Source: Chloroflexi bacterium HGW-Chloroflexi-2
Lineage (GTDB): Bacteria; Chloroflexota; Anaerolineae; Anaerolineales; Anaerolineaceae
Reading direction: 5' to 3'
Assembly: GCA_002840735.1 (NCBI GenBank)
Contig: PHBY01000023.1
Coordinates: forward strand, 1-48,931
DNA length: 48,931 nt
Numbering within the stretch: position 1 is the first letter of the stretch; every line of letters begins with the position of its first letter. The notes beneath the pieces were generated by a model. That model searched no databases and had not been told where the DNA came from. It saw only the letters and a list, made by a program, of their open reading frames with translations. Of the stretch, positions 1 to 48,931 are shown piece after piece. A program made the translations under genes and the position numbers.

Positions 1-21
1 ATTATGAATCTGTAAACCAAA

Positions 22-164
22 AGTGCGTTGCACCTTGTGTAGATGTAAGATCAGGTGCATCGCACTTCTGGTCTTGTGGTAAATCGGGGCCTCTTCCAGG
101 ATGTTTGTATGTTGGTTCATCCCTAAGTGCAACGCACCGATCCGGTCTTAAGGTGCGATGCACT
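22..164. repeat. Cluster of 13-bp AGTGC..GCACC repeats
   Basis: Four near-palindromic 13-mers lie in alternating orientation: AGTGCGTTGCACC (22-34), GGTGCATCGCACT (54-66), AGTGCAACGCACC (126-138) and GGTGCGATGCACT (152-164). Two more occur at 9093-9105 and 9165-9177, beside the large repeat block. The core GTGC-N5-GCAC is constant and the centre varies, so each copy is a small inverted repeat. Function is unknown; dispersed intergenic repeats are the simplest reading. Confidence 0.75.
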
Positions 165-540
165 CCTGACACCCTTTTGATCACAATCATTTCCCTTTCC
201 TGGTAGTCTGATGCATCCCTCAATGTACCCAAAAGGGCAGACGACAATGCACCAATTTAAACAAAAGTTCCTGCCGAATCTGCCACCGGGACTGAGCCGA
301 TTTTACATTCATCTCAGCCTGAACACCTCCGAAGCACATACCGTATCCCCCGATGGGCAGGCAAGTGTGGCGGATTATCACGTGAGTTTGGATGAGCCAA
401 TGGGAGATTTCTGAAAAAAGAAGGGATTCAGGTAATTGGACATTGTGCATTGCTGGATCTGATGCCAGGAAAATAATTCAGCCTTAATTCTTTCCGGTAA
501 TTTAAAATTCTGATTTTCAGGATCACTCCATTGATTTGAG

Positions 541-569
541 TTGACACACTATTCGCATGTGTATATAAT
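541..569 (+). promoter_or_regulatory. Consensus sigma-70 type promoter of the toxin-antitoxin operon
   Basis: TTGACA (541-546), a 17-bp spacer and TATAAT (564-569) match the bacterial consensus exactly. The expected start of transcription near 576 lies beyond the ATG at 572, so that ATG cannot begin the antitoxin. AT-rich, partly symmetric sequence around the -10 is a plausible binding site for the antitoxin itself. Confidence 0.85.
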
Positions 570-619
570 ATATGTATGATAGCTATGTATTATTTATATG
601 TATCAATTGTGAGGTAATA

Positions 620-862
620 TTGGAAAGAATTCAGGTGCTTCTAGATCCCTGGGATCGTCAGGAATTAGAAAAATTAGCTAAAGAAGCAAATACGAGTATG
701 TCGGGTATCATTCGAGATTTAGTTCGTGATTATGTTAGCCATCAAAAAAGACTAAAATTACGCAGAGCAGCAGAATTAATGGAAAACGAATATCGAGTGA
801 ACGATGACCTGACTGCATTTTCTGCTTTAGACGGTGAGGATTTCATAGATGAAACGAAGTGA
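620..862 (+). CDS. Ribbon-helix-helix antitoxin
   Basis: This small DNA-binding protein of about 80 residues probably neutralises the MazF toxin encoded next and represses the operon. The N-terminal RIQVLLD strand, followed by helices containing LEKLAKEANTSMSGIIRDLV, is typical of the CopG/RHH fold; the acidic C-terminus (FSALDGEDFIDE) would bind the toxin. The TTG at 620 is chosen as start because GAGGT lies just upstream at 611-615 and the in-frame ATG at 572 is placed before the predicted transcription start. The 3' end overlaps the toxin gene by 14 bp, which suggests translational coupling. Type II antitoxins of this architecture normally autoregulate. Confidence 0.85.
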   Translation: MERIQVLLDPWDRQELEKLAKEANTSMSGIIRDLVRDYVSHQKRLKLRRAAELMENEYRVNDDLTAFSALDGEDFIDETK

Positions 863-1193
863 AATCTGGTTAATCAATCTTGATCCAACTATTGGGGCTG
901 AAATTAAAAAAACCAGACCATCAGTAATTATTTCTAGCAATGATCTGGGCACCTTACCGTTGAGAATTATCGCTCCTATCACAGAATGGAAACCACACTA
1001 TGCTCAGGTACCCTGGATGGTTAAAATCCTCCCGAATCAAAACTCAGGCTTAACTAAATTTTCCGCCATCGACCTATTCCAAATTCGGTCTGTATCAACA
1101 ACCAGGTTTATCCGCCAATTAGGAATAATTGATGAAAAAACGATGAAATTTGCCCTGGATGCTGTGGTAGAGGTGTTAGAAATCACGAACTGA
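849..1193 (+). CDS. MazF/PemK-family toxin endoribonuclease
   Basis: The 114-residue product has the MazF/PemK family N-terminus (RSEIWLINLDPTIGAEIKKTRP followed by SVIIS) with the GAEIKKTRP loop used in RNA cleavage, and the central segment LPLRIIAPIT. The family cuts mRNA at short single-stranded sequences and inhibits translation. Length is normal. The gene overlaps the antitoxin gene upstream and has no promoter of its own, so the pair is one operon. Target sequence cannot be inferred. The identification is firm; activity is inferred from family membership. Confidence 0.92.
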   Translation: MKRSEIWLINLDPTIGAEIKKTRPSVIISSNDLGTLPLRIIAPITEWKPHYAQVPWMVKILPNQNSGLTKFSAIDLFQIRSVSTTRFIRQLGIIDEKTMKFALDAVVEVLEITN

Positions 1194-1208
1194 ATCATCT
1201 TTTGAATA

Positions 1209-1236
1209 TTGACATTCATTCAATGTTATCTATAAT
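1209..1236 (+). promoter_or_regulatory. Promoter of the six-gene sugar operon
   Basis: TTGACA at 1209-1214, a 16-bp spacer and TATAAT at 1231-1236 form a near-ideal promoter. The start of transcription should fall at about 1243, inside the palindrome at 1234-1267, so a protein bound there would block initiation. Confidence 0.85.
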
Positions 1237-1267
1237 AATAGTATACGGTATACCGTATACTATTATT
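1234..1267. promoter_or_regulatory. 34-bp perfect palindrome, probable GntR operator
   Basis: Positions 1234-1250 are the exact reverse complement of 1251-1267. The core contains three GTATAC hexamers at 1241-1246, 1248-1253 and 1255-1260, spaced 7 bp apart, the middle one on the dyad axis. FadR-subfamily GntR regulators commonly bind GT-N(2-3)-AC dyads, and such a regulator is encoded two genes downstream (3556-4251). Placement over the transcription start suggests repression relieved by a sugar-derived ligand. Confidence 0.8.
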
Positions 1268-1286
1268 CACATTCAAAGGATTTACT

Positions 1287-3533
1287 ATGCCTTCCCCTGC
1301 CCTTGAATCAGTTACGTCCAACTTTGCTCCGAACAGACAAGTTTTATTTTCCAATCATCCCTTCTCAGTACGCATCAAACAGGATGGAACAAAGATTCCG
1401 GTGTTTGCATGGCAGGCTATCAGGGTTCGTAAGAATGGCAATTGGATTGATATGGAAGTCTTGGATTTTGATTCATCCAATGAATCATTTCAATACACTT
1501 TAGTTTCTTCATCCCAAAATAACATGCGGTTAACCATCAGGCTTACCGTCCATGAAAATCTCTTACTGGCTGAGTTACAGGCTGCTGATTCGTCCATCGA
1601 AGCCATTGCCATCGATTTCGCTGCCCAACCCGATGAACATTACCTCGGATTCGGTGAACGCTTCAACCGCATCGACCAGCGCGGTCAGGAGATTGACCTG
1701 TATGTGATCAACGGTGCCTCCGGAGGTTTAACCTACAAACCGATCCCCTTCTTTATGTCCAGTGCGGGGTATGCTGTGCGTTTACTCACATCGTACCGCA
1801 CCAAAGTGCGCCTGGCCTGCTACGACGATCCGACGGTGGTATCCATTCGCACGGAAGCCAACCAACTCTCTTTTCAATTATGGACGGGCGAACCCTTCGC
1901 AGACTTGCTCACCCGTTACACCCAATTATTAGGCAAACCACTTTACCAACCCGCAGCCTGGATCTTCGGTCCCTGGAAATCTCGCGATTGGACAGTTGAG
2001 ACTCAAACCACAGTGGAAGAGGACCTGCGCTTACCCCGCCAGTTAAATCTGCCAGGCTCCGTCAAATTAATCGATGCTGCCTGGGAAGCACAGTTAAATG
2101 ATTTCGAGTTTAATCAAAATTTCCCGGATCCGGAGGGAATGGTGGCTGAAGCCCGTAAACTCGGATACCGGATTGTGATCTGGGTAGCACCCTGGATTGT
2201 CAAATCGGATGCCAATCAGGAAATCTATGATTTTTGTGCAGAACAAGGTTTTCTGATCAAAAATTCCGCTGGGAGGACCTATGTGCACCGCCTGGGAAAT
2301 AGCCCCGGGTTCATGGGTTCCTGTCTTGATTTCACCAATCCTGCCACGGTTGAATGGTGGCAGACCCACATTGAAAAACTGGTGAAGATGGGGTTTGATG
2401 GTTTCAAGACCGACTTTGGCGAGCAGGTGCCGGAGGATGCTGTCTTCTATGATGGAAGGACCGGGCTTGAAATGCACAACCTTTACCCGCAAATTTACAA
2501 TCAGATCACCTATGAAGCCATGCAGCGCCATACCCATGGTATCCTGTTGGCTCGTTCCGCCTGGGATGGTTCCCAGCCCTACTGCACCTTATTTGCCGGG
2601 GATCAAAGTTCCGATTTTGGGCCTGCCACCGGCTTCCCCAGCGTCATCAAAGCCGCCCAAAATGCCGGGTTGAGTGGCTTTCCCTTCTACGCCAGCGATA
2701 TCGGTGGCTATTTCGGCACCCCCACCGAGAAAGTCTTCGCCCGCTGGATTGCTTTTGGCGCTTTCCTACCCATCATGCAGCTGCATGGACTGGGTTGCCG
2801 GGAACCCTGGAAGTATTCGTCGCAAATATTGGATTTGTATCGCAATTTCGCCCGCATCCACACCGATTTATTCCCTTATATCTATACGCATGCTTTGGTT
2901 GCATCCAATACCGGGGTGCCATTGGTGCGTGCCATGGCTTTCGCTTTCCCACATGAACCGGACATCTGGCAGATCGACAATGAATTGCAATATTCCTTCG
3001 GCAGTGATCTGCTGGTTTCGCCGGTGTATTCCGGTCACAGCGATGTCTGGCGTGTGAACCTGCCCGCTGGCATCTGGCGCGATTATTGGGATGGCACCCC
3101 TTATCAGGGTGGCAGAACCATCCAGGTAAAAGCGGATATCGATTACCTTCCGGTCTTTGCCAGAGTTGGCACCATCATCCCGCTGCTGGATCCTTCCGCC
3201 GACACCCTGTTGCCCGTTATGGATGAACCTGAGATTAAAGTAGCCGGGAATGACCTGCGACTGCAAATTTATCCCGGTGCGGATGGCTCCTTCCCGCTTT
3301 ATGATGGCACAGTATTTAGCTGGCAGGATTCCTCATCGACCTTGCAGATAGCATCCCAACCGGTTAACCGCCAGATTTCCATCCGGATGATGGATTCCGC
3401 TCTTCAGTTTCGTCATGTAATGGATGAACAAGGGATCCACCTCCCCACCGAAAACACCAATCTGAATGGCGACCCCGGTCATATTCGTTTTCAAACAATG
3501 AAGGGTCAAACCTATCAGGTGGTTTTTAAGTAG
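1287..3533 (+). CDS. GH31 family alpha-glycosidase (alpha-xylosidase/alpha-glucosidase type)
   Basis: A 748-residue retaining alpha-glycosidase of family GH31. The N-terminal beta-sandwich (about 1-220, with HYLGFGERF) leads into the TIM barrel. The nucleophile is predicted as D376 in FKTDFGE and the acid/base as D439 in AGDQSSDFG; LARSAWDGSQ and DIGGYFG are further family motifs. The FKTDFGE and MHN spacing resembles alpha-xylosidase YicI more than sulfoquinovosidase YihQ, but substrate is not certain. There is no signal peptide, so it acts on an imported disaccharide or glycoside in the cytoplasm. AAAGGA precedes the ATG. It is the first gene of an operon and the only glycosidase in it. Confidence 0.9.
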   Translation: MPSPALESVTSNFAPNRQVLFSNHPFSVRIKQDGTKIPVFAWQAIRVRKNGNWIDMEVLDFDSSNESFQYTLVSSSQNNMRLTIRLTVHENLLLAELQAADSSIEAIAIDFAAQPDEHYLGFGERFNRIDQRGQEIDLYVINGASGGLTYKPIPFFMSSAGYAVRLLTSYRTKVRLACYDDPTVVSIRTEANQLSFQLWTGEPFADLLTRYTQLLGKPLYQPAAWIFGPWKSRDWTVETQTTVEEDLRLPRQLNLPGSVKLIDAAWEAQLNDFEFNQNFPDPEGMVAEARKLGYRIVIWVAPWIVKSDANQEIYDFCAEQGFLIKNSAGRTYVHRLGNSPGFMGSCLDFTNPATVEWWQTHIEKLVKMGFDGFKTDFGEQVPEDAVFYDGRTGLEMHNLYPQIYNQITYEAMQRHTHGILLARSAWDGSQPYCTLFAGDQSSDFGPATGFPSVIKAAQNAGLSGFPFYASDIGGYFGTPTEKVFARWIAFGAFLPIMQLHGLGCREPWKYSSQILDLYRNFARIHTDLFPYIYTHALVASNTGVPLVRAMAFAFPHEPDIWQIDNELQYSFGSDLLVSPVYSGHSDVWRVNLPAGIWRDYWDGTPYQGGRTIQVKADIDYLPVFARVGTIIPLLDPSADTLLPVMDEPEIKVAGNDLRLQIYPGADGSFPLYDGTVFSWQDSSSTLQIASQPVNRQISIRMMDSALQFRHVMDEQGIHLPTENTNLNGDPGHIRFQTMKGQTYQVVFK

Positions 3534-3555
3534 CAGTTAGAGAAAAGGATCGTAT

Positions 3556-4251
3556 ATGGCACGAATTCCCGAAACAATCGAATGGCACCAAGCATTAAAG
3601 CCCATTAAATCGCAAACCCTTTTAGCGGATCAGGTGTATGAGAATCTCTCACACGCCATCCTCACTCGAAAAATTAGACCGGGCCAACACCTGGTGGAGC
3701 AGCCCCTGGCGGATCAGCTGGCTGTCAGTCGTATTTCTGTGCGTGAAGCCATCCGCCGATTGGCGCAGGACGGACTGGTGGAGATTATCCCCTCGAAAGG
3801 CTCATTCGTGGTGAATCTCACTGCAGAGGATGTCAAGGAAATCTATCAGCTGCGTTCTGCGCTTGAAATTATCGCCTTGAAGGAAATCATGACCAGCAAT
3901 CACCCCAACCTTGCGCCACTGGACAGGATTGTTGCCCAGATGATTGCCCTGGAGCAGCAGGAAGATCGTTTGCAGGGAGCTGCACTGGACAATCAATTCC
4001 ACCGCACGCTGATGAATCTATCCGGTCTGACCCGCACCATCCGCATCTGGGAGCAGATGTCCACCCAGATTACCATGGTCATTTATACGGTCAGCAGCCA
4101 TTATCCATCCTATGAGGGGCTGGTCGAACGGCATGCCAAACTGGTGTATTTAATTCGCTCGGGTAATTATGACAATGCCGAATTCTATCTGTGTGAGCAT
4201 ATTCAGCAGGGAGCGGAATTGCTCTTATCTGCTATGAGTCAAACCAATTAG
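3556..4251 (+). CDS. GntR-family regulator, FadR/FCD subfamily
   Basis: The 231-residue protein has an N-terminal winged helix (QVYENLSHAILTRKIRPG, then LADQLAVSRISVREAIRRLAQDG within residues 25-85) and an all-helical FCD ligand-binding domain. The usual metal-binding pattern is partly visible in DNQFHRTLM and the later ERHAKLV and YLCEHI histidines. FadR-type GntR proteins bind dyad operators and respond to sugar acids or related metabolites. It lies 22 bp after the GH31 gene and 19 bp before the dehydratase, so it probably controls its own operon through the palindrome at 1234-1267. The effector is unknown. Confidence 0.93.
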   Translation: MARIPETIEWHQALKPIKSQTLLADQVYENLSHAILTRKIRPGQHLVEQPLADQLAVSRISVREAIRRLAQDGLVEIIPSKGSFVVNLTAEDVKEIYQLRSALEIIALKEIMTSNHPNLAPLDRIVAQMIALEQQEDRLQGAALDNQFHRTLMNLSGLTRTIRIWEQMSTQITMVIYTVSSHYPSYEGLVERHAKLVYLIRSGNYDNAEFYLCEHIQQGAELLLSAMSQTN

Positions 4252-4270
4252 AAATTATTAAGAGGACATT

Positions 4271-5428
4271 ATGAAAATCAACCAAATTGAATGCAGTCTC
4301 ATCGAGTACCCATTACCTGCCCCATTACGCCCCGCCTGGGCACCCGGACGTGTCTTCACCACCACCAATTGCACGCTGTTACGTGTGCATACCGATGAAG
4401 GCGTCAGTGGCGTAGGTGCCGGTCCCGAAGTAGGCCTGCTGGGGATCAACACCTTTGCCGACCTGGTCTCCCCCTACATTCTCGGAAAAGATCCCTTCAT
4501 GGTCGAACAGATCAGTCCCTACTTGCGCGTGGCTGCCCGGGATGGCAGTTACCCGTGGGCGTTCGAAATGGCGCTCTGGGATATCATCGGCAAGGTCACC
4601 AACCAGCCAGTCTACCGACTGTGGGGAGGGTTCCAGAGTCGTATGCCGGCGTATGCCAGCCTGGCAGAAGTGCCCAGCTTTGAGGAACAGGTGGAACGCA
4701 TTCAACTGCTGCGCAGCTCCGGCATGCGCGCCTTCAAACTGCGATTGCGCCGTTCTTCCATTAAAGAGGATATCGCCCTGGTAGAGCACATCCGCTCTGT
4801 CTTTGGTGATGAGATTGACCTGATGGTGGACGCCAATCAAGCACATGTGATGCCCTCTCCCAAACCGATCGGCGCATGGACCTACTTTGAAGCCCTGACT
4901 GTGGCACGTGCCATGCAGGATCTCAATGTATTATGGGTGGAAGAACCCCTACCGCGCTATAACTACCATCAACTGGCGCAACTGGCGGAAGCGGTGGATA
5001 TCCCGATTGCCGGTGGTGAACTGAATATCGGCTTGCATGAATACAAGATGCTGGTGGATATGAATTGCTATGACATTATCCAGGCGGATGCTGCTTTCTC
5101 GGAAGGAATCTTCCAACTACGCAAAGTGGCGGCTCTGGCAGAAATGTCCTTTAAGAAATTCATTCCGCATACCTGGTCAAACGGTATTGGGTTGGCAGCC
5201 AACCTGCAATTGGCAGCATCCCTGCCAAACTGCCCCTGGTTCGAATTCCCGGTCGACCCACCTGGGTGGACGGTGGAAGCTCGCGACTTCATGCTCAAAC
5301 AACCCTTTCAGGTGGATGCGGATGGCACCATCGGTCTCAGTGATTTACCTGGATTGGGATTGGAGTTGGATGAACTGGCCATCCAGAAGCACACCAAACA
5401 GCATTGGATCAGTGATAGAGTCATTTGA
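4271..5428 (+). CDS. Enolase-superfamily sugar-acid dehydratase (mandelate racemase/muconate lactonizing family)
   Basis: A 385-residue protein with the enolase-superfamily capping domain (about 1-130) and a modified TIM barrel. Metal ligands can be assigned as D187 (VDANQA), E224 or E225 (VEEPLP) and E250 (GGE). K156 in FKLRL and H300 in IPHTW are candidate acid/base residues. The family abstracts a proton alpha to a carboxylate; many members dehydrate sugar acids to 2-keto-3-deoxy acids. In this operon, a dehydratase making a keto-deoxy acid for the PfkB kinase and aldolase is plausible, but racemase or epimerase activity cannot be excluded. Start supported by GAGG upstream. Confidence 0.88.
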   Translation: MKINQIECSLIEYPLPAPLRPAWAPGRVFTTTNCTLLRVHTDEGVSGVGAGPEVGLLGINTFADLVSPYILGKDPFMVEQISPYLRVAARDGSYPWAFEMALWDIIGKVTNQPVYRLWGGFQSRMPAYASLAEVPSFEEQVERIQLLRSSGMRAFKLRLRRSSIKEDIALVEHIRSVFGDEIDLMVDANQAHVMPSPKPIGAWTYFEALTVARAMQDLNVLWVEEPLPRYNYHQLAQLAEAVDIPIAGGELNIGLHEYKMLVDMNCYDIIQADAAFSEGIFQLRKVAALAEMSFKKFIPHTWSNGIGLAANLQLAASLPNCPWFEFPVDPPGWTVEARDFMLKQPFQVDADGTIGLSDLPGLGLELDELAIQKHTKQHWISDRVI

Positions 5429-5451
5429 GAAAATAGTGAAAGGGCATAACC

Positions 5452-6708
5452 ATGTGTACAGAAGCAACTTTAGAACAGGACATTTTGGCGTTAGCGCTCG
5501 CGCCACGTGATGAACGTAAAAAAATGGCAGTCCAGATACTCAACCTGACCTGGGAGAAAGGACTCTACCCGGCATCCATCGCCCCGGTCTATCAGGCACT
5601 CGGACGGGGTGAACTACCTCCCATGACCATCCCGGCCTTCAACGTGCGCGGACTGACTTACCCTCTCGCCCGAGCAATCTGGCGAGCTGCGCTCCAGGCT
5701 GATTGTGGACCAATCATCTTCGAACTGGCTCCCTCCGAAGCGACTGGTTGCGACCAGACCTTCGAGGAATATGCTGCCATGGTGATGGCTGCAGCATTCA
5801 AAGAAGGGTACCGTGGACCCGTCTTCCTGCAGGGAGATCACTTCAGCATTGACCACCTCAGTGATACCGAACCCCTCACCGAGCTGGCGTTGCAGGTGAT
5901 TGAATCCGGTTTTTATCAAATCGATATTGATGGTTCACACCAGTACAATTCCCAGGCAGAGCAGTTGACCGATTTCCATGCACCGAATGCCCAGGTCACT
6001 GCCCGGCTGATCAGCTCATTGCGTCAGAAACAACCGCGTGATATTCACCTTACTTTGGGGGGTGAAGTGGGTGAAATCGGTGGTCGTAACACTTCCGTGG
6101 AAGATCTGATTGCTTTCCGCAGTGAACTACAGAATTATTTGCCGAAAGACACAGCAGACCTCGACAAAATCAGCGCCCAGACCGGCACCACTCACAGTGG
6201 CATCGTCTTGCCAGACGGCAGTACCGGTCGGATGAGCGTGGATTTTTCATTAATCGCACAACTGGCACAACAAGCGCGCCAATTCGGCTGGTCTGGCATG
6301 GTACAGCATGGCGCTTCCACCCTGCAAATTAAAGATCTGGCGCAGCTTCCTGCAGCCGGTGTGGTTGAGGTACATCTCGCCACCCAGATCCAGAACATCC
6401 TCTTCGATCATCCCGCTTTTCCTATCGAGCTACGCGATCAGATGAAGCGCGAGTTGGTTAAATCCACACGAGGAGCGGAAGGTGATCAGCTGGAGACTGC
6501 AGATGACCTGAGCGAAGCGCAACGCTTTTATCAGGCACGCTGGGCAGCCTGGGGAATTTACAAATCCCAGCTATGGCAACTCCAACCTGAGGTCATCAGT
6601 CAGATAGCGGACAGTTTGGCAGAATGGGCAACTTCAATTTTTCAATCCCTTAAAGTTGCTCAGCACAGCCAGGTATTGCAGGATTTTTATCCAGGAGGAG
6701 AGAATTGA
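5452..6708 (+). CDS. Class II fructose-bisphosphate-aldolase-like TIM-barrel protein
   Basis: The 418-residue product resembles class II ketose-bisphosphate aldolases: IPAFNVRG near residue 60, QGDHFSID with a likely zinc-binding His, LGGEVGEIGG with a conserved glutamate, and VQHGAST similar to the phosphate-binding HGGS segment. About 55 N-terminal residues precede the usual start of the fold, so it is longer than typical FBA or tagatose-bisphosphate aldolase. Several substitutions mean it could use a different substrate. It overlaps the kinase gene by 4 bp (TTGA), showing tight coupling. The product is expected to cleave the phosphorylated sugar made by that kinase. Confidence 0.72.
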   Translation: MCTEATLEQDILALALAPRDERKKMAVQILNLTWEKGLYPASIAPVYQALGRGELPPMTIPAFNVRGLTYPLARAIWRAALQADCGPIIFELAPSEATGCDQTFEEYAAMVMAAAFKEGYRGPVFLQGDHFSIDHLSDTEPLTELALQVIESGFYQIDIDGSHQYNSQAEQLTDFHAPNAQVTARLISSLRQKQPRDIHLTLGGEVGEIGGRNTSVEDLIAFRSELQNYLPKDTADLDKISAQTGTTHSGIVLPDGSTGRMSVDFSLIAQLAQQARQFGWSGMVQHGASTLQIKDLAQLPAAGVVEVHLATQIQNILFDHPAFPIELRDQMKRELVKSTRGAEGDQLETADDLSEAQRFYQARWAAWGIYKSQLWQLQPEVISQIADSLAEWATSIFQSLKVAQHSQVLQDFYPGGEN

Positions 6709-7628
6709 AACATTTTGACGTGGTCGGTTTAGGACTGGCAACCCTGGATATTCTTGTCCAAACACCTCGCTTACCCAATTCAAACGATTGTTTTCCGATC
6801 GCTGCCCTGGAAATGCAGGGGGGTGGCCCGGTAGCCACAGCTTTGGTAGCCCTCTCCAAATTGGGAGCCAATTGCAATTACCTGGGCTCGATCGCCTCTG
6901 ATGATACTGCCACACAAATCATTTCTGAATTGCATCGTTATGGCATTGATACTGAACATTGCCCTAAACGGGATTCGGGTGTTTCTTCTGCTTCCGTGAT
7001 TCTGGTGGAACAAAGCAATGGTCAACGGGCAATTCTGTTTCAAAAATCCACCTCGCAGGATTTACAACCGGAAGAAGTTCCGCTGGATCTGATCAAAAAT
7101 GCCCGTGCCCTACACCTGGACGGATTTTTCACACCAGCAGCGATCCACGCTGCCAGAATAGCGCGTGAACACAACGTCCTGGTTTCTCTCGATGGAGGTG
7201 CGGGTGAATTGATGTGGGACGAACTGACCGAGTTGCTTCCCCTGGTGGATATCCTGGTGGTGGCAAAGAAGTTCGCTTTTGAGACCACCGGTAAACAGGA
7301 TATTCTGGTTGCTGGTATGAATTTATTAAACACCTATCGAAATCAACAGGTGGTCATCACCGATGGGGAACATGGTAGCTGGTATTGGGATCGTCATACC
7401 CATTTTCACCAACCGGCTTTCCAGGTGGATGTGGTGGATACGACCGGTGCTGGGGATACTTTTCATGGGGTATATCTATACGCATGCTTACAACCCGAAT
7501 GGACACCCCAATACCGGCTTAAATTCGCCAGCGCTGTGGCCGCATTGAAATGCACACAAATCGGCGGCAGAAAAGGAATCCCCACCCTGGCGCAAACACA
7601 GCAATTTATCAACTCATATCAAAATTAA
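6705..7628 (+). CDS. PfkB-family (ribokinase-like) carbohydrate kinase
   Basis: A 307-residue sugar kinase: N-terminal VGLGLATLDILV, the GGGPVATAL segment with the di-glycine hinge near residue 40, and the ATP-binding/catalytic motif DTTGAGDTF with catalytic D251. The family phosphorylates ketoses, 2-keto-3-deoxygluconate or nucleosides. Start is TTG at 6705, supported by AGGAGGAG at 6693-6700 and by the 4-bp overlap with the aldolase stop. Its operon position between aldolase and isomerase suggests it phosphorylates the ketose or keto-deoxy acid of this pathway. Confidence 0.93.
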   Translation: MKHFDVVGLGLATLDILVQTPRLPNSNDCFPIAALEMQGGGPVATALVALSKLGANCNYLGSIASDDTATQIISELHRYGIDTEHCPKRDSGVSSASVILVEQSNGQRAILFQKSTSQDLQPEEVPLDLIKNARALHLDGFFTPAAIHAARIAREHNVLVSLDGGAGELMWDELTELLPLVDILVVAKKFAFETTGKQDILVAGMNLLNTYRNQQVVITDGEHGSWYWDRHTHFHQPAFQVDVVDTTGAGDTFHGVYLYACLQPEWTPQYRLKFASAVAALKCTQIGGRKGIPTLAQTQQFINSYQN

Positions 7629-7641
7629 AAAAGGAAGATTT

Positions 7642-8964
7642 ATGAACAAAGACACTAAAGCATTGGTTGGACTCATTTCCGTTGGTGTACCATGGTTCGA
7701 TCAGGAAGTTGCCAATAAAAACCTGGCAGAAACCCGTGCCTGGCTGGAACAATTCTGGTCGGTAGTGGGTCCCACCAGCGTGGTAGTCGATACCCCAACG
7801 CTGGAAACCGCTATTCGGGATTTCCAAACCACCCAGCACCCCGCCGTGCTGATCATCCAGATTGGCACCTTCCCGGATGGCGAAGTACCGTTACGCATCG
7901 CCGAGCAGGTGCGCGTCCCGATCATCATCCACTCCCTGCCTGAACCGGAGATCGACAAACGCATCGCTATCAACAGCTTGTGTGGCGCCAACCTGACCAC
8001 CTTCACCCTGACGGAGATGGGTTTCCCCCATAAAGCCATCCACGGATTCGTTTCTGATCCGCAGGTACAGGTGCAGATGGCAGCCTACCTTCGCGCTGGA
8101 CTGGTGCTGGCTGCACTGAAGCAAAAACGCATCGGCCTGATCGGTTTCCGCGCTCCTGGGTTTTACCCCTGTGTCTTTGATGAACTGCTCATTCGCCGCT
8201 CATTTGGTGTCGGTATCGATCATATACCTTTGAGTGAAGTTGTTCTGGAGTTGCAGAAAGGCAATCAAAAACCTGCGCCGGTTGCGAACTTCCCGAGAAT
8301 TGAAGGGGGAGATCTACCCAGGGCATCGGTTGATTCCATCGAAAAATATTACGCAGCCCTTGGCAATGTGCTGGAACGCAATGGGCATGGTCTGTTTGCC
8401 ATCAAAGATTGGCCGGAGATCATGGGATTGGAAGATCCCGGTGGTATCTGGCCTGGTTTGGGCTGGCTGCTGGATGAAGGACACCTGCTGGCACCCGAAG
8501 GCGATGTCAACGCTGCCCTGACCATGGCGATCCTGCATGGCCTGACCGGATCCACCCCCTTCTTTGCCGACATCAGCGCCTGGGATGATGAAACCAATGC
8601 CCTGGCACTCTGGCATTATGGTGGAGCCCCGAGTCTGGCGCGGGATCCGCAGGAGATCCGCTATGGTGAAGAAGGTCGTGAAGTCCAATTCACTCTCAAA
8701 CCCGGGCGCGGCACCTTGGTGCGCTTTGGCTACCATCACCAGCAATTCCGCATCCTGGCCATCAGTGTCGAGATGCTGGACAAAAAAGTCCAGCTCAGGC
8801 GCGCCGGTGGCTGGGCGCAGACCGTCAAACAGCCCGCCCGCGATGTCGTCCAAACCATGCTGGATGATGGTTGGGAACACCATGTCGTCCTGACCTATGG
8901 AGATATCCTGCCGGAATTAAGAGCCATCTCAAGATTCACCGGGATACCATTGACAGAACTGTAG
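7642..8964 (+). CDS. L-fucose/L-arabinose-isomerase-like protein
   Basis: This 440-residue protein matches the general plan of the L-fucose isomerase-like family: an N-terminal Rossmann-like region (ALVGLISVGVPWFD), a central segment with RIGLIGFRAPGFYPCVFDE, a GLFAIKDWPEIM stretch with likely metal-binding acid residues, EGDVNAALTMAILH, and a C-terminal beta region with GRGTLVRFG. Members convert aldoses to ketoses in a manganese-dependent reaction. As the last gene of the operon it could isomerise the monosaccharide released by the GH31 enzyme, giving a ketose for the PfkB kinase. Substrate cannot be read from the sequence. AAGGAAG precedes the ATG. Confidence 0.8.
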   Translation: MNKDTKALVGLISVGVPWFDQEVANKNLAETRAWLEQFWSVVGPTSVVVDTPTLETAIRDFQTTQHPAVLIIQIGTFPDGEVPLRIAEQVRVPIIIHSLPEPEIDKRIAINSLCGANLTTFTLTEMGFPHKAIHGFVSDPQVQVQMAAYLRAGLVLAALKQKRIGLIGFRAPGFYPCVFDELLIRRSFGVGIDHIPLSEVVLELQKGNQKPAPVANFPRIEGGDLPRASVDSIEKYYAALGNVLERNGHGLFAIKDWPEIMGLEDPGGIWPGLGWLLDEGHLLAPEGDVNAALTMAILHGLTGSTPFFADISAWDDETNALALWHYGGAPSLARDPQEIRYGEEGREVQFTLKPGRGTLVRFGYHHQQFRILAISVEMLDKKVQLRRAGGWAQTVKQPARDVVQTMLDDGWEHHVVLTYGDILPELRAISRFTGIPLTEL

Positions 8965-8972
8965 TCCATTCC

Positions 8973-9053
8973 TGCCGGGTTCGGAGTGACCAAGAACGTA
9001 GCAAACATTACTGCCGGTCATCACCCCCTTCTAAATCCGAACCCGGCATTTTT
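8973..9053 (+). terminator. Long bulged hairpin terminator of the sugar operon
   Basis: A 13-bp perfect inverted repeat (8973-8985 with 9036-9048, arms TGCCGGGTTCGGA and complement) is followed by TTTTT. The 50-nt interior contains a second short stem (TGACC near 8987 with GGTCA at 9016). It lies 8 bp after the isomerase stop codon. Confidence 0.75.
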
Positions 9054-9240
9054 AATCCTGAAACATTGTATCTTTCCCTTTTGCTTGGTGCGGGTGCGAT
9101 GCACTTAAAGATTAACCAATTTACGCCATCCTCAGAAGACTACCCACATCCTCAATCTACCAAAAGTGCGTTGCACCTCTCTCCCTTTATCAAGGTCCGT
9201 TGTCGAAGATGCCCATTGGGTACAAACCCAATCGTGGATG

Positions 9241-9619
9241 GCAAATCCGAACTATGATTTGAATGATTTCATGATGGACTATGATTGACATCGCAAATCA
9301 CGGGTTTGTCATATCATACCGAGTGGGTACAGCTCCATTCGTGAATTCGTTTCCTATTCATGGACGGCAAATCCGAACTATGATTTGAATGATTTCATGA
9401 TGGACTATGATTTACATTGAAAATCATGGGTTTGTCAAATCATGCCCATTGGGTACAGACCCATTCGTGAATTCGTTTCCTATTCGTGGACGGCAAATCC
9501 GAACTATGATTTGAATGATTTCATGATGGGCTATGATTTACATTGAAAATCATGGGTTTGTCAAATCATGCCCATTGGGTACAAACCCATTCGTGAATTC
9601 GTTTCCTATTCGTGGACGG
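9241..9619. repeat. Tandem array of three 126-bp units
   Basis: The phrase GCAAATCCGAACTATGATTT recurs at 9241, 9367 and 9493 with an exact 126-bp period, and a fourth junction at 9619 keeps the period before the sequence switches to the triple-hairpin element. Each unit also carries CATTCGTGAATTCG and GGACGGCAA. Units differ at scattered bases. A further single unit lies at 10230-10355. Confidence 0.9.
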
Positions 9620-9835
9620 CAAGTATTTGATCAGATTGGTATGATTACAAGATACCCAACGACACAAGTGTCGACGATGGTTGGTTTTGCAAATCGGTAG
9701 CATTTCGCTCATACGCCACGGATTGAAATCCGTGGCTGTCGGATTCAAACCAACTCAAGTTGGTTAACCCTTCCCAACCTGCTTCAGCGGGTTTGATTCT
9801 CAGCATCCTGTGGTTCGTGTACTCGGAACGGGTAT
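9619..9835. repeat. Triple-hairpin repeat, copy 1
   Basis: After a lead-in with TTTGATCAGATTGG and a TCGACGATGG core come three consecutive inverted repeats: 9715-9736 (arms GCCACGGATT), 9748-9765 (arms AACCAACT) and 9776-9793 (arms AACCTGC/GCGGGTT), then AGCATCCTGTGG and GTGTACTCGGAACGGGT. Two more full copies follow in the block and a diverged one ends the window. Confidence 0.88.
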
Positions 9836-9888
9836 TAGATTCGAGTTCACCAATCCGAATTCGTGAATTCGTGTCATATTCGTGGATG

Positions 9889-10100
9889 GCAAAGATTTGA
9901 TCAGATTGGTAAGATTTCATGAGACTCAACGACACAGGTGTCGACGATGGTTGGTTTTGCAAATCGGTAGCATTTCGCTCACAAGCCACGGATTAAAATC
10001 CGTGGCTGTCAGAATCAAACCAACTCAAGTTGGTTAACCCTTCCCAACCTGCCTGGCACGTTTGATTCTCAGCATCCTGTGGTTAGTGTACTCGGAAAGG
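9889..10100. repeat. Triple-hairpin repeat, copy 2
   Basis: Same order of elements as copy 1: the GATCAGATTGG lead-in, a CGACGATGG core, the GCCACGGATT hairpin, the AACCAACT hairpin and a third hairpin altered to AACCTGCCTGGCACGTT, which weakens its stem. It ends with AGCATCCTGTGG and GTACTCGGAAAGG. Confidence 0.85.
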
Positions 10101-10229
10101 TTATCAACCACAGCCCGGTGAACAACCTCCCCCTCCCTGTCAAAGGTCATAAACATTTTCCCTAAATGATGCCCCTTAGATTCGAGTTCACCAATCCGAA
10201 TTCGTGAATTCGTTTCCTATTCATGGACG

Positions 10230-10355
10230 GCAAATCCGAACTATGATTTGAATGATTTCATGATGGACTATGATTGGCATCGCAAATCACGGGTTTGTCA
10301 AATCATGCCCATTGGGTACAGACCCATTCGTGAATTCGTTTCCTATTCGTGGACG
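10230..10355. repeat. Additional single 126-bp unit
   Basis: This copy of the 126-bp unit begins with the same GCAAATCCGAACTATGATTT phrase and again ends at GGACGGCAAG, directly joined to a triple-hairpin element. The order unit-then-hairpins is therefore repeated twice in the block. Confidence 0.88.
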
Positions 10356-10570
10356 GCAAGTATCTGATCAAATTGGTATGATTACTTGATACCCAAGGGT
10401 ACAGGTGTGGACTATGATTTGATTTGCAAATCGGTAGCATTTCGCTCACACGCCACGGATTGAAATCCGTGTCTGTCGGATTCAAACCAACTCAAGTTGG
10501 TTAACCCTTCCCAACCTGCTTCAGCGGGTTTGATTCTCAGCATCCTGTGGTTCGTGTACTCGGAACGGGT
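10353..10570. repeat. Triple-hairpin repeat, copy 3
   Basis: Closely matches copy 1, including all three hairpins and the terminal GTGTACTCGGAACGGGT. The region 10600-10660 repeats the CGTGAATTCG phrase again and abuts the 3' end of the protease gene. Confidence 0.87.
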
Positions 10571-10709
10571 ACCTTTTCCCTAAATGATGCCCCTTGGGTA
10601 CGAGTTCACCAATCCGAATTCGTGAATTCGTGTCATATTCGTGGATGGCCATCCCGTCTCCCGTCCCCGGACTCCGGTCTTCTCCAGACTTATGGGTACG
10701 CGTTACCCT

Positions 10710-13220
10710 CTACTTCACCTTCCGGCTCGTCACATCACCCATCACCTGCATCTCCTCCACAACCGCAGTACTGACGGTCGAGACGCTCGACATGCTGACA
10801 TCGTCCAGGAAGAAGTTTGAATTTAAGTAAAAATCATTGGTCACTTCAAACATTAATGTTACAGAAGTGCCATTATATGCGGAAAGGTTAACTACTCTTT
10901 CTCTCCATCCTCCTGTATTAGTGGAAGTACAAAGATCTAGTTTTAATACCTCACCGTTGTTTATTTTCAATCTAAAGAAATCATAATCACAATACGTATC
11001 AGCAGATCCTATCCAATACCAGAAATGTAAATAAGGATTCGCAGAAGAAATCGTAACAACTTGAGACAATCTTGATACCTCATAATCATCTCCTCCTAAC
11101 CAAGCCTCCCATGATCCACTATGAGGAGGAGGAGCATAAGGATAATCTTTATTGATGACTAATTCAAACCCATTGCTGGAATATTCCGTCCAGGATCCAT
11201 CTCGACCCAATTCAAAATCACCATTTTTGATTGGATCCACAACTGCATAATTTTTATTTAGCAAAGGCAGATAAATATTCCACGATGTTGGCATACTTTG
11301 TACATACCCGGAATCTGAAGCTGAATATTCTGAACAGCCCGAATTATTACATGCTTGTATCCAGTAATAATACGTATTCCCCAGTGCTGCAGTAAAATCG
11401 TCAAATGAATTTCCGGTGATGATGTCAGAAAATTCATATACCCCAATGGTTGTGTCGCTAAAATTACGGAAGACTTTATAACTTTCAGCTCCACCAATTC
11501 TATTCCAGGTAATTCTCACCTTGTTCTGAAATTCACCATCACTCGCTAACACATCACTAGGAGGTGGAACGACTGTGTAACCCTTCCAACCTTCATCAGA
11601 AAGAGATAAATCCGAACAACCAGCAGGACTACAAGCTTTCACCCAATAATGGTAAATTATTCCCGGTTCTGCAGTTGTGTCATCAAAATTGGTTACCACA
11701 TGATTAGTGATCAATTGATTCGCAGTTTCTGGTAAATTCTTTGGGCTTCTAAATACTTGATAATAAGTGGCATATTCTGATTGAGTCCACATCAAATTCA
11801 CTTTATCCAGGAGAGTACCATCAGTCGCAGTTAGATTTGTTGGTTTAAATGGTCGCAGTAATGGAGCAGTATCAAAAACATCAATACGAGGTAATATAAT
11901 ACTATTCCTAGAATCATTAATCGGAATCCCTGTGTTCTTTAATGCATACAGGATTTCATCAATCGTGGCTGATGGATCATAAGATCTCAGTAGTGCCCAA
12001 GCACCAGCAACATGCGGTGCTGCCATGGATGTGCCATTATAGATTGCATAACCACCACCAGGAATTGTTGAATTAATACTACTCCCAGGAGCCAATAAAT
12101 CGAGAAATGATGCGCTGTTAGAGTAATTTGCCACAGTGTCTGCATCTGTGGTTGCACCTACACTCACAATTGTGCTAATACAGGCAGGACTGCTAATAGC
12201 ATTAATATAATGTTCATTTCCTGAGGCAGCAACGGTTACTATTCCAACACTTCTCAACTTATCAACTGATGCTTTATATGCTATATTTGAACCTAAATTA
12301 TCACATGTCGTTGTATAAGCTTCTTCACTTCCAAGACTTAAATTTATTGCTGCAATTTGATAAGAATTTCGTAAAGTATAAACCCTCTCCAAACCTTTGA
12401 TTTGATCTGAACTCCAACTTCCAATAGAATTGCTGGATACACGAGAAAAAACTTGAATTGCAATTAATTTAGCATCTTTTGCAATTCCTTTTACACTTGC
12501 ACCATTTGCTGCCACGATTCCTGCCACATGGGTTCCATGATCACATTCCCCGCTTGGACAATTGCTGATATATGGCAATGCTGAGTCTGTTTCAATACTT
12601 GCACTAACTCCACCAGGACATAAACTAGTAGTGGTGGAGGATGTTGAAGAATAACACGCCTCCGATACCACCTTCCCCGCTAAAGCCGGATGATTCTTAT
12701 CAACCCCCGTATCCAACACAGCCACCATCTGACCTTCCCCCGTATATCCCGCTGCCCAAACATCATCCGCATTGATCAAGGGCACGCTTTCACTCAGCAG
12801 TGGTTTCATTAATATATCTTCTTCCACCCCCACCACCAGCGGCGACCTCATCAGCCCTTCCAATCCGGCCCGATCGACCTCGACCGCCATAAATGGAATA
12901 TAGTCATACTGGTGGATCAGTCTGACATTGTTGCTGCTCAGTGTGGAAAGCAGATCACTCTGTGCCGTGTGAATGGCCGGGGTGTTCAATTCAGCTGTTT
13001 TGTTGGTCAGGCCAGGAATCTTCAGTTGGACGATCACCCGTAATCGCTCTTGCTGATCCAGCTTCGTCAGCAAGGCCAGGTCGGAATCCGGGACTTCCCC
13101 CTCTCCTCCCCCATCCTGTGCACTGACCATCCAACCACTTGACCCGCTTATCAATACCAGCAGCATCAATGCAAAAATTATTTTAGTGATTATCAATTTA
13201 CGCGCTGTCAATGTGTCCAA
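10710..13220 (-). CDS. Secreted S8 (subtilisin-family) serine protease with Fn3-like and jelly-roll domains
   Basis: An 836-residue secreted protease. A signal peptide (hydrophobic IIFALMLLVLISG, cleavage near SAQ) precedes an I9-type propeptide (about 45-140) and the S8 domain with D170 (LDTGVD), H228 (DHGTHVAG) and S398 (GTSMAAPH). Two fibronectin-III-like modules follow (about 455-545 and 550-645, each with YYxW motifs), then a C-terminal MAM/jelly-roll-like domain beginning NGDFELG. No sorting signal is evident at the C-terminus. The start is TTG at 13220, preceded by AGGGAG at good spacing. Base composition shifts sharply near 12650: the propeptide and first catalytic strand are GC-richer than the rest, suggesting a mosaic gene. 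Confidence 0.92.
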   Translation of the reverse strand: MDTLTARKLIITKIIFALMLLVLISGSSGWMVSAQDGGGEGEVPDSDLALLTKLDQQERLRVIVQLKIPGLTNKTAELNTPAIHTAQSDLLSTLSSNNVRLIHQYDYIPFMAVEVDRAGLEGLMRSPLVVGVEEDILMKPLLSESVPLINADDVWAAGYTGEGQMVAVLDTGVDKNHPALAGKVVSEACYSSTSSTTTSLCPGGVSASIETDSALPYISNCPSGECDHGTHVAGIVAANGASVKGIAKDAKLIAIQVFSRVSSNSIGSWSSDQIKGLERVYTLRNSYQIAAINLSLGSEEAYTTTCDNLGSNIAYKASVDKLRSVGIVTVAASGNEHYINAISSPACISTIVSVGATTDADTVANYSNSASFLDLLAPGSSINSTIPGGGYAIYNGTSMAAPHVAGAWALLRSYDPSATIDEILYALKNTGIPINDSRNSIILPRIDVFDTAPLLRPFKPTNLTATDGTLLDKVNLMWTQSEYATYYQVFRSPKNLPETANQLITNHVVTNFDDTTAEPGIIYHYWVKACSPAGCSDLSLSDEGWKGYTVVPPPSDVLASDGEFQNKVRITWNRIGGAESYKVFRNFSDTTIGVYEFSDIITGNSFDDFTAALGNTYYYWIQACNNSGCSEYSASDSGYVQSMPTSWNIYLPLLNKNYAVVDPIKNGDFELGRDGSWTEYSSNGFELVINKDYPYAPPPHSGSWEAWLGGDDYEVSRLSQVVTISSANPYLHFWYWIGSADTYCDYDFFRLKINNGEVLKLDLCTSTNTGGWRERVVNLSAYNGTSVTLMFEVTNDFYLNSNFFLDDVSMSSVSTVSTAVVEEMQVMGDVTSRKVK

Positions 13221-13267
13221 TCACCACTCCCTATGCAATTTAAAACTACTTTTAAGATGTAGTTTGT

Positions 13268-13295
13268 ATTATATAACCAAATGTTCAAGGATCAA
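13268..13295 (-). promoter_or_regulatory. Probable promoter of the S8 protease gene
   Basis: On the minus strand TTGATC (13290-13295), a 16-bp spacer and TATAAT (13268-13273) lie about 48 bp upstream of the TTG start. The -10 is perfect, the -35 matches in four positions. Confidence 0.6.
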
Positions 13296-13440
13296 TCATT
13301 TAAAGTTATCAAAATCTCGACAAATATGACCTCTATATGACTGAATGCACTATTTTCTTTATCCGGATTGTTCTATATTAATAGTGGAGTTGGATTGCAC
13401 CTTATCCATGATTTTGGTGTTAATCATGTTGGAGGATATA

Positions 13441-14325
13441 ATGAGTCAGGTAGCGATTGTCACCGATAGTACTGCCACCATCCCGGATGAAATGTTGAAG
13501 GCGCTCAAAATCCATTGGGTCCCCTATTACATTCACCGCGGGAATGAAGTGCTGCGCGATCTGGTCAGCATCAAGCGCGAGGAGTTCTACCGCTGGCTGC
13601 CGATTGCGCGTGAATTGCCCAAGACCGCCAATCCCGGTCCCGGCGATTATGAAGCCCTTTACGAAAAAATTGCCACCGAGGAAGGGAACAACGAAATCAT
13701 CAGCATCCATATGACCTCCAAAAACAGTGGTGCTTATCAGGCAGCTACCATTGGACGCACCGCCATCCTGGAGCGCTTGCCGCAATTACGCATCGAGGTC
13801 ATCGATACGCTGAACGTCTCGATGTGCCACGGCTGGGCAGTCATCGAAGCCGCCCGGGCAGCCCTGCAGGGCAAATCCTTTGATCAGATCCTGACCAGAA
13901 TCAATTTCATCATCCCGCGCGCACAGATGATCCAGACCGCCGACACGCTCAAGTACCTGGCCATGGGCGGACGCATCGGCAAGGCCACCAGCATGCTCGG
14001 TTCGCTGCTCAACATTAAACCCTTGATTGGCATGCGCGATGGTGTCATCGTACCCCTGGGCAAGGCCTTCACCCGTGGCAGCGCTTATAAGATGATGGCC
14101 GAATCGGTGCTCAAGACCGCCGGCGCGAAAGGGCGCGTCAAGATTGCCTATGTGCATGCCGCTGCCCGGGAAGAGGTGCTCAAGATCAAAGAACTGATCG
14201 AGGGGCGCATCGAGGTGGTCGAGGAGATCATCGTTGAGCTGCCGCCTGCGCTGGGGGTGCATTCCGGACCCGGCACCGCGGGCATCTGTTTCTACCCTGT
14301 TGAGGATGGGGAAGTAGAAGCGTAA
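13441..14325 (+). CDS. DegV family fatty-acid-binding protein
   Basis: A 294-residue DegV protein. Family features are VAIVTDSTATIP at the N-terminus, PKTANPGPGDYEALYE with the fatty-acid contact motif (usually TSQPS/P), ISIHMTSKNSGAYQAA, and GGRIGKATSMLGSLLNIKP. DegV (FakB) proteins bind fatty acids for delivery to the FakA kinase; no FakA is in the window. The ATG at 13441 is chosen because GGAGGATATA precedes it; the in-frame ATG at 13345 has no such site. A bidirectional terminator follows. Confidence 0.93.
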   Translation: MSQVAIVTDSTATIPDEMLKALKIHWVPYYIHRGNEVLRDLVSIKREEFYRWLPIARELPKTANPGPGDYEALYEKIATEEGNNEIISIHMTSKNSGAYQAATIGRTAILERLPQLRIEVIDTLNVSMCHGWAVIEAARAALQGKSFDQILTRINFIIPRAQMIQTADTLKYLAMGGRIGKATSMLGSLLNIKPLIGMRDGVIVPLGKAFTRGSAYKMMAESVLKTAGAKGRVKIAYVHAAAREEVLKIKELIEGRIEVVEEIIVELPPALGVHSGPGTAGICFYPVEDGEVEA

Positions 14326-14340
14326 GTGATTAATGAAAAA

Positions 14341-14368
14341 AAACCTCACCGGATGGGTGAGGTTTTTT
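14341..14368. terminator. Bidirectional intrinsic terminator
   Basis: The inverted repeat CCTCACC (14344-14350) with GGTGAGG (14356-14362) is flanked by A8 on the left and T6 on the right, so it can stop transcription from both the DegV gene and the convergent secreted-protein gene. Confidence 0.93.
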
Positions 14369-14389
14369 GTTATCATCTAATTCTACATT

Positions 14390-15796
14390 TTAGTTCTGTG
14401 GCAGCGCGGTGAAGGCATCACAATGCCCAGGGCCGATCAGACCGTTGTTGTAACTATCCAATAATCCAGCAAGAGAAATCGCATGACTGCGCACAGTTCT
14501 TGACAACTTGCTGGTGGGATTGTAATCGTCGAAGAATGTTTCCGCGGCAGTCAGGGCAGCGTCAACTTCAGGAGTGGTTCCTGCACCATTCAGCACATTT
14601 AATGTAGCAGCCAGATAGGCATGTGCCAGAATGAAATAGGCATTTCCACCAGAGGGGCTGGTCCACAAGACTTGATAATTTGATAAACCACTATGGAAGA
14701 ACAGTTCATCCTCACCCAACAATGCCCAGGCTGGATCATAACGGGCGGGACCGTACATGGAATGCGTCTTCCAGTAACCGGGGGTCAGGGAACAGCCATC
14801 CACACAGGGGACAGTCACGGTCACGGTCCAGCTGTCTGAACCGGTCTGGGTGGGATCATCGCTGGCGACGAAGGAAGCGGTGTTATCCACACCATACGTG
14901 CCACAGACACCAAAGGGACTGACCTCGTAGGAATATTCGAAGGTCTTCTGCATGTTTTCATCCAGATCACCTACACACACAGTGCCCAGGTCGCCATACA
15001 GGCTGTCAGTCAGATCGATACATTCATTGGTCACGACCATTTGATTCGACAGGGAGAAATCAGCATCCGGAGAAGGGCCAAATGGGACACCCAACCAACC
15101 GGAGTGATTGGTGATGGTCACGCGGGCATCGACTTTGTAATTAGCGCCTGGCACCGGCTCGAATTCGATTTCGAAATCGTAACAACCTTCTGCACCGGGA
15201 CCAAGCTGTTCGGCCGGGGTGATCTTGGTGGTGGCGCCGGGTAATGGTTCGAATGGTCCAGGACCATTTTTGAACAGCACCCGCGGGTTCAACTCCAGAC
15301 CTTCAGTAGGTCGATCGCCACCATTCAGGACACAGATCTGGCCTTTAACACCGGCGAACTCTTCCATCGAAGCCGTCACGACCACACTGTAATCGACGGT
15401 GGCAGTCTCACCCACATACAGGGTCAGTTCATCCACGGAACCAGTCTTCTCGATGGTCCAGTCGTAATCACGATACCAGAATCCTTTGGCTGTAATGCGG
15501 GCGCTGAGTGTGGTTCCGGCCTGACCTTGATTTTGTGGTTCAGGTGCCAGCATCAGCAGAACGGGTTCTTCTTCCATTACTTCTTCAGCTACTTCTTCTT
15601 CCAGTGGTTCTTCAACGAGCTCTTCTTCAACAGGCTCTTCAACCAGATCTTCCACCAGTTCTTCTACCAATTCATCACTGGCGATATCTTCAGGTGTTTC
15701 TTCCAGATTTGCCAACACCTGGCCGGTTCCCAGGGGAGCGACTGCGAAAGCAGTCACCAACAACAACACCAACATGGTTCGGAATAACTTAAACAT
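14390..15796 (-). CDS. Secreted protein with Glu/Val-rich spacer and C-terminal GYWK domain
   Basis: A 468-residue exported protein of unknown function. After a signal peptide (LVLLLVTAFAVAPLG, cleavage near VLA) comes a strongly acidic region (about residues 32-80) of repeated EELVEE/EEP units, then beta-rich modules with paired cysteines and a SLTPGYWKTHS motif near residue 340 leading to a helical C-terminal domain. The CxLTPGYWK motif recurs in modified form in the gene at 17548 (CSPGYWR). AAAGGGA precedes the ATG. It is expressed from the palindrome-linked promoter at 16041-16087 through a structured leader. A surface or matrix role is inferred only from secretion and composition. Confidence 0.8.
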   Translation of the reverse strand: MFKLFRTMLVLLLVTAFAVAPLGTGQVLANLEETPEDIASDELVEELVEDLVEEPVEEELVEEPLEEEVAEEVMEEEPVLLMLAPEPQNQGQAGTTLSARITAKGFWYRDYDWTIEKTGSVDELTLYVGETATVDYSVVVTASMEEFAGVKGQICVLNGGDRPTEGLELNPRVLFKNGPGPFEPLPGATTKITPAEQLGPGAEGCYDFEIEFEPVPGANYKVDARVTITNHSGWLGVPFGPSPDADFSLSNQMVVTNECIDLTDSLYGDLGTVCVGDLDENMQKTFEYSYEVSPFGVCGTYGVDNTASFVASDDPTQTGSDSWTVTVTVPCVDGCSLTPGYWKTHSMYGPARYDPAWALLGEDELFFHSGLSNYQVLWTSPSGGNAYFILAHAYLAATLNVLNGAGTTPEVDAALTAAETFFDDYNPTSKLSRTVRSHAISLAGLLDSYNNGLIGPGHCDAFTALPQN

Positions 15797-16067
15797 TTTC
15801 TTTCCCTTTCTCAGTGGTTAATTTCGTGTGATTGGTCAGCAGCGATTTTCGAAGCAGCACCTGACATAAAACAAAAAAACGGCGCCAGATGTTGGGCCGG
15901 TTTCGCCACTGGCTCCCCGGCGGAGGCTCTCTGATAGAGCCTGGCGACCAATTCATTCCGTCGGATCAACACCTCCCAAAAAAGGATATTCACTTGGTAA
16001 AGAAAATCAATGAATGCTTATAACCACACTATTTAGATAAATATTATCAAATTAAAATAGCAGAGTC
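15797..16067 (-). other. Long 5' leader of the first secreted-protein gene
   Basis: About 235 nt separate the predicted transcription start (near 16033) from the ATG at 15796. The leader contains the structured RNA element at 15873-15985; the stretch between its U-run and the ribosome binding site shows no gene. Confidence 0.65.
15873..15985 (-). ncRNA. Structured leader RNA with terminator, copy 1 (candidate riboswitch)
   Basis: Read on the minus strand: GUUGAUCC, a long stem (15957-15964 with 15917-15924), AAUUGGUCGCC, an internal 7-bp hairpin with arms AGGCUCU, then GGGGAGC and GUGGCGAAACCGG, and a GC-rich terminator stem (CGGC/GCCG) followed by U7. The same order occurs in the leaders at 17212 and 18406. 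Stem sequences differ but pair in each copy. I do not recognise it as a known riboswitch class. Confidence 0.75.
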
Positions 16068-16087
16068 AATACGTAGTTCTACGTATT
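16041..16087 (-). promoter_or_regulatory. Palindrome-linked promoter, copy A
   Basis: The operator AATACGTAGTTCTACGTATT (16068-16087; 9-bp arms, 2-bp centre) overlaps the first two bases of a minus-strand -35, TTGACT (16064-16069). A 17-bp spacer leads to TAATAT (16041-16046). Three further copies of this arrangement lie at 17370, 18563 and 18805. A dimeric regulator bound here would touch RNA polymerase at -35. Confidence 0.88.
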
Positions 16088-16124
16088 TTTGTAGAATGTT
16101 TAAGGTGGATGGGGGTTAAAAGCG

Positions 16125-16158
16125 CCCTCCCCCGCCTGGGAAGGGGTGCGGGGGAGGG
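16125..16158 (-). terminator. Terminator of the second secreted-protein gene
   Basis: An 11-bp GC-rich inverted repeat (CCCTCCCCCGC with its complement, 16125-16135 and 16148-16158) lies 52 bp after the stop codon on the minus strand and is followed by CGCTTTTAA. It insulates this gene from the promoter just beyond it. Confidence 0.75.
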
Positions 16159-16209
16159 TTGATATTCAGTTGTTATACTTGTTTCTAATTCTATTCAGTT
16201 GTAATTGGA

Positions 16210-17076
16210 TTATTCGCCACAGGGTACTGGTAATGCGATATCCATATGCACACCGTAGAAATTGTTGACAGGCACAACGATGGAACCGGTTATGGCACCA
16301 GTTTCAATGTGAGTCTTCCAGGCAAACAGACCAGGGGATGGGGTCTTGGTGGGGGCTTTGGCGTAATCCTGAACTTTCAGATTGTCATCAAACAACGGAT
16401 CATTCAGGTCATAGTAGAAAATCGCGCCACCTGTCAGGTTGACGGTGATGGTGACATATCCATCCACTGGGGCAGAGAAGGTGACGGTGCCGGCATGGAC
16501 ATAATTGGTGTAGTCGGCAATCAACTCAACTGTCTTCTCAACATCATCGTAATCCACATACATGGCCCAGTTGCCCTTCTTGACATAGCGAGCGCCTTCG
16601 GCCCAGGCAGTTTCTTCTTCGTAGCACATGCCGGGTTCGTTGTAGCAGAAGGTTGCGTGGCTGATGGCGTATGTGCCATCTGGATTACCGTCTTTGTCAT
16701 ATTTGGTCGGGGCAAACATGCCAGTGTCACTAAATACAGGTTCATCATAACAGTACACATTGGCTGCATTGCTGCCTTTCACAATGACACAAGCAACCGG
16801 CCATTTAGATGTCCAGTCAAAGCTATAGCCATCATCATTGGAGATAGTAATAACATTTCCACCATCAACAGTATAAGGACCATCATAAGTCACATCACCC
16901 CAGTTATCAAACTTGAAGTGAAAATCAGAATCACAACCTTCAACTTGCCCACACTCAAACGCTGCATCACCAGATTTCCAATCTGTATATAAAGTCGGCT
17001 CCACCGACGCAGCCATTGCCACCGTAGAGATGGCCAACACAAAAATTAATGCAATATAGATAGCTTTTGTTTTCAT
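16210..17076 (-). CDS. Secreted protein, paralogue of the product of 17548-18291
   Basis: A 288-residue exported protein of unknown function. MKTKAIYIALIFVLAISTVAMAA is a clear signal peptide; the ATG at 17076 is chosen over 17115 because AAAGGGA lies upstream and the paralogue starts identically with MKTKA. The mature part shares an ordered motif set with the paralogue: ISNDDGYSFDW, VIVKGSNAANVYCYD, FSDTGMFAPTKYD and ISHATFCYN. The C-terminal third, unlike the paralogue, has a beta-rich TVTFSAPVDGYVTITVNLTGG segment instead of the GYW domain. It sits behind promoter copy B and leader RNA copy 2. Confidence 0.82.
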   Translation of the reverse strand: MKTKAIYIALIFVLAISTVAMAASVEPTLYTDWKSGDAAFECGQVEGCDSDFHFKFDNWGDVTYDGPYTVDGGNVITISNDDGYSFDWTSKWPVACVIVKGSNAANVYCYDEPVFSDTGMFAPTKYDKDGNPDGTYAISHATFCYNEPGMCYEEETAWAEGARYVKKGNWAMYVDYDDVEKTVELIADYTNYVHAGTVTFSAPVDGYVTITVNLTGGAIFYYDLNDPLFDDNLKVQDYAKAPTKTPSPGLFAWKTHIETGAITGSIVVPVNNFYGVHMDIALPVPCGE

Positions 17077-17395
17077 TTCTTTTTTATCCCTTTCTAATTT
17101 TTTTATCATAATCATTGAACAACAAATAAACTCCCCAGTATCGATATATTTTTGGACCCCTCCCTTTCTCCAAATTGCTCGCGTTGATATAAAATTGAAT
17201 GCTTAAAATAGAAAAACCGACCATTGACTTCGGGCCGGTTTCGCCACTGGCTCCCCAAAGGATATACCCCCCTCGAACAGAGGTATAGCGACCAACATCC
17301 TATCCCTTGGATCAACGCTTCCCCACAGTGGCTGCATTTGTGAAAGATTTAACGTCCACTGTTAAATAGATTCTAACGATTCCTAAGAGAGAGTC
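17077..17395 (-). other. Long 5' leader of the second secreted-protein gene
   Basis: The predicted start of transcription near 17363 lies about 287 nt before the ATG at 17076. The leader contains the structured RNA at 17212-17332 and an AT-rich tail; no gene is seen. Confidence 0.65.
17212..17332 (-). ncRNA. Structured leader RNA with terminator, copy 2 (candidate riboswitch)
   Basis: The best-folded copy. A closing stem pairs GCCACUG (17326-17332) with CAGUGGC (17243-17249). Inside, CCAAGGGAU pairs with AUCCUUUGG, and AUACC with GGUAU in an internal hairpin. Conserved single-stranded blocks are GUUGAUCC, UUGGUCGC and GGGGAGC. GUGGCGAAACCGG then runs into a terminator, AAACCG with CGGUUU, followed by U5. 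The 3' half of the closing stem and the terminator arm are adjacent, so alternative folds are likely. Confidence 0.78.
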
Positions 17396-17415
17396 AATAC
17401 GTAGTTCTACGTATT
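17370..17415 (-). promoter_or_regulatory. Palindrome-linked promoter, copy B
   Basis: The same 20-bp palindrome as copy A (17396-17415), TTGACT at 17392-17397, a 16-bp spacer and TAGAAT at 17370-17375, minus strand. The operator sequence is identical to copies A and C. Confidence 0.87.
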
Positions 17416-17478
17416 TTTTCGATTTTTAAGGACCAATTTTCACCAAAAAAGTGGTTTTTGACCGTATAAACAAAACAT

Positions 17479-17506
17479 CCGCATCCCTGCTTCTTCAGGG
17501 ATGCGG
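17479..17506 (-). terminator. Terminator of the third secreted-protein gene
   Basis: An 11-bp perfect stem (CCGCATCCCTG with CAGGGATGCGG, 6-nt loop) follows the stop codon by about 40 bp. On the minus strand it is followed by ATGTTTTGTTTA, a moderately U-rich tail. Confidence 0.85.
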
Positions 17507-17547
17507 AGTGCTTGATGATACTCAGGCAAGCGATGAATTTTCGAAGC

Positions 17548-18291
17548 TTAGTTCAACGGGCAGCTATCTGGTACACGCGTGCCCTGGAAGTTCACATCCG
17601 GGTGGGCACGGCTCAGCAGATCACCAACGGCATTGAAGGCATCGCCACCATAGAATTGTGGGGCTTGCAGCACCTCCCATAAAGTGGGATTGGCGGTCGC
17701 GCCATTGGTGACACCTAATTTGGACAATGTTGGTTCATATCCAAAAATACTGGAAAAAGAATCTGTTGGACTATAGCCAGTGACTGCCCATGAATCCAGG
17801 TGTTGTGGTTGGCGCCAGTATCCAGGTGAGCACCATTCGCCTTCATCTTCTTTCGGATCTGGATTCCAGCAGAAGGTTACATGGCTGACTTCAGCAGGAT
17901 TTCCGCTATTATTGACTGGTGAATACAGTCCACTGTCCGAAAAAACTTGTGGATCATAGAAGAAAAGGTTAGCCGAATTACCACCTTTAACGATGACTGC
18001 ACCAATAGAATTCGGACTGGCGCTCCAGTCAAAGTAAGTCCCATCACTGTTGGAAATCACAATATTATTTGCATGCCCATCCTCGAATACAACTGGATAA
18101 GTCCCATTTTTTGAGCCTTCATCCCAACCATCAATTTTATAAGCATATAAAAAATCACCAACTGCATCACATTCTGCTACTTCTCCACCAGGTTGATTGG
18201 GGATTACTACAGGAGTTACACTGGCTGCCATACCAATGGTTGATAAAGCTAACAACATGATTAAAGATATAAATAATGCTTTTGTTTTCAT
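17548..18291 (-). CDS. Secreted protein with C-terminal GYWR domain
   Basis: A 247-residue exported protein of unknown function. The signal peptide MKTKALFISLIMLLALSTIG resembles that of the 16210-17076 product almost residue for residue, and the first 150 mature residues align with it (ISNSDGTYFDW, AVIVKGGNSANLFFYD, FSDSGLYSPVNN, VSHVTFCWN). From about residue 160 it carries CSPGYWRQPQHLDSW, related to the CSLTPGYWK domain of the 14390-15796 product. It thus links the other two proteins of the cluster: shared front half with one, shared tail motif with the other. It lies behind promoter copies C and D and leader RNA copy 3. Confidence 0.82.
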   Translation of the reverse strand: MKTKALFISLIMLLALSTIGMAASVTPVVIPNQPGGEVAECDAVGDFLYAYKIDGWDEGSKNGTYPVVFEDGHANNIVISNSDGTYFDWSASPNSIGAVIVKGGNSANLFFYDPQVFSDSGLYSPVNNSGNPAEVSHVTFCWNPDPKEDEGEWCSPGYWRQPQHLDSWAVTGYSPTDSFSSIFGYEPTLSKLGVTNGATANPTLWEVLQAPQFYGGDAFNAVGDLLSRAHPDVNFQGTRVPDSCPLN

Positions 18292-18405
18292 AATAATTCT
18301 GTCCCTTTCAGTTTACATTTACTATCTGTTTACTAACTTTTATTTCACCGATCTGCTTTACGCACTTACCTGCCTGGTTACGGCCTCACTTTTTTCTGAC
18401 TTAAA

Positions 18406-18525
18406 CAAAAAAACCGGGCCATTGTGCGGTCCGGTTTCGCCACTTGCTCCCCAGAAGACGCTCCCGATCGTCGGGACAGGCGACCAATTTCCGCCTTCTG
18501 GTTCTTCGCATACCTTGAGCCAGAA
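18406..18525 (-). ncRNA. Structured leader RNA with terminator, copy 3 (candidate riboswitch)
   Basis: The long stem pairs CCAGAAGGCG with CGUCUUCUGG (10 bp, one G-U), enclosing AAAUUGGUCGCC and a CCCGA/UCGGG hairpin. GGGGAGC, AAGUGGCGAAACCGG and a terminator (AACCGG with CCGGUU, then U7) follow. Compared with copies 1 and 2 the stems are different in sequence but equally paired, while the UUGGUCGC, GGGGAGC and GUGGCGAAACCGG blocks are unchanged. Confidence 0.77.
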
Positions 18526-18562
18526 TCTCAGCCAGATGGCTGCTGTTTTAGCTCATAACATA

Positions 18563-18608
18563 ATTCTAATTATTTTCTATCCAGAGTCAATACGTAGTTC
18601 TACGTATT
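18563..18608 (-). promoter_or_regulatory. Palindrome-linked promoter, copy C
   Basis: Palindrome at 18589-18608 identical to copies A and B; TTGACT at 18585-18590, 16-bp spacer, TAGAAT at 18563-18568 on the minus strand. It drives the 17548-18291 gene. Confidence 0.87.
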
Positions 18609-18804
18609 TTTCCTGATTTTGAGGACCAATTTCTGGTGAGTTGCCTGTTTTTGGCCTCAAATCAGCCATTAAATGACAAAATCGACCTCATGATCGATTC
18701 TGTCATTCGCTCTCCGTGGAAGAAAAATGATAAAAATTCAGCGAATAAAAAATGGTGCTCCCTATCCTAAGCCGGATGTAATTTTAGTATCCCTATCCAT
18801 TTAC

Positions 18805-18851
18805 ATTTTACGGAGTCAGAATAGACGAGTCAATACGTAGTAATACGTATT
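18805..18851 (-). promoter_or_regulatory. Palindrome-linked promoter, copy D (no gene directly behind it)
   Basis: A variant palindrome (18832-18851; arms AATACGTA and TACGTATT) overlaps TTGACT (18828-18833), with a 17-bp spacer and TAAAAT (18805-18810). Transcription would run through a non-coding 190 bp towards promoter C. It lies only 13 bp from the 3' end of the BadF-type kinase gene. Confidence 0.8.
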
Positions 18852-18863
18852 TTTTCGACCAAT

Positions 18864-19847
18864 TCAGTACTTATTATTCTTAAAATCAATGCCCAATAAT
18901 GCCGCGCGCGCTTTTGCGATCCCCGCACCGCCTGCCCGGGCTGCCTGCATGGCCATGATGACCGCTCCCACCACTGGTGGAGATGTAAATAATTTACATT
19001 CAGCCAGCTTCGCTCCAACTTGAACACATTCGATGAAAGATTTGCGATAAAGTTCACTGACCTGAAACAGCTTACCCGCCATGACCACCTCAAACGGCTG
19101 CTCGGTCAGGTCCAGCTGCCCGGCAACTGCCAGCACGGAAGCAGCCAGTTCACGTGCATGCCAGGTCAACACCTCTCCAGACACTGCATCACCGCTTTCG
19201 GCGGCCTGTACCACCAGGGGTGCCTGGTCAGCTTTGAGATGATAGCGTTCTGCTACCAGCCCTGCGATCAGATCGCCCAGATTCGTGGCGCCACAATCAC
19301 GGATCAGTAATTCCGCCAGCGCGGTCGCTTTTCCCCGGCCGGTCCACATCCAGGCCAGCCTCTGCAGCACCGTCTGCATGATCTCGCCGGCTCCGCCGTA
19401 TTCGCCAAAGGTGGATGAGTTGCCGGTGATTCTGCCAATTCTACCCTGCGCATCCACCCCGCGCACGTTGTTACCGGTGCCCACACAGGCAGCGATGCCC
19501 CAACCATGTGTGCTACCGCCATAGATGGGCGGCACCGCGTCGTTCTCAATCGCCAGGATTTGTGTGCGCAAGCCCAATGCCTGCACCGCCTGCAGGGTAT
19601 CATGATACTGAAACGGCCAATCATACCCGGCAATCCCGAATCCGGCAGCAGTGATCTGCGAGTGTTTCATGCCAGATTTTTTCAGGGCTTTTTGAAGGGC
19701 TGCCTGCATGGCCAGTGTCAGACCATCATAACCAACCATTTCCGGGTTTCCCCCCGGACCCACGCCAAAACCCAAAACCTGCCCGCTTTCATCACTCAGC
19801 AAGGCATGGGTTTTGCTGCCACCCACATCGATACCCAAAAAGACCAT
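18864..19847 (-). CDS. BadF/BadG-type ATPase, probable N-acetylglucosamine (amino-sugar) kinase
   Basis: A 327-residue ASKHA-fold kinase. MVFLGIDVGGSKTHALL is the phosphate-1 motif, AGFGIAGYD and AIENDAVPP match the sugar-binding and second phosphate region, and CVGTGNN resembles the GTGS motif of N-acetylglucosamine kinases of the BadF/BadG/BcrA/BcrD group. Soluble, single domain, usual length. It starts 14 bp after the GH4 stop codon, so the two are one operon; the kinase would phosphorylate the sugar released by that enzyme. NagA at 41836-42993 could then continue amino-sugar breakdown. Substrate is inferred. Confidence 0.85.
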   Translation of the reverse strand: MVFLGIDVGGSKTHALLSDESGQVLGFGVGPGGNPEMVGYDGLTLAMQAALQKALKKSGMKHSQITAAGFGIAGYDWPFQYHDTLQAVQALGLRTQILAIENDAVPPIYGGSTHGWGIAACVGTGNNVRGVDAQGRIGRITGNSSTFGEYGGAGEIMQTVLQRLAWMWTGRGKATALAELLIRDCGATNLGDLIAGLVAERYHLKADQAPLVVQAAESGDAVSGEVLTWHARELAASVLAVAGQLDLTEQPFEVVMAGKLFQVSELYRKSFIECVQVGAKLAECKLFTSPPVVGAVIMAMQAARAGGAGIAKARAALLGIDFKNNKY

Positions 19848-19861
19848 AAATCGCCTTGTTT

Positions 19862-21154
19862 TTAAAGGAAGAAACGTGGTAGATAGCGCCGGTGCGTGCT
19901 GAGCATATCCTCCAGCAGCACACCTGCCTGATCCTCATCGGGGCCGAGGGGATGAGCCAGCAAAGCCCGGAAAGCAGCTGCCCGGTCACCATGCACCGCC
20001 GCTTCCACTGTCAGTAGCTCATACTGCTTGACCTGTTCGAGCAGGGCATAATTATAGAGTGGCAGTGGTTGCGTGGGTAATGGCTGTACCCCGGAGCGAT
20101 CCACCCTGCAAGGCATTTCCAATACCCACTCTTTCTCCCAGCCTTTTACCTGACCGTTATGGGTAACATTGGCGATATGGGTTTCTCCCAGATCATTCCA
20201 ATAGGCATCTATCATGCTGGCGGCCACACTGGAATAGTAGGCCCCACCGCGTTGCATCAGTCCCGCGGGAATCGTATCGCAAGCCGGATCAGCGTACTGC
20301 GCCAGCAGGTCTTTTTCCACCGCCATCACCTCTTCCGCCCGCGAGGGTGGCCAGTTCTTTTGCAGCGCCACCTTTTTGGCTGCCTGAAAGTAATATTCCA
20401 GATAGTCGTTCGGAATTACGCCTTGCTTTTCTATAAAATCCGGATGAAAGGGCGGATCTGGCATGGCGCGCAGTTGTTGTACATACCCGTTGAAGACTTC
20501 ATCCCAGACATCTTCCCCCTTCAGCCTGAAACCAGAATGCCAGGTGAGATGATTCAAGCCCAGGGTCAACAACTCCCCGTCTTCCGCCGCATACATCACA
20601 CCATCCCGTTCTGAAAATTGCTGCAAAATCTTCATCCTGGTGGTAAAAGCCGAGTTACACACACCGGCAGCTTTGATTTTCGGGGCATAGCGTTGAATGG
20701 CTTCCATGATCAAACCGGATGGATTGGTGAAATTCAGCAAGAGCGCTCCCGGCGCTACCTGCTGAATCTGATCACAGATTTCGAGGATAACCGGGATGGT
20801 GCGCAAGGCTTTCGACATGCCGCCAATGCCGGTCGTTTCCTGGCCGACCAGACCATGCCGGCGCCCCAGGTATTCATCCTCGCGGCGTGCCGCCATCTGA
20901 CCGACGCGTAGCTGGGTGATGACCACATCTGCACCTGCAAGCGCCAGGTGGCGATCCTCACTCAGAACAATCCGAATAGGCGCACCTGCCCGATTCACCA
21001 GACGTTGCGCAAAACCGCCCACCACCTGCAATCGGGCAGGGTCAATATCCATCAGGCAGATTTCTTCAACCGGCAACCTGTCCACCCGCTCCAAAAAGCC
21101 GTTGATCAACTCAGGTGTATAGGTGGAACCTGCGCCAATGACTGCAATTTTCAT
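19862..21154 (-). CDS. GH4 family glycosidase (6-phospho-beta-glucosidase type)
   Basis: The 430-residue protein is a GH4 enzyme, which cleaves by an NAD- and metal-dependent oxidation-elimination mechanism. MKIAVIGAGSTYTPELI is the NAD-binding start, GVCNSAFT supplies the family Cys-Asn metal motif, LNHLTWH carries the second metal ligand region and GGMSKALRTIPV is a family signature. Similarity is to the 6-phospho-beta-glucosidase/ChbF branch. No phosphotransferase system is visible, so either the substrate is phosphorylated by another route or this member acts on an unphosphorylated disaccharide, with the adjacent kinase acting afterwards. AAGGA precedes the ATG. Confidence 0.92.
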   Translation of the reverse strand: MKIAVIGAGSTYTPELINGFLERVDRLPVEEICLMDIDPARLQVVGGFAQRLVNRAGAPIRIVLSEDRHLALAGADVVITQLRVGQMAARREDEYLGRRHGLVGQETTGIGGMSKALRTIPVILEICDQIQQVAPGALLLNFTNPSGLIMEAIQRYAPKIKAAGVCNSAFTTRMKILQQFSERDGVMYAAEDGELLTLGLNHLTWHSGFRLKGEDVWDEVFNGYVQQLRAMPDPPFHPDFIEKQGVIPNDYLEYYFQAAKKVALQKNWPPSRAEEVMAVEKDLLAQYADPACDTIPAGLMQRGGAYYSSVAASMIDAYWNDLGETHIANVTHNGQVKGWEKEWVLEMPCRVDRSGVQPLPTQPLPLYNYALLEQVKQYELLTVEAAVHGDRAAAFRALLAHPLGPDEDQAGVLLEDMLSTHRRYLPRFFL

Positions 21155-21207
21155 AAAGGGTCCTTCTGTGCTGTTCTGTTCTGCAGTAAATTAAATGTAG
21201 AACTTCA

Positions 21208-21459
21208 TCAGTGAAATAAATTGTTAAAAAAGCGCTCGACTCCACTCTGAATCTGTGAACTGCCACTGGTTAGATTCAGCATCAGTATCATAAAACCGAT
21301 AATCAATAGAAAAATAATAAATCCAGCCGCAAAGTCCCTGCTCAAGGTCCTGAATATTTTGGTTAATAACCACATAACCAGTACTGCCCCCACAAAAACC
21401 AGTACATACCATAACTCATTCGTCATCGGATAGCCGAATAAATACGGGGGAAAACGCAA
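21208..21459 (-). CDS. Small two-segment membrane protein
   Basis: An 83-residue protein of unknown function with two hydrophobic segments: WYVLVFVGAVLVMWLLT and AGFIIFLLIIGFMILML. The TTG at 21459 is preferred as start because AGGAGGT stands 6 nt upstream; the ATG at 21480 would place that site inside the gene. It lies between the fructose-bisphosphatase and GH4 genes on the same strand. No domain is recognised. Confidence 0.6.
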   Translation of the reverse strand: MRFPPYLFGYPMTNELWYVLVFVGAVLVMWLLTKIFRTLSRDFAAGFIIFLLIIGFMILMLNLTSGSSQIQSGVERFFNNLFH

Positions 21460-21554
21460 GGCACACCTCCTTTCCAGCAATGAATTTGTATTGGTTCACT
21501 CATATTATAGAGGATTTTGCCTGAAAAAGAAGATGAATTGTGTTGAAAGCCTAT

Positions 21555-22580
21555 TTAACCGTACTTGCGGATATATTCCTCTGCCTGTCTCACCAAATCA
21601 GTATTCCCAATGAATAATGATGTGCGCTGATGCAGACTGTGTGGCTGTAAATCGAGGATATCCTCAAACCCTGTCGAGGCCGCCCCACCCGCCTGCTCTG
21701 CGATGAAGGCCAGCGGATTGGCTTCATAGGTGAGGCGCAACTTGCCTTCCGGTTTGGAAATATCCCAGGGATAATAGAAGATGCCACCCGACAGCAGCGT
21801 GCGGTGGAAATCGACCACCAGAGAACCCACATAGCGCATCGAGATGGATTGGGTCTCACTGGTCATCGCCTGTAAATGTTGCGTGAACTTCTGAACCCCT
21901 GGAGACCAGCGATTAAAGTAACCCTGGTTGACGCTGTAATAAGTCGGGATATTGGGCATGCGGATATTTTCATGCGAAAGCAGAAATTCACCAATCGATG
22001 GATCCAGTGTAAAGCCATGCACTCCCTGCCCGGTGGAGTAAACAAACATCGTACTGGCGCCATACACGATGTAACCAGCCGCCACCATCTTTCTCCCATT
22101 TTGAAGACAATCCTCCTCGGTACCGCGTCCGGAAGTACTCACCCGGGAGTAAATGGCAAAGATGGTCCCCACACCTACATTGAAATCGATATTGGAGGAG
22201 CCATCCAATGGATCATACAGCAGCACATATTTCCCGGTTGGATATTGCTCCGGGATGGGGATAATGTCCTTATGCTCCTCGGATGCGATCACGGCCAAAC
22301 GACCGGTGTGATCATTGAGCATATAGAGCGTTTCATCCGCCAGCTTATCCAGTTTCATCACCTGTTCACCCTGCACATTCACATCACCGGTTTTCCCCAG
22401 AATTTGTGCCAACCCGGCTTTTGACATCTGACTGGCGATCATTTTGCCTGCCAGCGCAATATCGTACAGCAGATTGGTCAAAACACCGGTTGCTTCGGGA
22501 TGGAAGCGTTGCTGTTCCAGAATATGCCTTTCAATCGTCATGATCGTATCAATATTTGACGCGAATGGTGAACTAGCCAT
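21555..22580 (-). CDS. fbp: Fructose-1,6-bisphosphatase class I
   Basis: A 341-residue class I FBPase, converting fructose 1,6-bisphosphate to fructose 6-phosphate in gluconeogenesis. Motifs: IASEEHKD with metal-binding glutamates, [11 protein letters not shown] (the metal/phosphate site), [16 protein letters not shown] and [15 protein letters not shown]. The ATG at 22580 is chosen because GAGGAG precedes it and MASSPF gives the normal family length; the ATG at 22628 adds 16 residues without a binding site. A separate promoter is probable at 22684-22711. A cysteine-containing redox loop of chloroplast enzymes is absent. Confidence 0.96.
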
Positions 22581-22683
22581 GAAAATTTCTCCTCTAAATG
22601 TGTTAAATGAGTTGAGCAAGGCTGACATACTAACAATCCCTCACAGGATTTCTCCTGAAGGATCAACCCAACCTCTACTTAAG

Positions 22684-22711
22684 ATTGTAGCCATCCCTGA
22701 GAATAAATCAA
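22684..22711 (-). promoter_or_regulatory. Probable fbp promoter
   Basis: Minus-strand TTGATT (22706-22711), a 16-bp spacer and TACAAT (22684-22689), about 100 bp before the fbp start codon. Both hexamers are close to consensus but the site is supported only by pattern. Confidence 0.5.
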
Positions 22712-22785
22712 ATCACAGGCATCCTCTTTTTTAGGATTTTTGGCAACCAAAGACGGTGAATTAGACCGTCTGTAAACTAGGTGAT

Positions 22786-23829
22786 CTATTCATCGACCAA
22801 AATTTCAGGATGGATTGCCATTTTAACGACCGGTTTCTGATATTCCGCCAGTTCGGTATGCATTCTTACTTCACCTCTGGTTTTGCGAACATATAGGACA
22901 GTCAAAATCGATCCAACCAGGAAGGCAAAGATCCCCACCAGTCCCGCTTCTGGGCCAAAAGCGCCACCGGTCAATAGATCCGGACCCCCCTGCAGGATAC
23001 TTATGATGCTGGTTCCACTTTTGGATCCACTGACCGGGAAGCCAAACACATTGCCCTGAAAGAAATTCCAGGTGATGTGTAATCCAATCGGGATGGCCAG
23101 TTCGCCGGTCAACACAAACCCCAGCCCCAGGAACAGCCCGGACAGAATCAAATTCAGGGTCGAGATCCATGAGGAGTTCGGGTTGGCTGCATGCAACAAA
23201 CCGAAAACAGAAGAGGAGATCAGGTAACCCGCCCACAAACCACCGCCTTTACCCAGAATGCCCCAATTCAATCCTTCTGCCAGATTGCGTAGATGATAGC
23301 CACGGCTTAACATTTCTTCATAGATGCCTACCGCGATGAACCCCACCAGCGCTGCCAGCCAACCGCTCAGGAAGGAATTTCCAATGGAGTGGAAGGTGTC
23401 TTCAATCGTGATCCAACCCGCTGCCAGTTCAATTACGAAGATCAGTAGCATTAGAATCGCGCCTAACCCCAGCCCGAAGCCCAGATCCAGCCACCACTGG
23501 CGAGAAAAGTGAAATCCAAAATCCACAAACTTGCGCCGGTCCAGTAGCCAACCAGCCAGCAAAAAGGTCAGAAAAATGACCACCACCGTAGCGACCCCAT
23601 TCAGGGCAAAAAACCACCCCCCTCCCAGGCTCATCATCACATCCATCAATGCATCCTGATTGAGCAGCAAATCCAGATCAGCCTGTCCACTGGCAGACAT
23701 GATCAGCATCGCAATAACCCCCAGCACCGTACTGATGAGGGTTAATCCCACCAGGAACAAACCGCCCTGGATCAGGATACGCCACAAGGCGCGAATTCGT
23801 TTTTGTTCATGGTTATAGAATGGGTTCAT
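22786..23829 (-). CDS. CPBP family intramembrane metalloprotease
   Basis: A 347-residue multi-pass membrane protein with about eight hydrophobic segments. The CPBP (CAAX protease/Abi) motifs are present in order: YEEMLSRGY (EExxxR), FGLLHAANPN (FxxxH) and LHITWNFFQGN (HxxxN), between roughly residues 168 and 265. The family cleaves or processes membrane-bound substrates and includes Rce1-like and bacteriocin-immunity proteins; the target here is unknown. AGGAG precedes the ATG. It starts 13 bp after the URO-D-like gene on the same strand. Confidence 0.92.
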   Translation of the reverse strand: MNPFYNHEQKRIRALWRILIQGGLFLVGLTLISTVLGVIAMLIMSASGQADLDLLLNQDALMDVMMSLGGGWFFALNGVATVVVIFLTFLLAGWLLDRRKFVDFGFHFSRQWWLDLGFGLGLGAILMLLIFVIELAAGWITIEDTFHSIGNSFLSGWLAALVGFIAVGIYEEMLSRGYHLRNLAEGLNWGILGKGGGLWAGYLISSSVFGLLHAANPNSSWISTLNLILSGLFLGLGFVLTGELAIPIGLHITWNFFQGNVFGFPVSGSKSGTSIISILQGGPDLLTGGAFGPEAGLVGIFAFLVGSILTVLYVRKTRGEVRMHTELAEYQKPVVKMAIHPEILVDE

Positions 23830-23842
23830 TTTTGTTCTCCTA

Positions 23843-24784
23843 TCAGCGAGCGTGAGCGTGTGCCACCTGGATAGCCGCGCGGATATTCTCCCAATCCACC
23901 GTGGAAGGAATAGTGCAATCGGCCCCCAGCATGTAACGTTCGGGTGCCGTAACCAGGATCGAGCGCGTCATCTCCTGCACATCTGAAGGCGAGCCGTTCT
24001 GGATCGTGCCCAGGCGCTCAACACCCCCCATGAACGGTCTGCCAAACATCTCCACAATCTGCTGCGGGTTCAGATGTTGGTCTCCCAGCTTCAGGCTGCA
24101 GTTGACCACATCTCCCGGGTAGTCCAGAAATGGGGTCAGATCTGTATAGCCATCCACATAATCACACACATGTAGAATGTTAAATTCACATTTTTCATTG
24201 ATCTCATTCATAAGGGATAAGTCAAACGGTTTCACGCACTCCTCGAACAAGGCAGAACCCTCCAGGCGGCTGGTCTCGCCACCCTGGGTTGAATGGTAAA
24301 AGCCATCCACCCCGGCTGCGATACAGGCGCGCACGAAGGTACGCAGGCTCTCGGTAATGATCTCGATGCCTTTTCTAACCGGCGGCGGATTTTCGAGCAG
24401 GTGTTGCATAAGCCGTTCCCCCCCGACCGTATGCCCGGCGCACATGAAGGGCGAATACAGAGTCTGGATCACCAGCGCTTCTTTCCCGGCTGCCTGCACC
24501 AGACCGCGGGCAATCTCCACCTGATCCTGGTAGAAATCCATGCCGTACTGGGGCATCTGTAGCCAATCTTCCGGTTTGCGAATTTCATCCCGGAAGGGAA
24601 AGACTGTCTCGTATTGAATCTTGACAAAGTCCATTTCTGTGAAGCGAAAATACTCGAGATGTTTCTCGATGGCAGCCTGCCCACGATGAAATTTGGGATC
24701 AAAATGCAGGAAAAATGCCGCCGGGATATAAGTCTGTTGTTTGGATTCATCCAGCACCTGCAATACCAATTCTCGTTTATTCAT
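23843..24784 (-). CDS. Uroporphyrinogen decarboxylase-like protein
   Basis: A 313-residue TIM-barrel protein of the URO-D/methyltransferase superfamily. HFDPKFHRG near the start, VDGFYHSTQGG, FNILHVCDYVDGY and NPQQIVEMFG, PFMGGVER and YMLGADCTIPSTV fit the superfamily, where His-x-Cys patterns bind zinc in corrinoid methyltransferase members. The active-site arginine and aspartate signature of true haem-pathway HemE (RQAGR-type) is not seen, so a methyltransferase or unknown activity is more likely. AGGAGG precedes the ATG. Confidence 0.8.
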   Translation of the reverse strand: MNKRELVLQVLDESKQQTYIPAAFFLHFDPKFHRGQAAIEKHLEYFRFTEMDFVKIQYETVFPFRDEIRKPEDWLQMPQYGMDFYQDQVEIARGLVQAAGKEALVIQTLYSPFMCAGHTVGGERLMQHLLENPPPVRKGIEIITESLRTFVRACIAAGVDGFYHSTQGGETSRLEGSALFEECVKPFDLSLMNEINEKCEFNILHVCDYVDGYTDLTPFLDYPGDVVNCSLKLGDQHLNPQQIVEMFGRPFMGGVERLGTIQNGSPSDVQEMTRSILVTAPERYMLGADCTIPSTVDWENIRAAIQVAHAHAR

Positions 24785-24810
24785 TCAAAACCTCCTCATC
24801 ACGTCATATA

Positions 24811-26346
24811 TTACAAATTCTCCGACCAAAGTGTGACCCGATTTCCCCCGGATTTTCGGGAAATTTCGAGCGCTTTTTCAGCCCTGGTCAATAGATCATC
24901 TTCCTGTTCAGCGTGCAGCGGGTAGACAGCAAGCCCGATGGAAACTGTCAGGTCGATTGTTTGATCCTTCCATTGAATGGGTTGATTGCCGATGGCTTGC
25001 CGCACTCCATCAGCCCGGGTCAGTCCTGAATCCTTCGGGTCGTCCGGTATCAACAGCAAAAAAGCATCATTGGCATATCGAAAAGCCAGGTCATACCGCC
25101 CCAGAGATTGCTTGATCACGTTCGCAATCGCCTGCAACAGGTCATCGCCCGCCGAACGACCATAGCGGTCGTTGATCGCGCTGAAATGATCGACATCGAT
25201 CAGCATCAAGATCAAGGGGTTTCTTGCCCGGGCAGCGCGCAAGATCTCACGCGGCAGGATTTCCATCAGGTAGGAGCGAGTGTATAACCCGGTCAGGTGA
25301 TCCAGCCTGCTCTGCTCCTGAAGTTGATCATTCAATCTGGCCAATTCATCCTTTAGCGCCTGCATCTGCTGGTTGGCTTGCTTTACCTCATTTTCCAGCA
25401 GCTTGCGGCGGGTGATGTCCTCCTCGAATGCCAGAAAATGAGCCGGCTTGCCGCCCGCGTCCAGCAAGGAAGAGATCCTCGCGCCGATATAAACGATCGA
25501 ACCATCTTTGCGGCGGTTAACCAACTCCCCCACCCACTGCTCACCCGCGCGGATGGCTTTCCACAGATAATCATAAAACTCCACTGGCGTGAATTCGGTT
25601 TTGAACATGCGCGGGTTTTTGCCCAGCAGCTCATCGGCGGCATAACCGGTTAATTTGCAAAATTGGGCGTTCACATACTCAATGGAGCCGTCCAGATCGG
25701 TGATGAAGGTTGGTAACGGGCTTTGCTCGACGATGGACCTGAATTTTATTACGTCATTTTCAATCTGATCTCGCACCTGATTGGTGCTGCGCGCGATTTC
25801 CAACCCCTGGGCAAGCGCTCGATAAGCCAACACCCCGAACAGGCCGAGCAACCCCAGGATGAATACCAGGCTGAACCAGCTGGTGTACCAGTCCGGTAAA
25901 TTTGGCGCTGGAAAAACGGGTGGAATGATTTCTGTCCACATAAAGACAATCAACAGGATGCTGTACACAAATAACCACACACTGGTTTTGGGTGAAAATA
26001 TGATCCCTGCAATCAGGAAATAAAAAACCACGAACAAAATGGTCGGAAGCAGGCTGCTTCCTTCAAACAACAGAGATGCTGTCAATAAACCATACCCCTG
26101 AATCATAAAGAGAACAGCCGGTGGCAAATAGGTATTGTTTCTGAGCCGCTCGAAGCAAATGAAAAGCATGATTGCACTAACAATCAAACCCGCCATGATC
26201 GCAAATTCCCTGGCAAGCAGGGTCAGGATTACGGAAATTAATACAAATAAAAATGTAAACAGGGTAACAGGGAGAAGGAGTTGCGTTTTAATGTGCTTTT
26301 CTTCTTCTCCTGCTTTTATGAGATCAGGTAGTCTGGATTTAATCAC
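24811..26346 (-). CDS. Membrane PAS-GGDEF protein with degenerate GGDEF motif
   Basis: A 511-residue signalling protein. Six or so N-terminal membrane segments (about 20-180) are followed by a PAS domain (about 205-320: FRSIVEQSPLPTFITDLDG, RKDGSIVYIGARISSL) with a PAC tail, a short coiled coil, and a GGDEF domain from about 345. The first metal ligand (LIDVDHF) is present, but the signature reads RYANDAF where RYGGDEF is expected: both glycines and the catalytic glutamate are lost. Diguanylate cyclase activity is therefore improbable; a regulatory or GTP-sensing role is possible. GTG start at 26346 with AAGGG upstream. Confidence 0.88.
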   Translation of the reverse strand: MIKSRLPDLIKAGEEEKHIKTQLLLPVTLFTFLFVLISVILTLLAREFAIMAGLIVSAIMLFICFERLRNNTYLPPAVLFMIQGYGLLTASLLFEGSSLLPTILFVVFYFLIAGIIFSPKTSVWLFVYSILLIVFMWTEIIPPVFPAPNLPDWYTSWFSLVFILGLLGLFGVLAYRALAQGLEIARSTNQVRDQIENDVIKFRSIVEQSPLPTFITDLDGSIEYVNAQFCKLTGYAADELLGKNPRMFKTEFTPVEFYDYLWKAIRAGEQWVGELVNRRKDGSIVYIGARISSLLDAGGKPAHFLAFEEDITRRKLLENEVKQANQQMQALKDELARLNDQLQEQSRLDHLTGLYTRSYLMEILPREILRAARARNPLILMLIDVDHFSAINDRYGRSAGDDLLQAIANVIKQSLGRYDLAFRYANDAFLLLIPDDPKDSGLTRADGVRQAIGNQPIQWKDQTIDLTVSIGLAVYPLHAEQEDDLLTRAEKALEISRKSGGNRVTLWSENL

Positions 26347-27021
26347 GTCAGGAAAGCCCTTCTGCTATGAAATGCGATGAAATCTTTGCTCTCACCATTC
26401 TTTATTGTAGCATTGCTGTGTGGATTTTTGAAAATCAAGGTAATTATCTTTTCCTGCACTTGATTGAATCAGGCAGCATGAATTGAACATCCGGTTCCCT
26501 GCCGCCCAAAAAGACGGAAATCCGCTGGCCTTCGTGCGCCAGTTCGATCGCAAGCGGGACATTACCCAGTGTCTGTGACAGGTTTGCCCGCTGTGCGGGT
26601 TGCCATTGGCTCGCTCCTGGCAAACAGCCACTCAACAGCCCGTGCACCCTTACTATTACCCGCCGGAGTAGATATCAAAGTCAGATGTTTCCTTGCCAGA
26701 ACACCTAGCGAAATAACCTATAACAACGAATCCCGCACCGCCACTTTGAGGATCGGAACAGGAGGATAAAACTTGGCGGAAAGAAAGGGAAGTGAATTCA
26801 TTCAGGAAAATAATCTCTATTCAGCTTTCATAGTTGATATACCAGGGATCGAAAGCCATTCTTAATCTTAATTCTCTAATTTTATTATCTTAATTTCAAC
26901 AACAATCATTGTCAACGCTCATAATCAAATCATAGCAAAATCTTAACCCGTCATTAATAAACTTTTCTCCTTTTATTAAACACGATTTGTTACACTCTTT
27001 TTAGAAAATTAAGGAGAAAAT
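26347..27021. other. Intergenic stretch without a supported gene
   Basis: The 675 bp between divergent genes contains open frames at 26392-26647 and 26569-26769, but none shows a ribosome binding site or recognisable domain. A 42-bp imperfect hairpin (TTTGCC near 26580 with GGCAAA near 26617, inner GCCCGC/GCGGG) is the only evident structure. The right 150 bp is AT-rich and should hold the promoter of the PHP gene. Confidence 0.6.
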
Positions 27022-27801
27022 ATGGGTTTTGCAGACTTACACATTCACAGCATGTATAGTTATGATGGCACTGCATCTATCTCAGCGATTTTAAAATACG
27101 TAGCGGATTTTACTGATCTAAATGTGATAGCAATTACCGACCATGACAGTATGGAAGGCGTTCCGGAAGCATTGGATCTTGCCCCTTATTACAATTTAGA
27201 AGTAATTCCCGGTTGTGAGGTTTCTTCTAAAGACGGGCATGTTCTTTGCCTGTTTATTGAGCGACCTATACCACCAGGTCTTTCTTTATTGGAAACCGTT
27301 TTAATGGTGGGAAATCAAGGTGGTATTTGTATTGCTGCTCATCCAATGGCAAAAGGTGTCAAAAGCCTGAGATTTGAGACAATTCGACAGGTTCTGAAGC
27401 ATCCTGTTGCGTCAAAAATCCTGGTAGGTGTGGAAGCTTTCAATGGTGGATTGGTTTATACGCGCGGAAATTTATCCGTTCAACAAGAAAGCAACTCGCT
27501 TCCATTAGCACAACTTGGCAATAGCGATGCCCACATCTTACAAATGATCGGTCAGGGTGCTTCATACTACCATGGTTATACCTCTGCTGATCTAAAAAAT
27601 GCGATCATTAACCGCACAACCATTCCCAGAAAAGGGAATGGGTTGAGTGGTTCAGCTGTGCTGACTTCCTACATCCCACGGTTCGTGTTACGGAAACTCG
27701 GTTGGGTTAGCTGGAATGAAAGCCCGGAAAAACCAATCATCTATGCTCAGATCAATAAGTTAGCTTCAATCGATACCTTGACACATTATTTGCATTCATA
27801 A
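27022..27801 (+). CDS. PHP-domain metal-dependent phosphoesterase
   Basis: A 259-residue PHP protein: ADLHIHSMYSYDG (motif I), AITDHDSMEG (motif II), GCEVSS, CIAAHPM (motif III) and LGNSDAHI (motif IV), all ligands of a trinuclear metal site. PHP proteins hydrolyse phosphoesters, including histidinol phosphate and 3',5'-nucleotides; substrate is unknown. AAGGAG stands 6 nt before the ATG. It is followed after 6 bp by a GT-B-like gene, so the two are probably co-transcribed. Confidence 0.93.
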   Translation: MGFADLHIHSMYSYDGTASISAILKYVADFTDLNVIAITDHDSMEGVPEALDLAPYYNLEVIPGCEVSSKDGHVLCLFIERPIPPGLSLLETVLMVGNQGGICIAAHPMAKGVKSLRFETIRQVLKHPVASKILVGVEAFNGGLVYTRGNLSVQQESNSLPLAQLGNSDAHILQMIGQGASYYHGYTSADLKNAIINRTTIPRKGNGLSGSAVLTSYIPRFVLRKLGWVSWNESPEKPIIYAQINKLASIDTLTHYLHS

Positions 27802-27807
27802 CCGAAA

Positions 27808-28836
27808 ATGACTAAAAATATCCTGTTCATTTGTGGATCGCTTAATCAGACGACGATGATGCATAAAATTGCTTCCAACCTGAATGAGTTTGATTGTTAT
27901 TTCACACCTTTTTATGCCGAGAATTTACTTGAGAATATTCGTAAAACTGGTTATTTGAAACACACCATTCTGGATGGGAAACATTTTCAATCAACCAGCA
28001 ATTACATACAGGATAATAAATTATCCCTGGATGTAGGGGGAAAGCAAAAGAACTACGATCTTGTCTTTACAGGTACAGACTTAATCGTTCAATCGAATAT
28101 CCGCAATAAGCGCTTGGTTTTGATTCAAGAAGGGATCACTGAACCGGATGATTTATTGATCTGGATGGTGAAAAATCTTAAATTACCTCGCTTCCTCGCC
28201 AACACAGCCGCAACCGGGCTCTCCAATGCCTATGACCGTTTTTGTGTGGCATCGCATGGATACCGTGACCATTTTATCAGTAAAGGCATTCAACCAGAAA
28301 AAATAATTGTTACCGGGATTCCAAATTTTGATCATGCTCAAATTGCCCTGGACAATACCTTTCCTTACAGAAACTACATTCTGGTTGCCACTTCCAGTAT
28401 TCGAGAGACCGGTAAATTTGATGACCGCATAGGCTTTTTGAAAAAAGTGAAACACTTTGCGCAGAATAAACCGGTCATCTTTAAGTTACATCCCAATGAA
28501 AAAGTTCACCGTTCAGAACGGGAGATTCGTGCCATCCTTCCGCAAGCAATCATATTTAGAGAGGGAAATACACCTCATATGGTAGCCAATTGCGATGTAT
28601 TAATTACCCAGGTTTCTTCGGTTGTTTATTGGGGTATGGCTTTGGGAAAAGAAGTACATTCCTATTTCGATCTGGACACGTTGAAAAAACTGCAACCTAT
28701 TCAGAACAACGGTACATCTGCCAGCCACATTGCTGATGTGTGTCGTAATCTTGTTCAAATTCCAATGGAGAAATTGCGTACACCCATCAACAAAAGAACT
28801 CTTACACCCAAATGGTCTCCGTTTGGATTTGATTGA
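27808..28836 (+). CDS. GT-B-fold transferase, glycerophosphotransferase-like
   Basis: A 342-residue cytoplasmic protein. The order of elements fits a GT-B fold: NILFICGSLNQTTMMHKIA at the start, YDRFCVASHGYRDHFISKG and IIVTGIPNFDHA in the linker region, VIFKLHPNEKVHRSE and NCDVLITQVSSVVYWGMALGKEVHSYFD in the C-terminal domain. The KLHPNE and VLITQVSSV stretches resemble CDP-glycerol/poly-glycerophosphate transferases. It has no ribosome binding site of its own and probably relies on coupling to the PHP gene. Donor and acceptor are unknown; cell-envelope synthesis is an inference. Confidence 0.65.
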   Translation: MTKNILFICGSLNQTTMMHKIASNLNEFDCYFTPFYAENLLENIRKTGYLKHTILDGKHFQSTSNYIQDNKLSLDVGGKQKNYDLVFTGTDLIVQSNIRNKRLVLIQEGITEPDDLLIWMVKNLKLPRFLANTAATGLSNAYDRFCVASHGYRDHFISKGIQPEKIIVTGIPNFDHAQIALDNTFPYRNYILVATSSIRETGKFDDRIGFLKKVKHFAQNKPVIFKLHPNEKVHRSEREIRAILPQAIIFREGNTPHMVANCDVLITQVSSVVYWGMALGKEVHSYFDLDTLKKLQPIQNNGTSASHIADVCRNLVQIPMEKLRTPINKRTLTPKWSPFGFD

Positions 28837-28856
28837 ACCAGAAAAAAGCAGGATGG

Positions 28857-30014
28857 CTAGGCTTTTCTGGAGTTCACAATCGTGCCGTGATCGGGCAGGC
28901 TGCGTCGTTCTTCGCCTGCATCCAGTGAGACGTACGGCATGCTCCAGCGGAAGATCCATTTGGCATCTTCCGGCTTGGCATTCACACAGCCATGTGAACG
29001 CGGTTCTCCAAAGGCGTTATGCCAGAAAGCACCGTGAATGGCGATGCCACCCTGGATATATACACACCACGGCACTGCCGGGGTGGAATAACCGCTGCCC
29101 CCTTCTTCTTCTCCGGAAGTCATATTCTTAGAAATAATCTTCCAGTGCGTTAACAAGGTGCCGGGCGGGGTGGAATAATTGACTTCCTCACCGGTGGAAT
29201 CCAGGGTATATTGAATTCCTGTGGACACCTGGCAGTAATAAACTTCGCGGTTGCCTTCAAAACAGGAGAGCGTTTGGTAGTCCAGGTTAAGGGTCATGGT
29301 TTTTTCCACCGGATCGACGTCCGGGCTGATGGTGGATACATCCGCATCGGTCAAGACCTTAAAACCAGCGCCATCCCCCCAGAAGTATTCGCCATAGCTG
29401 CCGCCATAGCCATAGCCACGACCATTGGCATCCTCATTCCAGCGGTATTCGACAAAGCCATTGCTGCTGCGAATGCGATCCATCCAGACCACCTGACCAT
29501 AATACAGGCGTGGTGGAAAATTATAGGCTAAGTGATCATTCAACCATGGCGAAGCAATGTTGCCTTCATGGGTCAGATCGACATAGGGAACCGTCACTTC
29601 TGCCCAGAAACCACTCTTACCGGCCGGGATTTCGGTGATCGGTGTGTTGGGTAGGTTGCGAGTAGGTTGCAGCACTGAGCCATACACATAGCCTGTTGGT
29701 GTTTCCACATATTTCTGGTTGGATAGCCCCCCAATCACATTGCCCACAACTTCCTGATTCCATTCCAGCAAAGTATCCGCAGCCAGGTTTTGAATGACAT
29801 TATCCGTTCCACTTGCATTGGTGGGTTTGCTGCGCAGGTACACCCCGGGGTCAGTCACCCGCCCGATGATCTCGCTATCCGGGAATTGCGCCAGACGCTT
29901 GGGTATCGCCAGGAATTCACGTGGCGATAACCGTAAAGGTCGAAAAGCCAGCGTCCCCAACCCAATGCCGGCCACCTTCAAAAAATCACGTCGAGATAAG
30001 TTTCGTTTCAACAT
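28857..30014 (-). CDS. Tat-exported L,D-transpeptidase
   Basis: A 385-residue YkuD-type enzyme that would crosslink peptidoglycan or attach proteins to it. The N-terminus has a twin-arginine signal (LSRRDFLKVAGIGLG). An SH3-like module follows (about 48-115, VTDPGVYLRSKPT), then the catalytic domain with IHGAFWHNAFGEPRSHGCVN; the nucleophile is predicted as C343. Tat export implies folding in the cytoplasm, unusual for Sec-dependent homologues but common in this group. It converges on the GT-B-like gene 20 bp away. Confidence 0.95.
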   Translation of the reverse strand: MLKRNLSRRDFLKVAGIGLGTLAFRPLRLSPREFLAIPKRLAQFPDSEIIGRVTDPGVYLRSKPTNASGTDNVIQNLAADTLLEWNQEVVGNVIGGLSNQKYVETPTGYVYGSVLQPTRNLPNTPITEIPAGKSGFWAEVTVPYVDLTHEGNIASPWLNDHLAYNFPPRLYYGQVVWMDRIRSSNGFVEYRWNEDANGRGYGYGGSYGEYFWGDGAGFKVLTDADVSTISPDVDPVEKTMTLNLDYQTLSCFEGNREVYYCQVSTGIQYTLDSTGEEVNYSTPPGTLLTHWKIISKNMTSGEEEGGSGYSTPAVPWCVYIQGGIAIHGAFWHNAFGEPRSHGCVNAKPEDAKWIFRWSMPYVSLDAGEERRSLPDHGTIVNSRKA

Positions 30015-30125
30015 TCTTCACATTATAACGCAAGTGGAGCATGGAAAGGATGGGCTGTATAAAAACATTCGAAACTCATTACTATCCAGGGTTGGATCAT
30101 TTTTGTATCAATTTTAGCATTTCCA

Positions 30126-30153
30126 TTGACAGATCAACTTTCATCTGTATAAT
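30126..30153 (+). promoter_or_regulatory. Consensus promoter of the ECF transporter operon
   Basis: TTGACA (30126-30131), 16-bp spacer, TATAAT (30148-30153). Transcription should begin near 30160 and produce a leader of about 320 nt before the first gene. Confidence 0.85.
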
Positions 30154-30159
30154 AGGGGA

Positions 30160-30356
30160 AACTAATCCCCCGAAAGGGTACAACTTAAGAACACAATGCA
30201 CATTTCTGCTCTCTTTATCCTTATTGCTTATTATCTTATTTCCTTCATTATTATGAAGCGAAAATTTCCGCATTGGGATGGCAGAATCAGGTAAAAAAAC
30301 CTGTATAAAAAACAATAAATTTCGTACAGAAGCCACCCCTAACAGGTGGCTTTTTT
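30160..30356 (+). ncRNA. Terminator-containing leader of the ECF operon (candidate riboswitch)
   Basis: The leader runs from the predicted start through GGGGAAACUAAUCCCC and CUUCAUUAUUAUGAAG hairpins to an intrinsic terminator. Mutually exclusive pairings are visible: CAGGU (30288-30292) can pair with ACCUG (30299-30303), ACCUGU (30299-30304) can instead pair with ACAGGU (30342-30347), which would break the terminator stem. UUCUGC (30209 region) matches GCAGAA (30281-30286) and AAUGC matches GCAUU in crossing order, suggesting a pseudoknot. I cannot assign it to a known class. Confidence 0.6.
30331..30356 (+). terminator. Intrinsic terminator in the ECF operon leader
   Basis: AGCCACC (30331-30337), a 7-nt loop and GGTGGCT (30345-30351), ending in T6. 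It lies between the promoter at 30126 and the first gene, on the same strand, and the upstream gene faces away, so it can only act as an attenuator of the ECF operon. Confidence 0.9.
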
Positions 30357-30478
30357 CATAACCAGTCGAGGAATAGGCGAATATAAAAAAATCAAAGGAG
30401 GTCTTCAAAAAAGAACAAATTCACACCCAGTAATCCCAAACTTCATAAATTTATTATCATTAAGAAGGAGAAATCATT

Positions 30479-31060
30479 ATGTCACAAGAATCTGAAGAAA
30501 TGAATCTAATAACATCGGACCGAAAACCAGTACTGACTGCCCGTCAGGTTGGTGTAGCGGCAGCATTTGGGGGGGCAGCACTTGCCCTCGTTCTGGCTGG
30601 TGTCACCATTCCAATCCCCGGAACACCTGTTGTCACAGATCCTCGAGAAATCTTCACCACCGTTGGAGCATCCTTAACAGGACCAATGGGCGGTATCGTC
30701 ATTGGATTATTAGCTGGAATTGCAGAACCCGGTATTCCACTTGCCAGTCTCTTAGCCCATGTAGTGGGTGGTGTTTTCAGTGGTGTGGTATATAAAAACT
30801 TCAGCTGGAGACTGCGCAACAACAAAGTTGTCAGTCTGGTTGCCTGGGCTTTACAGGTAGTTCTTTATTATGTATTGATTGTGGTTCCATTGTTCGCTGT
30901 CGGTTTAGCTGTATTTTATCCCGATCCGGAATACGGTGGGTTCTTAGCATTTCTGGGTGTTTTGGAAGCTGGGGCTCTGCCCGAAATGGCACTTACCACT
31001 GTTGTTACAACCATTATTATGGCAGCACTTCCGGAGCGTTTCAGACGTCCGTTGTGGTAA
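30479..31060 (+). CDS. ECF transporter substrate-binding membrane subunit (S component)-like protein
   Basis: A 193-residue membrane protein with about five or six hydrophobic segments, the size and layout of ECF S components, and a glycine-rich first half (GVAAAFGGAALALVLAGVTIPIPGTPVV, GPMGGIVIGLLAGIAEPG). It is the first gene of an operon that continues with the ECF ATPase and T subunit, which supports the assignment. S components confer specificity for vitamins, metals or other micronutrients; the ligand cannot be deduced. AAGGAG precedes the ATG. The N-terminus lacks a signal peptide and carries a short polar lead. Confidence 0.75.
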   Translation: MSQESEEMNLITSDRKPVLTARQVGVAAAFGGAALALVLAGVTIPIPGTPVVTDPREIFTTVGASLTGPMGGIVIGLLAGIAEPGIPLASLLAHVVGGVFSGVVYKNFSWRLRNNKVVSLVAWALQVVLYYVLIVVPLFAVGLAVFYPDPEYGGFLAFLGVLEAGALPEMALTTVVTTIIMAALPERFRRPLW

Positions 31061-31087
31061 CTGCCACTCAAAATTACATGGAAGCCG

Positions 31088-31126
31088 GTTCCAGGTTGTT
31101 GCTTTTGCAGTGACCTGGAACGACTG
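31088..31126 (+). other. Hairpin between S-component and ATPase genes
   Basis: An inverted repeat with arms GGTTCCAGGT and ACCTGGAACG separates the two genes. No U-run follows, so it is more likely to affect mRNA stability or processing, which would favour different amounts of the two products, than to terminate. Confidence 0.5.
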
Positions 31127-31139
31127 AAGAAGCAGGATT

Positions 31140-32849
31140 ATGACTTATCCAATCGAATTTAAAAATGTTTCATTTTCATACTCTGGCAGCCAAACTTTGG
31201 CTTTATCCGAGATCAATCTAACCATCGCACCTGGTGAGATTGTTTTGATCACCGGGCCGGCTGGCAGCGGAAAAACCACCCTGTGTTCCTGCATTAATGG
31301 GTTAATCCCCCACTTCCATGAGGGACAGCTCAGCGGGGAAGTTACCATCGGACCCTTCAATACCCGTAAAGCTCGGGTAGGTGGGCTGGCATCCCTGGTG
31401 GGTATGGTCTTTCAGGATCCGGAAAGTCAACTGGTGACCAATAGCGTGCTGGATGAGGTTGCTTTTGGGCCTGAAAATCTGGGCATTTCACGCGAAGAAA
31501 TCAACCTGCGCGTTCAATCGGCTTTGGAAGCCACCCGTCTCACTGGTTATGAAGAGCGTGAGCCCCATAATCTCTCCGGTGGTGAACAACAAGCCTGTGT
31601 CATTGCTGCCACCTATGCCATGCACCCGGAAATTTATGTTATGGATGAACCACTGGCAAATCTGGATCCGGCTGGTCGCGCTTATATTCTCAATCTGGTT
31701 GTACAGGTTGCCCGGCAGCGTGGAAAGACGCTGGTGATTGTTGAGCATGCTCTGGAAGAGACCTTACCGCTGGTCGAGCGAATAATCATCATGGACAAAG
31801 GGCGGATTGTGCGCGATGGTCCCACACAGGAAGTGCTTGCACAGGGAGATATCCCCCATGTGTTTAAACGACCGGATGTGATGCGACTGGCAAACCATTA
31901 CCAACTACCCGATATGCCGTTAACGCCAGGTCAATTTCATCAAGCGCTTCGTCAAAAGTATTCCCTTCATTCATTGGCCCATAAAACTTTTCAAAATGGT
32001 CACGTTCATGACGGGGAAGCGGTGATTGAATTTAAGAATGTCAGTTTTTCTTACACCCAGGAAAAAGAAGCTTTACACGATGTGAATCTCAGCATCAAGT
32101 CCGGTGAGATGGTCGCGATTTTAGGCCGCAATGGATCCGGGAAAACAACCCTGGTTCGCCACATCATCGGCCTGCAACAACCTTCACAGGGCAGTGTCCA
32201 CGTCACCGGGCAGGACGTAGCAGTGACACCCACTCACATACTGGCTCGCGATGTTGGTTTTTGTTTTCAGAATCCCAACCACCAGATTGTGTCGTTTACG
32301 GTCAAAGATGAGATGACCTTCGGCTTGAAGACTCACAATGTCGCTCCATCAGAATTCGATAGCCGCATTCGCGAAGCACTCGAAATCGTGGATTTGAGCG
32401 ATAAAATCGATTGGGAGGTGTTCGATCTGGGAAAAGGCCAAAAACAACGGCTGGCGCTGGCTTCGGTATTAACCCTCAAGCCAAAAATTCTGGTGATTGA
32501 TGAACCGACCACCGGGCAGGATCCGGAAATGATTGATGAGATTTTTGCGATCATCAAAAAATTGAATGAATTGGGAACCACCATTTTGCTGATCACCCAC
32601 CGCATTGATTATGCGGCCTTGTTTACCAAACGAGCTGTGGTTTTGCAGTACGGAAGGATCTCTTATGATGGCCCTATCCGTCAGCTTTTACTGGATCATG
32701 AATTAATGCGATCGAATTCACTGGACTTACCGGAACTCACCAAATTAGCTGTAGAACTTTCCGATCTGGGTGTCCCGGGCTGGGCAGTTGGATATGATGA
32801 AATGAAATCTTTCCTGGATCAAATTGTAGAGGTGCAACATGGCAATTGA
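31140..32849 (+). CDS. ECF transporter ATPase, two fused ABC domains
   Basis: A 569-residue fusion of two ABC ATPase domains, EcfA1/EcfA2 type, that drives the transporter. Domain 1 (about 1-245): Walker A GPAGSGKTT, signature LSGGEQQ, Walker B IYVMDEP, ENLD-type D loop NLDP. Domain 2 (about 290-530): Walker A GRNGSGKTT, Q loop FCFQNPNHQ, signature replaced by LGKGQKQR, Walker B ILVIDEP. The altered second signature (LSGGQ expected) would make the two nucleotide sites unequal. It overlaps the T-subunit gene by 11 bp. Confidence 0.93.
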   Translation: MTYPIEFKNVSFSYSGSQTLALSEINLTIAPGEIVLITGPAGSGKTTLCSCINGLIPHFHEGQLSGEVTIGPFNTRKARVGGLASLVGMVFQDPESQLVTNSVLDEVAFGPENLGISREEINLRVQSALEATRLTGYEEREPHNLSGGEQQACVIAATYAMHPEIYVMDEPLANLDPAGRAYILNLVVQVARQRGKTLVIVEHALEETLPLVERIIIMDKGRIVRDGPTQEVLAQGDIPHVFKRPDVMRLANHYQLPDMPLTPGQFHQALRQKYSLHSLAHKTFQNGHVHDGEAVIEFKNVSFSYTQEKEALHDVNLSIKSGEMVAILGRNGSGKTTLVRHIIGLQQPSQGSVHVTGQDVAVTPTHILARDVGFCFQNPNHQIVSFTVKDEMTFGLKTHNVAPSEFDSRIREALEIVDLSDKIDWEVFDLGKGQKQRLALASVLTLKPKILVIDEPTTGQDPEMIDEIFAIIKKLNELGTTILLITHRIDYAALFTKRAVVLQYGRISYDGPIRQLLLDHELMRSNSLDLPELTKLAVELSDLGVPGWAVGYDEMKSFLDQIVEVQHGN

Positions 32850-33855
32850 ATATCAAAAGGGGAATTCTCTACTTCATAATCTGGATGCTATAACCAAATT
32901 ATTAATGTTTATCGGGATAACCATCGCTTCAGTCATCATTATGGACCCGATTTTAATGGGTATATTATTTTTATTGATCTATTGGTTGGGAATAAAAGCG
33001 ATTGATCGCCAGTTATTAAATCAAAATTTACGGGTATTGGTGGTAATTTTTCTCACCTTTTCCCTCTTTCAGATTATCTTTTTTACCCCCAAAGATGCAC
33101 ATTTTCTTTTTTATCTGATTCCATTCAAACAATGGATACCGGTTACTATAGAAGGGTTGATTCGTGGGGTGGCAGTATTTTTCCGTTTCTTCAGCGTCGT
33201 CCTTTCTGTGCATCTCATGCTGTACAGCACACCACCCGTTGAGCTGGCATTAACCATCACCGAAAAAGGCAAACGCAAATTTTCATCAACGGATGTCCTC
33301 ACTATTCTGGTAATGACAGGAGTAATGGTAGTAGCTACTTTACCGCTGGTGTTAAACAGCGAACCGATCACCTGGTTGCCTGATCCCCTGTATCAGACGC
33401 TGTTTATGTTGGCTGGCTGTCTTGTTCTGGCTTTTGTGCTGCAACGCATAACCTCACGTGGCTTACCACCAGAAATGGGTCTGGCATTGACCCTAGGATT
33501 TTCCACCGTGGGATTGTTGACCAAACAGACACAAAAAATTACCGATGCGCAAAAGGCGCGTGGCTATGATGTGAAGCCGAAGAATCTGGTCAGGCGCGTG
33601 CAGGTATTGACTGCTTTACTGATTCCCATTTTCCTGGCGACACTGGAACGCTCCCAGGATATCTCCATTGCCATCCTGTCGCGTGGTTTTGATTACAATA
33701 TCAGTAAGCGCACTTTCCGGCGTGAATTCAAATTTCAAAAATTTGATTATGTCTTCATGGCAAGCGTCCTGACCATTATCCTGGCCGGCATGCTTTTGAA
33801 TCATTTCCAGTTGGGAAACTTGACCGAACAATTCATTTTTAACATGATGAAGTAA
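32839..33855 (+). CDS. ECF transporter transmembrane subunit (EcfT)
   Basis: A 338-residue membrane protein with several hydrophobic segments in the first two thirds and, further on, the cytoplasmic coupling helices with the family Ala-Arg-Gly motifs KARGYD and LSRGFDY (usually xRGxx), which contact the ATPase. EcfT couples ATP hydrolysis to S-component toppling. It overlaps the ATPase gene and is followed 14 bp later by the formamidase gene. Confidence 0.92.
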   Translation: MAIEYQKGNSLLHNLDAITKLLMFIGITIASVIIMDPILMGILFLLIYWLGIKAIDRQLLNQNLRVLVVIFLTFSLFQIIFFTPKDAHFLFYLIPFKQWIPVTIEGLIRGVAVFFRFFSVVLSVHLMLYSTPPVELALTITEKGKRKFSSTDVLTILVMTGVMVVATLPLVLNSEPITWLPDPLYQTLFMLAGCLVLAFVLQRITSRGLPPEMGLALTLGFSTVGLLTKQTQKITDAQKARGYDVKPKNLVRRVQVLTALLIPIFLATLERSQDISIAILSRGFDYNISKRTFRREFKFQKFDYVFMASVLTIILAGMLLNHFQLGNLTEQFIFNMMK

Positions 33856-33869
33856 AAAAGGAGTATTCA

Positions 33870-34775
33870 ATGACAACCAGAGTCACTCGTAAACAAGTAT
33901 TCTTTGCCTTTCAGCCAGAATTAACCCCTGTTGCGCATGTGAAGCAGGATGAAGAAGTGATCATGGAAACCCATGACTGCTTCGAAGGGCAACTTAAAAC
34001 TTCTGCTGATTTGTTGGATTCTTTAGATTGGGATCATATTAACCCGGCTTCCGGACCCGTGTATATCGAAGGGACAAAACCAGGCGATGTATTACGTGTT
34101 GACCTGCTCAAAATGGATATTGCCAACCAGTCCATCATGGTTACCCTGCCGGGTGAAGGCGCACTGGGTGATCAAATTTCCGAGATGGAGACCGTGGTGT
34201 TGCAACTGGATGGAGACACAGTTGTGTATAAAGATAAAGTACGTGTTCCCAAAAAACCAATGATCGGTGTGATTGGGGTTGCCCCAGCCAGTGGATCGGT
34301 TCCGAATGGCACACCCGGCGCACATGGTGGCAATATGGATTGTACCCTGGTGACCGAAGGTGCCAGCCTGTATTTTACCGTGGGGGTGGAAGGCGCATTG
34401 TTTGGTGCTGGTGATTTTCACGCTGCCATGGGGGATGGAGAAGTCGTCATTTGTGGCGCCGAAACCCCGGGAGAATTCCGTTTTAAAGCACAGGTAGTTG
34501 ATTCACTCAGAGGATTACCCACACCTTTTCTGCGCAATGAAAACCTGGTAGCAGCCATTGTCTCGGCCCCCACCCTGGATGAAGCAGCCAGTGCTGCCAC
34601 ACACGCCATGGCACGCTTTCTCACCGAATTTGTGGGTCTTTCCGTCAATGACGCCGGGATGTTAATGAGCCTGGCTGGCGAGCTTAAATTCTGCCAGATC
34701 GTAGACCCGGAAAAAACAGTCCGTTTCGAATTTCCTGTAGCAGTATTGGAGCAGTTAGGGTTCAGAATGGATTAA
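33870..34775 (+). CDS. Acetamidase/formamidase family protein
   Basis: A 301-residue FmdA/AmdA-family amidase that would release ammonia from a short amide. The family signature segments TSADLLDSLDWDHINPASGPVYIEG, PKKPMIGVIGVAP, TPGAHGGNMDC and LYFTVGVEGALFGAGDFHAAMGDGEV are present, the last containing the metal-binding histidine and aspartate. AAAGGAG precedes the ATG. As the fourth gene of the ECF operon it links the transported compound to amide hydrolysis: an N-formyl or amide-bearing micronutrient precursor is a reasonable inference. Confidence 0.93.
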   Translation: MTTRVTRKQVFFAFQPELTPVAHVKQDEEVIMETHDCFEGQLKTSADLLDSLDWDHINPASGPVYIEGTKPGDVLRVDLLKMDIANQSIMVTLPGEGALGDQISEMETVVLQLDGDTVVYKDKVRVPKKPMIGVIGVAPASGSVPNGTPGAHGGNMDCTLVTEGASLYFTVGVEGALFGAGDFHAAMGDGEVVICGAETPGEFRFKAQVVDSLRGLPTPFLRNENLVAAIVSAPTLDEAASAATHAMARFLTEFVGLSVNDAGMLMSLAGELKFCQIVDPEKTVRFEFPVAVLEQLGFRMD

Positions 34776-34839
34776 CTAATTTGTGAGTTGCTCATCATTG
34801 CCCGATGAGTTGCCAAGCTTTTTCATTTCTCTCCGAATC

Positions 34840-34872
34840 AATCACTCCCGGTTTTTACACCTGGGAGTGATT
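34840..34872. terminator. Hairpin after the ECF-formamidase operon
   Basis: A 10-bp perfect stem (AATCACTCCC with GGGAGTGATT, 13-nt loop). The following sequence is not a clean U-run, so termination is probable but not certain. A smaller stem with CTCATC/GATGAG (34791-34809) followed by GCTTTTTC lies just upstream and may contribute. Confidence 0.6.
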
Positions 34873-34892
34873 GAGATTCTACTCTATTGCTA

Positions 34893-35160
34893 ATCCTCGA
34901 GGCCATCAACGTTAACCAGCGGGAGAGTATTTTCTTCTGCCCAAAATCCCAACCTTACTTTCCCGCAGATCCTCAATGGCACTCAGGGCTTTTAACATGG
35001 CTAATGTGGCAAAAGGACAGGGATCTTTCTCAATGAGTGGGAATGTTAACCGGCAATTGGAAGAGACCATCTGAGGATTGGTGTGCCAGAATACGGGAGA
35101 GGATACGTTCAACTACAGGATCAGTTTCTTTCAATCCCAAATCAGCGATGAAGGTCAATT
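34893..35160 (-). pseudogene. Remnant of a terpenoid-cyclase-like (prenyltransferase-fold) protein gene
   Basis: Conceptual minus-strand reading gives LTFIADLGLKETDPVVERI and LSRILAHQSSDGLFQLPVN, then a stop, then in a second frame KDPCPFATLAMLKALSAI and EDLRESK. Both halves resemble consecutive repeats of the squalene-cyclase-like alpha-toroid proteins, but the segment between VNIPTH and KDPCPF that such proteins have is missing, and both ends are truncated. It is a deletion- and frameshift-damaged relic. It has no start codon or promoter. Confidence 0.7.
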
Positions 35161-35175
35161 TATGAAATAACTGAA

Positions 35176-36129
35176 TTAATCTGCAGGGTCATCGATAATT
35201 TTCACTTCAATGGATACATGCTCCAGACCCAAATCCTCAGGCAAACGTGCTTTATATTCTTCATACGTCAAGGCATGATGGGTGACAACAGAAATGATGG
35301 CGGCATGGATATTAGGACCGATCGACCAGACATGCAGATCTGCTACCTGGCTATCACCGTCATTCTCTATATGATATTTAATTTTGTCCTGAAGGGTCTG
35401 GGATACCTGCTTATCCAGTAAGATGGCGCTCGTGGAACGTAACAATCCGATCGACCAGCGTGCAACCAGGATTGCCCCAACAATGCCCATTAAGGGATCC
35501 ATCCAGATAAAACCAAAGTATTTGGCAGCCAGAAGCGCCACAATAGCCAGCACAGATGTGAGCGCATCGGTGAGCACATGCAGATAGGCAGATTTCAGAT
35601 TGTGATCATGCTGGTGATCAGATTCGTGATCTTGATCATGACCCTGTGAATGACCAGCATGATCATGATCTTCCGTGTGGACACCCAGAATTAAAACGCT
35701 GATGCCATTGACAACCAATCCAATCACCGCCACCAGAATGGCCTGGTTGAATATGATTTCTACGGGTTCAATCAAGCGGCTGGAACTCTCCCATGCCATC
35801 AGCAATGCGAAAACTGCCAGCAAAATCGCCCCGCTGAAACCTCCCAGAGCATTGACTTTGCCGGTGCCAAAACTAAACGCCGGGTTGTTAGCATTTTTAC
35901 GGGCATATACATAGGCAAAAGCATTGATACTGAGGGCGGCAGCGTGGGATGCCATGTGCAGACCATCTGCCAGCAAAGCCATGGAGCCAAAAAGGATGCC
36001 TGCTGTTATTTCCACCACCATCATGGTAGCAGTGATGCCGATCACGATGAAGGTGCGCAGTTCACCCGGTCGCTTTTTGTCCTGCCCGAATGAGTGGCTA
36101 TGATGTAAATCGTTTATGTCATTCTGCAT
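35176..36129 (-). CDS. Cation diffusion facilitator metal exporter, DmeF-like
   Basis: A 317-residue CDF transporter with six membrane segments. The N-terminal HSHSF, HMASHAAALSINAFAYVYARK and PAFSFGTGKV stretches match the DmeF (cobalt/nickel efflux) branch better than CzcD; the metal site ALLADGLHMASH has the expected Asp/His pair, and HVLTDALTS supplies the second. A histidine/aspartate-rich loop (HTEDHDHAGHSQGHDQDHES, near 180) precedes segment 5. The ATG at 36129 is preferred because AGGAGA precedes it; the ATG at 36153 would overlap the upstream gene. Specific metal is inferred. Confidence 0.9.
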   Translation of the reverse strand: MQNDINDLHHSHSFGQDKKRPGELRTFIVIGITATMMVVEITAGILFGSMALLADGLHMASHAAALSINAFAYVYARKNANNPAFSFGTGKVNALGGFSGAILLAVFALLMAWESSSRLIEPVEIIFNQAILVAVIGLVVNGISVLILGVHTEDHDHAGHSQGHDQDHESDHQHDHNLKSAYLHVLTDALTSVLAIVALLAAKYFGFIWMDPLMGIVGAILVARWSIGLLRSTSAILLDKQVSQTLQDKIKYHIENDGDSQVADLHVWSIGPNIHAAIISVVTHHALTYEEYKARLPEDLGLEHVSIEVKIIDDPAD

Positions 36130-36145
36130 TTTCTGATCTCCTGTC

Positions 36146-37201
36146 TTAATCAACTACTGCATTCTCAATTATTCTGAATTGCTGCTGATCACAATCAATT
36201 TCAGCTTGAACACCATAAGGAAGAGTCATCATCGGGTCGGTATGGCCAAAATCCATGTTCGTCATGATGGGTAGTTCATCCAGGCCGGCTTCATCCCGGA
36301 CAACTTTCAGTAAAACCTGATCATACTCGAAAAATTTTTCAGGTGGAACCTGTCCACCTGGACGACCGAAGAGAATACCTGATAATTTCTCCAGAACCCC
36401 TGATGAAGCAAATGTGGACAAGCCAAATTTCACCATTTCGGGGCTTGGAGCACCTTCTGAAGTTTCCAAAAACAGAATAGCCTTCTCCCATTGATCCGGT
36501 GTTGGCCAAAAATGAGTACCCCTCAGCCAATCCAGTACCTCAAAGCAGCCACCAATTAAATGTCCTCGCTGAATGCCCTTTCCCTGAAGGTAGCGCCAGC
36601 CAGTAGAAGGGTTCAGTTTGCGTTTTATAGTTTGATTATCCGGATCAGCCCATTCCAGTCGTTCGACGGTCCAACCATCTATATTGGGTGAAATGATCCC
36701 GATAGTTTTGGAGGAAAATAAGGTTTGATAGACCGAGTCTACCAGGTAAGGAAACAACCCCCCATTTTCAGCAAAACCAGACATGATAGCCGGACCATAA
36801 AAAGAAACCAGACCCGCCTGAAAACATGCCAGATGTGTAATCGTCGTATCCGAATAACCTAAAAACACCTTCGGATTATTGCGCACGACTTCCAGATCCA
36901 GAAATGGCAGAATGCGGATCGAATCGTCGCCTCCAATGGTGGAGATGACTCCTTTGATCTCAGGATTAGAAAATGCCAGCATCAAATCCTCTGCACGGGC
37001 CTCGGGATTCCTGGAAATCCATTCCGGGTCAGCCAGGGTATGCGGCATCTCAACCACCTGCAATTCGAACTCATCCTGAAGTTGTTGTTTCCCTGTCTGA
37101 TAGCGCTGAGGAATTGTTCCTGGACCACCCCAGGAGAGGGATACGGTAGCCACTTTATCACCTCGTTGTAGTTTTGGAGGTTTAATCATGATAGGTTTCA
37201 T
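36146..37201 (-). CDS. S66 family LD-carboxypeptidase/MccF-like serine peptidase
   Basis: A 351-residue cytoplasmic peptidase. VISTIGGDDSIRILPFLD and FLGYSDTT are the S66 signatures; the Ser of GYSDTT is the predicted nucleophile, with the Glu/His pair further on (LFLETSEG near 245; TNMDFGHTDP near 320). The longer form with an extended N-terminal strand and GHTDPM is closer to MccF (microcin C7 self-immunity) than to LdcA. It would process muropeptides or acyl-adenylate peptides. It is followed immediately by the DmeF-like gene. Confidence 0.9.
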   Translation of the reverse strand: MKPIMIKPPKLQRGDKVATVSLSWGGPGTIPQRYQTGKQQLQDEFELQVVEMPHTLADPEWISRNPEARAEDLMLAFSNPEIKGVISTIGGDDSIRILPFLDLEVVRNNPKVFLGYSDTTITHLACFQAGLVSFYGPAIMSGFAENGGLFPYLVDSVYQTLFSSKTIGIISPNIDGWTVERLEWADPDNQTIKRKLNPSTGWRYLQGKGIQRGHLIGGCFEVLDWLRGTHFWPTPDQWEKAILFLETSEGAPSPEMVKFGLSTFASSGVLEKLSGILFGRPGGQVPPEKFFEYDQVLLKVVRDEAGLDELPIMTNMDFGHTDPMMTLPYGVQAEIDCDQQQFRIIENAVVD

Positions 37202-37414
37202 TTGTATCTTCCTTATCTCTTAGATTTATTATACAAAATTGAAGATGAATCATCTCAAAAAATCAGGTTTGGTGGGTTTTATTACGGAGAAGCATACAAA
37301 AAATGTCCAAACCACCCATGATTTAAAAGGTCCCCAAAGTGGAATGGTTTGTATCTTAAGAAATATTAAGATAATATCAGTCCAATTAATGGTATGATAT
37401 GAACAAGAGGTAAT

Positions 37415-38395
37415 ATGCCTGACGATCGCTTTGGAAGAAATATTCACTATTTACGAATCAGTCTCACCGATCACTGTAATTTGCGTTGCTTATATTGCAT
37501 GCCCGAAGATCAGACCTTCCTTCCCAATGCAGAGTTGATGCAGGACGATGAAATCATTCAGTTATTAAATCTATTCACCTCGCTGGGTTTTGATAAAATC
37601 CGGCTGACCGGTGGTGAACCGACCGTACGCGCCCATATTGTTGATCTGGTGCGGGAAATGGCTGCCACCCCCGGTGTGAAATCATTATCCATGACCACCA
37701 ACGGTGTCTTACTGGGTAAACTGGCTGCCCCCTTAAAGGCAGCAGGTTTACAAAGAGTCAATATCAGTCTGGATACTCTCGACCCGGGTCGTTTCAAATC
37801 ATTGACCCGTTGGGGAAAATTTGAAGATGTCTGGGCAGGCATTCAGGCAGCTGAAGAAGCTGGTCTGACACCACTTAAACTCAATATGGTGGTGGTGCGC
37901 GGTCACAACCTGGATGATGTCGTCCCGATGGCAAATCTCACCTATGCACACAACTGGCAGGTGCGCTTTATTGAAATGATGCCATTTGCCGGGCAAACTG
38001 ATTTCCAGACCAATCTGGTAGTCAGCGATGCAGAAATTCTTGAAATGGTCAGCACAAAACTGGATAAACCGGAATTGTTGAACCATGGCATTCTGGATGG
38101 CGAAGCGCGATTATACCGTTTGCCTGGTGCTCAAGGCACATTGGGGTTCATTTCCTCCGTCACCAATCCCTTCTGCGCAGGATGCACGCGGGCTCGTTTG
38201 ACCTCCGATGGTAAATTACGTCTATGTTTGCTCAAGGAAAAAGAGGTCGACCTGCTGACACCCTTACGAGCCGGGACCAGCATAGAGGACTTGCGCGCCA
38301 TGATTCTGGATGGCATCTGGTGGAAGCCCTGGGGGCATGGACTGGCAGAAGGTGAATTTGCCACCAACCGCACCATGAGCCAAATTGGCGGATAA
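37415..38395 (+). CDS. moaA: GTP 3',8-cyclase (radical SAM), molybdenum cofactor biosynthesis
   Basis: A 326-residue radical SAM enzyme that starts molybdopterin synthesis from GTP. The N-terminal cluster ligands are C21, C25 and C28 (DHCNLRCLYC); the C-terminal cluster is CAGCTRARLTSDGKLRLCL, and the chain ends in the required GlyGly. Length and motif order are normal. AAGAGGT precedes the ATG. No other moa gene is in the window, so the pathway must be completed elsewhere. Confidence 0.96.
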   Translation: MPDDRFGRNIHYLRISLTDHCNLRCLYCMPEDQTFLPNAELMQDDEIIQLLNLFTSLGFDKIRLTGGEPTVRAHIVDLVREMAATPGVKSLSMTTNGVLLGKLAAPLKAAGLQRVNISLDTLDPGRFKSLTRWGKFEDVWAGIQAAEEAGLTPLKLNMVVVRGHNLDDVVPMANLTYAHNWQVRFIEMMPFAGQTDFQTNLVVSDAEILEMVSTKLDKPELLNHGILDGEARLYRLPGAQGTLGFISSVTNPFCAGCTRARLTSDGKLRLCLLKEKEVDLLTPLRAGTSIEDLRAMILDGIWWKPWGHGLAEGEFATNRTMSQIGG

Positions 38396-38440
38396 ACACC
38401 GAAAAGATTATACAACAACTTGATAAGCCGCTACACTGAT

Positions 38441-38469
38441 TTGACATTTGATGATTAAATCGGTATTAT
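38441..38469 (+). promoter_or_regulatory. Promoter of the MarR-family gene
   Basis: TTGACA (38441-38446), 17-bp spacer, TATTAT (38464-38469). The -10 lies inside the palindrome at 38465-38485. Confidence 0.75.
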
Positions 38470-38485
38470 TTCGATATGAAATAAT
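38465..38485. promoter_or_regulatory. MarR operator candidate
   Basis: Perfect inverted repeat ATTATTTC-N5-GAAATAAT overlapping the -10 of the marR-type gene 18 bp downstream. Size and position fit a MarR dimer site used for autorepression. Confidence 0.75.
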
Positions 38486-38502
38486 TTGATCAGGAGGTTT
38501 AT

Positions 38503-38946
38503 ATGCCTACACATTTTCAAGGTACACCGGAAGAAGAACTGGCGCTTGATACATATATTAAACTAACCCGGGCTACGGATACGATCAATGCCCGATTATC
38601 GATGGCCAGCTCCATGCAGGAATTAACCATCAGCCAGTTTGGCGTGCTGGAAGCCCTTTATCACCTGGGACCTCAGGCACAAAATATCCTGGGCGAGAAA
38701 ATATTAAAAAGCAATTCCAATATGACCACGGTGATCGATAACCTGGAAAAAAGGCAACTGGTTCATCGCGAACGGGCAAAGGATGATCGCCGCAAGATTA
38801 TTGTTCATCTCACTGATGCTGGCTTGAATTTGATCAAGGATATATTCCCTAAGCATGTGCGCGCCATTGAGCAACAATTTTCGGTTCTCAGTACCGAAGA
38901 AAAACAATTGCTTTGTGATTTATTACGGAAATTAGGAAAACAATAA
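38503..38946 (+). CDS. MarR-family transcriptional regulator
   Basis: A 147-residue regulator with the MarR winged helix: LTISQFGVLEALYHLGP, ILKSNSNMTTVIDNLEKRQLV (recognition helix) and ERAKDDRRKIIVHLTDAG (wing, with the DxRxxxxxLT motif). AGGAGGT precedes the ATG. It is transcribed from a promoter whose -10 is covered by a perfect palindrome, so it is probably autoregulated. The FMN reductase gene that follows is the likely second target; effector unknown. Confidence 0.94.
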   Translation: MPTHFQGTPEEELALDTYIKLTRATDTINARLSMASSMQELTISQFGVLEALYHLGPQAQNILGEKILKSNSNMTTVIDNLEKRQLVHRERAKDDRRKIIVHLTDAGLNLIKDIFPKHVRAIEQQFSVLSTEEKQLLCDLLRKLGKQ

Positions 38947-38972
38947 TCAGCCAAATTTTTTATTGGTAAATT

Positions 38973-39074
38973 AATTCAGTATCATTTCAATTAATCGTGG
39001 TAAGCGGGTGTTTTTGGCGTGCAGGTGCACGCCAAAAACACCCTACCGCTAATTATTGAGATGATACTTAATTC
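38973..39074. repeat. Large imperfect inverted repeat (MITE-like hairpin)
   Basis: A 17-bp perfect stem (GGGTGTTTTTGGCGTGC with its complement, 4-nt loop AGGT, 39006-39043) is nested in a longer imperfect inverted repeat whose outer arms carry AGTATCAT and ATGATACT. The total, about 100 bp, separates the MarR and FMN reductase genes. It can act as a transcription barrier or be a small non-autonomous element; flanking target duplications are not clear. Confidence 0.7.
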
Positions 39075-39099
39075 ATTTATTTGTATAGAGTGGAGAATA

Positions 39100-39666
39100 A
39101 TGGAAAAAAATATTCATATTTTAGGTTTTGCAGGAAGCTTACGCAAAGAGTCTTATAATCGCAAATTACTAAAAATTGCTCAGGGTCTATTACCTGAAAA
39201 CACTACTTTTGAAATATTCGATCTGATCGATATCCCACTATTTAATGTAGATGTGGAAGCCGAAGGTTTGCCTGCTGCGGTTGAAGCATATCGGGAGGCT
39301 ATCCAAAATGCAGATGCGCTGCTGATTGCCAGTCCGGAGTATAACAGTTCCATTACCGGTGTATTGAAAAATGCTATTGACTGGGCATCACGATCCTATA
39401 ACAAGCAACCCAATCCTTTGATCCATAAACCAGTTGCCATTTTAGGAGCCGGCGGACGTGGTGGCACAGATCGATCACAATATCAGCTACGTTCTGTGCT
39501 TAATCACTTGAATATGTATGTGGTTAACAAGCCTGAAGTTCTGATCAATATGCCTGGAAGACAGGTATTTGACGACCAGGGAAACCTGACGGATGACTTT
39601 GCCCTGAAATTGATGAAACAATTGTTGCAAAACCTGGTGGAATATACAATATTGCTTAAGAAGTAG
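39100..39666 (+). CDS. NADPH-dependent FMN reductase family protein (ChrR/YieF-like)
   Basis: A 188-residue flavodoxin-fold quinone/FMN reductase. LGFAGSLRKESYNRKLL is the FMN-phosphate loop, PEYNSSITGVLKNAIDWASR the second flavin-binding motif and GAGGRGGTDRSQYQLRSVL the tail. Family members reduce quinones, chromate or free FMN and protect against oxidative stress. The ATG at 39100 (GTGGAG upstream) gives the normal family start; the ATG at 39019 lies inside the inverted repeat. The gene lies behind a MarR regulator, a frequent pairing. Its end overlaps the convergent TPR gene by 11 bp. Confidence 0.93.
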   Translation: MEKNIHILGFAGSLRKESYNRKLLKIAQGLLPENTTFEIFDLIDIPLFNVDVEAEGLPAAVEAYREAIQNADALLIASPEYNSSITGVLKNAIDWASRSYNKQPNPLIHKPVAILGAGGRGGTDRSQYQLRSVLNHLNMYVVNKPEVLINMPGRQVFDDQGNLTDDFALKLMKQLLQNLVEYTILLKK

Positions 39667-40288
39667 GGTTTTCAGGAACTATTTCTGATGAAGGTACCAG
39701 GAGATTTTTGCGTGAGGTTTTGTGTTTAATGAGCTCCTCGATAATTGTTTCTACTATATAAAGCCCATTTAAACTCTCAATGTAACACAATGCTGAAAAG
39801 GAATCATTGAGAAATTCATTGAAATTGCCCAATTTTTTATGACATGTCATCCTCAATAGCAGTGCAAGATGAAAACTGGGGTCTACCTCCAGACATTTAT
39901 TAGCGTATTTCAAACTTTGCTTATACTCGTTTAAGTTAAGGTAGGTTGAAGATAGAAAATAATACATATAAGCATTGTCTGGCTCAAGCCTGATCGCTGC
40001 ATGCAAGAAATCTCTGGCAAGATTTATTTTTACACCGGGATACAATCCATTGGCAAGGTATTCCAGCGCCGTACCAGGAAATTTATCATGGATAGCTTTA
40101 TGCAAATCAATTAATTCTTCTGAATTGTGTTCCATTGAAGCAATGATGAGCATGAATTCATAATATTGCATTTCATTTGGGTGAAGTTGGATTAATCTTT
40201 CCAATATAACTTTCGCAAAGGAGAATCTGAATTGTTGAATTAAAGAATGGAAATGTGATTTTTTGAATACATAATAGTTTTCTGTCAT
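39656..40288 (-). CDS. Tetratricopeptide repeat protein
   Basis: A 210-residue cytoplasmic protein of unknown function. Degenerate TPR units are visible, the best being AAIRLEPDNAYMYYFLSSTYLNLNEYKQSLKYANKCLEVDP, shown here as consecutive helical pairs around residues 95-135, preceded by weaker ones from about residue 20. No enzymatic domain. GAGGA precedes the ATG, and a probable promoter lies at 40320-40348. Protein-protein interaction is the only role that can be inferred. Confidence 0.8.
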   Translation of the reverse strand: MTENYYVFKKSHFHSLIQQFRFSFAKVILERLIQLHPNEMQYYEFMLIIASMEHNSEELIDLHKAIHDKFPGTALEYLANGLYPGVKINLARDFLHAAIRLEPDNAYMYYFLSSTYLNLNEYKQSLKYANKCLEVDPSFHLALLLRMTCHKKLGNFNEFLNDSFSALCYIESLNGLYIVETIIEELIKHKTSRKNLLVPSSEIVPENPTS

Positions 40289-40319
40289 TCTGTCCTCAAT
40301 AATATAGAATTATTGTTCT

Positions 40320-40348
40320 ATTATCATCGAAAACAAAAATTTTTTCAA
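40320..40348 (-). promoter_or_regulatory. Probable promoter of the TPR gene
   Basis: Minus-strand TTGAAA (40343-40348), 17-bp spacer, GATAAT (40320-40325), 32 bp before the start codon. Pattern match only. Confidence 0.5.
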
Positions 40349-40398
40349 GAGAGAATTGTCAACTTTAATCTTAAATTTTGTAATGACATCTGACAGAA

Positions 40399-41808
40399 TT
40401 AAGGTAACCAGTGTGCCTGAAAGATATAATCAGAAAATAATTGCTGAGAGGAGAAAGATTCCGTTTCCCAAATTCCAATTTTTGAACCATCACTCAGCCC
40501 AGCTAACGAATCGCTTAAAAATAAAACTTTACTACCATCCGGACTCCAGGTGAACTGAGTCACAATTTGCGATAGATCGTTAAAAACGACCTCATATGAA
40601 CCATCCGGAAGAACCCACCATAATTCACGTCCCGGAATTTTGGGGTCAACCTGCACAACCACCAGCAATCCCTGCCCCCTAGGATGACAAACCGGATAAT
40701 AATAGTTATACCCCAGGTCAAAAAGATCACTATCGGTAAAGTAATTTCTCACACCTGACAATATTTCGACTTGATAGATGATGGAGATAATCGGCAATCC
40801 TTCTTCTTTCACATCTGAATAGTAATAATAGCGTTCCTCAGGGGACCAGCACCCCGTGTCTTCGCTAGATGAATCGGCGAAACCCACTTCTTTACTGGTT
40901 CCATGTAGAATCACGATTCCGCCATCCATTCCCTCCCAGAATGTGATCCATTGCCCTCTGGAAGACCAGGTTGGATCATAACCGACTTTTTGGGGATCAT
41001 TTAATAAAGGCATTGTAGTTCCGGTTATCAAATTCAGTACATAAGGTTTGGGTAATTCTTCATTCGTAAAGGTTGTTTCATTGCTGGAATTCTCGATGGT
41101 GAAAACAATTTCGTCTCGGAGCGGATTCCAATCCGCTGAAGAACAACGGTCGACCCCACAATCCAGAATCATGATTTGTGCCTGCCCATCGCGATTCATT
41201 ATCCAAAGATCCCACCCCGCGCGTTCGTTCGATTTAGAAAACAGGATCTGCTCACCATCAGGAGAAACAGTAAAGTCAACGATTTTGCCATCTGTTTGTG
41301 TCAGCTGTATTTCAATTTCGGGATTTTCTGGAGAGATCTTAAACAACTCTTTCCCATTGCCCACCCCTTTCAGGAAGACAATCTCCGGGGCACGAATAAA
41401 TGCCTGCCATTCAAATGGTTTCAGACGGCCTACATTTGAATCAAGGGAAGCTTCAGGATTTTGAAACCCAAAGTGGATCGATTGACCCGCAGGAATTGAG
41501 GCATCCGGCTGCCAGACAGCCAGATCTTCTTCCAGCCAGGTCCAGGTTCCGGTTATTTCAGGCTCCACATAAAATGATGCAATCACCACTTCAGGCTCAA
41601 TATCCTGGGAAAATTGGAATTGCAGCCGGGGATATGAACCGAGGATTTCTGCTGTATTCAGCCAATTTGCCCGCACCTGACCCCCATTCAGCACAGATAA
41701 GGCTGTTTTTGTGATCCAGGAAATTAGAAATGGTGAAAAGAACAGGATGATGATGATCATCCCAATCATCAGGAGCGGATACCGGAAAACCAAACGGCGT
41801 TTATGCAT
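40399..41808 (-). CDS. Membrane-anchored TolB-like beta-propeller protein
   Basis: A 469-residue protein with one N-terminal membrane segment (LLMIGMIIIILFFSPFLISW) and an outward-facing remainder. From about residue 190 on it has WD40-like/PD40 repeats: VDFTVSPDGEQILFSKS, WDLWIMNRDG, PTWSSRGQWITFW, CWSPEERYYYYSD and FTWSPDGSKVLFLSD. The region 50-140 looks like an Ig-type beta domain (bacterial Big_5-like, WQPDASIPAGQ). A role in the cell envelope is likely; no enzymatic motif is seen. GGAG precedes the ATG. The gene lies 27 bp downstream of nagA on the same strand. Confidence 0.78.
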   Translation of the reverse strand: MHKRRLVFRYPLLMIGMIIIILFFSPFLISWITKTALSVLNGGQVRANWLNTAEILGSYPRLQFQFSQDIEPEVVIASFYVEPEITGTWTWLEEDLAVWQPDASIPAGQSIHFGFQNPEASLDSNVGRLKPFEWQAFIRAPEIVFLKGVGNGKELFKISPENPEIEIQLTQTDGKIVDFTVSPDGEQILFSKSNERAGWDLWIMNRDGQAQIMILDCGVDRCSSADWNPLRDEIVFTIENSSNETTFTNEELPKPYVLNLITGTTMPLLNDPQKVGYDPTWSSRGQWITFWEGMDGGIVILHGTSKEVGFADSSSEDTGCWSPEERYYYYSDVKEEGLPIISIIYQVEILSGVRNYFTDSDLFDLGYNYYYPVCHPRGQGLLVVVQVDPKIPGRELWWVLPDGSYEVVFNDLSQIVTQFTWSPDGSKVLFLSDSLAGLSDGSKIGIWETESFSSQQLFSDYIFQAHWLP

Positions 41809-41835
41809 ACTTTTTAAAACTCCAAAGGTTGTCCA

Positions 41836-42993
41836 TTATTCCCATGCGAGGTTTGCCCAGGGTGCCTGATACAGCAACTCTCCGGCCACAAATGTTGCTG
41901 CCACCTGCTGATCTGCAGACAATAAGACAAAATCAGCCACAGCGCCAGGGCGGATTACTCCCCGGTCTCTCTGCCCAAGAACACGCGCCGGGTTGGTCGT
42001 CAGGCATGCCAGCGCTTCCTGGAAGGAACACTTCGTAAAAGCCTGTAAATTTTGTAGGGCTTTGAGCGGTGTTAAGGTGCTGCCAGCCAGGGTACCATCT
42101 GCTAGCCGGGCTGAGAATTCATCCACCAGAATTTCATTATTCCCGAGGTGATAGCTACCTGCAGGCATTCCCTGTGCAGCACAGGCATCCGTCACCAGGG
42201 TCAGTCTTCGATTGCCTTGATAGTACCATGCCAGGCGTACCAGTTCCGGTGCAACATGGATCCCATCCAGAATCATCCCAAAGGAAATCTCCGCATGATC
42301 CAGCACCGCCATCGCCAGTCCTGGCTCGCGATGATGGATTGGGGTCATGGCATTGAATAAATGAGTGGCATAGCGGATTCCAGCCCCGAAACCGGCTCGC
42401 GCCTGATGTACGTCAGCGAGCGAATGACCCGCGCTCATCAGAATGCCACGCTGGGATAAGGTGAGGATGAGGTTGATAGCGCCAGGAATTTCCGGGGCAA
42501 TCGTCACCATACGCACACCGTTTTGTGGTGTCCATTCCTGCACCAGGCGAGGATCGGCCATTTGGAACAGACCTTCTACATGAGCGCCCTTCTTTTTGGG
42601 GTTTAGAAAAGGACCTTCGAGATGTAAACCCGGCAAATATGTACCCTTATAACCAGCTGGTTTGTTATTCTTCCAGACCTGTAAGGCGTTTTCCATCACC
42701 TCTAGCGGACTGGTGATGATGGTTGGCAGACAGGTGGTGATACCAAATTCTGGCAATTGTTCCGCCACCTGCCAGAGCGAATCAGGTTGGCTGGTGAAAT
42801 CCTTGCCGAAAGCACCATTGATTTGTAGTTCAATGAATCCAGGTACCAGATCATACGCCAGAGCGCGTAAATGCCGTCCAGCTTTGTCTTGCTCCCCGAG
42901 GGTAATGAATTTTCCGGAATCAACCGAGACACGTGGTTCGCGTTTAAACATCTCTGGATGGTAAATTTTTCTGGCATCGATTGTATACATCAT
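41836..42993 (-). CDS. nagA: N-acetylglucosamine-6-phosphate deacetylase
   Basis: A 385-residue amidohydrolase converting N-acetylglucosamine 6-phosphate to glucosamine 6-phosphate. VPGFIELQINGAFGKDF replaces the HG.HG-type first metal motif in the way usual for NagA, LHLEGPFLNPKKKGAH carries the metal-binding Glu, AGHSLA and THLFNAM the two metal-binding histidines, and LVTDA the catalytic Asp. Normal length. No other nag gene adjoins it; the BadF-type kinase and GH4 enzyme at 18864-21154 could supply its substrate. Confidence 0.94.
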   Translation of the reverse strand: MMYTIDARKIYHPEMFKREPRVSVDSGKFITLGEQDKAGRHLRALAYDLVPGFIELQINGAFGKDFTSQPDSLWQVAEQLPEFGITTCLPTIITSPLEVMENALQVWKNNKPAGYKGTYLPGLHLEGPFLNPKKKGAHVEGLFQMADPRLVQEWTPQNGVRMVTIAPEIPGAINLILTLSQRGILMSAGHSLADVHQARAGFGAGIRYATHLFNAMTPIHHREPGLAMAVLDHAEISFGMILDGIHVAPELVRLAWYYQGNRRLTLVTDACAAQGMPAGSYHLGNNEILVDEFSARLADGTLAGSTLTPLKALQNLQAFTKCSFQEALACLTTNPARVLGQRDRGVIRPGAVADFVLLSADQQVAATFVAGELLYQAPWANLAWE

Positions 42994-43316
42994 ATCGCCT
43001 ATTTAAAAGTTTATTTTGATCTCATTATACACAATTCAAATTTTATAGAACCTAGACTGCCGAAGAACCTCATTAAACAGACTACTGGAGAACAATGTCT
43101 TTTTCACTTGGATCCAAAAATTTCAATTTAATTGTTTTTCCTCGATAAAGGAAAAACAATCACTAAATTCAATAATCCTTTTAAGTTTTTGATGTATACT
43201 TTTTTTTATTAAAAAGCCAATTTTTAATTTTAATTAAACACCGATAGTTAAGTTAACTCAAAATTGTAATTCTTGAATTAATTTGAAAATTTTAATGAAT
43301 GTATAGGATATTAAAT
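42994..43316. other. AT-rich intergenic region with a 12-bp-stem hairpin
   Basis: No gene is visible. A perfect inverted repeat ATTGTTTTTCCT (43131-43142) with AGGAAAAACAAT (43149-43160) stands in the middle. On the minus strand TATAAT near 43024 may be the nagA -10. Composition drops sharply to AT-rich from about 43100, the left edge of the AT-rich gene that follows. Confidence 0.6.
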
Positions 43317-45512
43317 ATGCTACCTCATTTCGCAGGATTTAATTCTTTCTTTAATACCAAGAGAAAAAACTTTATACTAAGCATAATAATATGCTTGGTT
43401 CTATCTTATAACATTTTAAGTACAGTCATTCCATTTAGCACATATCCAAAAATCACAAAATTAATTGTGGTGATTCTTGTTTTATCCTTATCATTTTTAT
43501 TATCCAGATACATTTTGGACAATTATTTATTTCTTATTTATTCACTTTCATTAAAGCAAAAAATACAAATAATTGTTATTACATCAGTTTTTTCGTTTGC
43601 TGTATCTTTCTTTTCATATTTTCAAAAACCTTTATATCCTATTGAATATAATATCAATTTGCAATCCACCACCGAAAACGTAAATGTCTTTATTCAACAA
43701 GAAATTGAAGATATTCAACAAAAATTGATCGAACCGAAATCGTTTACTAACATAGATGCTTGGGATTATCAAACTGGAAGGATAAATTCTCCAATAAATC
43801 AACCTCTTGAAATAAATTATTATATTTTTCAATTTATAAATGGAGATTTAAACTACAAATTTACTTTTTATCCTCAAAATCATGTTTCTGAAGCTGTCAT
43901 CAAAATTGATAATACCTCTTATTCAGTCAATATTCCTGATAACAGGAAAGTCGATGAACCATTTATTTACACAATAATACCCCCCCAAAAAGCATCCGTT
44001 TCTTCTTTCTGGAATTTTTGGCAATTAATTTTTCCAATGATGAGATGGTTGTTGTTTTTCATTCATTTTTTTATTGGAGTAACTATTATCTTTTCAACCG
44101 TACTGGATAAGAAGCGTCGTATTTTTAAATATTTTTTGTTTTTGATTTTGTCCTATTTATTTTATAATGCTCTTCACTTCCAAAATGAATTGTTTAATTT
44201 ACATGAGAATAAAATAATATGGTTATGGATATCAGTCTTATTTTTTATTGTGGTTCCAATTGCTATTCATTTTCTTATTAAGAAAAAACCATCAACCCGG
44301 AACTTGTTACTATTTCTTATATTACTCCTTGCAGCAGGATTAAGAATTTACTGGATAAATATGGTTCCAACTGAACAAGTTTCAGACTTTGGTAGTTTTC
44401 ATTATAAAGCCTTGCAAATTGCAAATAATGAAAATGGTGTTTATATTGAAAAGCACAGTAATTTCGTGCGATTGTTGTCAATAATTTACAAAATTTCACC
44501 AACTCATGAAATCTTTGAGAAGGTCAATATATTGTTTTCCTTACTCACAATTTTTTGTATTTATAAAATTGGACAATTTACATTTTCAAAATCAACCGGG
44601 ATAATTGCTGCATATTTATATGCTATATTTCCTTCGCAAATTAGTATGGTTTCAATTGTAAATACGGATATCTTATCAACCAGTTTGTTAATTTTAAGTA
44701 TTACATTAATTTTTTACTTCATTCAAAAGAATTCTTTACGTTATTTAATACTTTCTTCATTTATTATGGGATTATGTATAGTAATTCGAGCTCCTATGGT
44801 TATTTATTTACCATTGTTTATGATTTTATTCATTAAAAATCCGTTTCGTTTTACGGAACTAAAAAGCTTAAAACCTATATTGCTCGTAATTATTTCCTTG
44901 TTCATGGGGTATTTCTCATTAAAAATGCTTGTGAATACTGTTTCAGTGGAAAATATGAAAATTGAAGAATATCGAAATGTAATTGGCCCACTTCTTATGG
45001 GAACAAATATTGATTCAAAAGGCCGGCATAATATTCCTGATTCAGAACTATTGTATTCATGGAATAAAGATGAAGTATTCAAAAATGGAATGGTAGTAAT
45101 ACTAGACCGGATCATAAAAAATCCGCTTGAGTTTATAAAAAATCTTAAATATAAATATGGTTATATGTTTGGTAATAATACATACGGTTCAGATGTTGCT
45201 TTTTTAGCTAAAGATATGAACCATTTGACCTTCCAGACGAATTGGCCATTTGATACGACGTCGATAAGAATTAATTTCGCTGCCTTCAGTCAATATTCCT
45301 ATTGGTGCATTTTGTTTATAGCAATGTTATCTACATTTATATTGAACAAGAAAATAGAATTTACACAGTATTTTGGAATGATAATAGTAATATCTGCGTT
45401 AATTGCCTATACATTCTTTGAAGTTCAACCTCGTTATCACAGTCCAATTATTCCAATTTTTGTTATTTTTGCAGGAATTTCATTTTCTTTCTTCAATCTA
45501 AATAATAAATGA
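43317..45512 (+). CDS. GT-C fold membrane glycosyltransferase (PMT/ArnT-like)
   Basis: A protein of about 731 residues with more than ten membrane segments. The central part follows the GT-39/83 pattern: ILLLAAGLRIYWINM, EQVSDFGSFHYKALQIANN with an acidic residue in the first periplasmic loop, ILAAYLY-like IIAAYLYAIFPSQ, and a terminal FEVQPRYHSPIIP motif. The N-terminal 250 residues form an additional membrane and beta-rich domain. The family transfers sugars from polyprenyl-phosphate donors outside the membrane. The ATG at 43317 has AGGAT upstream; the ATG at 43299 does not. The gene is far more AT-rich than its surroundings, which suggests acquisition from another source. Confidence 0.75.
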   Translation: MLPHFAGFNSFFNTKRKNFILSIIICLVLSYNILSTVIPFSTYPKITKLIVVILVLSLSFLLSRYILDNYLFLIYSLSLKQKIQIIVITSVFSFAVSFFSYFQKPLYPIEYNINLQSTTENVNVFIQQEIEDIQQKLIEPKSFTNIDAWDYQTGRINSPINQPLEINYYIFQFINGDLNYKFTFYPQNHVSEAVIKIDNTSYSVNIPDNRKVDEPFIYTIIPPQKASVSSFWNFWQLIFPMMRWLLFFIHFFIGVTIIFSTVLDKKRRIFKYFLFLILSYLFYNALHFQNELFNLHENKIIWLWISVLFFIVVPIAIHFLIKKKPSTRNLLLFLILLLAAGLRIYWINMVPTEQVSDFGSFHYKALQIANNENGVYIEKHSNFVRLLSIIYKISPTHEIFEKVNILFSLLTIFCIYKIGQFTFSKSTGIIAAYLYAIFPSQISMVSIVNTDILSTSLLILSITLIFYFIQKNSLRYLILSSFIMGLCIVIRAPMVIYLPLFMILFIKNPFRFTELKSLKPILLVIISLFMGYFSLKMLVNTVSVENMKIEEYRNVIGPLLMGTNIDSKGRHNIPDSELLYSWNKDEVFKNGMVVILDRIIKNPLEFIKNLKYKYGYMFGNNTYGSDVAFLAKDMNHLTFQTNWPFDTTSIRINFAAFSQYSYWCILFIAMLSTFILNKKIEFTQYFGMIIVISALIAYTFFEVQPRYHSPIIPIFVIFAGISFSFFNLNNK

Positions 45513-45540
45513 ATGAAGTTCATTATTTAACTTTCTATTA

Positions 45541-45977
45541 CCGAAGCGTTAGTTGAACCAACGTGCCTTCACCAGGTTGATTGATAATCTTTATATTCGC
45601 GCCAATACCTTCCGCCCGTTCCTGCATAAATTCCACCCCAAAATGATCTGGTTTTATCTCATTTGGATCAAAACCACCCCATTGTCCTCAATCATCAGAT
45701 CAACATGGGATGGTTTCACTTGGAATAAAATCCTTGTTTCGGATGGCGTGGCGTGATTGGCGATATTGTTCAGGACTTTCTGGGTTACACGGTAATTCAC
45801 CAATTTATGTTAGCCAGATAAAGAGGTCACCGGGTCAATTTTTTCTAGGTAATCGATAGAAATACCTGTCCTACCGGTGTAGGCATCCATCAGGTGCTTG
45901 GGAAGTTCCCTGGGATTAGCCTCCACAATGGCCTTCGGACGCAGTTCCATCAGCAAGGTGCTCATCTCTTTGAAGCA
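45541..45977 (-). pseudogene. 3' fragment of a NarX/DegS-type sensor histidine kinase gene
   Basis: Minus-strand conceptual translation gives KEMSTLLMELRPKAIVEA (the end of the HisKA_3 dimerisation region), RTGISIDYLEKID, an in-frame stop, VNYRVTQKVLNNIANHA (N box of the ATPase), LMIEDNG, a one-base shift, GFDPNEIKPDHFGVEFMQER (G box) and GEGTLVQLTLR at the end. The family's sensor part and phospho-acceptor histidine are missing. With a stop, a frameshift and the 5' half absent it cannot be functional. The 5' end is fused to rsgA sequence near 45975. Confidence 0.85.
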
Positions 45978-46798
45978 CCAATCCAGATCATCCGGATCAA
46001 CATCCCACAATCCAAACTCGCGGGTTCCTGGTGAATCGATCAGAATTGAATCCTCTTCGATTGGAAAAAGACGCATGGCAGAAGTGGTATGTATTCCTTT
46101 CCCTGTAACCTTATTGACATTGCTTACCTTGTAATCCAGTCCTGGCATTAATGCATTCAGTAAAGTAGTTTTACCAACACCGGATTTCCCGATCAAGACA
46201 GAGTTTTTTGTTTGAGCATTGACCGTAATTCGTCAATCCCATTTTGCTGAACGCAACTGGTCAATAAAACTGGATAACCAATCTTTTGATAAACTGCGAG
46301 ATGTTGTTTCAGTTCATTTAAGGCATGCTGCTGATCCACCAGATCCGTTTTTGTGATCACAATCCATACCGGCAATTCCACACCTTCTGCCTTGGTCAGG
46401 TAACGATCCAGTAGATTCCATTTGGGTTCAGGATTGGTGGCGGTAAACACGGCAATCACCTGATCTACATTGCTGGCCAGCAACTGTTCAATCTTTGCGC
46501 CACCTGGTCTGCTGGATGAAGACCTGGATAATTGATTATGTCTGGGTAAGCGTTCGACGATCATCGGCTGACTACGCTGATCTACCAGAACATTCACTCG
46601 GTCACCTACCACGATCAAATTTTCCATTTGTCCGGCTGAAACCTGATTCCTACGCTCAGTGTTCATATTTGATTGACTCAGTTTTACGCAGCTTGAAATC
46701 TGGCAAAGGTACTCCTTTCCATCCAGAATCACGCCACAATGTGATGTTGATTTAAAACTAACAATACCCATCCTGTTGGATGAAATGTTTGTAATCAT
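45972..46798 (-). pseudogene. rsgA: Frameshifted and 3'-truncated rsgA (ribosome assembly GTPase)
   Basis: The OB domain and the first part of the GTPase domain are in one frame (MITNISS through LRSMLKQK, with TKTDLVD as G4), and the P-loop IGKSGVGKTTLLNALMPG, the GIHTTSAMRLFP switch and IDSPGTREFGLW (G3) are in the next. This is the circularly permuted GTPase order of RsgA. The shift falls in a run of six A at about 46210; one added A restores the frame. The C-terminal zinc-binding domain (Cys/His cluster) is missing: the sequence stops matching at DDLDWCF and continues as histidine kinase. The ATG at 46798 has AAGGAAG upstream. Confidence 0.85.
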
Positions 46799-47011
46799 TG
46801 TTCTTCCTTGCATACCCTTGCGGGATTAAAAAACCAGCCACGTTTTACTCGTGGTTGATAATACAAATGAATTGTCTGCTCAAACGGTGCGATCCTGTAT
46901 TTTTTTTTAACAACGACAAGAGCCTTATTAGCCAAAAAACACCTTTTTCTTTCGAATTTATTCGAATATTATAGACAATCCAAACATCATCTATTATCAT
47001 TTCCCCTGATC

Positions 47012-47497
47012 ATGCATACCGCTTCCAATCATCCACCAACGCAATTACCTGACTGGATATTTAAATACTTTCCACGTATGACGGGTTTATGGCTGCGAAC
47101 ACCCAACTGGTTCCATCAGGCGGTTCGCTTTGGGATGGTAGGAGTAATCAATACGGGTGTCGATCTGGGCTCTTACTGGATCCTGACTCGTTTTGTTCCT
47201 TATTTCATTTCTGCTCCAGTATTCGCCAAAGCACTTTCTTACATAATGGGTGTAGTCAATAGTTATATCTGGAATCGCAGATTCACCTTTCGCAGTCAGG
47301 TTCGATCACCCAGGCGTTTCGTGCTATTCTTCCTGATCAACCTGATCGCAGTTGGCATCAACAGCGGATTGATGGCATTATCTCTGCATGTGCTGGAATT
47401 GCCCGAATGGGTAGGCTTGCTGATGGCAACTGCCATTACCATGACCTGGAATTTCACCACCAGTAAATTTGTGATTTTTCGTGAACCAATTATCTGA
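47012..47497 (+). CDS. GtrA-family membrane protein
   Basis: A 161-residue protein with four membrane segments: VRFGMVGVINTGVDLGSYWI, AKALSYIMGVVNSYIWNRRFTF (with the family's signature NSYxWNRxxTF), FVLFFLINLIAVGINSGLMA and GLLMATAITMTWNFTTSKFVIF. GtrA-like proteins are thought to move polyprenyl-linked sugars across the membrane. No ribosome binding site is evident ahead of the ATG, so the message may be leaderless or start at a later codon. It could act with the GT-C transferase at 43317-45512. Confidence 0.92.
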   Translation: MHTASNHPPTQLPDWIFKYFPRMTGLWLRTPNWFHQAVRFGMVGVINTGVDLGSYWILTRFVPYFISAPVFAKALSYIMGVVNSYIWNRRFTFRSQVRSPRRFVLFFLINLIAVGINSGLMALSLHVLELPEWVGLLMATAITMTWNFTTSKFVIFREPII

Positions 47498-47508
47498 AAC
47501 TAGCTATT

Positions 47509-48045
47509 CTACTTATGCAAACGTTCTATACGTGCCTGTAAATAAGGGCTGAAGTAACCAAAATAGCGTTCCTGTAAGGCAGGAATCTGCCAATCCTTGC
47601 CGGTCACCTGTCCACGACAGGTTTCTGATCCGCATCCGCAGGGGAATTCGTCGAAGTGGTTATCTTCACTCATGGCATAATCGAAACACAGCTCTTCTCC
47701 GGCGGCAATATCGCGCATGGCTACCAGGGAAATAGGGGTATTGAAACCAGCATTTGGAAGGCAGGAATGATTGAAATAATCAGCCGGATCACCCTCCAGA
47801 AGAGGCACCTGGAAAAGATGGTCCCAGATTTGTAATCCATGCGATTTGAAAAATGGCGTTAACTGTTCATACTCTTCGTAGCCAACCACACGCCCACCCC
47901 ACATGGCTAAGAGCTCATCTTTCTGAATGGGCTCCAGGGCAAAGAGGCCATAACTGCCCTTTTGCGGCAACGACCGCATTTCAATTTTGGGATTTAAGTA
48001 AGAGTATTGTCTGTCAGCCATGTTAGGATTCGACCTTTCTGCCAT
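47509..48045 (-). CDS. SET-domain protein with post-SET cysteine cluster
   Basis: A 178-residue SET-domain protein, the fold of lysine methyltransferases. MRSLPQKGSYGLFALEPIQKDELL opens the domain, DYFNHSCLPNAGF is the SAM-binding/pseudoknot motif, GEELCFDYAMSE follows with the catalytic-region Tyr, and CGCGSETCRGQVTG is a zinc-binding post-SET motif. Bacterial proteins of this type are found mainly in environmental genomes and are usually viewed as of eukaryotic origin or shared ancestry. No substrate can be named. The first ATG has no ribosome binding site; the ATG at 48021 is an alternative start. Confidence 0.92.
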   Translation of the reverse strand: MAERSNPNMADRQYSYLNPKIEMRSLPQKGSYGLFALEPIQKDELLAMWGGRVVGYEEYEQLTPFFKSHGLQIWDHLFQVPLLEGDPADYFNHSCLPNAGFNTPISLVAMRDIAAGEELCFDYAMSEDNHFDEFPCGCGSETCRGQVTGKDWQIPALQERYFGYFSPYLQARIERLHK

Positions 48046-48072
48046 GAGAATCAGATAAAAATTTTCAGATGA

Positions 48073-48693
48073 TTATAATCCAAACCAGATCAAACCCGCA
48101 CAAAATGAGATTTGTTGGAATTGTACAACCAGACCAGCCTGCTGCATCAAGGGCAGATCCCGCTCCATGATCCAATAAAATTCATCATCCCAGGAATCTG
48201 GATATTGATTAGCGATAGCCTGCATAGTTTCTTCAGATGGGAACATCAAATCCCCGATGATGATGGTTCCACCCTGAATTAAGTGTTGCTGTTTGTACCT
48301 CGCCATTTGCTTAATTTTTTCTTCGATGGTGAAATGATGAAAGACATACCCAGAGACGATGTGGTCATACTTCTCAGGAAAATCAGCTGGCAGCGGGTCA
48401 CGCACATCTGCCACCGAAAAATGTAGATCCGGATACTTTTGATGAGCTCTGGCAATCATTTGGGAGGAGAAATCGGTACCCCACACCAGACAGCCCAAAG
48501 CTGAGAAAACCGCCGCAAGATTGCCGGTGCCACATCCCAGATCCAGCACTTTTTGATTCGGTTGAGGTTTTGCCACTTTAACCATTGACTGTAAAAGATC
48601 TGCATATCCTGTAAAAGGAAAACCAGCTTCTGCAGCGACATCATTGTCGTAATTCGCAGCCCAGGGATCGAATTGCTCAGGTAGAAATTCCAT
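48073..48693 (-). CDS. Class I SAM-dependent methyltransferase
   Basis: A 206-residue methyltransferase. KVLDLGCGTGNLAAVFSALG is motif I, VWGTDFSSQMI motif II, FSVADVRDPLP and YDHIVSGYVFHHF motifs III and IV. The front DPWAANYDNDV resembles the YrrT/UbiE-type lead. The ATG at 48693 is chosen because AAGGAG stands just upstream; the ATG at 48810 would add 39 residues of hydrophobic, non-conserved sequence. Substrate is unknown. The gene runs the same way as the SET gene, separated by 27 bp. Confidence 0.88.
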   Translation of the reverse strand: MEFLPEQFDPWAANYDNDVAAEAGFPFTGYADLLQSMVKVAKPQPNQKVLDLGCGTGNLAAVFSALGCLVWGTDFSSQMIARAHQKYPDLHFSVADVRDPLPADFPEKYDHIVSGYVFHHFTIEEKIKQMARYKQQHLIQGGTIIIGDLMFPSEETMQAIANQYPDSWDDEFYWIMERDLPLMQQAGLVVQFQQISFCAGLIWFGL

Positions 48694-48832
48694 CATGCTC
48701 CTTGAAATTTTCTGGTTATATGCAACTAATCTTACACGAAAATAATCAAATAAGAGCCAAATTCCGAAGTGGAAGGAGAAAAGTATGGGGGAAAAGTGCA
48801 GATACTCCACTCGTTGAAGTCTGGAAAACTTA

Positions 48833-48912
48833 TCCTTGGATTCAAATCCAAGGATACTTAAGTTTCAAACCGATTCAAATCGGTTACCTCCCAGAACCAT
48901 TTTGAAATGGTT
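48833..48912. repeat. Diverged triple-hairpin repeat at the window end
   Basis: Three consecutive inverted repeats, 48833-48854 (arms TCCTTGGATT), 48868-48885 (arms AACCGATT) and 48895-48912 (arms AACCATTT), have the same order and nearly the same spacing as the hairpins at 9715-9793, although the arm sequences differ. The downstream GTATCCTATG resembles AGCATCCTGTG of the other copies. Sequence differences that keep pairing show the structure is maintained. The element runs to the window edge. Confidence 0.8.
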
Positions 48913-48931
48913 TGGTTCTGTGTATCCTATG

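Follow-up and report, generated by a model that had tools for sequence, protein, structure and literature searches.

Three A69-form riboswitches of the c-di-GMP-II type before exported-protein genes of an Anaerolineaceae genome, with a dyad at their promoters

In Clostridioides difficile, class II c-di-GMP riboswitches act as transcriptional ON switches, with surface proteins, pili and the CmrRST regulators as their targets (PMC11477304, PMC8844915). The solved c-di-GMP-II aptamer carries A at position 69, and PMC7288161 lists its contact positions (A13, A14, U37, G39, U60, A61, C68, A69, A70, C71, C72, G73 and A74). Tandem arrangements of this class have also been reported (59 doublets plus 9 triplets), most of them upstream of a surface anchor gene (PMC9481103).

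In this study we analysed a stretch of 48,931 nucleotides from an uncultured member of the Anaerolineaceae, Chloroflexi bacterium HGW-Chloroflexi-2, hereafter the window, which holds three leaders on the minus strand (15873-15985, 17212-17332 and 18406-18525) with the blocks TTGGTCGC, GGGGAGC and GTGGCGAAACCGG common to all three (alignment rows 1-3). An earlier note on this DNA had located these leaders correctly and had proposed a riboswitch with a terminator platform and antitermination logic, which our analysis supports, and of a candidate new class, which it does not: after search of the whole window, each of the three leaders matched RF03169 (c-di-GMP-II-GAG) above its gathering score of 40 (E 3.6e-07 to 3.2e-05; for bit scores see Table 1), the only family matched at the gathering level within the window. 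The note itself had named a significant match to a known Rfam family as an outcome that would overturn its new-class proposal. Against RF01786 (c-di-GMP-II), leader 1 stayed below the gathering score of 53.5, and leaders 2 and 3 were absent among the matches listed in the same search. Neither family fits fully, leader 1 being under the RF01786 cut-off and the consensus G69 of RF03169 being absent. We assign the leaders to the c-di-GMP-II type of riboswitch (clan CL00127), an already known class. Even with 48 of the 91 matches in related genomes scoring under the RF03169 cut-off, a new class is hardly credible any longer, given that all three window copies exceed this cut-off and agree with c-di-GMP-II in P1, P2, P3, the pseudoknot and the core residues that were tallied.

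Table 1. Features of the three leaders, their promoters and their genes (R1, our own model, was built with all three window copies included).
Feature	Positions	Strand	Details
Intrinsic terminator, leader 1	15873..15903	-	-9.8 kcal/mol, run of 7 T
Intrinsic terminator, leader 2	17212..17241	-	-10.9 kcal/mol, run of 5 T; 5' arm AAACCGGCC
Intrinsic terminator, leader 3	18407..18437	-	-11.2 kcal/mol, run of 7 T; 5' arm AAACCGG and on
c-di-GMP-II type aptamer, leader 1	15886..15985	-	RF03169 50.8, RF01786 50.3, R1 78.2 bits
c-di-GMP-II type aptamer, leader 2	17225..17331	-	RF03169 43.2, R1 73.9 bits
c-di-GMP-II type aptamer, leader 3	18422..18522	-	RF03169 46.5, R1 73.4 bits
Promoter, leader 1	16041..16069	-	TTGACT-17-TAATAT
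Promoter, leader 2	17370..17397	-	TTGACT-16-TAGAAT
Promoter, leader 3	18563..18590	-	TTGACT-16-TAGAAT
Dyad, leader 1 promoter	16070..16085	-	TACGTAGAACTACGTA, abuts -35 box
Dyad, leader 2 promoter	17398..17413	-	TACGTAGAACTACGTA
Dyad, leader 3 promoter	18591..18606	-	TACGTAGAACTACGTA
Fourth dyad	18834..18849	-	TACGTATTACTACGTA, with TTGACT-17-TAAAAT; ~190 bases follow, two hairpins
Exported-type protein under leader 1	14390..15796	-	468 aa; no Pfam/NCBIfam match
Exported-type protein under leader 2	16210..17115	-	301 aa (288 aa from likelier start 17076); no Pfam/NCBIfam match
Exported-type protein under leader 3	17548..18291	-	247 aa; no Pfam/NCBIfam match

The 91 matches showed strong covariation, also present on a 38-row alignment, and all of P1, P2, P3 and the pseudoknot of c-di-GMP-II were recovered. 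For the whole set of 91, 90.3% of the cells were paired (69.9% after shuffling) and 422 cells were two-sided against 136.5 for the shuffled sequences, a number reached in none of 200 shuffles; the pseudoknot was paired in 99.6%. The stems pointed out before exist, and compensating changes keep their pairing across relatives. As to the pairing of GGUCGC with GCG-AA-ACC that had been suggested as the switching element, its CGC/GCG half is the known pseudoknot; on the GGU/ACC half covariation is silent, since these columns are invariant in the 38-row alignment. Pseudoknots are beyond what the folding of whole leaders can represent, and the folds obtained did not display the full aptamer. One own-genome match (C1:820-889) was discarded because it falls in the 23S rRNA, and one further R1 match in the window (22819-22863, 12.6 bits) was taken for chance.

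All three window copies have A at position 69, as does every one of the 91 matches collected from this order of Chloroflexota. Of the contacts listed in PMC7288161 and tallied here, A61 is kept in 90, A69 in 91, A70 in 90 and G73 in 91 of the 91 matches, in a tally where the pattern itself fixes C71 and C72 and the best-fitting place was taken where several fit; all 91 printed tails read alike, in agreement with this tally. The contact set A61, A69, A70, C71, C72 and G73 is likewise present when the RF01786 consensus is compared with leader 1. Two further contacts of that list, C68 and A74, are replaced in most matches (A68 in 88 and G74 in 78 of the 91), position 74 departing from the listed A74 in the RF01786 consensus too. 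Since A69 is that of the solved c-di-GMP-II aptamer, the ligand of the three leaders is most likely c-di-GMP; matches to GGDEF number 16 in the genome, one of them inside the window.

The RF03169 consensus GGCGAGACCG has G at position 69, and the label GAG probably denotes positions 69, 70 and 73. A true GAG variant sensing another ligand would agree with RF03169 being the sole family at gathering level and with the pseudoknot pair U39-A68, shared with RF03169 in place of the G-C of the RF01786 consensus, but U39-A68 reads as a compensated base pair, A69 is without exception among the 91 matches of the order, and the G69 form stands apart, elsewhere in the phylum. In a phylum sample of 20 fetched core matches, 17 were aptamers with Rfam support, 3 with G69 (two in genome G242, one in G225) and 14 with A69; the 19-base core used is unspecific alone, giving 33 matches against 23 for its reversed control. 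The other three cores, without Rfam support and with R1 scores of only 11-13.5 bits, were set aside (G69 in G275 and G232, A69 in G175), so that two of the five G69 cores fetched are among those without support. The RF01786 cut-off is reached elsewhere in the phylum by A69 cores at three loci of one genome (59.9, 53.9 and 53.7 bits). Judged from position 69, another ligand on the strength of the GAG label is improbable, and we keep c-di-GMP as the likely one.

Each leader ends in an intrinsic terminator, as had been noted before. Leaders 2 and 3 carry AAACCGG in its 5' arm; in leader 1 this arm begins at the second C (C72), is bulged, and overlaps C72-G73 plus the 3' strand of P1. The best whole-leader fold includes the terminator in leaders 2 and 3 and not in leader 1, and a generic terminator scan, which required perfect stems and loops of 3-8, listed none of the three. 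Of the 91 matches, 75 have a terminator that draws on bases of the ligand-binding strand (C71-G73), compared with 30 of 273 shuffles, and this re-use points to an ON switch. By the rule used, 16 of the 91 matches are without an overlapping terminator, including the three aptamers of an array of this genome (the C14 array), so other platforms may exist. OFF switching or control at translation, to which these 16 matches and the fold of leader 1 without its terminator would lend themselves, is nevertheless very improbable for the window, where the terminator arm of every leader shares bases with the ligand-bound aptamer; the C. difficile class II switches are also ON switches (PMC11477304).

For ON switching, the following mechanism is proposed. 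With no ligand bound, bases in and after ACCGG would pair with a downstream strand, and transcription would stop at the T-run. With c-di-GMP bound, the pseudoknot (UCGCY with RGCGA), the A69-G73 contacts and P1 would hold the stretch needed for the terminator arm; the terminator would be blocked by the bound aptamer and the exported-protein gene transcribed. A second layer, less sure, may be dyad-mediated control of initiation by a NarL-type response regulator encoded beside another copy of the dyad. Altogether we are confident in the three leaders as A69-form c-di-GMP-II type ON switches: their family, their conserved structure and the overlap of aptamer and terminator come directly from the data, and the ligand, the direction and, less surely, the second layer are inferred.

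All three genes under the leaders encode proteins with a hydrophobic, signal-peptide-like N-terminus, judged by a hydrophobicity rule only, in line with the exported proteins suggested earlier; those under leaders 2 and 3 are paralogues (45% over 151 aa). Such an N-terminus was found for 54 of 82 first downstream genes against 63 of 185 other open reading frames of the same loci, and 22 of the 82 matched Response_reg and 22 Trans_reg_C.

A feature overlooked by the earlier note is the dyad TACGTAGAACTACGTA, which abuts the -35 box at all three leader promoters. Six TACGTANNNNTACGTA dyads occur in the genome. Class II leaders follow four of them, namely the three of the window and one at another locus; the fifth precedes a unit without aptamer, and the sixth lies between the gene for a NarL-type response regulator (G000:C6:2879-3517) and TadE genes. 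Of the ten dyads in two genomes, nine have a -10 box 22-23 bases further on (another hexamer ties in two), and the -10-like hexamer keeps this distance also at dyads that lack a -35 box. Conclusions were drawn from exact matches alone: with one mismatch allowed the dyad did not exceed its reversed control in this genome (7 versus 16), and with two it was below the control in five relatives. The G001:C36 dyad, inside a reading frame, and two G039 dyads, whose top-scoring -10-like hexamers lie 17-19 or 29-31 bases away (27-30 on the other strand), were taken as chance. In G006 the response regulator is found at 95% identity, and its contig ends just behind the gene and is therefore silent on a dyad there.

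This putative protein-binding dyad, shared by the promoters, suggests a second regulatory input. A plausible arrangement is a two-input regulon in which a response regulator acts on the promoter and c-di-GMP on the terminator. In a specific form, which comes close to an even chance in our estimation, a CHASE4 histidine kinase and the NarL-type response regulator would activate via TACGTAG-N2-CTACGTA and c-di-GMP would then antiterminate, in AND logic, the TadE/Tad pilus-type locus being under the first input alone. TACGTAG-N2-CTACGTA is centred ~8 bases upstream of the -35 box. Alternatively, the leaders may be ordinary c-di-GMP-II switches and the dyad a mere relic of gene duplication or a site for an unrelated repressor, a substantial if somewhat doubtful possibility: the paralogy of two of the genes (leaders 2 and 3), the likeness by eye of the stretches upstream of the dyads, the confinement of dyad plus -35 box to 2 of 61 genomes and the one-mismatch count are in its favour, and the exact dyad before unrelated genes (the C14 array and tad genes), with the -10-like hexamer at 22-23 bases in nine of ten cases, is against it. 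If the two-input regulon is true, the exported-protein genes would need both an outside signal and high c-di-GMP. The operator common to the promoters offers a lead to a regulator that can be tested.

The fourth dyad was considered as the site of a fourth riboswitch and rejected, no match to a c-di-GMP family being found at Rfam E-values up to 5 and none to R1 up to 10. No terminator was found between the three nearly abutting aptamers of the C14 array, and a conserved platform behind it was dismissed, as the stretch kept between two genomes folds no better than shuffles (z 0.12). A plasmid origin was likewise not supported, with no match in the plasmid collection (near mode).

To our knowledge, adhesion control in Anaerolineaceae is little studied. 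The present analysis reassigns a proposed new class to one already described, shows that the Rfam label GAG takes in RNAs of this order with the usual c-di-GMP-II base at position 69, and would extend to Anaerolineaceae the clostridial logic of ON switches for surface proteins. Compared with RF01786, the leaders have the same layout of P1, P2, P3 and pseudoknot, the same core residues and a likeness in ON-type targets, surface proteins and response regulators; they differ in the pseudoknot pairs U39-A68 and G41-C66, where RF01786 has G-C and A-U, and in G74, carried by most copies here. With RF03169 they share the GGUCGCC-type loop strand and the GGCGA strand, and differ in A replacing its consensus G69. 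Relative to the tandem c-di-GMP-II switches (PMC9481103), 5 doublets and 2 triplets occur here among 82 leaders, some before surface-protein genes, and the C14 array differs in its three near-abutting aptamers. In the CmrRST region of C. difficile (PMC8844915), a class II switch and a response regulator similarly act on one operon; in that system the site of CmrR action is a distinct promoter lying downstream and not that of the switch, whereas here the dyad sits on the switch's own promoter.

Screening of the whole window by cmscan at gathering thresholds gave exactly three matches, all to RF03169 (c-di-GMP-II-GAG; cut-off, 40 bits) and one for each leader (see the table). The three structured leaders with terminators proposed in the earlier note are real, on the minus strand and with a terminator behind each, and its candidate new riboswitch class gives way to RF03169, since all three copies exceed the cut-off. 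The parent family RF01786 (c-di-GMP-II; cut-off, 53.5 bits) gave a sub-threshold 50.3 bits for leader 1. The window RNAs belong to an already known kind of riboswitch.

Aptamers of the three leaders and exact promoter dyads of the genome
Feature	Position	Strand	Description
Leader 1 aptamer	15985-15886	minus	RF03169 c-di-GMP-II-GAG, 50.8 bits; terminator directly behind
Leader 2 aptamer	17331-17225	minus	RF03169 c-di-GMP-II-GAG, 43.2 bits; terminator directly behind
Leader 3 aptamer	18522-18422	minus	RF03169 c-di-GMP-II-GAG, 46.5 bits; terminator directly behind
Dyads (three)			before the window leaders
Dyad	contig C14		before an aptamer array
Dyad	18834-18849		fourth dyad of the window
Dyad	C6:3580		contig C6

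The genome (4.1 Mb, 40 contigs, 99.87% complete) was compared with others of its genus, family and order; the nearest named records of its fructose-bisphosphatase (21555-22628) are Anaerolineaceae or Chloroflexi metagenome assemblies (97% to HGW-Chloroflexi-3). RF03169 matches (E up to 0.01) numbered 91 in 33 of the 61 genomes (its own included), 43 exceeding the cut-off and the others carrying the same 3′ core. After MAFFT alignment of all 91, with pairs from the Rfam layout and 200 shuffles, 90.3% of cells paired against 69.9% in shuffled alignments, and cells changed on both sides numbered 422 against 136.5, the observed value being reached in 0 of 200 shuffles, although the use of a structure model to find the matches brings in some bias toward that structure. 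Two-sided change occurred in 18 of 21 pairs, so the pairing proposed for the stems is indeed kept when more copies are aligned. The picture was unchanged for the 43 above-cut-off matches alone, and a separate count on 38 of these gave 91% paired against 32-45% in slid-partner controls.

For the solved class II aptamer, excerpts of PMC7288161 list A13, A14, U37, G39, U60, A61, C68, A69, A70, C71, C72, G73 and A74 as c-di-GMP contacts. The contact strand reads GUGCAACCG in the RF01786 consensus, GGCGAGACCG in that of RF03169 and GGCGAAACCG in the window copies, in which position 68 is unlike RF01786, its pseudoknot partner is changed too (U39-A68 for G-C), and position 69 is the usual A of c-di-GMP-II. 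Among the 91 matches we counted A69 in 91, A70 in 90, G73 in 91 and A61 in 90, with departures from the listed contacts at A68 (88) and G74 (78); C71 and C72 were fixed by the pattern used for counting. The most fitting name for the window RNAs is c-di-GMP-II type, A69 form, and "GAG" probably denotes positions 69, 70 and 73.

A survey of 301 genomes of the phylum with a 19-base core, A or G at position 69, gave 33 matches in 19 genomes (28 A, 5 G) against 23 for the reversed control pattern; in view of the control, 20 were fetched for an Rfam check, ten of the other 13 being already among the 91 matches and three staying outside the check. Support was obtained for 17 (14 A69, 3 G69); the three without it, two G69 cores out of five and a single A69 core, were judged to be chance. 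The supported G69 loci are all RF03169, two in genome G242 (60.3 and 54.6 bits) and one in G225 (63.3). Since three A69 loci of G219 pass the cut-off of RF01786 itself, and A69 loci of G225 and others that of RF03169, the two models are not cleanly split by residue 69. G225 has both forms with Rfam support (4 A69 and 1 G69; L175-L179), a natural place for comparing their ligand preference.

The motif AAACCGG, once ascribed to every terminator 5′ arm, begins the arm in leaders 2 and 3; in leader 1 the arm starts at C72. The hairpins (-9.8, -10.9 and -11.2 kcal/mol for leaders 1 to 3) are present in the best whole-leader fold of leaders 2 and 3 and absent in that of leader 1. An overlapping terminator (hairpin of -6 kcal/mol or lower, pairing at least two of C71-G73, then a T-rich stretch) was found for 75 of the 91 matches, whereas shuffled tails had one in 30 of 273 cases. 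Since one stretch is claimed by both the terminator and the aptamer in its ligand-bound form, binding should permit transcription. The leaders should be ON switches, in agreement with class II switches of C. difficile as described in excerpts of PMC11477304 and, by qRT-PCR and Northern analysis, of PMC3649979, one figure legend of which words the direction oppositely.

First genes behind the leaders were picked by script, a few choices being doubtful (e.g. an 86-aa frame in locus L054); a strongly hydrophobic N-terminus was found in 54 of 82 distinct first genes, compared with 63 of the 185 remaining ORFs in these loci. Response_reg and Trans_reg_C each matched 22 of the 82, and further first genes encode subtilases (5), DUF11 (4), sugar transferases (2) and prealbumin-like proteins. 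On contig C11 (L017:2888-7349), a sortase is followed by a tandem switch pair before an OmpR-type regulator and then by TPTNTP-repeat exported proteins, the second such protein behind its own switch; these proteins carry near the C-terminus an IPVTG stretch, which by eye resembles a sorting motif. The locus looks like a c-di-GMP-controlled surface locus. The remaining switches of this genome precede a surface protein whose domain matches are DUF11-like and SdrD_B. Within the window, proteins 14390-15796 and 17548-18291 share a short T/SPGYW(K/R) stretch and no other convincing similarity, and the PAS-GGDEF protein 24811-26346, about 6 kb from the switches, is a likely diguanylate cyclase; the genome has 16 GGDEF matches.

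Three nearly abutting class II aptamers, between which terminators were not found, precede a DUF11-type surface protein on C14 (L016:2842-3172; G000:C14:311841-312171). In the counterpart of the sister genome G001 the core of the third is lost and the stretch behind it conserved. At L070:3001-3393 (G033:C13:222853-223245), three complete serial switches, each with its own terminator, precede a response regulator gene. Excerpts of PMC9481103 already describe class II switches in tandem ahead of surface-anchor genes.

All three leader promoters consist of TTGACT-N16/17 and a -10 hexamer, with TACGTAGAACTACGTA immediately upstream, and genome-wide there are six exact copies of the dyad TACGTANNNNTACGTA, where the reversed control pattern has 0. 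A dyad abutting the -35 box is where an activator at the -35 region is expected. A class II leader follows four of the six dyads. The genome has six such leaders (nine aptamers in all), of which four have a dyad and the two on C11 lack one. The C6 dyad is flanked on one side by a CHASE4-HAMP-PAS-HisKA_3 kinase/NarL-type response regulator pair and on the other by two TadE genes plus one Tad gene; the region (L139:396-9877) holds two TadE/Tad-like gene sets, the second recognized by eye. This NarL-type regulator is the natural candidate for acting on the dyads, although its relatives (E up to 1e-50) are found in 14 of the 61 genomes and the exact dyad, present in three of the 61, in two of those 14. 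Three of the four G001 dyads have comparable surroundings, one at the orthologous array of aptamers, one at the same junction of regulator and tad genes, and one at another tad-like locus (tad genes by eye). A -10-like hexamer lies 22-23 bases past nine dyads (six of this genome, three of G001), with or without a -35 box. It has the highest score at seven of them, and at the other two, 16070 and the regulator-tad site of G001, another hexamer scores equally; it was not seen at the tenth dyad, within a G001 reading frame, or at two of genome G039. Just behind a BadF-type gene, the fourth dyad promoter of the window (18610-18850) is followed by some 190 bases that hold two strong hairpins, the one 17 pairs long, and in which no aptamer was found; this unit may be a small RNA or a relic.

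In the open-licence literature, as far as its accessible text goes, neither class II switches in Anaerolineaceae nor an operator common to several class II switches were found to be described. What deserves further attention is the combination of operator and switch. From cmrRST, the pairing of a class II switch with a response regulator is already known; according to excerpts of PMC8844915, the regulator there acts, in contrast, at a promoter other than that of the switch.
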